In this document: piece after piece, positions 1 through 37,900 of the stretch
Numbering within the stretch: the stretch's first letter is position 1
How the letters are laid out: every line of letters starts with the position of its first letter
NCBI GenBank assembly: GCA_900314215.1
Contig: OMUK01000112.1
Span: 1-37,900 of the forward strand
Length of the DNA stretch: 37,900 nt
Source of the DNA: an uncultured Prevotellaceae bacterium
GTDB taxonomy: Bacteria; Bacteroidota; Bacteroidia; Bacteroidales; Muribaculaceae
Reading direction: 5' to 3'
Made by a program: the position numbers and the translations under genes
The notes under the pieces: model-generated
Database searches by the model: none
Told to the model about the DNA's origin: nothing
What the model saw: only the letters and a program-made list of their open reading frames with translations

Positions 1-175
1 CCGCAGGGTATAGACTTAAAAACCTTAAATCTATACCTGAAGACACCGAGGGGCCAGGGGGCGAGAAGCCCCCTCGACAATCAGTATTTGTACATCAATC
101 ATCATAGTAAGTTAAAAAACATGAAACGTTGAAATTTTCCCGGTAATTTCCTTGTTTTTTGAACATAGGAAGCAA

Positions 176-190
176 GGGCCGCACCCTGCC
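176..190 (-). repeat. Dispersed 15-bp intergenic repeat, copy 1
   Basis: On the minus strand this reads GGCAGGGTGCGGCCC, identical to 22089-22103 and 22136-22150. A fourth copy, one base shorter, is inverted at 22220-22233. All four are intergenic. Confidence 0.6.
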
Positions 191-316
191 AACCGCGTTC
201 ACTCGCCAAAATACACGGCAGATTAACTATGTTATTGGCTGCCGACATTACCATATTGGGGGGCAGTGCATAGCGCTGTTTTTGATTTTACGCAAATGTT
301 TTTGACCGTTTTATCC

Positions 317-363
317 GAAAATACGTAAATTTGAAATCCAGAAATATAGGAAAATACGTAAAT
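317..363. repeat. Pair of 14-bp direct repeats 33 bp apart
   Basis: GAAAATACGTAAAT occurs at 317-330 and again at 350-363. Each contains the palindrome TACGTA. The 33-bp period is about three helical turns, which would suit paired protein sites on one DNA face, but no gene start lies close by. Confidence 0.5.
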
Positions 364-430
364 CTTGCGATCGTGAGCGTTGCTGAAGTCGGCAACCGCT
401 TGCAATGAACCGCCTTGGTAATGTGCGCAA

Positions 431-462
431 AAAAATCTCGCGGTATTGCTCGCGAGATTTTT
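431..462 (-). terminator. Intrinsic terminator after the Nim-like gene
   Basis: A perfect 12-bp inverted repeat (431-442 with 451-462, 8-base loop) with A/T outer ends. Read leftward it ends in a T run, and it lies 36 bases past the stop codon of the minus-strand gene at 498-1007. The symmetric A/T flanks would also let it work on the plus strand. Confidence 0.8.
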
Positions 463-497
463 CTTGTAGTGGCATGGGGCACGGCGCAATCATGTGG

Positions 498-1007
498 TCA
501 CCTGCGCTGCGCCACGAGCTCGATAGCCTCCTTGCCCGTGATGTGGTCGATGGTGATTTCCACCATGTGCAAGCGGGTAAAGCCCTTGTCGATCTCGCGC
601 TTCAAGCCTGCGTCGTCGTCGGGGTTGAAGCGCTGCCCAAGCCAGGTGAGCGCCTGCAGCTTCTCGGCATCGTCGTCGATAAAGCGCACGTGACCAAACA
701 CGATGACACTGCTAAAATAGGTAGTGTACTCATCACGCACCACTTCGTCCTTGTCGACGACGGTCATCGACACCTTGTCGTGAGCGCGCATGGCATCTAC
801 CTTGTGCCCCGCAACGGCCGTGTGGAAATACAGTTTGCCCTCCCTATACACATAGTTCACTGGCACGCCATAGGGATAGCCATTGTCGCCAATCACGCTG
901 AGCACGCCATAGGTTGCACGGCCCAGTATCTCCTCGCATTGCGACATGCTGAGTTGCTGGCGCTTGCGACGCATGGGGCGGAAAACGTCTTCTTCTTTTG
1001 TCATCAT
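498..1007 (-). CDS. Nim-like pyridoxamine 5'-phosphate oxidase-family flavoprotein
   Basis: A 169-residue protein of the FMN-binding split-barrel family. The N-terminal part (about residues 10-60) has the typical 'GVLSVIGDNGYPYGVPVNYV' strand pair, followed by a glycine-histidine turn (AGHKVDAM) as in NimA-type nitroreductases. Such proteins bind FMN or similar cofactors and are probably oxidoreductases; some family members reduce 5-nitroimidazoles, but resistance cannot be inferred here. Its start is 16 bases after the stop of the SMR transporter gene on the same strand, so the two are probably one transcript, closed by the terminator at 431-462. ATG codons at 1007 and 1004 are both possible starts. 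Confidence 0.85.
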   Translation of the reverse strand: MMTKEEDVFRPMRRKRQQLSMSQCEEILGRATYGVLSVIGDNGYPYGVPVNYVYREGKLYFHTAVAGHKVDAMRAHDKVSMTVVDKDEVVRDEYTTYFSSVIVFGHVRFIDDDAEKLQALTWLGQRFNPDDDAGLKREIDKGFTRLHMVEITIDHITGKEAIELVAQRR

Positions 1008-1023
1008 CTTCTTTATCTTTTTA

Positions 1024-1350
1024 TTAGTGTGAGGTGAGTTTAAGCCCGATTACCGAGGCAATAATCATGAGTGTGAAAATCAATTGTCCTGCCGAGAGCG
1101 GTTCTTTCAGCACCAGGGCGCTGAGCAGCACCGTGCCCACGGCCCTTATGCCAGTCCACACAGGATAGGCGATGCTCAGGGGCATCGACCGCGAGGCATG
1201 CATGAGCAGCAACATGCTGGCAACGACCGAAACGGCAAAGCCCACAAGCCACAGCACATGGGCCGATCCACAAGCCAATTTGGCCTTTCCCAAGCAGAAT
1301 GTGAAAGAGCACTCGCACAGGCCGGCCACAATCAAAATAATCCAGTTCAT
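1024..1350 (-). CDS. Small multidrug resistance (SMR) family exporter, SugE/Gdx-like
   Basis: A 108-residue protein with four hydrophobic helices, the usual SMR size. Glu13 in helix 1 matches the essential proton/substrate carboxylate of the family. The helix-3 sequence AYPVWTGIRAVG (Tyr62, Trp65) and the ending IGLKLTSH resemble the SugE/Gdx guanidinium-exporter branch more than EmrE. Two differences from typical Gdx stand out: Phe16 where Gdx has Trp, and a few extra residues after helix 1. The substrate is therefore uncertain. I chose ATG 1350 over an upstream start because translation from there begins directly at the hydrophobic helix and AAGGACG lies just ahead. It is first in a two-gene operon with the Nim-like gene. 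Confidence 0.85.
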   Translation of the reverse strand: MNWIILIVAGLCECSFTFCLGKAKLACGSAHVLWLVGFAVSVVASMLLLMHASRSMPLSIAYPVWTGIRAVGTVLLSALVLKEPLSAGQLIFTLMIIASVIGLKLTSH

Positions 1351-1412
1351 TAGTTCGTCCTTTTTTGTGAGGGCTGCAGCAATGGGCCGGCGTCTCCTTC
1401 TGAATTCGGGCA

Positions 1413-1443
1413 CAAAGGTAGCAAAAATAAACCGAATCCCCAA
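1413..1443 (-). promoter_or_regulatory. Bacteroidetes-type promoter for the SMR/Nim operon
   Basis: On the minus strand a TTG (1441-1443) is followed by exactly 20 bases and then TACCTTTG (1413-1420). This matches the Bacteroidetes primary sigma consensus (TTTG at -33, TAnnTTTG at -7). The start codon is about 60 bases downstream. I saw no guanidine riboswitch in the short leader. Confidence 0.75.
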
Positions 1444-1485
1444 CCCCCGCCCATCCCGCCAATTTCACAATTGGCAAACAAATCA

Positions 1486-1520
1486 GGCAGGGCCGCACTC
1501 TAAGAAGTGACGACCCTGCC
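1486..1520 (-). terminator. Hairpin after the first GLUG gene
   Basis: A 10-bp stem (1486-1495 with 1511-1520, one U-G wobble on the minus strand) continues past a one-base bulge into a CACT/AGTG stem. It lies 32 bases beyond the stop of the GLUG gene. The following bases are only moderately T-rich (TGATTTGTTTG), so termination is likely but not textbook. Confidence 0.55.
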
Positions 1521-1551
1521 CTAGTTATATTTCCTGATTATGAAATGATGA

Positions 1552-4500
1552 TTAATGTTGCAACTGCTTGATGGCGCTGCCATCGCTGTAGCGCAGTATC
1601 ACCACGCCACGGTAGTCGGCATCCACAGGCTGACCTTGCAAGTTGTAGCGGCCAGTCACGATGCGACCCTTGCTCATCGAGGGTGTGGTGATGCCAGTGT
1701 AGACATAACTAATAGCGAGTGGAATGCTACGGCTCACGCTGCCCAAAGTGGCGGTGACAGTGTCGGTGCCGTCGTAGCTAGATGTGATGCGAGCACGAGT
1801 TCCATCGATAACGATGGGCTCGCCAGCGGTCCACACGAGGCCGTCGAGTGCGCCCAGGTCGAAGTCGTGGGTCACCAGGTAGCGGGTGTCGCCCTCATCG
1901 AGGAAGATGGGCACCGAGGCCACCATCACAGCAGTGTCGCTGGCCAGCGAGGCCGGCACGGGATAGCAAGCGGCAGTGGCAGGAGCATTGTAGCCTGCAG
2001 CAGATGTTGCACTGGCATTGACTATCTCGCTGGTGAGACGACCCTCAGCACCAGTGCGGTCGGCCTTGCCCACAGCAGCGATGTTGCTCATTTGCTTATC
2101 ATAGACACAGCCGCTATAGGTAGTTGCGGCATTGTAGTAGCCCGAGATAGAGCCAACGTTGGCCGAGGTGCTGTTGTAGCCCTCAAGCCAGCCCGTGTTG
2201 ATGCAATCGGTGAGCGTGGCGGGGTTGTTGCCGTTGATGCGTCCCAGAATGCCGCCAATACAGTTCAGGCCAGAAATCACGCCCGAGTTGAAGCAACTGG
2301 TGATCGTGGGCGAACCGCCACCCACGATGCCGCCTGCAGCAGCTGTGCTGGCCGACACCTTGGTTGCGGGATTGGTGATGGCAGCAGTGTTGGCACAACG
2401 CTCGACAATGAGGCTGTAATTATCGCTCATGCCCACGATTCCGCCAAGATTGCTGGTCGACGATGCGGTTTTGCCCGTGATGGCGCCAGCATTGAGGCAG
2501 TCGGCCACGGTGAGGGTGTCGGTAGCATTGCTGACAGGCCAGTAACGGCCTATCACGCCACCCAGGCCAGTCACGCCACCCGACACGGTGCCATAGTTGC
2601 GCGCGTTGCAGATAAGACGGCAGGCATCGGCCACACCGATGATGCCGCCGTGCATATTGCACGTCGAGGTCTTAGACGGCGACACGGTGCCATAGTTGGT
2701 GAGATGCGACAGGGTATCGGTAAGGGCAAAGCCTATGACACCGCCCACATACATTGTGCCCGACACGGCGCCGCGGTTCACCATGTGGCTATAGGGTGCA
2801 GTACCCTTGCCAGCGAGGTAGCCTGCCACACCGCCGGTGTAGAAGTTGGTCGAGGTCACTGTCCCGGTGTTGGTGAGGCTGTCGAGGCGCGCGGCATCCT
2901 CGGCATAGCCAATCACGCCGCCAGTGTAGTACTGCGCGCCTGTCACGGTGGTGCCATTGGTGCAATTCACCACAGTGCCTGCACAACGACCCACGATGCC
3001 ACCCGTGTAGCACTGAGTAGCAGTGACGGTGCCGCTTGCCACATTCAGGTTCTCAATCTTGCCTTCCTCGCCCAAGTAGCCCACGAGGCCTGTGGCCTCG
3101 GCCGTGGTCGAGATGTCAATGCCAGTCACGGTGTGGCCATCGCCATGCAGCACGCCGTTGAATTTCTTGGCTCCGCCACAGGCGATGCCTGGGATTGCAG
3201 TAGTCATGGCGATGTCGGCAGTAAACTTGAAGTGCTTGCCGGCATAGTCGCCATGGTTGGCAGCAAGTGCCGACTGCTTGGCAAGCTTGGTGAGGTCCGA
3301 CTTGGTGGCAATAATCCAGGGGTCGGCCTCGGTGCCCGAGCCGCTCAGTATGTTGCCATAGGCCGAGATAGGTATCTGGCGGGTGATGCCGGCATACCTC
3401 TCTATCACCTTGTCGTCGCAGAAGGCATTGCCGCCGTCAAACGTGAGCACCTTGGTCGTAGTGGGCAGCGAGAAGTCGTCGCCATCGTCGAGTTTCCAGG
3501 TGAGTCCCGTGGCATTGTAGCAGGTAGCCTTCACGTCCTCGGTCATCTCGCGGCGGTTTTCGGTGTCGGCAAAGATGATGGGAAAGCTGGTGATCATGGC
3601 TGCGTCGAGCGAGGCAAACTTGGTGAGTTGTGGATAAGTCGTGCCATTGGCAGTCCAGCGGTCGCCATAGGTGCCGGCGATGATCTCGCGGGTGAGACGC
3701 CCCTCGATGCCGCTGGCCTTGATGTTGTTGAGTATCGTGATTTGCGAATCGTAGACCACGTTGCTGAATTTGCCGGCATTCACGCCAGCCACAGCGCCAG
3801 CAGCGTCGACATTGCTCGTGTAGTTGACCACACCAGTAGCCAGGCTGTTGCTCACCACGCCGGTGGCCATGTTGCTTGCCACGATGCCGCCCACATTGGA
3901 TTGCGCAGTGACGTTGCCCGAAGCCAGGCAGTTGTCGATAGTGCCCGAATTGGTGCAGGCGATGCAGGCCAGATTGCTAGCTGCCGTACCAGTGAGTGAT
4001 CCGGCATACTGGCAGCCGGTGATGGTGCCATTGTTGACACAAGCAATGCCAGCCACACGGTTGGACGCACCCGAGAGTGTGATATTGGAGCCCACATAGC
4101 AGTCGGTGATGCTGCCGGTGCTCTCCACCTGGTAGGCGATGCCGCCCCAGGTGCCGCCAGCTGCACGGCTAAGCAGCGTTGCGGGGAGCACTTTCACGTC
4201 GGCAATAGCGCCAAACACACGCCCGGCTATCACGCCACTATTGAGATAGAGGCCCACCGAGCAGGTGGCGTCGATGGTGAGGTTCTTCACCATGCCCGTG
4301 GTAGCGATGTTGCCAAAGAGACCGCTCTCTCGCACCTGGTTGGTCTGGTTAGAGAGTTTCCAATTTTTGAGCGAGTGGCCGGCACCGTCAAATGTTCCAG
4401 CAAAAGGATAGGCTGGATTGAGCCCGATGCAAGCAAAGGAGTCGTCGCTCTGCATGTCGATGTCGGCTCCGAGTGCCACATATTGTCCCTTGAAATCAAG

Positions 4501-6363
4501 CCCGCCCTGGGTGGTGACGCTGGCCAGCTCCTTCATGTCGTCGTAGGAGTCGATGATGTAGGGGTCGGCCTCGGTGCCCGAGCCGGTGAACATATCGGGG
4601 TATATCTTCATCATGTTTTGGCGAGTGGCAGTGCCCACTGTAGAGGTCGCAGTGAACTGTTGCACAGCGCTGCTGCGGGTGATGGTGATGGCATTGCTGC
4701 CCAGCGAGGCGCCATCGCCAGTCACGCTCCATGTGGCACCCGAGCCCGTGCCCAGTGTCACGTTGCTCTTCACGGCGGTGTGCACGTCGGCGCTCGCAAG
4801 CATCACTGGCGCTGCGCCGGCAAGGGCTGCATCGGTAGCCATGCTCGACTTCAGGCGAGGATAGAGGCCCGAGGTGAAGTCCCACACGCTGGCGTCATAT
4901 CCACTCAAGGCCGTGCCTGCGGTGAGCTCGCTCGTCGAGAGCGGGCCAGTCTCGTCGCTGCCCCAGCCTGCCACCTGGCTGTCGTAGTGGCAGTTGGTGA
5001 GGCTGATGCGCTCGTCGCTGGTATAGTGGCCCACATAGGCACCCTGGGCAGGCCGCGCTGCACTTGCTGCATTGATCGTGCCCAAGCTCAAGCAATTGGT
5101 GAGCTTCGTAACAAATTGGGCACTCGACTGATTGCCCACAATACCGCCGGCATATTGCATATAAGTGGAGCCGCTGATGCTGATGTAGGGCGCATCGATG
5201 GCGCCGGCATTGTAGCTGTTGCTGATCGTGAAATCCTCGGCAGCGCCAGCGATGCCGCCGGCTGCCTTGAAGCTGCGTATCGTGCCCGTGTTGAAACACT
5301 GCTCCACCGTGCCTTTCATGCCGTAGCCCACGATGCCGCCCTGGTTGGAGAGCATGCCATAGGTCACGCTGGTCGAGTCGTGGTCCATGAAAATGTCGCT
5401 GATGAGACCGCTATTGTAGCAATTGGAAATCGTGGTTCCGGAAGTTGCTAAGCCAGCGATGCCACCTGCATGGTTGAGAGCCACAATCTTGCCCCGATTG
5501 AAGCAACCGGTGATGATTGCGCCCGAGTTGTAGCCGCTTATACCGCCCACATAGGTATTAACGATGCCGCCTTTGACGATGTGAATGTAGCCCGTGAAGG
5601 CGCAATCCTTGATGTTGTAGCTGGCATTGCTCTGGTTGTTGGCATACGAGGTGATGCCACCCGTGTAGGTGTTGGACCGGGTGATGGTGATGTCGGCACT
5701 CGAGGTGCAGCTGTCAACCATACCGCCCTGCGTCGAACCTGTGATGGAGCCAAAGGCGCAACCCGAATAGACCGTGCCCGAGAAGGAGCAGTCTTTCACC
5801 GTGCCCAAGTTGTAAGCCACCAGGCCGGCATTCAAGTTGTTTTGATTAGCGTTAGAGAGATACATGGTGGCATTGGTCACATGGCAGTTTTCAACAACGC
5901 CTTGATTATTGGCCACCAAGAAGGAGCTGTAGAGCAAAGAGCCCTGGGCATAGAGCAAAGGGCTGGCAATAGTGAGGTTTTTCACAACACCCTTGCTTCC
6001 CAGGTAAGAAAACACAGCAAAGCTGTTGACGTTGCTAGCAACAGTGTCGCACACGCCATAGAACTTCTTGCCATTTCCGTCGAAATTTCCCATAAACGGC
6101 AGGGCGCTAAGCCCCGTCTTGAGGCCCGACTCGCCACTGAAGGTGATGTCGTTTCCCACCATGAAGTAGCACCCCTCATAGGTGGATTGCCCGCTGTGGA
6201 GGTAATTCTGGATTTCAAGCAGATCGGCAACCTTGGTAATGAGGTATGGGTCGGCCTCGGTTCCAGTTCCGCCGCTGAAAGTGCCTACTCCCTCGGCTGT
6301 GGCACACACAGGGATTAACAGCGCCGCCACTAGCGCAATAAGTTTATTTTTTCGCATAGGCAT
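1552..6363 (-). CDS. Giant secreted GLUG-repeat surface protein
   Basis: A 1603-residue protein with an N-terminal signal peptide (basic MRKNK, hydrophobic core, cleavage near CATAEG). Three modules each begin with GxGTEADPY/W-I (about residues 32, 594 and 1008) and continue into arrays of GLUG-like repeats such as 'TGGIVGR..GTVVNC', which predict a long beta-helical fold. Ig-like or linker segments with 'PVMLA', 'FPIIF' and 'VPIFL' strands close the modules. The end, about YNLQGQPVDADYRGVVILRYSDG, resembles the short C-terminal domains found on exported Bacteroidales proteins, some of them type IX secretion cargo. A surface adhesin or glycan-binding role is inference. It is paralogous to the protein at 31641-37799. 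ATG 6357 is an alternative start. Confidence 0.85.
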   Translation of the reverse strand: MPMRKNKLIALVAALLIPVCATAEGVGTFSGGTGTEADPYLITKVADLLEIQNYLHSGQSTYEGCYFMVGNDITFSGESGLKTGLSALPFMGNFDGNGKKFYGVCDTVASNVNSFAVFSYLGSKGVVKNLTIASPLLYAQGSLLYSSFLVANNQGVVENCHVTNATMYLSNANQNNLNAGLVAYNLGTVKDCSFSGTVYSGCAFGSITGSTQGGMVDSCTSSADITITRSNTYTGGITSYANNQSNASYNIKDCAFTGYIHIVKGGIVNTYVGGISGYNSGAIITGCFNRGKIVALNHAGGIAGLATSGTTISNCYNSGLISDIFMDHDSTSVTYGMLSNQGGIVGYGMKGTVEQCFNTGTIRSFKAAGGIAGAAEDFTISNSYNAGAIDAPYISISGSTYMQYAGGIVGNQSSAQFVTKLTNCLSLGTINAASAARPAQGAYVGHYTSDERISLTNCHYDSQVAGWGSDETGPLSTSELTAGTALSGYDASVWDFTSGLYPRLKSSMATDAALAGAAPVMLASADVHTAVKSNVTLGTGSGATWSVTGDGASLGSNAITITRSSAVQQFTATSTVGTATRQNMMKIYPDMFTGSGTEADPYIIDSYDDMKELASVTTQGGLDFKGQYVALGADIDMQSDDSFACIGLNPAYPFAGTFDGAGHSLKNWKLSNQTNQVRESGLFGNIATTGMVKNLTIDATCSVGLYLNSGVIAGRVFGAIADVKVLPATLLSRAAGGTWGGIAYQVESTGSITDCYVGSNITLSGASNRVAGIACVNNGTITGCQYAGSLTGTAASNLACIACTNSGTIDNCLASGNVTAQSNVGGIVASNMATGVVSNSLATGVVNYTSNVDAAGAVAGVNAGKFSNVVYDSQITILNNIKASGIEGRLTREIIAGTYGDRWTANGTTYPQLTKFASLDAAMITSFPIIFADTENRREMTEDVKATCYNATGLTWKLDDGDDFSLPTTTKVLTFDGGNAFCDDKVIERYAGITRQIPISAYGNILSGSGTEADPWIIATKSDLTKLAKQSALAANHGDYAGKHFKFTADIAMTTAIPGIACGGAKKFNGVLHGDGHTVTGIDISTTAEATGLVGYLGEEGKIENLNVASGTVTATQCYTGGIVGRCAGTVVNCTNGTTVTGAQYYTGGVIGYAEDAARLDSLTNTGTVTSTNFYTGGVAGYLAGKGTAPYSHMVNRGAVSGTMYVGGVIGFALTDTLSHLTNYGTVSPSKTSTCNMHGGIIGVADACRLICNARNYGTVSGGVTGLGGVIGRYWPVSNATDTLTVADCLNAGAITGKTASSTSNLGGIVGMSDNYSLIVERCANTAAITNPATKVSASTAAAGGIVGGGSPTITSCFNSGVISGLNCIGGILGRINGNNPATLTDCINTGWLEGYNSTSANVGSISGYYNAATTYSGCVYDKQMSNIAAVGKADRTGAEGRLTSEIVNASATSAAGYNAPATAACYPVPASLASDTAVMVASVPIFLDEGDTRYLVTHDFDLGALDGLVWTAGEPIVIDGTRARITSSYDGTDTVTATLGSVSRSIPLAISYVYTGITTPSMSKGRIVTGRYNLQGQPVDADYRGVVILRYSDGSAIKQLQH

Positions 6364-6401
6364 AAAATTATAAAATAAAAAACTTGTATCTGCACTGATT
6401 G

Positions 6402-6409
6402 CAAATCTA
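6402..6409 (-). promoter_or_regulatory. Possible -7 box of the first GLUG gene
   Basis: TAGATTTG on the minus strand fits TAnnTTTG and lies 38 bases before the start codon in an AT-rich leader. No TTG is found at the right distance upstream, so this is only half a promoter. Confidence 0.4.
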
Positions 6410-6560
6410 AGTTTTATTATTGAGATTTTAATTAAACTATATTAATTTCATGCTATATTAAATTAAATTATAAGTTATTGCGCTCTTTTTCTATTAAACC
6501 GAAAAAAAACATTAGTGGTTTCTATGTCTATGGACCGCTGCTCGAGAAAGGGCATAGTAA

Positions 6561-6592
6561 AAAAGCCACGGCTTACTGAGGCCGCGGCTTTT
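6561..6592 (-). terminator. Intrinsic terminator after the OmpH-like gene
   Basis: A 12-bp stem (6561-6572 with 6581-6592, 8-base loop) with one G-U wobble on the minus strand, ending in six T. It is 56 bases past the stop of the lipoprotein gene at 6649. Confidence 0.8.
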
Positions 6593-6648
6593 CTCAATGT
6601 TGTAGCTCTATGAAGGAATGCCGGGGATTGACCGGCATCAGATTTTTT

Positions 6649-7248
6649 TTATTTCTTTTTGGCGACTTTGGTGTAGCGCTGGTTCAGGCCCTTCACCACA
6701 TCGGCCGTCACGTCGTATTTAGGATCGACATAATAGGCCGAGCTCTTGGAGATGATCATGTCGTAGCCTTTCTGCTTGGCGTAGATGGCCACATAGTTGA
6801 AGATGGAGTCGTGCAGCTGCTGGCTGTTCTCCTGCAGGGTCTTGTCCATCTTGTTTTTCATCTCGGCCAGCTTGCTCTGGGCGTCGTTGACGGCCTTCTG
6901 GTAGCGGGCCTGGTCGGCTTGAGCCTGATTGGGGTCGGTAGCATAAACGTTGCTCTTCTCCTTGGCTTGGAATTCGCTCTCGAGGCTCTGTATGTTTTGC
7001 TGCTGCACCTTCTGTGCGGCGTCAAGATTGTTTTGCATCGTGATTGTGAGTTCCTTGAAATCCTTGGCCAGGTTATAGTTTTTCTCAATCGAGTCGTCGT
7101 CGATATAGCGTATCACCATCGACTCATTGGCCTGCTTGGGCAGTGCCGGCTTGGCTGCTTGCTGGTTGCCATTGCCGCCGCACGACACGAGCCCCAGCGC
7201 GAGGGCTGCCATCATGACAAGCTTTGTCATCTTGTTTCGAAAGTCCAT
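6649..7248 (-). CDS. OmpH/Skp-like periplasmic chaperone lipoprotein
   Basis: A 199-residue protein with a lipoprotein signal peptide ending in the lipobox LVSC (Cys23), so it should be lipid-anchored in the envelope. Residues about 50-150 are rich in Q, A, K and E with heptad character, as in the coiled-coil arms of Skp/OmpH. The C-terminal part (YDMIISKSSAYYVDPKYDVTADVVKGLNQRY) is the typical OmpH ending. Skp family members hold unfolded outer-membrane proteins in the periplasm; a lipid anchor is a variation also seen in other Bacteroidetes. It starts 26 bases after the small membrane protein gene on the same strand, and a possible local TATATTTA box lies in that gap. It has its own terminator. 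Confidence 0.85.
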   Translation of the reverse strand: MDFRNKMTKLVMMAALALGLVSCGGNGNQQAAKPALPKQANESMVIRYIDDDSIEKNYNLAKDFKELTITMQNNLDAAQKVQQQNIQSLESEFQAKEKSNVYATDPNQAQADQARYQKAVNDAQSKLAEMKNKMDKTLQENSQQLHDSIFNYVAIYAKQKGYDMIISKSSAYYVDPKYDVTADVVKGLNQRYTKVAKKK

Positions 7249-7274
7249 TTTTCTGTGTAAATATATCTATTGTT

Positions 7275-7445
7275 TTATTTATAAAATTCTTGGTCACGAG
7301 CGCACGTGATGCCGCGCTTGAGCATTTCCTTGTTGCCGTGGATGTGTGTATTTGGGAATTTTCCACCTTTCACAAAGAATATTTTGATGCCCAGCAGCAG
7401 CACCGCTATGCCTATCAATACTATTGTCGCCACTACAATTGTCAC
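7275..7445 (-). CDS. Small conserved single-helix membrane protein (GTG start)
   Basis: A 56-residue protein: one membrane helix (about residues 3-22, rich in I, V, L and G), then a basic tail with FVKGGKFPNTHIHGNKEM and LKRGITCARDQEFYK. I recognise this ending from short Bacteroidales membrane proteins of unknown function, which share the KGGxFPxTH and KRGIxC pattern. No ATG is in frame: a TAA lies four codons ahead of the GTG at 7445, so GTG is the only sensible start. A TATATTTG box at 7469-7476 is placed correctly for a short leader. The lipoprotein gene follows after 26 bases, so co-transcription is possible. Confidence 0.65.
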   Translation of the reverse strand: MTIVVATIVLIGIAVLLLGIKIFFVKGGKFPNTHIHGNKEMLKRGITCARDQEFYK

Positions 7446-7468
7446 TGCGTCGTATTAAAAATGTTTTG

Positions 7469-7476
7469 CAAATATA
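7469..7476 (-). promoter_or_regulatory. -7 box ahead of the small membrane protein
   Basis: TATATTTG on the minus strand fits TAnnTTTG and ends 23 bases before the GTG start at 7445. The -33 TTG is not at a standard distance. Confidence 0.45.
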
Positions 7477-7520
7477 GAAAACCTTTGCGAGATTTTGCCA
7501 TTTATTCCAAATAAATTTCG

Positions 7521-7528
7521 TATCTTTA
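7521..7528 (+). promoter_or_regulatory. Possible -7 box for pepD
   Basis: TATCTTTA is one base off TAnnTTTG. A TTG at 7495-7497 gives a spacer of 23, longer than usual. The pepD start lies 87 bases downstream. Confidence 0.35.
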
Positions 7529-7614
7529 CCAAAGTTATGAGACTGATTTAACATAAATTTGTCAAGCGCAACTTTAACTAACAATTATCTTAATAAAAAA
7601 AACACCCAAAAATC

Positions 7615-9081
7615 ATGACATTAAAAGAATTGAAACCAACCAACGTGTGGAGTATTTTTGACCAGATCACCAAAGTTCCCCGTCCGTCGGGCCGACTCGA
7701 CAAGATACGCGAGTGGCTTGTGAACTTCGCCAAAGAGCACGGCTTCGACCACAAGGTCGACGCTGTGGGCAACGTGGCCATGTTCCGCCCGGCTACCCCT
7801 GGCTATGAGAACGCCAAGAAGGTAGTGCTGCAAGGCCACATGGACATGGTGGCCGAGAAGCTGGCTTCGTCAAAGCATAACTTTGATACCGACCCCATCG
7901 AGACCATCATCGACGGCGAGTGGGTGCGTGCCAATGGCACCACGCTGGGCGCCGACGACGGCATGGGCCTGGCCCTGGCGCTGGCCGTGATGACCGACCC
8001 CGACATCAAGTGCGGCCCCATTGAGTTCCTGGCCACAGTCGACGAGGAGACCGGCCTCACCGGCGCGCTCAACATCAAGGCCGACATGCTGCAGGGCGAC
8101 TACCTGCTCAACCTCGACAGCGAGGACGACGGCATCATCACGATAGGCTGCGCCGGCGGTCTGGAATCGCTGGTATACTTCGACTACACTCCCGAGGCTG
8201 CTCCTGCCGACCTCGTGTACTTCCGCCTCAACCTGGCCAAGCTGCATGGCGGCCACTCGGGCAGCGACATCGAGAAGGGCTATGCCAGCGCCACCAAGCA
8301 AATCGCCCGCCTGCTCTATCGCCTGGAGCAGAAGATCGACTTCAGGCTGGCAAGCGTGAATGCCGGCAACCTGCACAACGCCATCGCTCACGACGCAGTG
8401 GCCGTGGTGGGTGTGAAACCTGCCGACAAAGAGGCACTCTCGGTTGAGCTCAATGCCTTCACCGCCGACATCAAGAATGAGTACAAGGCCACCGAGCCGG
8501 CCATGGAGATGCTGTGCGAGAGCGTCGACGCTCCCGCCACTGTGATCGACGCCGACACCGCCCGCCGCGTGATTGCAGCCGCCTATGTGGCTCAGCACGG
8601 CGTGTACTCGATGGATCACGACATCAAGGATCTCGTGGAGACGTCGACCAACTTTGCCAGCATCAAGACCCTCGAGAATGAGAAGACCATCTATATCGAG
8701 CACTTCACCCGCTCGTCGGTCGAGAGCCGCAAGTATGAGCTCGCTGGCCAAATCGAAGCCCTCTACAAGCTGGCTGGCGCCCGCAAGGTCGACTATGCCG
8801 GCGGCTACCAGGGCTGGCAGCCCAATGTGAACAGCAAGCTCCTGGCCGATGCTGTGGCCATGTGGGAGAAGCTCTACGGCGTGAAGCCCATCGTCAATGC
8901 CATCCACGCCGGTCTGGAGTGCGGCCTCTTCTTGCAGCAGGCACCTCACATGGAGATGATCTCCTACGGCCCCACGCTCGAGAATGTGCACTCGCCCCAA
9001 GAGCGTTGCCACATCCCGGCAGTGCAGAAGGCTTGGGACTTCACCGTGGCCCTGGTCGAGGCCATTGCCAACGAGAAGTAA
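7615..9081 (+). CDS. pepD: Aminoacyl-histidine dipeptidase (cytosol non-specific dipeptidase)
   Basis: A 488-residue M20-family metallopeptidase, the normal PepD length. Zinc ligands and catalytic residues are all visible: GHMDMV (His75, Asp77), LGADDG (Asp114 bridging), DEETGLTGA (Glu144 catalytic base, Glu145 ligand), LNLDSED (Asp168) and ENVHSPQER near the end (His459). The LHGGHSG segment belongs to the dimerisation/lid domain between the two halves of the catalytic domain. The enzyme hydrolyses dipeptides such as carnosine-like Xaa-His in the cytoplasm and feeds amino-acid recycling. It stands alone on its strand, with a hairpin at 9110-9147 behind it, so it is probably monocistronic. 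Confidence 0.95.
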   Translation: MTLKELKPTNVWSIFDQITKVPRPSGRLDKIREWLVNFAKEHGFDHKVDAVGNVAMFRPATPGYENAKKVVLQGHMDMVAEKLASSKHNFDTDPIETIIDGEWVRANGTTLGADDGMGLALALAVMTDPDIKCGPIEFLATVDEETGLTGALNIKADMLQGDYLLNLDSEDDGIITIGCAGGLESLVYFDYTPEAAPADLVYFRLNLAKLHGGHSGSDIEKGYASATKQIARLLYRLEQKIDFRLASVNAGNLHNAIAHDAVAVVGVKPADKEALSVELNAFTADIKNEYKATEPAMEMLCESVDAPATVIDADTARRVIAAAYVAQHGVYSMDHDIKDLVETSTNFASIKTLENEKTIYIEHFTRSSVESRKYELAGQIEALYKLAGARKVDYAGGYQGWQPNVNSKLLADAVAMWEKLYGVKPIVNAIHAGLECGLFLQQAPHMEMISYGPTLENVHSPQERCHIPAVQKAWDFTVALVEAIANEK

Positions 9082-9109
9082 TCCCCGTCACGATTTCATG
9101 ACACCACAC

Positions 9110-9147
9110 AGAGCCTTGGGAGCCACCGCAGTGGCACCCGAGGCTCT
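9110..9147 (+). terminator. Hairpin after pepD
   Basis: AGAGCCT (9110-9116) pairs with AGGCTCT (9141-9147) around an inner GCCAC/GTGGC stem (9122-9126, 9131-9135) with a CGCA loop. The hairpin is long but lacks a following T run, so it may terminate poorly or protect the 3' end. The rest of 9082-9345 shows no gene. Confidence 0.5.
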
Positions 9148-9345
9148 GCCTTGTTACGCCCCCGCTGGCCATGGCGGGCGCGGCATCAATTGCGGCCAGG
9201 AGAAGCCCGACACCGACACACAGGCCCGAGGCCGGCCAATACGGTTTGTCACAGTTTACTGTCCTATTTGACTGCGCTTTTACTCGTTGTGGATTGTAAA
9301 AACTTAAAACTTAATAAAAGATTTCGTTTGGCGCAGTTTTTGCAG

Positions 9346-9353
9346 TACCTTTG
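9346..9353 (+). promoter_or_regulatory. -7 box for the rsfS-ftsH unit
   Basis: TACCTTTG is a perfect TAnnTTTG and lies 25 bases before the rsfS start. The nearest TTG (9328-9330) is only 15 bases upstream, so the -33 contact is weak or different. Confidence 0.55.
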
Positions 9354-9378
9354 TAAAATATTATTACACTGCATAAGT

Positions 9379-9738
9379 ATGACTGAAAACGAAACATTAG
9401 TACAAGCGATTATCGAGGGTATCCAAGAGAAGAAAGGACACGACATCGTGCACGTCGACATGAGCGATATCGACACTGCCGCCACACGCGACTTTGTGAT
9501 ATGCACAGGCACAAGCACCATGCACGTCGACGCCGTGGCCGACAGCGTGCGCGAGTATGTGGAGAAGAAGCTGGGCACGCGCCCCTTCAACTACGACGGC
9601 TACCAGAACTCGCAATGGATTGTGCTCGACTATGGCACAGTATATGTGCACGTGTTCCTGCCCGACTACCGCGTGCGCTACAATCTCGAGGAGCTGTGGG
9701 CCGACGCCAAGGTCACACGCATCCCCGACTTGGATTGA
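9379..9738 (+). CDS. rsfS: Ribosome silencing factor RsfS
   Basis: A 119-residue protein of the RsfS (DUF143, Iojap) family at its usual length. Recognisable parts are the N-terminal helix, the central DFVICTGTSTMHVDAVAD segment, and YDGYQNSQWIVLDYGTVYVHVF followed by YNLEELWADA near the end. RsfS binds ribosomal protein uL14 and blocks joining of the two subunits when nutrients run low. I chose ATG 9379 because the family similarity starts there and the TACCTTTG box is just upstream. In many Bacteroidetes rsfS directly precedes ftsH, and the same order is kept here with a 123-base gap. Confidence 0.93.
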   Translation: MTENETLVQAIIEGIQEKKGHDIVHVDMSDIDTAATRDFVICTGTSTMHVDAVADSVREYVEKKLGTRPFNYDGYQNSQWIVLDYGTVYVHVFLPDYRVRYNLEELWADAKVTRIPDLD

Positions 9739-9779
9739 TACAACTTTGTCAAAGATATCACAGAGAGAAAAGAAAACAA

Positions 9780-9860
9780 ATGGGGAAACGATTCGGCCCA
9801 GGCCAGCACTCAAGAAGCGGCGGGCGAGAGGCACGCATCGATAAAAATTTAGAAAAATAA
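9780..9860 (+). CDS. Putative 26-residue basic leader ORF ahead of ftsH
   Basis: ATG 9780 opens a 26-codon frame (MGKRFGPGQHSRSGGREARI then DKNLEK) whose TAA ends one base before the ftsH ATG. It is rich in R, K and G and has no recognisable domain. The tight spacing would allow translational coupling to ftsH. It could equally be a chance frame in the rsfS-ftsH gap. Conservation in relatives would decide. Confidence 0.3.
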   Translation: MGKRFGPGQHSRSGGREARIDKNLEK

Positions 9861-9861
9861 A

Positions 9862-12800
9862 ATGGCTGGTATATTCAACAACAACGATAACAACAACGGC
9901 GCGCAGGGCAAGCGGTTCCGCTTCAACATCTACTGGATGTATGCCCTCTTGCTCTTTGGCCTGCTTGCCTACTGGATGTATGGTGCCGACGGCAGCAGCC
10001 AAAGCAAGGAGGTGACGTGGACCGACTTCCAGACCTGGGTTGAAAAGAAAGGCGTGTCAAAGATTGTGGTGCACGCCAATAAGAACGAGGCCGAGGCCTT
10101 CCTGACGCCAGCGATGGCCAAGCAGGTGTTTGGCCCCAACTATCATGCCCAGCAAGGAGCAACGCCCACCATCATTGCCACCATCCCGTCGAGCGACAAA
10201 TTTGAAGACAAGGTCGACAAGTGGCAACAGACGGGCGTCTTCAACGGCAAAATCGAGTATAAAAACGACAGCGACTTCACCAATCTGCTCATCGCCTGGG
10301 GACCACTCATCTTGCTCGTGGTCTTCTGGATATGGATCATGCGCGGCATGGGAGGCCGCAACGGCGGTGGCGGCGTGTTCAACGTGGGCCGCAGCCGTGC
10401 CAAGCTCCACGTCAAGGACAAGGACAAGAGCAAGGAGGTGACCTTTGCCGACGTGGCCGGCATGGAAAAGGAGAAAAAAGAGGTGTCGGAGATTGTGGAG
10501 TTTCTCAAGAACCCCAAGCAATACACCGACCTGGGCGGCACCATACCCAAGGGCGTGCTGCTCGTGGGCCCTCCAGGCACCGGCAAGACCCTGCTGGCCA
10601 AGGCTGTGGCCGGCGAGGCACAAGTGCCCTTCTTCTCAATGGCAGGTAGCGACTTTGTAGAGATGTTTGTGGGCGTGGGCGCCAGCCGCGTGCGCGACAT
10701 GTTCCGCGAGGCCAAGGAGAAAGCACCCTGCATCGTCTTTATCGACGAGATCGACGCCATAGGCCGCGCCCGCAGCCGCAAGAATGACTTTGCCGCCAAC
10801 GATGAGCGCGAGAACACCCTCAACCAGCTGCTCACCGAGATGGACGGCTTCGGCAACAACAGCGGCGTGATTGTGCTGGCCGCCACCAACCGTGCCGACG
10901 TGCTCGACAAGGCTCTGCTGCGCGCTGGCCGATTTGACCGCCAAATCTATATAGGCAACCCCAGCGTGCAAGACCGCGCCGACATCTTCAAGGTGCACCT
11001 CAGGAATGTGAAAATCGACGGCAGCGTCGACCTCGACAAGCTGGCCCGCATGACCGCAGGCCTCTCGGGCGCCGACATCGCCAACATATGCAACGAGGCC
11101 GCCCTGCTGGCTGCCCGCGCCAAGAAGAAAGCTGTGCAGCAGCCCGACTTCTACGCCGCCATCGACCGCGTCACGCGGCAGCTCGACAAGCCCACCCGCA
11201 TGACCGACACCGTGACCTTTGCCGACGTGGCCGGCATGGAGAAGCCCAAGAAGGAAGTGGCCGAGATCATCTCCTTCCTGCGCAACCCCAAGATGTTTAC
11301 CCGCCTGGGCGGCAAGATACCGCGCGGCGTGCTGCTCGTGGGCCCTCCAGGCTCGGGCAAGACGCTGCTGGCCAAGGCCGTGGCAGGCGAGGCACATGTA
11401 CCCTTCTTCTCAACCTCGGCAGCCGAGTTCCAAGGCGAGTTTATGGGCTCGGGCGTGAGCCGCGTGCGCGAGCTCTTCCGCAACGCCAAGGAGAAGGCGC
11501 CGTGCATCATCTTTATCGACGAAATCGACGCCATAGGCAGCCGCTCCAACCGCAACGGCGAGCGCGAGATCACCCTCAACCAGCTGCTGGCCGAGATGGA
11601 CGGCTATGGCACCAACAACGGCGTGATCGTGATGGGCGCCACCAATCGCGTGGAACTCATCGACAAGGCCCTGGTGCGCCCCGGCCGATTTGACCGCAAG
11701 ATATATGTGGGCTTCCCCGAGTTGAAAGACCGCGAGGAAATCTTCAACCTCTACCTCAAGCGCATCACCACCGACGACAGCGTCGACGCCAAGGAGCTCG
11801 CCCGCAAGGCATCGGGCTTCTCGGGCGCCGAGATAAGCAACGTGTGCAACGACGCCGCCGTGCAGTCGGCCGGCGCCGGTCACGAGAGTGTGACCCAAGA
11901 CGACCTGCTCAAGTCGATCGAGAAGGTGCGCAAGGGCCTTGACTACGACACCAAGCTGGCCAACACCGTCACATTCGACGACATAGCCGGCATCACCAAG
12001 CCCAAGAGCAAGATATTGCAAATCGTCGACTTCTTGAAGCGTCCCGAGCACTACACCCGCCTGGGCGGCAAGATACCGCGCGGCGTGCTGCTCTCGGGTC
12101 CCACCGGCACCGGCAAGACCCTGCTGGCCAAGGCTGTGGCCAACGAGGCCGACGTGCCCTTTATCACCGCATCGGGTCCCGACCTGGCCAACATATACGG
12201 CGACCCCATACAGCGCCTGCACGAGATATTCCGCGAGGCGCGGGAGAAGTCGCCCTGTGTGGTCTTTATCGACGAGATCGAGGCCATAGGCGCCAAGCGC
12301 AGCGAGGTGGCTGCCGACCAGAGCCGCACGCCGGCCCTCTCGCAGCTGCTCATCGAGATGGACGGCATGGGCACCAATAGCGGCGTGATTGTGATGGCCG
12401 CCTGCAACAACCAGGACACGCTCGACAAGTCGCTCCTGCGACCCGGCCGCCTCGACCGCCACATCTATGTGGGCCAGCCCAACCAGCAAGAGCGTGTGGA
12501 AATCTTCAGCCTCTATCTCAAGCACGTGAAGCTTGCCCACGACGTGAAAATCGAGGACTTAGCCAAGAAGACGTCGGGCTTCTCGGGCGCCGACATCTCC
12601 AAGGTGTGCAACGACGCCGCCCTGGCCGCCGCCAGCAACGACGACGACACGGCCGTGTCGATCAAGCACTTCGACGAGGCCATCGAGAACCTGCGCAAGG
12701 GCCTGGAGGACAAGCACACCGAGGTGGGCACCATCACATTTGACGACGTGGCCGGCATGGACGAGGCCAAGCACGAGGTGACCGAGATTGTCGACTTCTT

Positions 12801-14316
12801 GAAGAATCCTGCAAAATATGGCCGACTGGGCGGCAAGGTGCCCAAGGGTGCCCTGCTCGTGGGCCCTCCAGGCACCGGCAAGACCATGCTGGCACGCGCT
12901 GTGGCCGGCGAGGCCCAAGTGCCCTTCTTCTCCCGGTCGGGCTCTGAGTTTGTAGAGAAGTTTGTGGGCGTGGGCGCCAGCCGCGTGCGCGAGCTCTTCA
13001 ACGAAGCCAAGGAGAAAGCTCCCTGCGTGGTCTTTATCGACGAGATCGACGCCGTGGGCGCAGCCCGCAGCAACGAGGGCTTCAACAGCGAGCACGACCA
13101 GACGCTCAACCAGCTGCTCACCGAGATGGACGGCATCGACGGCGACGCCGGCGTGATTGTGCTGGCCGCCACCAACCGCGAGGACATCCTCGACCCGGCA
13201 CTGCTGCGCCCCGGCCGATTTGACCGCAAGGTGCACGTGAGCCTGCCCGCCCTCCCCGACCGCGAGGCCATCTTCAAGGTGCACCTCAAGAAGAAAGTGG
13301 TCGACCCCAGCGTCGACCTCAACCTGCTGGCCCGCCAGACGACCGGCATGAGCGGCGCCGACATAGCCAACGTGTGCAACGAGGCCGCCATCATCGCCGC
13401 CCGCCGCAACGCTCCCGCCATAGCCATGCAAGACTTCGGCGAGGCTATCGACAAGGTGACCATGGGCTTGGAAAACAAGTCGATGCTGCTCACCAAGCAA
13501 GACAAATATGAGACAGCCGTGCACGAGGCCGGCCACACCACCGTGATATGGCACCTGCAATATGCCCAGCCGCTGGTCAAGATATCGATTGTGCCTCGCG
13601 GCCAGGCCCTGGGTGTGAACCTCACCATGCCCGAGGAGCGCGTGAGCGTGAACAAGCAAGGCTTCCTCGACGAGATATGCACCTTCATGGGCGGCCGCGC
13701 CGCCGAGGAGCTCTTCCTGGGCACCATAGGCGCCGGCGCGCTCAACGACATGCAGCAGGCCACGCGCATCGCCCGCAACATGGTGGTGTACTACGGCATG
13801 AGCGAGAAGATGCCCAACATCTCCTACTACGACCCCAAGGGCCAAATGGGCTCGCACCCCTACAGCGACGAGCGCGCCCACGTGATCGACGAGGAGATTT
13901 CGCGCATCGTCAACGAGCAATACCAGCGTGCCAAGGCCATCATCAGCAAGTATGCCGAGGGACACCACAAGGTGGTCGACGAGCTCATGGACAAGGAGGT
14001 GATTTATGCCGCCGACGTGGAGCGCATCTTCGGTCCACGTCCCTGGCCAAGCCGCACCGAGGAATTGCAGAAGATAGCCGAGGAGCGCAAGCGCAAGGCC
14101 GATGCCGAGCGCAAGGCCCAAGAGCAAGCCGAAATGCAACGGCAAGCAGAGGAAGAGAAGCAGCGCAAGGCACAAGAGGAGGCACAGCGCAAGGACCAAG
14201 AAGAAGAGGCACAGAAGCAAGCCCAGCAGCAGGCCGCCACGCCCAGCGACGACGACTCGCCCGCAACCCCTCCCGACGAGCCCTCGCAAGAGATGCCTCC
14301 AAAGTTTGACAAATAA
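9862..14316 (+). CDS. ftsH: FtsH-type membrane zinc protease with four tandem AAA+ modules
   Basis: A 1484-residue protein; usual FtsH is roughly 600-720. The N-terminus is normal: helix 1 (about 23-40), a periplasmic FtsH-ext domain, helix 2 (about 141-160) and a GMGG linker. Four FtsH-type AAA+ modules follow, starting near residues 193, 451, 703 and 958. Walker A lysines are 242, 500, 752 and 1007; Walker B glutamates are 296, 554, 805 and 1061; all four have an LxRxGRxDR arginine-finger motif. Pore loops are MFVG, EFMG, IYGD and KFVG. One M41 protease domain follows: HEAGH (His1221, Glu1222, His1225) with Asp1296 as third zinc ligand. The tail (about 1390-1484) is a K/E/Q/A-rich predicted coiled coil with an acidic Pro-rich end. 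Inference: ATP-driven extraction and degradation of membrane proteins by a multi-tier or pseudo-hexameric motor. Confidence 0.93.
10438..13460 (+). repeat. Four tandem copies of a roughly 765-bp AAA+ coding unit
   Basis: The units start near 10438, 11212, 11968 and 12733, and their Walker A lysine codons are 774, 756 and 765 bases apart. Long exact matches survive: 33 bases shared by 10558-10590 and 12853-12885, 32 bases by 10666-10697 and 12961-12992, and 39 bases by 11299-11337 and 12055-12093. The proteins differ clearly elsewhere, so this is not an assembly duplication. Confidence 0.9.
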
Positions 14317-14342
14317 AGAAATTTGATATCGCTACATGCTTG

Positions 14343-14380
14343 ATGGCGGCGCAGCAACCCTGCGCCGCCATTTTGTTTTC
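14343..14380 (+). terminator. Intrinsic terminator after ftsH
   Basis: A perfect 11-bp stem (14343-14353 with 14361-14371, 7-base loop) followed by TTTGTTTTC, 26 bases past the ftsH stop. It ends the rsfS-ftsH transcript, so no cdsA-like gene follows as in some relatives. Confidence 0.9.
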
Positions 14381-14462
14381 TTCCGCACCAAGTCACCGCT
14401 GTGCCAGCCTGGCTATGATGGGAGTGAACATGCCGCTCTTAACGTCAGAATGGATATTTGTT

Positions 14463-16193
14463 CTATGGAATTACTTCGTCGTACTTCACCAGATCACACC
14501 CCTTAATTTGGACGACGACGAGATGCAACGTGGTGCCATGAAGCATAGACCGCAACTTCTCATCCTGGGCATAACACTTGATTTGTTCCACAGCATCATC
14601 CCATTGCTTTCGTGCTTCGGCATCCGTGGCATTGGCCTTCAGATACTTCAACTCCAAAATGTAGCTGTGTGAGGCATGAAGCCAGGCATGAATGTCAGGC
14701 AAAAGGAAGAAGTCGCAGTAGCCGTGATTGAGTTCCTGCTCTGGTGCCACAGCATAGTAATTGGTCAAGTTCAGATAGGCCGTCATGAAGCCTTGCAGGT
14801 TGCGCTCACCCTCGACAAGCTGCCGCACGGATGTGGTGTCGTGATAGGCCTTGCAGATGGTTTCAATCAACGGGCGCCAGTTACCGTCACGCGCGGCAAA
14901 TTTGAAACACTCCTTCAGGTCGTCCAAATTAAGCGCGTCGATGGACTGGTACTCCTGCAACAAGTAGTTATAGTATTGCTTGCGTACATTGTTGTTAGGA
15001 ATGACGAGCTTCAGCATATCCCAGTCCACCCCGCCAATGGTGAGCATGCCGTAATAATAGAGCAGACTGATGAAGTTGCCGTATTCCATCATTCGCTCCG
15101 CAGGGAAGTGGCTCACCAGCTGACCGATGATGTAGCCATCCTCAACAATCTTATGGATGGTACTGATGCGCTTGCTCTTGGACTGGTCAATCTCGACGAG
15201 CCGCTGCAGTTTAACGTAATCAGTACCCGTGTTGGCATCAAGCATCTCCTTAGGGCGCTTGCCTTTATTGACAAGACTGTCAAGATAATAGCATACCATG
15301 TCACTGTTGAAGACACTTGGCTCACGACCAAAACTTTCCTCGGCAAAGCAATAATTGTCATACCACGGCTTCATGTCGGCAATGATTTCCTCCTCGCTCT
15401 GCTTAATGGCGCCAGCATCCTTATAGTAGCGTATCATCTGTCGGACTTCTTCCTCCGAAAACCCCAGCATCTGATTGAATCGCTCATCCATCGTTATATT
15501 TAGGGCTATATTGTAGCCGCTTGTCAAGTCGTCAAGCGTAATGGGAGAGACACCAAGCATGATGATGCGCTTAAACGTGGCTTTGAAAATCTTGAAGATG
15601 TCACGGTAGAAACCTGTGCCATGAGTCAAATCATGATAAGCCTGCTGCCCCTTCACATTTAGAACATTGTTGGTGAAGTTGTCATATTCATCAACAATGA
15701 GATAAAGTGGAAGCTGAAGCAATTCGGCTGTTGAGCGTAAAGCATTCAACTTTGGGATAGAAGCATGTTCGTTCTTTATCATTTCCACCTTATCCTGGCC
15801 AAAGTACTTTACATGAGCCTCAACAAATTTGTTTATCTCTTGGTCGCAATATCTATTGAAGTTCTCCTCCAATCTCTCAACATCGCTTCCGACCAATGAG
15901 AAATCAAGATGCAACACCAGATACTGATTATGATACACTGTGGAATGAGAATCGACATAGAGCCCTTGGAACCACTGTTCAAAGTCATCCTTGTCGTTGA
16001 CGTCATAATAAGCCTCCAGCATACTTAGAAACAGGCTCTTGCCGAACCGGCGGGGCCGGGCAAGGAAAAGGAAGTTGCCGGCGTCCTCCAGTTTCTGAAA
16101 ATACATCGTCTTATCGACCAAATATTTGTTCTCCTTCCTGATTTGTTTGAAATCAGATATGCCGTAAGGTATAAGTTTTATCTTATCTGCCAT
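14463..16193 (-). CDS. AAA-ATPase-like / PD-(D/E)XK nuclease-like protein
   Basis: A 576-residue protein of the two-domain family common and often multicopy in Bacteroidetes (AAA-ATPase_like plus PDDEXK_9). The N-terminus IPYGISDFKQIRKENKYLVD is characteristic, followed by a Walker A variant ARPRRFGKS and a Walker B-like YLIVDEYDNF. The C-terminal nuclease-like core shows Asp494 (GYCDFF) and ELK (Glu514, Lys516), the D...ExK pattern. The biological role of the family is not settled; defence and mobile-element links have been proposed. I chose ATG 16193 because the upstream alternative is a TTG. GC content is lower than in the flanking genes, suggesting a more recent arrival. It is convergent with ftsH, with 82 bases between it and the ftsH terminator. 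Confidence 0.85.
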   Translation of the reverse strand: MADKIKLIPYGISDFKQIRKENKYLVDKTMYFQKLEDAGNFLFLARPRRFGKSLFLSMLEAYYDVNDKDDFEQWFQGLYVDSHSTVYHNQYLVLHLDFSLVGSDVERLEENFNRYCDQEINKFVEAHVKYFGQDKVEMIKNEHASIPKLNALRSTAELLQLPLYLIVDEYDNFTNNVLNVKGQQAYHDLTHGTGFYRDIFKIFKATFKRIIMLGVSPITLDDLTSGYNIALNITMDERFNQMLGFSEEEVRQMIRYYKDAGAIKQSEEEIIADMKPWYDNYCFAEESFGREPSVFNSDMVCYYLDSLVNKGKRPKEMLDANTGTDYVKLQRLVEIDQSKSKRISTIHKIVEDGYIIGQLVSHFPAERMMEYGNFISLLYYYGMLTIGGVDWDMLKLVIPNNNVRKQYYNYLLQEYQSIDALNLDDLKECFKFAARDGNWRPLIETICKAYHDTTSVRQLVEGERNLQGFMTAYLNLTNYYAVAPEQELNHGYCDFFLLPDIHAWLHASHSYILELKYLKANATDAEARKQWDDAVEQIKCYAQDEKLRSMLHGTTLHLVVVQIKGCDLVKYDEVIP

Positions 16194-16330
16194 TGCTTTC
16201 AATCTTTATTAAGCCGCGTAATCATTCCTTAACAGAATTGGATGCTAAAGATACGCAAAATAAATCAAAGCGCAAAAGAGAATCGGGAGAATTGGGAATT
16301 AGGCGCATGGCTATTGGCGGGGGTGGGAAT

Positions 16331-16361
16331 TTGCCAGTTTGCCAATTTTGTTGTAACTTTG
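16331..16361 (+). promoter_or_regulatory. Promoter of the pdxA-led operon
   Basis: TTG (16331-16333), 20 bases, then TAACTTTG (16354-16361): a full match to the Bacteroidetes promoter pattern. It lies 76 bases before the pdxA start. The rest of 16194-16437 shows no gene. Confidence 0.75.
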
Positions 16362-16437
16362 ACAAATATTATGTAGCATGGCAAGTTGTGCCATCGAGTG
16401 GCATGCGTGTGCTATGTACTTAACTATTTGATTCTTA

Positions 16438-17556
16438 ATGACAGACAATAAGAAAATACGCGTTGGCATTACCCAAGGGGATACCAACGGCATCGGATAT
16501 GAGGTGATACTGAAAACCCTATCCAATCAAGACATGCTGGAGCTGTGCACGCCCATCATATATGGGTCGAGCAAAATCCTGGCCTATCATCGCAAGGCCA
16601 TCGAGATGCAGTCCTATCAAATCAACTACACCAAGAGCGCCGACCACCTGAAAGAGAACCTGCCCAATCTGGTAGAAGTGGTGAACGAGGACATCAAGGT
16701 AGAGCTGGGCAAGCCCGACAAGCAGGCTGGCCGTGCCGCCTTTCTGGCTCTCGAGGCCGCTGTGACCGACCTGAAGGCCGGCAAAATCGACGTGCTGGTG
16801 ACGGCACCCATCAACAAGGAGAACATCCAGAGCCCCGAGTTTGACTTCCCCGGCCACACCGAGTATCTCGAGGCAAGCATGGGCGATGGCAACAAGGCCC
16901 TCATGATACTGTGCAACGACTCGCTGCGCGTGGCGCTGGTGACGATACACATGCCGCTGGCCCAAGTGCCGGCCGCCGTGACCCACGACGCCATCCTCGA
17001 GAAACTGCGCATCTTCAACGCATCGCTCAAGCGCGACTTCGACATCCAGGGCCCGCGCATCGCCGTGCTGGCGCTCAACCCCCATGCCGGCGAAAACGGC
17101 CTGCTGGGCAAGGAGGAGAAAGAAATCATTGAGCCCACCATCCAGGAGGCCTACAACAACGACAAGATAATGTGCTTCGGCCCCTATGCGGCCGACGGCT
17201 TCTTTGGCACCGAGATGTATCGCCACTTCGACGGCGTGCTGGCCATGTATCACGACCAGGGCCTGGCCCCCTTCAAGACGCTGGCGCTCAACGACGGCGT
17301 GAACTTCACTGCCGGCCTGCCCTATGTGCGCACCAGCCCCGACCATGGCACAGGCTACGACATAGCCGGCCAGGGCGTAGCCCAGGAGAACTCGATGCGC
17401 CAGGCCATCTACAAGGCCATCGACATCTACCGCAACCGCAAGCGCTACGACGAGATGTACAGCAACCCGCTGCGCCGCCAGTACTTCGACCGCAGCAAGG
17501 ACAATGTGGTGCTCGACCTCACCAAGGACGACGACGATGACCCCAGCACCAAGTAG
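16438..17556 (+). CDS. pdxA: 4-hydroxythreonine-4-phosphate dehydrogenase
   Basis: A 372-residue PdxA; the E. coli enzyme is about 330, the extra length being mostly a charged C-terminal tail. It catalyses NAD-dependent oxidation of 4-phosphohydroxy-L-threonine in pyridoxal phosphate synthesis (DXP-dependent route). Visible signatures: the N-terminal GITQGDTNGIGYEV, TAPINKE, PGHTEYL (His140), the three metal-binding histidines His171 (TIHMPL), His216 (LNPHAGENG) and His272 (AMYHDQGLAPFK), and the closing RTSPDHGTGYDIAG. It is first in a plus-strand run; the next gene starts 60 bases later. Its link to the lipid-type genes behind it looks positional rather than metabolic. The end DDDDDP is an unusual acidic tail. 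Confidence 0.95.
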   Translation: MTDNKKIRVGITQGDTNGIGYEVILKTLSNQDMLELCTPIIYGSSKILAYHRKAIEMQSYQINYTKSADHLKENLPNLVEVVNEDIKVELGKPDKQAGRAAFLALEAAVTDLKAGKIDVLVTAPINKENIQSPEFDFPGHTEYLEASMGDGNKALMILCNDSLRVALVTIHMPLAQVPAAVTHDAILEKLRIFNASLKRDFDIQGPRIAVLALNPHAGENGLLGKEEKEIIEPTIQEAYNNDKIMCFGPYAADGFFGTEMYRHFDGVLAMYHDQGLAPFKTLALNDGVNFTAGLPYVRTSPDHGTGYDIAGQGVAQENSMRQAIYKAIDIYRNRKRYDEMYSNPLRRQYFDRSKDNVVLDLTKDDDDDPSTK

Positions 17557-17616
17557 AATGCGCTGGGGGGCTCAGGTTACACGACACCGATACACAACAA
17601 GATATAAATTACAATT

Positions 17617-18321
17617 ATGAATTACGCAATCATTGCTGCTGGTGAAGGCTCACGCCTGGCACAAGAGGGAGTGACGAAGCCCAAGCCGCTGGTCGAGCTG
17701 GGCGGCGAGCCCATGATACAGCGCCTCATCAACATATTTTGCCGCTGCAATGCCCAGAGCATAAGCATCATCGTGAATGAATTCATGACCGAGGTGCGCG
17801 AGTATCTCGACACCGTGCATCTCGACATCCCGCTCAACGTGGTGGTGAAGACCACCCCGAGCAGCATGCACAGCTTCTGGGAGCTGAGCAAAGTGATGCA
17901 ACCCGGCAAGTTCTGCCTCACCACGGTCGACACCATCTTCAAGGAGCGCGACTTCGCCCGCTACATTGCCGCCTTTGAGGCCGACACCGAGCACGACGGC
18001 ATGTGGGCCGTGACGCCCTTTATCGAGGACGAGAAGCCCCTATATGTGGAGGTGCCCGACGAGCACACGATGCGCATCACCGCCTTCAGCGACGAGCGCT
18101 ACGAGGGAGCCAAATATGTGTCGGGCGGCATCTACGCCATGACCGACAAGGCCTTCCCTGTGCTCAACCACTGCATCGCGCAAGGCATATCGCGCATGCG
18201 CAACTTCCAGCGCGCCCTCATCGAGGCAGGCTTCAACCTGCAAGCCTACAGCATCGACAAGATCATCGATGTGGACCACGCGAGCGACATAGCCGTGGCC
18301 CAGCAGTTTATCAACGAGTAA
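17617..18321 (+). CDS. Sugar-phosphate-type nucleotidyltransferase
   Basis: A 234-residue protein with the nucleotidyltransferase fold. The N-terminal loop AAGEGSRL (residues 7-14) and KPKPL (21-25) bind the nucleotide, and TVDTIF (Asp105) is the likely metal-binding aspartate. Proteins of this type activate a phosphorylated small molecule as its NDP derivative, for example CDP- or UDP-linked. The downstream CDP-alcohol phosphatidyltransferase makes CTP the likeliest nucleotide (inference). An ATP-grasp gene follows after 27 bases. The actual substrate (inositol phosphate, choline or ethanolamine phosphate, or a sugar phosphate) cannot be read from the sequence. Confidence 0.8.
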   Translation: MNYAIIAAGEGSRLAQEGVTKPKPLVELGGEPMIQRLINIFCRCNAQSISIIVNEFMTEVREYLDTVHLDIPLNVVVKTTPSSMHSFWELSKVMQPGKFCLTTVDTIFKERDFARYIAAFEADTEHDGMWAVTPFIEDEKPLYVEVPDEHTMRITAFSDERYEGAKYVSGGIYAMTDKAFPVLNHCIAQGISRMRNFQRALIEAGFNLQAYSIDKIIDVDHASDIAVAQQFINE

Positions 18322-18348
18322 ACGTGAATTATAGATAAAATTACAACT

Positions 18349-19218
18349 ATGGCAGATATAAAAATAGCCGGCATCATGCGTGCCGGTGCCTACTCGCCCA
18401 ATCACATAGGCAACGACGCGGCCATCTTCAACCTGGCCGCCGAGCAGCTGCGCAAGCGTGGCTGCCACGTCAACGTCTACAGCGAGGAGCAATTCAACAG
18501 TGATGGCGTAGAGGAGCCTGTGATACTCAACATGTGCCGCGAGATGCGGTCGATACAGCACTTGCAGGCACTCGAGGACGCTGGCAAAATTGTGATGAAC
18601 TCGGGCTACGGCATCGAGAACTGCACACGCGAGCGCATGACGCGCATCTTGCTAGGCAACGACATACCCTATCCCGCAAGCCTCATTGTCAACACCGACG
18701 AGGCCATCAAGCCCATGCTCAAGAAGGCCGGCTTCAAGAGTTGCTGGATCAAGCGCGGCGACTTCCACGCCATGCACAAGGAGGACGTGAGCTACGTGCG
18801 CCATCCCGAGGAGGCCCAGGAAGTGCTGCAAGAGTACTTCTTGCGCGGCATCAAGCGCGCAGTGATCAATGTGCACCTCGAGGGCGACCTGGTGAAATTC
18901 TACGGCGTTAACGGCACCCCGTTCTTCTACTGGTTCTACCCCTACGAGGGCGGCCACAGCAAGTTTGGCCTGGAAGCCATCAACGGCAAGTCGCAGGGCA
19001 TCAAGTTCAGCGTGAAGCAGCTCAAGAGCATATGCCAGCGCGCGGCCACCGAGCTCAACGTCGAGGTGTATGGCGGCGACTGCATCATTGCTGCCGACGG
19101 CACGATACGCATCATCGACTTCAACGACTGGCCCAGCTTCGCGCCCTGCCGCACCGAGGCCGCGCCCCACATTGCCCGCCGCCTGCTGGCCATCATCAAG
19201 GAGAAACAAAACGCATAA
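18349..19218 (+). CDS. ATP-grasp fold protein of unknown substrate
   Basis: A 289-residue protein. I infer the ATP-grasp fold from the C-terminal half: VYGGDCIIAADGTIRIIDFNDWPSF, where Asp244, Asp257 and Asn259 match the metal-binding D...DxN set, and from the SCWIKRGDF segment around residues 138-146 as a nucleotide-binding lysine strand. The N-terminal part (AGIMRAGAYSPNHIGNDAAI) resembles a pre-ATP-grasp domain. Such enzymes join a carboxylate to an amine or thiol using ATP. Placed between a nucleotidyltransferase and a CDP-alcohol phosphatidyltransferase, it could modify a lipid head group or its precursor, for example by adding an amino acid. No signal peptide is seen, so it should be cytoplasmic. 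Confidence 0.7.
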   Translation: MADIKIAGIMRAGAYSPNHIGNDAAIFNLAAEQLRKRGCHVNVYSEEQFNSDGVEEPVILNMCREMRSIQHLQALEDAGKIVMNSGYGIENCTRERMTRILLGNDIPYPASLIVNTDEAIKPMLKKAGFKSCWIKRGDFHAMHKEDVSYVRHPEEAQEVLQEYFLRGIKRAVINVHLEGDLVKFYGVNGTPFFYWFYPYEGGHSKFGLEAINGKSQGIKFSVKQLKSICQRAATELNVEVYGGDCIIAADGTIRIIDFNDWPSFAPCRTEAAPHIARRLLAIIKEKQNA

Positions 19219-19283
19219 TCACAATCACAAATTTTGCTGGCTTTCTCCACACATTCTCGTGCTGGCAATTGACAAAACACAAC

Positions 19284-20249
19284 ATGAATTTCAAAGCATT
19301 AAAACAAGAATACAAAGCCTCGCTCAAGTCGTCGGACACCGAGGAGCACATCGACCTATTCTTCTACCGCCCCCTGGGCTTTGCCTGGGCCAAGATTTTT
19401 GAGAAACTGGGGGTCACGCCCAATGTGGTCACCATTCTCTCCATCTTTCTGGGCGTGGCTGGCGGCGTTCTGCTCTACTTTGGCGACAGCTCAGGCCGCT
19501 GGCTCAACTACCTGGGCATCTTCCTGATCATCTGGGCCAACACCTACGACAGCGCCGACGGCCAGCTGGCACGCCTCACCAAGCAATACAGCCGCGTGGG
19601 GCGCATACTCGACGGCGTGAGCGGCGACTTCTGGTTTGTGGCCATCTATTTTGCCCTGGTATTCCGCGAGCTCAACTATGGCGACCTGTGGCCAGGCGAC
19701 TTCTTTGCCCAGCACAACTGGGTGATATGGGTGCTTGCCATCGCTGCCGGCGGCTGCCATGCCAAGCAAGCTGCCATGGCCGACTACTACCGCCAGTTCC
19801 ACCTCTACTTCCTCAAGGGCAAGGAAGGCAGCGAGCTCGACTCCACCCAGGAGCTCGACAAGGACTACGCCAAGCTCACGTGGAGCGGCAACTTCATGTC
19901 GAAGCTCACCATGTTCTTCTACCGCAACTACACGGCCAACCAGGAGGTGATGACGCCCAGCATGCAGCGCCTGCGCCGCGAGCTCAAGCAGCGCTACGGC
20001 CAGGGCGAGATACCGCAATCGTTCCGCGACGCCTTCCGCAAGCAATCGTTCCCCCTCATCAAGTACACCAATATGCTCTCGTTCAACACGCGCATCATCG
20101 CCATGTTTATCTCGGTGATCATCAACATGCCGTGGCTCTATTTCGCCTTTGAGCTCGTGGTGCTCAACCTGATGATGGTATACATGATAGTTAGTCACGA
20201 GCACCGTTGCAAGACGCTGCTTAAAGAATTGCAAGATGGAAAATATTGA
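19284..20249 (+). CDS. CDP-alcohol phosphatidyltransferase family membrane enzyme
   Basis: A 321-residue integral membrane protein with several hydrophobic helices. The signature DxxDGxxARx8GxxxD is clear: Asp89, Asp92, Gly93, Ala96, Arg97, Gly106, Asp110. The final aspartate is Asp115, giving a spacing of four residues where the canonical motif has three. Family members transfer a phospho-alcohol between a CDP-linked donor and an alcohol, giving phosphatidylinositol phosphate, phosphatidylglycerol phosphate and similar lipids. ATG 19284 was chosen because family-like sequence begins shortly after it and the upstream extension is in the 3' part of the previous gene. Its last 14 bases overlap the HAD gene, implying coupled translation. 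A head-group transfer step in an inositol-lipid-like pathway is plausible but unproven. Confidence 0.85.
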   Translation: MNFKALKQEYKASLKSSDTEEHIDLFFYRPLGFAWAKIFEKLGVTPNVVTILSIFLGVAGGVLLYFGDSSGRWLNYLGIFLIIWANTYDSADGQLARLTKQYSRVGRILDGVSGDFWFVAIYFALVFRELNYGDLWPGDFFAQHNWVIWVLAIAAGGCHAKQAAMADYYRQFHLYFLKGKEGSELDSTQELDKDYAKLTWSGNFMSKLTMFFYRNYTANQEVMTPSMQRLRRELKQRYGQGEIPQSFRDAFRKQSFPLIKYTNMLSFNTRIIAMFISVIINMPWLYFAFELVVLNLMMVYMIVSHEHRCKTLLKELQDGKY

Positions 20250-20946
20250 AGGCATCATCTTTGACTACGGCGGCACCATCGACAGCCGCGGCGTGCACTG
20301 GAGCTGGGTGATATGGGACGGCTACCAGCAGGCAGGCGTCGGCATCAGCCTCGAGCAGTTTCGCGAGGCCTACGTCTACGCCGAGCGCGAGCTGGCACGC
20401 GTGCGCCACATCCTGCCAGGCGACAATTTCCACGACCTGCTCATCAAGAAGATGAAGATTGAATTCGGCTACATCGGACAGCAAGGCTCTCTTGCAGCTC
20501 CCGAGAGCGAGCTCGAGCGCCTGGCCCTGCAGGTGGCACTCTATTGCTACAACCGCGCCCGCCAGTGCATCGAGGAGGCGCGCCCCGTGCTCGAGCACCT
20601 TGCCGGGCGGTATCCCATGATGCTCGTGAGCAACTTCTATGGCAATATCGACAGCGTGCTGCGCGACTTCGACCTGCGCAAGTATTTCAAGGGAATCATC
20701 GAGAGCAGCGTGGTGGGCGTGCGCAAGCCCAACCCCACCCTCTTCAAGCTGGGTGTCGACGCCCTCGAGCTCCCCGCCAGCCACGTGCTCGTGGTGGGCG
20801 ACAGCCTCAAGAAGGACATCCTGCCCGCCGAGTCGCTGGGCTGCGCCACACGCTGGATCAAAGCCCGCGGCTGGACCGATGCCGACGACGCCACCCAGCA
20901 CCCCGGCATCATCACCTCGCTGACCGACCTCCTAAACGAGCTATAA
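20236..20946 (+). CDS. HAD-superfamily hydrolase, probable phosphatase
   Basis: A 236-residue HAD protein with a helical cap. Motif I is FDYGGT with nucleophile Asp10, motif II is LVSNF (Ser132), motif III is RKPNP (Lys164) and motif IV is GDSLKKDI (Asp189, Asp194). Position +2 after the nucleophile is Gly12 instead of the usual aspartate acid/base; some HAD phosphatases of this style are active, so this does not exclude catalysis. It overlaps the phosphatidyltransferase gene by 14 bases. In known bacterial inositol-lipid pathways a phosphatase removes the phosphate from phosphatidylinositol phosphate after head-group transfer, and this gene may do the equivalent (inference). A strong terminator follows 28 bases after the stop. 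Confidence 0.85.
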   Translation: MENIEGIIFDYGGTIDSRGVHWSWVIWDGYQQAGVGISLEQFREAYVYAERELARVRHILPGDNFHDLLIKKMKIEFGYIGQQGSLAAPESELERLALQVALYCYNRARQCIEEARPVLEHLAGRYPMMLVSNFYGNIDSVLRDFDLRKYFKGIIESSVVGVRKPNPTLFKLGVDALELPASHVLVVGDSLKKDILPAESLGCATRWIKARGWTDADDATQHPGIITSLTDLLNEL

Positions 20947-20974
20947 TCACCACAACACCACATCCCAAGCCACA

Positions 20975-21002
20975 AAAAGGGCGCCCCCACCGGCGCCCTT
21001 TT
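20975..21002 (+). terminator. Intrinsic terminator of the pdxA-to-HAD operon
   Basis: A perfect 11-bp stem (20975-20985 with 20992-21002, 6-base loop) with AAAA/TTTT ends and ATTATT after it. Confidence 0.9.
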
Positions 21003-21121
21003 ATTATTGATCGACAGCATGCAAGCTGCATCACAGATTGATCAAAATATTTCTTGCTTTTCCAATATAAAAAGCTTAACTAAGCTGTTGACAATATTAA
21101 CTCTAAAAATACCAAACAACA

Positions 21122-22024
21122 ATGAGGAAAATTTCAATTATCGCCTTGGGCATACTGGCTATCATGCTGGTCTCTTGCTCAGGCAAGGACAAGAAAATCA
21201 AGGAAATCAAGGAAATGGTTGGCACCCTCCAAGAGGCAGTAAGCAACAATGACCATGACGCTATCGTGAAGATTTATCCGGGCGCCGAGGCCTGCGATTC
21301 CTTCAACACTTTCACGGCCGACTTAGAAAACTTCAAAATCGATGAAGGGACAAGCAAAGGCACTTACGAGGTACCACTCAACGACTCAATTACAATCTAC
21401 GTCGATGCTTCGGGCGATACCGCCAAGATCGTCAACTCAAGGCATCTCTTCGCATTCCCGGCGAAGCTCACCGAGTTCGCCAAGGCAACAGGATGGATTA
21501 AGGGTAATGAATCAGACAAGGACTTGGCCGAAGCCTTCAAAGACAAGTCTTTCATGGAATGGCTACCAAATAAGGTGGCTACCGATGCCAAGAATGATAT
21601 CAAAAAGAATGTCAAAATCGTTTCAACTTCAAAAGAATACGTGATCTACGCTGGAGGGCTAATGATGTCCAGCCAACGTGAAAGGTACGACTGCACAGTC
21701 AGAGTAAAGAACAACAGTGACTATACAGTAATGGGAAGCTGGTATTCGATTTCGGCACACGCAAGTTATTACCCACAGGAGTATGATGCTTCTGAATACC
21801 ATTCACAGCCAGCTCCCTACAATGACTCTTTTGCAGGAAAGAAAATAAATCCACATTCAAGCGCAACAATCACCTTCAAGCTTGCTTCTTGGGAAGGCTG
21901 GTTATGGGGTTGCAAGCTTTCTTCCAATCTTGTTTGGAAGAACATTGACGACGCAGCAATCCTAGCCAACTACAAATACACCGGCAAGGAATACGAGGAA
22001 TACATCAATAGTCAAAAGAAATAA
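21122..22024 (+). CDS. Lipoprotein of unknown function
   Basis: A 300-residue protein with a lipoprotein signal peptide ending in LVSC (Cys19), so it is likely anchored in the envelope. Residues about 22-50 are charged and helical (KDKKIKEIKEMVGTLQEAV). The second half has strand-like segments (YDCTVRVKNNSDYTVMGSWY, SSATITFKLASWEGWLWGCK) that suggest a beta-sandwich holding a conserved-looking Trp-rich turn. I do not recognise a family. The gene is more AT-rich than its neighbours. It stands alone after a terminator, with a TTGACA-like sequence about 30 bases ahead, so it is probably monocistronic. Confidence 0.75.
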   Translation: MRKISIIALGILAIMLVSCSGKDKKIKEIKEMVGTLQEAVSNNDHDAIVKIYPGAEACDSFNTFTADLENFKIDEGTSKGTYEVPLNDSITIYVDASGDTAKIVNSRHLFAFPAKLTEFAKATGWIKGNESDKDLAEAFKDKSFMEWLPNKVATDAKNDIKKNVKIVSTSKEYVIYAGGLMMSSQRERYDCTVRVKNNSDYTVMGSWYSISAHASYYPQEYDASEYHSQPAPYNDSFAGKKINPHSSATITFKLASWEGWLWGCKLSSNLVWKNIDDAAILANYKYTGKEYEEYINSQKK

Positions 22025-22088
22025 ACACCCCCCCGGTTGTCGCCCGACACTTCCGCCAAAAGTCCTGATTTCGCCGCTTTATAGCAGT

Positions 22089-22233
22089 GGCAGGGTGCGG
22101 CCCTCGTGGCCGTCAAGGTGTTTTACTGACGGATTGGCAGGGTGCGGCCCTTGTGGCAGTCCGAACAATATATTATTGATTATTAGTATGTTGCACAGGC
22201 ATAAACCGGACGGCCACGCGGGCCGCACCCTGC
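22089..22233. repeat. Cluster of three dispersed-repeat copies
   Basis: GGCAGGGTGCGGCCC occurs at 22089-22103 and 22136-22150 on the plus strand and, one base shorter, inverted at 22220-22233. Similarity continues about ten bases further (KYGTGGCCGTC-like). The opposite orientations could form a cruciform or RNA hairpin between 22136 and 22233. A fourth copy is at 176-190. The rest of 22025-22327 shows no gene. Confidence 0.65.
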
Positions 22234-22260
22234 TGACAATCACTGCGAGCAACTAAGCGA

Positions 22261-22298
22261 CAAGAGCCGCAAAGCACCATGGGGTGTTGCGGCTCTTG
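22261..22298 (-). terminator. Hairpin between the lipoprotein gene and alaS
   Basis: A perfect 12-bp inverted repeat (22261-22272 with 22287-22298) lies 30 bases past the alaS stop. The T run is weak on the minus strand and short on the plus strand (TTGTTT). It separates two convergent genes and may act in both directions. Confidence 0.6.
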
Positions 22299-22327
22299 TT
22301 TATGTAATGCTATATATATTTCTCTTT

Positions 22328-24949
22328 TTACTTGAGGTTGAGGAGCTCGAGCATTTTGTCCATAGCGGCGCTCAAGCCATCGGCATTGCGGCCACCTGCT
22401 TGGGCAAAGTGGGGCTGGCCACCGCCACCGCCTTGAATGGCCTTGGCGGCCTCGCGTATCACCTTGCCGGCGTGCAAGCCCTCTTTCACCAGGTCCTCGC
22501 TGAGCATAATGGTGAGCATGGGCTTCTCGCCATCTCTGGTGGCGGCCAGGAACACGGTAGATGGCTTGGCATCGGCCTTGATGGCAAAGGCTACGCCCTT
22601 GACCACGTCGGGGGCAATGGGACCCACGGCTTGAAGCACATGGATGCCGTTGACCTCGCGGGCGTCCTTGTAGAGGGCATCCTTGAGCATACCGATGCGG
22701 TCTTGAATGAAGCCGTCGACCTGCTTGCGCAGGTTGGCGTTCTCGGCAATGGCCTTGTTGACGGCAGCGGTGATGTCGGGGGCGTTGTTGAGCAGTTCCT
22801 TGAGCTTGGCCAGGGTGTCTTGCAGGCCATAGATGCCATTCTCCACATTCTCGGCAGTGGCAGCCTCGATGCGGCGCACTCCGGCAGCAATGCTGCTCTC
22901 GCTCAATATCTTGATCATACCGATGTTGCCGGTGTTGGGCACATGGGTGCCGCCGCACAGCTCAATGCTGGGGCCGTATTTCACCACACGCACCTTGTCG
23001 CCATATTTCTCACCAAAGAGGGCGATTGCGCCCATAGCCTTGGCATCGGCGATAGGCATGTCGCGATGCTCCTCGAGCGGGATGGCCTGGCGCACCATGT
23101 CGTTGGCTATGCGCTCCACCTGGCGCAGCTCGTCGGGGGTCACCTTCTGGAAGTGGGAGAAGTCGAAGCGCAGCACCTTGGAGTCGACGTAGGAGCCTTT
23201 CTGCTCCACGTGGTTGCCCAGCACCTTGCGCAGGGCGTAGTCGAGGATGTGGGTGGCCGTGTGGTTGCAAGCGATGGCACGGCGTGCCTTCACGTCGATG
23301 GCGGCATGCAGGGGCTCGGTCACGTCGCTTGGCAATTTCTTCACGATGTGCACGGGCAGGTTGTTTTCGCGCTTGGTGTCGAGCACCTCAATTTTCTCGT
23401 CGCCGCAAGTGAGCACACCCTTGTCGCCCACCTGGCCGCCCATTTCGGCATAGAATGGCGTGCGCGAGAGCACAAGCTGGTAGTAGGTGTTCTTCTTCTG
23501 CGTCACCTTGCGGTAGCGCAGTATCTCGGTGTCGCACTCGCTGAGGTCGTAGCCCACAAACTCGGTGTGGCCCTCGTGCAGCTCCACCCAGTCGTCGGCC
23601 TCAACCTTGGCAGCGTTGCGGGCGCGCTGCTTCTGCTTGGCCATTTCGGCATTGAATTCCTCCTCGCTCACGGTGAGGCCATTCTCCTTGAGGATGAGCT
23701 CGGTGAGGTCGAGCGGGAAGCCGTAGGTGTCGTAGAGGGTGAAGGCCTGGGCGCCGTCGATTTGGGTCTTGCCGGCCTTCTTGGCGTCGGCCACAATGCC
23801 GTCGATCAGCTTCATGCCAGTGGCGAGCGTGCGCAAGAAGGCGTCTTCCTCCTCCTTGATCACGTGCTTGATGAGGTCGGCCTGAGCAGGCAGCTCGGGA
23901 TAGGCCTTGCCCATCGAGTCGATGAGCGTGTCGATGAGGCGATACATGAATGCATCGCGCAGGCCCAGGAAGGTGTAGCCGTAGCGCACGGCGCGGCGCA
24001 AGATGCGGCGTATCACGTAGCCAGCCTTGGCGTTGCTGGGCAGCTGGCCGTCGGCGATGCTGAAGGCCACAGCGCGCACGTGGTCGGCAATCACGCGCAT
24101 AGCCACGTCTACATCGCTACTCTGGCCATAGGTCTTGCCCGAGATCTCGCCAATCTTCTTGATGAGGGGCTGGAAGATATCGGTGTCGTAGTTGGAGTGC
24201 TTGCCTTGCAGCGTGCGCACCAGTCGCTCAAAGCCCATGCCCGTGTCGATCACGTGCATGGCAAGCGGCTCGAGGCTGCCATCGGCCTTGCGGTTGAATT
24301 GCATGAACACGATGTTCCATATCTCAATCACCTGTGGGTCATCTTTGTTCACGAGCTCGCGGCCAGGCACCTGGGCTTTCTGCTCGGGCGTGCGCGAGTC
24401 GTAGTGTATCTCAGAGCAAGGGCCGCATGGGCCCGTGTCGCCCATTTCCCAGAAGTTGTCGTGCTTGTTGCCATTGATGATGTGGTCCTCGGGCACGTGC
24501 TTGGCCCAATAGGTGGCGGCCTCGTCGTCGCGGGCGATGCCGTCGGCAGCGCTGCCCTCAAACACGGTCACATACAGGTCCTTGGGGTCGAGCTTGAGCA
24601 CATCGACCAGGTACTCCCAGGCATAGTCGATGGCGCCCTCCTTGAAGTAGTCGCCAAAGCTCCAGTTGCCCAGCATCTCAAACATGGTGTGGTGGTAGGT
24701 GTCGTGACCCACCTCTTCCAGGTCGTTGTGCTTGCCGCTCACGCGCAGGCACTTCTGCGAGTCGGCACGGCGGCGCGGCTCAGGATTCTTGGTGCCCAGT
24801 ATGATATCTTTCCACTGGTTCATGCCAGCGTTGGTAAACATGAGTGTGGGGTCGTCCTTGATCACCAGCGGTGCCGAGGGGACGATAACGTGTCCTTTCG
24901 ACTCAAAGAATTTCTTGAAAGAGTCGCGGATTTCATTAGCAGTCATCAT
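22328..24949 (-). CDS. alaS: Alanyl-tRNA synthetase
   Basis: An 873-residue AlaS of normal length that charges tRNA-Ala with alanine. The class II catalytic domain starts at once ([16 protein letters not shown], then [17 protein letters not shown] and the [18 protein letters not shown] motif). The editing domain has HTATH and, further on, CGGTH, the four zinc ligands that clear Ser- and Gly-tRNA-Ala. The C-terminal part ends with the glycine-rich [14 protein letters not shown] segment of the C-Ala domain. ATG codons at 24949 and 24946 are both possible starts. It is divergent from the MerR gene, and the two promoters face each other (25011-25040). Confidence 0.97.
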
Positions 24950-24986
24950 ATTGCTATATCTATTTTTGTTTTTTTAATTCCCTTTA

Positions 24987-25018
24987 TTTGCCGTGTTAAA
25001 GTATAATGAGTACCTTTA
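24987..25018 (+). promoter_or_regulatory. Promoter of the MerR-like gene
   Basis: TTTG (24987-24990), 20 bases, then TACCTTTA (25011-25018), one base off the consensus. Transcription would start near 25024 and run right through the alaS promoter. Confidence 0.65.
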
Positions 25019-25032
25019 CACAAAATAACACG

Positions 25033-25064
25033 CAAAGTTACTGCTAAATCGCAATCTATGCAAA
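25033..25064 (-). promoter_or_regulatory. Promoter of alaS
   Basis: On the minus strand TTTG (25061-25064), 20 bases, then TAACTTTG (25033-25040), a full match to the Bacteroidetes pattern. Transcription would start near 25027 and run left through the merR promoter, so the two polymerases cannot bind together. Confidence 0.75.
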
Positions 25065-25099
25065 TTGCAGGGCTTTAAAACCAGATTTTAGGAAACGGC

Positions 25100-25447
25100 A
25101 TGGAAGAATTGACCAAACGATTTTACCGCATAGGCGACGTGGCCGAGATACTCAATATCCCAGCCTCGACCCTGCGCTATTGGGAAAAGGAATTCACCAT
25201 CATCAAGCCCGCTCGCAACGCCAAGGGCATACGCCTGTACACGCCCAAGGACATTGAGACCATCAAGATGATTTACTACCTGGTGAAGGAGAAAGGGCTC
25301 AAGCTCGATGCCGCCCAGGCCATGATAAGGCGCAACCGCGACGGCGTGTCGAAGCGCTTTGAGGTGGTGGAGCGTCTCAAGAAGGTGCGCGACCAGCTCA
25401 AGGACTTCAACAAGGCCCTGCTGCTGGCCACCAAAGAGAGCAAATAG
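25100..25447 (+). CDS. MerR-family transcriptional regulator
   Basis: A 115-residue protein. Residues 7-75 form a MerR-type winged helix-turn-helix (FYRIGDVAEILNIPASTLRY, then IRLYTPKDIETI in the wing region). A short predicted coiled coil (about 85-110) would dimerise it. It lacks the C-terminal ligand or metal-binding part of the larger MerR proteins and has no cysteine for metal sensing. Small MerR proteins of this kind are common next to housekeeping genes in Bacteroidales; the target is unknown. Its promoter interlocks with that of alaS, so it may affect alaS by promoter occupancy or direct binding (inference). Confidence 0.88.
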   Translation: MEELTKRFYRIGDVAEILNIPASTLRYWEKEFTIIKPARNAKGIRLYTPKDIETIKMIYYLVKEKGLKLDAAQAMIRRNRDGVSKRFEVVERLKKVRDQLKDFNKALLLATKESK

Positions 25448-25493
25448 CGCTCATCAACAGGCCGCTACGCTCCCCCACACAAAAAAAATTAAG

Positions 25494-25537
25494 CACAAAT
25501 GCCCAGCCGATATGCTCTCGCCGGCTGGGCATTTGTG
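25494..25537 (-). terminator. Strong hairpin between the MerR and DUF3127 genes
   Basis: A perfect 16-bp inverted repeat (25494-25509 with 25522-25537, 12-base loop). On the minus strand it is followed by CTTAATTTTTTTT, so it should end the DUF3127 transcript. It may also stop the MerR transcript from the other side. Confidence 0.85.
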
Positions 25538-25618
25538 CCACACATGTGTGGTCAAGGCAATGCCTCGGTTGTTTCAAGTATGAGGGGTGCAGTCCCCCGC
25601 TATGCTCCACACGTTTTT

Positions 25619-26035
25619 TTAGAATGGGAGGTCGTCGTTGGCACCGCCGCCAAAGTCGACGGGTGCGGCAGGAGCTGCGCCTGCGGCAGGAGCCTGGGGT
25701 ACGGGAGCCATGCCGGGAGCGGCTGCGGGAGCCTGGGGTGCAGGAGCACCTGCAGGAGCTGCTGTGGGCACATAGGGCTCAGCCTTCCAGCCGTTGATGT
25801 TGGTAAACCAGCGGCCGTTGTACTCATGGCTGTCGATGTCGAACGACAGCTTCACTTCCTGGCCCACCTCCAGAGGATACTGGTTGGCCTTGTCGCCAAA
25901 GAAGCTGAAGAAGATCTTTTTGGGATAAGCTTCCTCGGTTTCCAGCACATATTCTTGTTTCGACCATGCATTTCCAGCTCTGGACGTACCACTTGCTGCA
26001 GGCAGTTTCTCGATAATTTTTCCTACTACTTCCAT
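25619..26035 (-). CDS. DUF3127 OB-fold-like protein with SSB-like C-terminal tip
   Basis: A 138-residue protein. Residues 1-85 match the DUF3127 style (MEVVGKIIEKLP, KQEYVLETEEAYPKKIFFSF, GRWFTNINGWKAEPYV), a small beta-barrel predicted to be OB-like. Residues 88-130 form an Ala/Pro/Gly-rich flexible linker, and the protein ends NDDLPF. This layout (OB core, flexible linker, acidic-hydrophobic tip) copies bacterial single-stranded DNA-binding protein, whose tip DDDIPF recruits DNA repair partners. The role in DNA metabolism is inference; DUF3127 itself is not characterised to my knowledge. It has its own promoter (26080-26109) and terminator. Confidence 0.8.
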   Translation of the reverse strand: MEVVGKIIEKLPAASGTSRAGNAWSKQEYVLETEEAYPKKIFFSFFGDKANQYPLEVGQEVKLSFDIDSHEYNGRWFTNINGWKAEPYVPTAAPAGAPAPQAPAAAPGMAPVPQAPAAGAAPAAPVDFGGGANDDLPF

Positions 26036-26079
26036 TTTTATATTTCAGTTTTGGTGTTTTTTTGATTTATTTGTAGCTA

Positions 26080-26109
26080 CAAAGTTAGCAATTCCTTTTC
26101 ATTCCACAA
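26080..26109 (-). promoter_or_regulatory. Promoter of the DUF3127 gene
   Basis: On the minus strand TTG (26107-26109), 19 bases, then TAACTTTG (26080-26087), 44 bases before the start codon. Confidence 0.7.
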
Positions 26110-26177
26110 CCTTTTTCCCGCTAAATAATTTTTCTCTCACAAAATTGCCACATTTACAAATTGCAGTAGCGGCAGTG

Positions 26178-26294
26178 ATGGCACTGCTCAGCTACTTTGT
26201 GGCCGGGTTGAGCCTGACCGATAGCATCGTCGTGCTGGTTGTGGGCTTCACCGCCCACCCCATCGTGAGTTTCATCTACAGCAAGGTAAGTTAA
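26178..26294 (+). CDS. Possible 38-residue membrane peptide or gene remnant
   Basis: ATG 26178 (GTG 26175 just ahead) opens a frame of 38 codons: MALLSYFVAGLSLTDSIVVL, then VVGFTAHPIVSFIYSKVS. It is hydrophobic enough for one or two membrane helices, and its codon use resembles the genes around it. The same frame stays open upstream for several codons without a start. It may be the end of a decayed transporter gene or a small membrane protein. No terminator or promoter supports it. Confidence 0.3.
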   Translation: MALLSYFVAGLSLTDSIVVLVVGFTAHPIVSFIYSKVS

Positions 26295-26526
26295 AAGGTT
26301 TAACCGATGATCTTGGGGTGACGCATTGGCGAAATCGCCGCCACATGGTTAACCCCACCCGCAGGGGGGGGGCGGTCTTGTGCCGGCCTACGACAATATC
26401 ATATCCTATTTTATTGATTATCAAAATGATGGAACCGTGTCTTTGGCCCAGCACAAGATTGACCCCTACAGGTTTGCATTTGTGCTTTGTTGATTTGGCG
26501 TGGCGCGACGCCAACGCACAAAGAAA
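26295..26526. other. Gene-free stretch with a nine-G run
   Basis: No coding region or RNA gene is recognised. It contains nine consecutive G (26364-26372) and a GC-rich palindromic patch (GGCGCGACGCC region near 26502). It separates the small hydrophobic ORF from the 3' end of the phosphate transporter gene. Confidence 0.4.
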
Positions 26527-26560
26527 AAAGCCAGGGCTGAATCACTTCGGTCCTGGCTTT
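26527..26560 (-). terminator. Intrinsic terminator after the phosphate transporter gene
   Basis: A 10-bp stem (26527-26536 with 26551-26560, one wobble) followed on the minus strand by TTTTTTCTTTG, 107 bases past the transporter stop. Confidence 0.8.
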
Positions 26561-26666
26561 AATAGCATGGCATTGAGACTTAAGGCTCTACTTGATTAAA
26601 TCCCTGTTTCGTATATGCTGTTGAAATAAGGAGTAGGGATTGAGCTTGGGTCGCCCCTGGGGCGAC

Positions 26667-28913
26667 TTAGCTCTCGCCCTCCTTGATGGCGTTGAGGAAG
26701 TAGGCCTCCGACTTGATCAGGTTGCGCGATTGCAGTATCATCGTCTTGGTCTCGCTCATGATATTGAGGAAGAGCGAGTTGCCGCGGGTGCTAGCCTCGG
26801 GAGAGCCCTGTGGAGCTTCTTGCACGCGCTTGATTTGCTGCTTGATGACGTCGGCAATGAAGTTGAAGAGGTCGTCGCGCTTGGTCATCACATCGTCGAG
26901 GCCGCTGAAATCCTTGGTGTCGAGCATCGTGCTGATGCTGGCAAAGATGTCGTCGACACGGTCGTTGATGGCCTTCAGACTCTTGATTTGCGGGCCTGTG
27001 AGGCCGCGGTGGTTGTTGTTGATGTGCTCATAGGCCGGGCGGGTGCAGTGCAGCAGTGCCTTCGACACCTCGCACAGGTAGTCGACGATTTGCACATAGT
27101 AGTGAGCCGTCTCCACCTTTTGGGCCTCAAGCTTCTTGATCACCGCGAGGATGCCATATTTGCGCTTGTTGGCCTCGTGATACATCTGCTCGCTCTCCTC
27201 TACCATTTGCCTGAGCTCGTGGCGGTTCTCGGTGAAGAGCGACACGAGCATGTGGTTGTAGATGCGGTGGGTAGCCTCCATGGTGTTGACCACGGTGAGG
27301 GTGCAGTTGTAGAGCACATCCTCGGGAGCATCGTCTTTCTCAATGAGCTTCTTGCTGGCAGCGGCAGCACTCTTCTCTTTCTTGTTGAGGAAGCGGCGCA
27401 GCAGCATGTAGGCAGCCCCGATCACGATCAGGGCCAGAGCCCAGCCATGGAACCACATGAGCAGCGTGGAGATGATGAAGGCGGCGCAGAAGGCGATGAA
27501 TGCTGTCACAAACCAGCCCATGATCACGGTGCCCACGCCCGTGATGCGATACACCGCGCTATCGCGGCCCCACACGCGGTCGCTCAACGAGGAGCCCATC
27601 GATACCATAAACACCACATAGGTGGTAGAGAGCGGCAACTTAAACGAGGTGCCGATGCATATCAGGATAGAAGCCGATGCCAGGTTGACCACGGCGCGTA
27701 TCTTGTCGAAGTTGCTGCTGCCGCGCTCCGAGTCGCTCAGGGGAGCGAAACGGCTGTTGATGGCGTCGACCACCCGGTTGGGCAGCACGCGGCGATACCA
27801 GTTGTTCAGGCTCACCGATATGCGCACCAGGGCACGCGAGAAAGCCGTGGAGTTGAAGCGCTCTTCCTCCTCTTGCTGCGAGGCAAGGGTGAGCTCGGTC
27901 TTCGACACCTTCTTGGCATCGCTCGAGAAGAAGAGCGTGAGCACCATCACCACACCGGCGATGGCCAGATAGCCCATGCTTGCCATCTCGGGGTCGTTGA
28001 GCGCGCCCATGAGCATATTCATGTTGCCTGTGCCCGATGCTATCTTATAAGAATCCAAGCCAGCCAGCGGCACACCGATGAAGTTGACCAGGTCGTTGCC
28101 GGCAAAGGCCAGTGCCAGTGCAAATGTACCGCTCAGGATGGTGATCTTGAGTATGCTCACGTGCAGCAGTTGCAGCACCCACAAGATGAGCGACGACGCA
28201 ATCCAGGCCACCAGGAGCACCATGTAGATGTTGTTGCTGATGAAGCTTGAAATCTCGTCGGTCATCAGGCCCGAGCTCTTCAAGCCCTTGAACAGGGCGA
28301 AGTAGAGGATGCCCACGATGGCAACGCCGCACCACAAGGCTCCATAGCGCTTCAACTGCTTGGCATAGCGGAAGGTGAAGATGAGGCGCGAGATATACAT
28401 GACAATAGCGCCTGTGATAAACGAGAGCACCACCGAGACCAGGATGGCCGAAATCATGCCCAAGGCGCGGCCGCCGTTGACCAGCGTGCCTATATCGCCC
28501 ACAGCGAGGGCGCTGTCGGTGTTGACCTTGTAGATAATCACAGCCATGGCCGAGCCCAGGAGCTCAAATATCATCGACACGGTGGTCGACGTGGGCAATC
28601 CCAGCTTGTTGAAACCGTCGAGAAGCACCACATCGGTGAGCATCACGCCCACATAGAGAAACATGATCTCGCTGAAGGTGAAATACTCGGGGTGAAACAC
28701 GCCGTTGCGTGCCACCTCCATCATGCCGTGGGAGGTGAGCACACCCACAAGAATACCCACGGCAGCTACGCTCACGATGGTTCTGAAGGACGCAACCTTA
28801 GAACCGAGTGCCGAGTTCAGGAAGTTGATGGCGTCGTTGGAAACGCCAACAACCAAGTCGAGAATGGCCAGCGCGACCAAAATGACGACAATTACTGTAA
28901 AAATTGGACTCAT
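26667..28913 (-). CDS. Inorganic phosphate transporter (Pit/PHO4 family) with PhoU-like C-terminal domain
   Basis: A 748-residue membrane protein. The N-terminal signature LVVGVSNDAINFLNSALGSK is the PHO4 family motif, repeated in weaker form later (FAGNDLVNFIGVPLAG), as expected for the inverted-repeat transporter fold. About ten hydrophobic helices run to residue 500. The rest (about 510-748) is cytoplasmic, helical and charged, resembling PhoU/DUF47 proteins that regulate phosphate uptake. It takes up phosphate with a cation. I chose ATG 28913 because the longer frame adds a charged non-family segment. It lies 162 bases after a PhoR/PhoB-type pair on the same strand, so co-regulation by phosphate is likely but not shown. 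Confidence 0.9.
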   Translation of the reverse strand: MSPIFTVIVVILVALAILDLVVGVSNDAINFLNSALGSKVASFRTIVSVAAVGILVGVLTSHGMMEVARNGVFHPEYFTFSEIMFLYVGVMLTDVVLLDGFNKLGLPTSTTVSMIFELLGSAMAVIIYKVNTDSALAVGDIGTLVNGGRALGMISAILVSVVLSFITGAIVMYISRLIFTFRYAKQLKRYGALWCGVAIVGILYFALFKGLKSSGLMTDEISSFISNNIYMVLLVAWIASSLILWVLQLLHVSILKITILSGTFALALAFAGNDLVNFIGVPLAGLDSYKIASGTGNMNMLMGALNDPEMASMGYLAIAGVVMVLTLFFSSDAKKVSKTELTLASQQEEEERFNSTAFSRALVRISVSLNNWYRRVLPNRVVDAINSRFAPLSDSERGSSNFDKIRAVVNLASASILICIGTSFKLPLSTTYVVFMVSMGSSLSDRVWGRDSAVYRITGVGTVIMGWFVTAFIAFCAAFIISTLLMWFHGWALALIVIGAAYMLLRRFLNKKEKSAAAASKKLIEKDDAPEDVLYNCTLTVVNTMEATHRIYNHMLVSLFTENRHELRQMVEESEQMYHEANKRKYGILAVIKKLEAQKVETAHYYVQIVDYLCEVSKALLHCTRPAYEHINNNHRGLTGPQIKSLKAINDRVDDIFASISTMLDTKDFSGLDDVMTKRDDLFNFIADVIKQQIKRVQEAPQGSPEASTRGNSLFLNIMSETKTMILQSRNLIKSEAYFLNAIKEGES

Positions 28914-29075
28914 AAATAGAATGTATTGTATTTTATTATTTTTTTCTTCATTTTCGGCCGCGGCCATGGCCCCAAGTGGGCACAGAGAGGGCACTTATCG
29001 CAAGCGCAAATTACTTGCAATATACTAAAAATCAATAATTTAAAGATTTAAAGACCTATCTAAGTATCATCGTCG

Positions 29076-30512
29076 CTACTTGTGTAGCGTGAATTCAAAC
29101 TCCAGGCCGCCGAGCTTGCGGTTGCGCACGGTGATCTTGCCCTTGTGGAAGAGCACCGCATTCTTCACAATCGCCAGTCCCAGGCCAGTGCCGCCCAGCG
29201 AGCGGGAGCGGCCCTTGTCGACACGGTAGAAGCGCTCAAAGAGTCGGGGCAAGTGCTTCTCTTCCACGCCCACGCCGTTGTCGTTGAAGATGAAGCGGTA
29301 GTAGTCGCCCGTCTCCTCCACAAGCTTCACCGTCACATCACGGCCGCCGCTGTAGTTGAAGGCGTTGACCATGAGATTGCGGAATATCGACTCGATCAAG
29401 CCCTGGTTGCCATTGATGATGAGGCCATCGGGCACCTCGATGTGGATGCGCATTTGCTGCTCGGGCGGATACACCTTCATGTCGCCGGCCACCTGCTTGA
29501 TGATGCTGGTGACGTCGACCGGGGCGCTCTGTATCTGGTCGGGGGCATCACTGATGCGGGTGATCACCGAGAGGTCGGCCAAGAGCGACACGAGCCGGTT
29601 CACATTCTCATAGGAGCGGTCGAGCAAGTCCTTGCGCATCTCGGGCGTGAGCTGGCCGTCGCTGTTCTCGAGAGTCTCGAGGCAAGCCTGAATCACGTGC
29701 ACGGGAGTTTTGATCTCGTGGCTGATGTTGTTGGTGAGCTCGTGCTTGATGCGCGTCTTTTCCTTTTGCTCGTGTATGGCGGCGCGCAGGTTCTTGTCGC
29801 GCTCCTCGGCGGTGGCCTGCTGCAGCTTGTAGAGGTTCACGATGTGGCTCGATATCTCGCCCAGCTCATCGTCGGGGAAACTCTGTGCCTCATATTTGCT
29901 CAAGTCGCCAAACTCGGCCGCGTTGGCAAAGTTGCGCAGGTTTTTCACGCTGCGGCTTATGCTGTGGGCGGCAAACCAGGCAATGATGGTCATGATCACG
30001 GCGATGGTCAATATCAGGTAGCTGTTGAATGAGTCGGCCCTGAGCATCTCGGTGAGCGAGTGGTTATAGGGCAAAGCCGTGCGCACCACGATGCCGTGGC
30101 CGCGGGTGGCCGAGTAGAAATACTCGCGATTGTTGGTCGATGAGATGCGGCGCTTGGTGAAGCCGTGTCCCATTTTGACGGCCTGTTGCACCTCGGGGCG
30201 GTTGGCATGGTTGGCCTTCACCTCGCCGTTGGAGTCGTAGAGCACATTGCCCTTGAGGTCGATCACCGTCACACGCAGCGAGTCGTCGGGGTCAATTTGT
30301 TTCACAAATTGCGGAGTGACCTGTCCGCCCGTCTCCAGGCGCTCCAGTATCTTGGCATTCTGCATCTGCAAGTGGCTGTCGAGCGAGGCAATCTTGTAGT
30401 CGCGCTCGCGGTTGTATTGCAGGCCAAAGAATATGGCAGTGAGAATCCAGGTGAAGAGCACGATCAGCAGGAAGAGCCTCGTCTGCACATTAATTACTCG
30501 TCTTGAAACCAT
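29076..30512 (-). CDS. Membrane sensor histidine kinase (PhoR-like)
   Basis: A 478-residue kinase. A first membrane helix (about 12-30), a periplasmic sensor domain (about 31-160) and a second helix (about 165-185) are followed by a HAMP-like linker. The HisKA box NNISHEIKTPVHVIQ carries the phosphorylated His265. The ATPase domain has the N-box (NLMVNAFNYSG), NDNGVGV, LFERFYRV and the GGTGLGLAIV box. It should phosphorylate the response regulator encoded just ahead; the two genes overlap by 23 bases. The stimulus is unknown. Phosphate is suggested by the transporter gene downstream and the Pho-box-like repeat upstream of the operon. Confidence 0.93.
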   Translation of the reverse strand: MVSRRVINVQTRLFLLIVLFTWILTAIFFGLQYNRERDYKIASLDSHLQMQNAKILERLETGGQVTPQFVKQIDPDDSLRVTVIDLKGNVLYDSNGEVKANHANRPEVQQAVKMGHGFTKRRISSTNNREYFYSATRGHGIVVRTALPYNHSLTEMLRADSFNSYLILTIAVIMTIIAWFAAHSISRSVKNLRNFANAAEFGDLSKYEAQSFPDDELGEISSHIVNLYKLQQATAEERDKNLRAAIHEQKEKTRIKHELTNNISHEIKTPVHVIQACLETLENSDGQLTPEMRKDLLDRSYENVNRLVSLLADLSVITRISDAPDQIQSAPVDVTSIIKQVAGDMKVYPPEQQMRIHIEVPDGLIINGNQGLIESIFRNLMVNAFNYSGGRDVTVKLVEETGDYYRFIFNDNGVGVEEKHLPRLFERFYRVDKGRSRSLGGTGLGLAIVKNAVLFHKGKITVRNRKLGGLEFEFTLHK

Positions 30513-31176
30513 AGCCTTGACCTTGTTTAGTTACAATATTGTTTCCATAGCGGCCCAGCTTCTTGCGCAGGCGGCCCACATTCACATCGATCGTGCGGTC
30601 GACGACGTAGACGCCCGTCTCCCACACGCGGTTCAGTATCTCGGCACGCGAGAATATCTTGTCGCGGTTATCGAGGAAGAATACCAGCAGGTCAAATTCC
30701 TTGCCGGTCAGTTGCACGGGGTTGTCGTCGATCGTGCAGGTGCGGTCGACCGTGTCGACGACCAGGTTGCCATACGACACAATGCGGTCGGCATTGAAGC
30801 GGCCGCTGCGGTGCAGCACGCTGCGCACGCGAGCCACCAGCTCGCGCATCGAGAAGGGTTTCTTGATGTAGTCGTCGGCACCGGTGGCAAAGCCCTTCAA
30901 GAGGTCCTCCTCCGAGTCCTTTGCCGTGCAAAAGATGATGGGCACCGTCTTCAGGTCTTCGCGCTGGCGCACCCTTTGTGCCAGCTCAAAGCCACTCATG
31001 CGCTCCATCATCACGTCAAACAGGAACAGGTCGTATTGCTCAAGCTTCATCTTGAGGGCTGCCTCGGCACTCAATGCCGTGTCGACCACAAAGCCCGCAA
31101 GTTCAAGATTGATCTTGAGCACATAGCATATCGACTCTTCATCGTCTACGACCAGGATTCTTGGAGATTTAATCAT
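30490..31176 (-). CDS. OmpR/PhoB-type response regulator
   Basis: A 228-residue regulator. The receiver domain (1-120) has the acidic pocket VVDDEES (Asp11, Asp12), the phosphorylated Asp54 (FLFDVMM) and Lys in DYIKKPF. A winged helix DNA-binding domain follows (about 130-225; GKEFDLLVFF, SRAEILNRVW, VYVVDRTIDVNVGRLRKKLG). It is first in the operon with the histidine kinase, whose start lies inside its last codons. TAACA repeats at 31222-31265 may be its own binding site (autoregulation). Assignment to the phosphate system is contextual. Confidence 0.93.
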   Translation of the reverse strand: MIKSPRILVVDDEESICYVLKINLELAGFVVDTALSAEAALKMKLEQYDLFLFDVMMERMSGFELAQRVRQREDLKTVPIIFCTAKDSEEDLLKGFATGADDYIKKPFSMRELVARVRSVLHRSGRFNADRIVSYGNLVVDTVDRTCTIDDNPVQLTGKEFDLLVFFLDNRDKIFSRAEILNRVWETGVYVVDRTIDVNVGRLRKKLGRYGNNIVTKQGQGYGFKTSN

Positions 31177-31213
31177 AATAATAAGTGGTTTTAATTACCT
31201 TTTATCTACGTTG

Positions 31214-31265
31214 CAAAAATATAACAACTTATTCGCACAAAAATAACAAAACGGTAACAAAACGC
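31214..31265 (-). promoter_or_regulatory. Promoter region with 11-bp-phased TAACA repeats (Pho-box-like)
   Basis: TAACAAAACGG (31244-31254) and TAACAAAACGC (31255-31265) are adjacent 11-bp repeats, and a third TAACAA at 31222 is exactly 22 bases away. A TATTTTTG box (31214-31221) on the minus strand is a candidate -7 element; the tandem pair then covers the -33 area, where a PhoB-type activator would bind. PhoB and PhoP sites in other bacteria are also 11-bp direct repeats. Confidence 0.5.
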
Positions 31266-31306
31266 ACAATCCTGAAATAATTTTAGCCCGCTGCCGAAAG
31301 ACACCC

Positions 31307-31480
31307 ATGAGGCATCGAGTCGCCCACCCAATCGAATTGCAACATCCTCAAGCCATTCACAGTCGTTGGTTAGAAAAAGGCAGCAATGCCAAAGAAGTCA
31401 CCGCCCTGGGCAACAAGATACTGGGCGCTTCCAGCTACGACGACTCGGTGTGTGACCTTAACAACGACGGCGTGATATAG
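31307..31480 (+). pseudogene. Remnant of a secreted protein's dockerin-like C-terminus
   Basis: A 57-codon frame (ATG 31307) whose second half, NAKEVTALGNKILGASSYDD then SVCDLNNDGVI, strongly resembles the calcium-binding repeats of type I dockerin-like domains (VTALVNxILG ... DLNGDG). Such repeats end many secreted Bacteroidales proteins. Only about one and a half repeats remain, no signal peptide is present, and the first half has no recognisable sequence. A perfect intrinsic terminator follows at once. I read it as the surviving tail of a deleted gene. Confidence 0.6.
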
Positions 31481-31484
31481 CAAG

Positions 31485-31531
31485 CAAGGAATATGCCCGC
31501 CCCGTGGAGGCCGGCATATTCCTTGTTTTTT
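31485..31531 (+). terminator. Intrinsic terminator behind the dockerin-like remnant
   Basis: A perfect 13-bp stem (31485-31497 with 31513-31525, 15-base loop) followed by six T, starting five bases after the TAG. Confidence 0.92.
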
Positions 31532-31575
31532 AGTTGACCTGTACCGTTGCGATTTTGCCAGGGGAAAAACAAATT

Positions 31576-31610
31576 CGGGGCTGCCTAAAACGCTTGCTTA
31601 GGCAGCCCCG
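31576..31610 (-). terminator. Intrinsic terminator after the second GLUG gene
   Basis: A perfect 13-bp stem (31576-31588 with 31598-31610, 9-base loop). On the minus strand it is followed by AATTTGTTTTT, 31 bases past the stop codon. Confidence 0.85.
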
Positions 31611-31640
31611 AAATTTACCAGAGGATTATGCTACAGCTTT

Positions 31641-34600
31641 CTACTTGCGGCACATGCGCTTGATGGCGCGGGTGGTGCCGTCGCTGTAGGTAACCTTTTC
31701 AATCACGACTTGGCCATCGGCATCGGGCTGGGCAAGCTCGCGGCCTTGCAGGTCGTAGTAGCTGCGGGCCACAATGGTGCGAGAAGCCACATTGGTGTCG
31801 CTCACACCGGTGTTCTCGGCCATGAGCACGAGATTGTAGGTGCGGGTGAGGTTGCCCACAGTGAGCGTTGCCCACGCGGCCTCGCCCACAGTCTTGTTGC
31901 GCAACGACACGTTGTTGCCGTCGATGGCCAGGTTGTCGCTGCAGGTCCACACGGCGTTGTGCGGCGTGCCCACGTGGAAGTCGCTATACACGCTGTCGGC
32001 CACCTCGCCGTCGGCAAGGAGCAGCATGGCCACGGCAAAGCTGTTGTAGTCGTTGTTGCGCATCACCTTGAGCGACGGGTAGCAGGCCACCTGGTAGTCG
32101 AAGGCCGAGTCGATCTCGAGTTGGGTGAACTCGCGCTTGGTGAGGCCTTGCGCCTTGATGGTGGCGTCGTAGTCTACAGCGTCGTTCACTTCCTTGTCAT
32201 ACCATGTAGTGCCCACTTCCAGGAAGCGGCAGCTGGAGTTGTAACCGAGCACGTTGCCATTGTTGGTCGTGGTGGTTGCAGTCCACTTGCCGGCATTGTA
32301 GGTGTTGGTCACCTTGGTCACATAGGATTCAGCCTGTGCGTTGCCAGGAAAGCCCAGCACGCCGGCCACATTGCTGTAGCCGCTCACCTCGCCGAAGTTG
32401 TAGCAATCGGTCATCCAGGGACGTCCCGAGCCAATGAGGCCGCCCACGCGGGTGCCCGTCTTGGCGGTAGCCACGACCTTGCCATAGTTGGCATCGCCCT
32501 GGAATATGTCCTTCTTGCCCGAGAAGTAGCCCACCAGGCCACCCACTTGGGTGCTGGCTGCAGTGATGGTGCCGGCGTTCCAGCTGTTGTAGATGCTGCA
32601 TCCGCCCAGACCCACCAGGCCGCCCTGGCTGCCGGTAGTAGGATTGATTCCAGTGATGTCGCCCGTGTTGGAGCAGGCGATGATGATTGCCGTGGTGTCG
32701 CCGGTGAAGCTGCCGGCGACGCCGCCCAGCGAGTTGTAGCCGGTCACGTTGCCCGAGTTGTGGCAGTCGATGATGGTGTCGGGGGCTGCGGCCGAGGCCA
32801 TGAGGTCGCCGCCTATACCGCCCGAGTAGTAGGTCTTGAAGCCATCGTCGGTGATGATGTTGCCCGAGTTGGTGCAACGGCTCAGCGTGGTGCCAGCTCG
32901 CATGTCGCCTATGATGCCGCCAAAGTAGAAGTTGCGCTTCGAGCTGCTTGTGGCGGTCTCAATGTCGGCGGTGTTGTAGCAGCTGTCGATATTGAGGCGC
33001 ACGGCCTGCGTGTGGGCAGCCGAGCGGCCTGCGATGCCGCCAGCATAGTACACGGCCATGAGCGAACCGGTATTGTGGCAATAGCTCACGCCCGAGGGTG
33101 CATAGATGCTGCCAGCGATACCGCCCACCTCATTGCCGGTGGCAATCACGCCGCCATTGTTGTAGCAGCGATAGAAGTAGGCCGAAGCGGCACCGGCGAT
33201 GCCGCCCAAGTCCTTGCCACCCTCGACGACGCCCTCGTTGCTGCAGCTGTCGATCTTCACAGCAGTGCTGGCTGCGCTGTAGCCAAGGATACCGCCGGCA
33301 TAGGCCGTCGTTGCCGAGATGTCGCCATAGTTGTGGCAATTGGCAACCGAGCTGCCGGTGTAGCCCACGGCGGCGATGCCGGCAGCATAGCTCGATGCTG
33401 CGCTCACCGCGCTGCGGTTGGTCAAGTTGTAGGCCTTGCCATAGAGGCGGGCCACAAAGGCTGCCGCATTGTTGTAGCCCTTGAAGCTGCACGAGTCGAC
33501 GTTGAGGTCGTGGATGGCGCCAGTTGCGCCCACGATGCCAAAGAGGGCCGTGCCAGCCGAGGTCTTGTCGGCGCTATTGTCGAGTGCAATGTGCTTGAAG
33601 GTCTTGCCGTTGCCGTTGAAGTCGGCGGCAAAGATATTGTTCTGCGCCACTGGCGTATAGGTGCTGCCAGTGAAGTCGATGTCGTTGGCCACCTTGAAGT
33701 AGGCGCCTGCGTAGTCATAGCCCGTGGTTGCCACAAAGTCGGCAAGGGTCTGCATGTCGGCAGGAGTCTTGATCAAGTAGGGCACTGTGGCTGTGCCGTC
33801 GCCGTCGAAGAGGTCGGCATTGATGGCACTCACTGGCACGAGGCGTTGCGAGGCGCCCAGCGTCACGACCACCGTGTCGAGCGAGGCGCCACTCTCGGGC
33901 ACTGCGACATTGAGCGCGGTGCCGGCAATGCTGAATGCCGTGCCATGCTGCATGACGTAGGCCACCGTCGAGGTGTTGTTGAGCGTTGCAGCGGACTTCA
34001 TGCTCGAGGCATAGTCGCCGTCAGCAAAGTAGATGGGCGACAGCGATGCGAGCCGTGCGCCCTCATAGGTGCTGGCTGCCTTGACCATAGGATAAGCGTT
34101 GGCTGCCTGCACAAAACCGTCGCCCAGGCCCTCAACGTTGCCGCTGGCAAGTTGCGAAGCCTTGAGGCCGGTCACGCCCTCCACGCTAGAGTTGGCAGCG
34201 GCCATGAGCTTTTGCAGCTGGCTGTCGTAGTAGCAGGCCTCATAGGTCGAGGTGGCCGTGGCGCCAGCCATCTGGCCAGCCGCGGTGATATTGGCAGTAG
34301 CCTGCACGAGGCCGTAGTTCACAGCGCCCACAGTCTTGGCGCCGCTCTCGTAGCCCACGATGCCGCCCACTTGGCTCAGCGAGGTCACAGGGCCGGCGTT
34401 CACCACACTGGTGACGGTGCTCTTGGAGTTGTTGCCCACGATACCGCCGGCCGAGTATTGCTTGCCGGCAGCTTGGTAGCTATTGATGTAGATAGCACCC
34501 ACTTCACCCACGTTCTCGCAATTGGTGATAGTAGCGCCATTGGCATAGCCCGCGATGCCGCCGGCAGTGTTGTTGCCCACATGCACGGTGCCGGCATTGT

Positions 34601-37600
34601 AGCAGTTGCTCACCACAGCACCGCTGTTGAGGGTGCCCACGATGCCGCCGCCACGCGAGAAGAACACGGTGACGGGTGCATAATTGGCACAACTGTCGAT
34701 GGTGCCGTAGCTCTGGCCGGCGATAGCGCCGCCATAGGAGAAGAGCATGTAGCGTGCCTCCTTGCCTATCACCACGTTGCGCACCACGCCGTTGGCACCC
34801 AGATTGCCGAAGAGGCCGCCATAGTAGGTGCTGTTGGCATCACGAGGATTCACCTCACCGGGGTCTTTGCCCGAGGTGTTGCCCTCGCCATAGTAGCCCA
34901 CCTTGTTGACCACAAAATTGGTGATGGTGTGCCCCTGGCCGTTGAAGTTTCCTTGGAACTGGAGCTTGCCCTTGTCGTCATCATCGATAGGCACGATGGT
35001 GTCGCCCTGGCAGTCGATGTCGGCCACCACCTTGATATATTTGCCATCGAAGGTGAGCGAGGCATTGTTGCTGATCGAGCTCAGTTTCTCAAGTTCCTCG
35101 CGGGTGCCAATCTCCCAAGGCGAAGCCTCGGTGCCCTCGCCAGCAAACGGGATGGGCGCGATGTTGACAAAGAGGAGCTTGTAGGCATTGTTGCGGCGCA
35201 CCTCGATGGTGTCGGTATACTGGTTGTAGTTGAGCTTGCCAGTGCCGTTGTCGAAGGCGAAGGCATAGCCGCCAGTGGTGCTGTACTGGCCGTCGACCAC
35301 TGCGCGCCACACGAGGTTGCTGGCGTCGGGATAGGTGAAGTCGTTGCGCACCATGTCCACATTGTCGCCAGCGGCAAGGATGATAGGAGCCGAAGCCACC
35401 ACGGCGATGTCGGTCGTGTCGCTATTCTTGATGCGAGGATACATGTCCTGAGTGAAGGTCCACACGCTGCTGTCGAAACCGGGCAGCCCCGTTGCGGCAG
35501 TCATCTCGGCAGTGTTCTTGCCATAGGTCGCATTGTTGATGTGGGCCATCTGCTGGTCGTAGTAGCAGTTGTTGAAGGTCACATAGGTGTGCTTGTCGCC
35601 CACGAGGCCGGCGATAGAGTCGGTCGAGGCGGTGCGCACGATCATGCTCGAGTAGCAATTGGTGAACGTAGAGGTGAGATAGGTGCCCGATGTAGAGCCC
35701 GAGATTTCAGGAGTCTCACCCAGCAGGCCACCCACGTCGGTGCCATAGCTGTTCACCACCTGGCCCGAGGTGTAGCAGTCGGTAGCCGTCACGTTGTACA
35801 CAGCGCCTATGAGGCCGCCCAGATACATCTGGTCGGTGCCGGCAGCCACGATGCGGGCTGCGGCATAGCAGCGGTCCACTTTGGCATGGCCCACCTCGCC
35901 GGCGAGGCCGCCCAGCAGCACCGCCTTGCTCACGCTGGCGTAGACTGTGCCGCTAAATGAGCAGTCGCTCACATTCACTATGGGAGAGGTTGAAGTGGCG
36001 CGGGTGATGAAACCAGCCACACCGCCGGCAAACTCCTGGGTGTGGAGCAGGGCAACTGTGCCGCCTGCGACGCTCACGTTGCTCAGGTCGTTGTAGGCAA
36101 AACCCACTGCGCCGCCCACGTAGCCGTAGGCCTGCACATTGGCGCCCTCAACCTTCACATTGCTCACCTTGCCCATGCTGCGTCCGGCCACGGGGCCCAC
36201 GTTGTAGCCCGTCGACGAGAGGCGCACGTTGCTCATCTCGATGTTGTCGATGGTGCCCCAGCCGCGGCCCACCAGGATGCCGGCATTGTAGCCGGGAGTG
36301 GTGACGCGGGCGTTGCTGAATTTCACATTCTTGAGCACGCTCTCGGGGCCTGTGCTGCCGAAGAGGCCCACGTAGTCGTAGGCATAGTCGGCAATCTTGA
36401 AATTCTTGATGGTATAACCCTTGCCGTCGAAGGTGCCGTCGAAGCGATAGGTGCTGTTGCCGATGGGCACATAGGTCGACTTCCAACCCGTGAAGTCAAT
36501 ATCGTTGGCCAGGGCGAAATACACGCCCTTATACACGGGATAATAGGTGTTGCTGGCCAAATCGGTGGCTTGCGAGCCGCGCTTGCTGGCGTCGGTGTTG
36601 GTCGACACGGCCAGTGCCAGCAGGTCGTCGGGGGTCTTGATCAAGTAGGGGTCGGCCTCGGTACCCGAGCCCGAGAATGCGGCCAATGGCTTCTCGGGGA
36701 AGGTGAACGCGGCCGCAGCGCGGAAGTCGCTGCTCTCATACATGCTCGATATCGAGCCTGCCGTGGAGCTCACCATCCACTTGCCGAACACCACCTGTGC
36801 CGAGTCGCCGGCCGTGTAGGTGGTGGTGATGGGCGACAGCAACGAGGCCGAGATCTTGATGGTGGTGTCGCCACTCTGGGTCTCGGTCATGGGATAGTTG
36901 CTGAATGTGCCGTAATAGGACATCGTGAAGAGCGACTGCGGGTCGACCGTGATGGTCTTGTCGTAGTTCAGGTTCAGGTCGAGCGCCACATAGCCGCTAT
37001 TGGTGTACACGTGCTCCACGCGCGCCTTGTCGTCGCCAATTTGCCGCACGTAGACCCAGTCGTTGACCGTGCTCACACTGCGGCGCTTGGTCGAGAAGTA
37101 GCGGTCGTAGCTTATCACCTTGTGGGTAGCGGCGCCATTGGCCGTAATCACGTCGGCATAGGTCTGCACGCCCACGGTGAGGTAATAGCCCTTGTAGCTG
37201 CCCGAAGCAATGAAGAAGCCAAAGGGGGTCTCGATGTGGATGTTGCCACCCTCAATCACGCCCTTGATGGGCTCGGTAGGGCTGTAGACGTTGTTGTCGG
37301 CATCCACGCTGTAGATCCACACCGGGCCTTGCGTGATGTCGACCACGTGCTGAGGATAAATGGTGACCGTGCCAGTGGCCACATCGATGTGGGCACCCAC
37401 CGTGACGTCGCTGTAGACCACGCCGCCTATGGTCACGCTATCATCGCTCACCTTAGTGACAGTCGACGCCGTGTTGGTGATCAGGATGCCCGACGACGGG
37501 TGCGAAATCAGCGTTCGCTTGCCCACATAGTCGTCGATGGTGCCCACCGGGGCAGTCGACTTCACTCGCTTGGAATAAGTCTTGCGAGCCTTGGCGCTGA

Positions 37601-37799
37601 GCAGGCCCTCGGTGTAGGGCTTGTCCTGGCTTTGGGCCACCTCGGCTTGCCTGATGCTCGCAGTGCTCACTGTCGTGCCTGCCGCCACACTGCCCGCGTT
37701 GTCGTAGTTCACCACATCGCGGCTGTGCTCAACGGCATTGGATGCCAGCGCCCCCATTACCGAGAACGCCAGCATCAATAACAGAGTAAATCTCCGCAT
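31641..37799 (-). CDS. Giant secreted GLUG-repeat surface protein, paralogue of 1552-6363
   Basis: A 2052-residue protein with a clear signal peptide (MRRFTLLLMLAFSVMGALAS). Residues about 25-370 form a unique N-terminal region without GLUG repeats, rich in beta-type segments. Three modules then start with G-T-E-A-D/S-P-like linkers (about residues 379, 889 and 1335; the third is degenerate, DGTATVPYLI) and carry long arrays of GLUG-type repeats such as VGGVIGFA, YAGGILGYS and DSCSNEGV. The end (YYDLQGRELAQPDADGQVVI, then TYSDGT) matches the C-terminal domain of the other GLUG protein. It is predicted to be exported and surface-attached; ligand and function are unknown. The start is ATG 37799; a TTG two codons upstream is less likely. 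Confidence 0.87.
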   Translation of the reverse strand: MRRFTLLLMLAFSVMGALASNAVEHSRDVVNYDNAGSVAAGTTVSTASIRQAEVAQSQDKPYTEGLLSAKARKTYSKRVKSTAPVGTIDDYVGKRTLISHPSSGILITNTASTVTKVSDDSVTIGGVVYSDVTVGAHIDVATGTVTIYPQHVVDITQGPVWIYSVDADNNVYSPTEPIKGVIEGGNIHIETPFGFFIASGSYKGYYLTVGVQTYADVITANGAATHKVISYDRYFSTKRRSVSTVNDWVYVRQIGDDKARVEHVYTNSGYVALDLNLNYDKTITVDPQSLFTMSYYGTFSNYPMTETQSGDTTIKISASLLSPITTTYTAGDSAQVVFGKWMVSSTAGSISSMYESSDFRAAAAFTFPEKPLAAFSGSGTEADPYLIKTPDDLLALAVSTNTDASKRGSQATDLASNTYYPVYKGVYFALANDIDFTGWKSTYVPIGNSTYRFDGTFDGKGYTIKNFKIADYAYDYVGLFGSTGPESVLKNVKFSNARVTTPGYNAGILVGRGWGTIDNIEMSNVRLSSTGYNVGPVAGRSMGKVSNVKVEGANVQAYGYVGGAVGFAYNDLSNVSVAGGTVALLHTQEFAGGVAGFITRATSTSPIVNVSDCSFSGTVYASVSKAVLLGGLAGEVGHAKVDRCYAAARIVAAGTDQMYLGGLIGAVYNVTATDCYTSGQVVNSYGTDVGGLLGETPEISGSTSGTYLTSTFTNCYSSMIVRTASTDSIAGLVGDKHTYVTFNNCYYDQQMAHINNATYGKNTAEMTAATGLPGFDSSVWTFTQDMYPRIKNSDTTDIAVVASAPIILAAGDNVDMVRNDFTYPDASNLVWRAVVDGQYSTTGGYAFAFDNGTGKLNYNQYTDTIEVRRNNAYKLLFVNIAPIPFAGEGTEASPWEIGTREELEKLSSISNNASLTFDGKYIKVVADIDCQGDTIVPIDDDDKGKLQFQGNFNGQGHTITNFVVNKVGYYGEGNTSGKDPGEVNPRDANSTYYGGLFGNLGANGVVRNVVIGKEARYMLFSYGGAIAGQSYGTIDSCANYAPVTVFFSRGGGIVGTLNSGAVVSNCYNAGTVHVGNNTAGGIAGYANGATITNCENVGEVGAIYINSYQAAGKQYSAGGIVGNNSKSTVTSVVNAGPVTSLSQVGGIVGYESGAKTVGAVNYGLVQATANITAAGQMAGATATSTYEACYYDSQLQKLMAAANSSVEGVTGLKASQLASGNVEGLGDGFVQAANAYPMVKAASTYEGARLASLSPIYFADGDYASSMKSAATLNNTSTVAYVMQHGTAFSIAGTALNVAVPESGASLDTVVVTLGASQRLVPVSAINADLFDGDGTATVPYLIKTPADMQTLADFVATTGYDYAGAYFKVANDIDFTGSTYTPVAQNNIFAADFNGNGKTFKHIALDNSADKTSAGTALFGIVGATGAIHDLNVDSCSFKGYNNAAAFVARLYGKAYNLTNRSAVSAASSYAAGIAAVGYTGSSVANCHNYGDISATTAYAGGILGYSAASTAVKIDSCSNEGVVEGGKDLGGIAGAASAYFYRCYNNGGVIATGNEVGGIAGSIYAPSGVSYCHNTGSLMAVYYAGGIAGRSAAHTQAVRLNIDSCYNTADIETATSSSKRNFYFGGIIGDMRAGTTLSRCTNSGNIITDDGFKTYYSGGIGGDLMASAAAPDTIIDCHNSGNVTGYNSLGGVAGSFTGDTTAIIIACSNTGDITGINPTTGSQGGLVGLGGCSIYNSWNAGTITAASTQVGGLVGYFSGKKDIFQGDANYGKVVATAKTGTRVGGLIGSGRPWMTDCYNFGEVSGYSNVAGVLGFPGNAQAESYVTKVTNTYNAGKWTATTTTNNGNVLGYNSSCRFLEVGTTWYDKEVNDAVDYDATIKAQGLTKREFTQLEIDSAFDYQVACYPSLKVMRNNDYNSFAVAMLLLADGEVADSVYSDFHVGTPHNAVWTCSDNLAIDGNNVSLRNKTVGEAAWATLTVGNLTRTYNLVLMAENTGVSDTNVASRTIVARSYYDLQGRELAQPDADGQVVIEKVTYSDGTTRAIKRMCRK

Positions 37800-37867
37800 A
37801 AGCAAAATTTTTAATAATTAATAAACCTTAATTCCGCAACACTATAATTTAACTTTATTTATAAGTT

Positions 37868-37892
37868 CCTGAGCAACAAAAAGTTGCCCAGG
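37868..37892. terminator. Hairpin near the window edge
   Basis: A 10-bp stem (37868-37877 with 37883-37892, AAAAA loop, one mismatch on the plus strand that is a wobble on the minus strand). It lies upstream of the second GLUG gene and may end a neighbour outside the window. Confidence 0.4.
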
Positions 37893-37900
37893 ATTTTGCC

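Follow-up and report, generated by a model that had tools for sequence, protein, structure and literature searches.

What kind of machine would an FtsH protease form if each of its chains carried four AAA+ modules? According to the Figure 1 legend of one review, AAA+ proteases have one or two modules per protein, and, as the same review describes them, the AAA and protease domains of FtsH-like proteases each form a hexameric ring, stacked around one pore (PMC7226402). The question is raised by the window analyzed here, a stretch of 37,900 nucleotides from an uncultured Prevotellaceae bacterium (GenBank assembly GCA_900314215.1, contig OMUK01000112.1), in which the initial annotation had described an FtsH encoded in one open frame, with two membrane helices, four apparently active AAA+ modules and a single HEAGH protease domain. 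We aimed to determine how this gene is built, how widely it occurs, how its modules arose, and which assembly its features favor.

Gene and domain architecture

The frame at 9862-14316 (+) is open throughout and translates as 1484 aa, and each of the described elements was recovered within it. Judged by sequence and locus, the protein is an FtsH: its membrane anchor and its four AAA modules, each complete, are of the FtsH type, and they are followed by one intact M41 protease domain. Pfam returned four AAA stretches, four AAA_lid_3 domains, one Peptidase_M41 and one FtsH_ext, and the NCBIfam model FtsH_fam (TIGR01241) scored 1855.8 bits against a cut-off of 600, a value inflated by the repeats. 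The N-terminal part (9862-10437, +) holds FtsH_ext (PF06480, 44.2 bits, cut-off 25.5; aa 24-119) and two hydrophobic stretches (about aa 24-42 and 140-160), which were judged by eye in the translation and would correspond to the two membrane helices. It is followed on the same strand by module 1 (about aa 193-450; 10438-11211), module 2 (aa 451-702; 11212-11967), module 3 (aa 703-957; 11968-12732) and module 4 (aa 958-1208; 12733-13485), each comprising AAA and AAA_lid_3. Module 4 is joined to the M41 zinc protease domain (13486-14028, +; PF01434, 183.4 bits, cut-off 29.9), which carries the only HEAGH motif of the chain at aa 1221-1225 (13522-13536). This motif and a downstream 10-residue stretch with an Asp, which we take to be the third zinc ligand, are present in 10/10 tandem proteins, as we term FtsH chains that have two or more AAA modules. 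The gene ends in a long, charged C-terminal tail and the stop codon (14029-14316, +); the tail proper (14062-14313) is rich in E, K, Q and A and evolves far more rapidly than the AAA modules and the M41 domain.

No description of a multi-module FtsH was found, by title or abstract start, in the open-licence PMC literature, in keeping with the initial annotation, to which none was known; within that literature, this is an FtsH with an architecture found nowhere described.

Occurrence of tandem FtsH

An M41 search over 101 genomes of the genus returned a match in 91. Frames of single-module size (656-744 aa) account for 77 of these, a four-module form for five (G000, G004, G041, G043 and G044; 1452-1487 aa) and a three-module form for another five (G012, G033, G063, G068 and G092; 1178-1200 aa). 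The long frames contain four and three Walker A motifs, respectively, and one M41 domain each, and one of the four-module genomes, G004, is a single contig of 3,340,670 bases. The other four matches are incomplete, with three short frames (G010, G023 and G035, that of G010 ending at the contig end) and that of G040, whose longer frame (812 aa) was rejected as a tandem gene owing to a run of N (a scaffold gap) inside ftsH. Nine of the ten genomes in which an M41 match is absent are 61-89% complete, and the tenth, G067, is 95% complete.

Larger groups were sampled with a query that runs across the junction of modules 1 and 2; a tandem protein matches it as a whole and a single FtsH by half. The family sample (397 genomes from 30 genera, 393 of them matched; G041 lies outside it) yielded nine matches over the whole query, each in this genus and with E no higher than 4.7e-116, the next best being a partial match at 4.9e-59. 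G000 gave the only full match in the order sample (393 genomes, 207 genera; next 1.0e-58) and in the phylum sample (395 genomes, 171 genera; next 1.3e-54), the three samples overlapping one another and being drawn from larger groups. These searches place tandem FtsH in ten genomes of the genus and in none of those sampled from other genera across the family, the order and the phylum. Among the 80 FtsH-bearing loci listed for generic FtsH peptides (plus strand, several phyla), more than one AAA module occurs in no frame that has both the AAA and the M41 motif, and 61 offer a usable frame with one AAA module and M41. The named FtsHs closest to the proteins of twelve relatives come from Bacteroidales, the top match each time being a sheep-rectum MAG that belongs to the Bacteroidaceae and is otherwise unclassified.

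Compared with each other, the modules share 49.6-67.1% identity at the amino acid level, 66-75% at the nucleotide level and 60-69% at third codon positions. Because they are so diverged, we reject an assembly repeat or a recent duplication.

Origin of the modules and selection

When 35 modules of the ten tandem proteins and 16 of single ones (51 in all) were placed in a tree, they grouped by position: the first modules of all ten tandem proteins fall together (100/99), as do the middle modules (99/96) and the last modules of all ten (100/98). The alternative that the four-AAA lineage acquired its modules independently, so that they would all form one group, was rejected (p-AU 1.6e-06). The best tree places module 3 outside all module 2s, and its placement as sister of module 2 within the four-AAA lineage was not rejected (p 0.089); module 2 may have been duplicated into modules 2 and 3 in the four-AAA lineage, or an ancestral four-module form may have undergone loss. 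The M41 domains of the ten tandem proteins are split from 40 single-AAA ones with a support of 100 and a long stem, and, on the trees taken together, the tandem FtsH lineage has a single origin.

Alanyl-tRNA synthetase served as species marker, in a tree built on 48 of the 98 genomes in which it was matched. The four-AAA species group together (SH-aLRT 97), as do four of the three-AAA species (100), and G068 lies elsewhere; one clade of all ten tandem species was rejected (p-AU 0.0042), and one of the nine without G068 was not (p 0.1). Because the species do not form one clade while their FtsH lineage is single, this one marker suggests that ftsH may have been transferred between species or that modules may have been lost.

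Selection was estimated with the simple Nei-Gojobori method for seven orthologue pairs, some of them with high dS. dN/dS was 0.00-0.18 in every AAA module across the seven pairs, with module 3 giving the highest value among the AAA modules in 4/4 four-module pairs, and by this measure every module is maintained under purifying selection. Together with the 50-67% identity between modules and the position-specific clades across species, purifying selection on each module indicates that the modules are old, distinct and used.

Genomic context

In the genome of the window (90% complete), no M41 gene besides the tandem ftsH was found. Just upstream lies rsfS (9391-9735, +; PF02410, tblastn), and the order rsfS-ftsH was seen at 10/10 tandem loci and at 6/6 single-AAA loci examined. 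As the sole M41 match, placed in the same gene order as at single-AAA loci, the expanded gene is carried by the ordinary ftsH locus itself; its product, being the only FtsH found in its species, presumably does the housekeeping job there. Between ftsH and pdxA, on the strand opposite ftsH, 14466-16202 (-) encodes a 579-aa PF09820 AAA-ATPase_like / PF08011 PDDEXK_9 protein.

Compensation for lost unfoldases was checked in ten tandem and ten single-AAA genomes. A full-length frame for the Lon protease is present in 17/20 genomes and was not found in the four-AAA genomes G041, G043 and G044 (assemblies 67-88% complete); ClpB_D2-small, a domain also carried by other Clp ATPases, is present in 20/20 and Band_7 in 19/20. 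These three show no consistent pattern of such compensation.

ATPase motifs, pore loops and module spacing

In the window protein, the motif search places the Walker A starts at 236, 494, 746 and 1001 (lysines 242, 500, 752 and 1007) and the Walker B glutamates at 296, 554, 805 and 1061, with every lysine and glutamate at the position first proposed. The motif R-x-G-R-[FL]-D-R occurs in four copies. Across the ten tandem proteins, 35/35 modules retain Walker A, Walker B and the two Arg-finger arginines, and 34/35 the sensor-1 Asn. Given these motifs and the purifying selection, all four modules are apparently active, as had been suggested.

Pore loop 1 reads F-V-G in module 1 of 10/10 tandem proteins and in the last module of 9/10 (W-V-G in G068), both being canonical in the window protein. 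Module 2 has F-(M/V)-G in 9/10, F-M-G in the window protein, and thus retains an aromatic pore loop in these nine; in G068 it reads L-V-G. Two features had been missed in the initial annotation: in 5/5 four-AAA proteins, module 3 has a pore loop 1 shortened by one residue, which reads N-(I/P)-Y and then D-P-I, and pore loop 2 is shorter in 25/25 non-first modules (modules 2-4 in the window protein). The ATPase motifs of module 3 are intact, and it is the remodelling of its pore loop 1 that makes pulling on substrate by this module doubtful. At the presumed inter-subunit signalling position, right after E-M-D-G, each tier of the five four-AAA proteins has a residue of its own (F, Y, M and I).

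The spacing of the modules is regular. The Walker A pitch between modules 1 and 2 is 258 in 10/10 tandem proteins, and later pitches are 252-256. From the lid-helix anchor to the next module there are 13 residues at each of the three junctions of the window protein, and the second module joins after the lid helix, where the protease domain comes in ordinary FtsH.

Predicted structure and related systems

AlphaFold models were obtained for m1-m2 (pTM 0.47; pLDDT below 50 where the two modules meet) and for m3-m4-M41 (pTM 0.57). Neither contains a confident orientation between modules; in the alignments behind both, the homologues span one AAA module only (m1, or m4 with M41). In the latter model, m4 and M41 are predicted to be placed as in AFG3L2, the two together fitting chain 6nyy_E at 2.8 Å over 450 columns (TMt 0.86), with a poorer fit to other FtsH-type structures (3.5-10.3 Å). 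In Foldseek, the m1-m2 model has p97/Cdc48 chains as its listed matches, and the p97 D1-D2 arrangement is reproduced by neither model (listed rmsd 17-22.5 Å). By sequence, modules 3-4 are collinear with a VCP-like double-AAA ATPase (5vc7, query 702-1200), and the best PDB sequence matches of the chain are FtsH.

The protein thus shares features with several known systems. With FtsH, YME1 and AFG3L2 it has in common FtsH_ext, the membrane anchor, AAA, M41 with HEAGH and the rsfS locus of single-AAA FtsH, but those enzymes have one AAA module per chain as opposed to three or four here, and the M41 domain has diverged here. The double-AAA (type II) ATPase Cdc48/p97 likewise has head-to-tail, classic-clade AAA modules with short linkers, whereas it combines two of them with an N domain and has no protease; the tandem proteins have three or four, no N domain, and the anchor and M41 within the chain. 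Dynein and RNF213 are single-chain AAA rings and, like tandem FtsH, possess more than two AAA modules per chain. However, in a dynein-type ring six modules of one chain close the ring, in place of the four or three of tandem FtsH, whose modules, unlike those of dynein and RNF213, are copies of FtsH, all with full catalytic motifs.

Proposed assembly and alternatives

We propose that internal duplication of the AAA module turned a housekeeping FtsH into a multi-tier protease. Six chains would form a membrane-anchored homohexamer in which like modules lie side by side in rings, giving three stacked ATPase rings in the sister lineages and four in the window species, all aligned over one M41 protease ring of six-fold symmetry. 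Since the second module sits at the usual protease position, the added tiers would leave this ring and its stoichiometry unchanged. Substrate would enter from the membrane side and pass from ring 1 to ring 4 and into the protease chamber. Rings 1 and 4, with the canonical F-V-G pore loop, would be the likely main pullers; ring 2 would be nearly canonical, and ring 3 would probably have a different grip, or else serve to regulate and brace the stack. Because module 3 is without a canonical pore loop and evolves fastest in 4/4 four-module pairs, one ring could even be structural only. We infer the hexamer, its stacking, the threading direction and the division of labour alike. A homohexamer in which three or four ATPase tiers are stacked on a single protease ring, and in which at least rings 1 and 4 pull, appears to us reasonably probable; the fuller version, in which four hexameric ATPase rings (24 modules), each specialised, feed one proteolytic ring and relatives have three such rings, we put at about even chances.

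Stacked tiers and a shared ring had both been offered in the initial annotation, and the first is favored over the second, because three- and four-module chains each carry one M41 and four does not divide six. If the modules of one chain shared a ring in the manner of dynein, the complex would contain fewer than six chains. Three modules from each of two chains would make up six, and the predicted module pairs are unlike the stacked rings of p97; on the other hand, four modules cannot complete a six-module ring, one M41 per chain would leave the six-fold protease ring incomplete, and the next module is attached at the normal position of the protease domain, so that we regard this arrangement as improbable. 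In some double-AAA ATPases, one ring does the pulling, and a stacked hexamer could similarly have mainly passive middle modules, bracing the stack by binding ATP, or acting as spacer or gate, with the first and/or last ring pulling. The remodelled pore loop 1 and fastest evolution of module 3, and the short pore loop 2 of all non-first modules, would fit such a machine, but the Walker A, Walker B and Arg-finger residues intact in every module, the low dN/dS of the middle modules and the aromatic pore loop of module 2 in nine of the ten proteins speak against it, and we consider it rather unlikely.

FtsH enzymes can process themselves, and the long chain could accordingly be a precursor that is cleaved to give individual AAA units or a shorter FtsH, the working enzyme being an ordinary one. 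Yet the junctions are short and constant in spacing in ten species, and the internal modules have no extra membrane anchors, which makes this reading very improbable. The chance that the gene is an assembly or sequencing artefact, or a functionless recent tandem duplication, is negligible, with modules 50-67% identical, purifying selection, and ten genomes, including one in a single contig; we rejected it.

If the stacked homohexamer is true, it would be the first AAA+ machine known to us with more than two ATPase tiers, and we know of no precedent for one. With one, three or four modules at a shared locus, the species of this genus offer a natural series on tier number versus unfolding force, processivity and energy cost, and on substrate hand-over between rings. 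They also show that the architecture of a very widespread bacterial protease can change within a genus.

Other open frames in the window

Two further long frames were observed on the minus strand, in both cases with a long frame on the other strand as well. At 1555-6363 (-), a 1603-aa open frame has the GLUG motif as its sole Pfam match, and the 2054-aa open frame at 31644-37805 (-) has no Pfam match at E 0.001.
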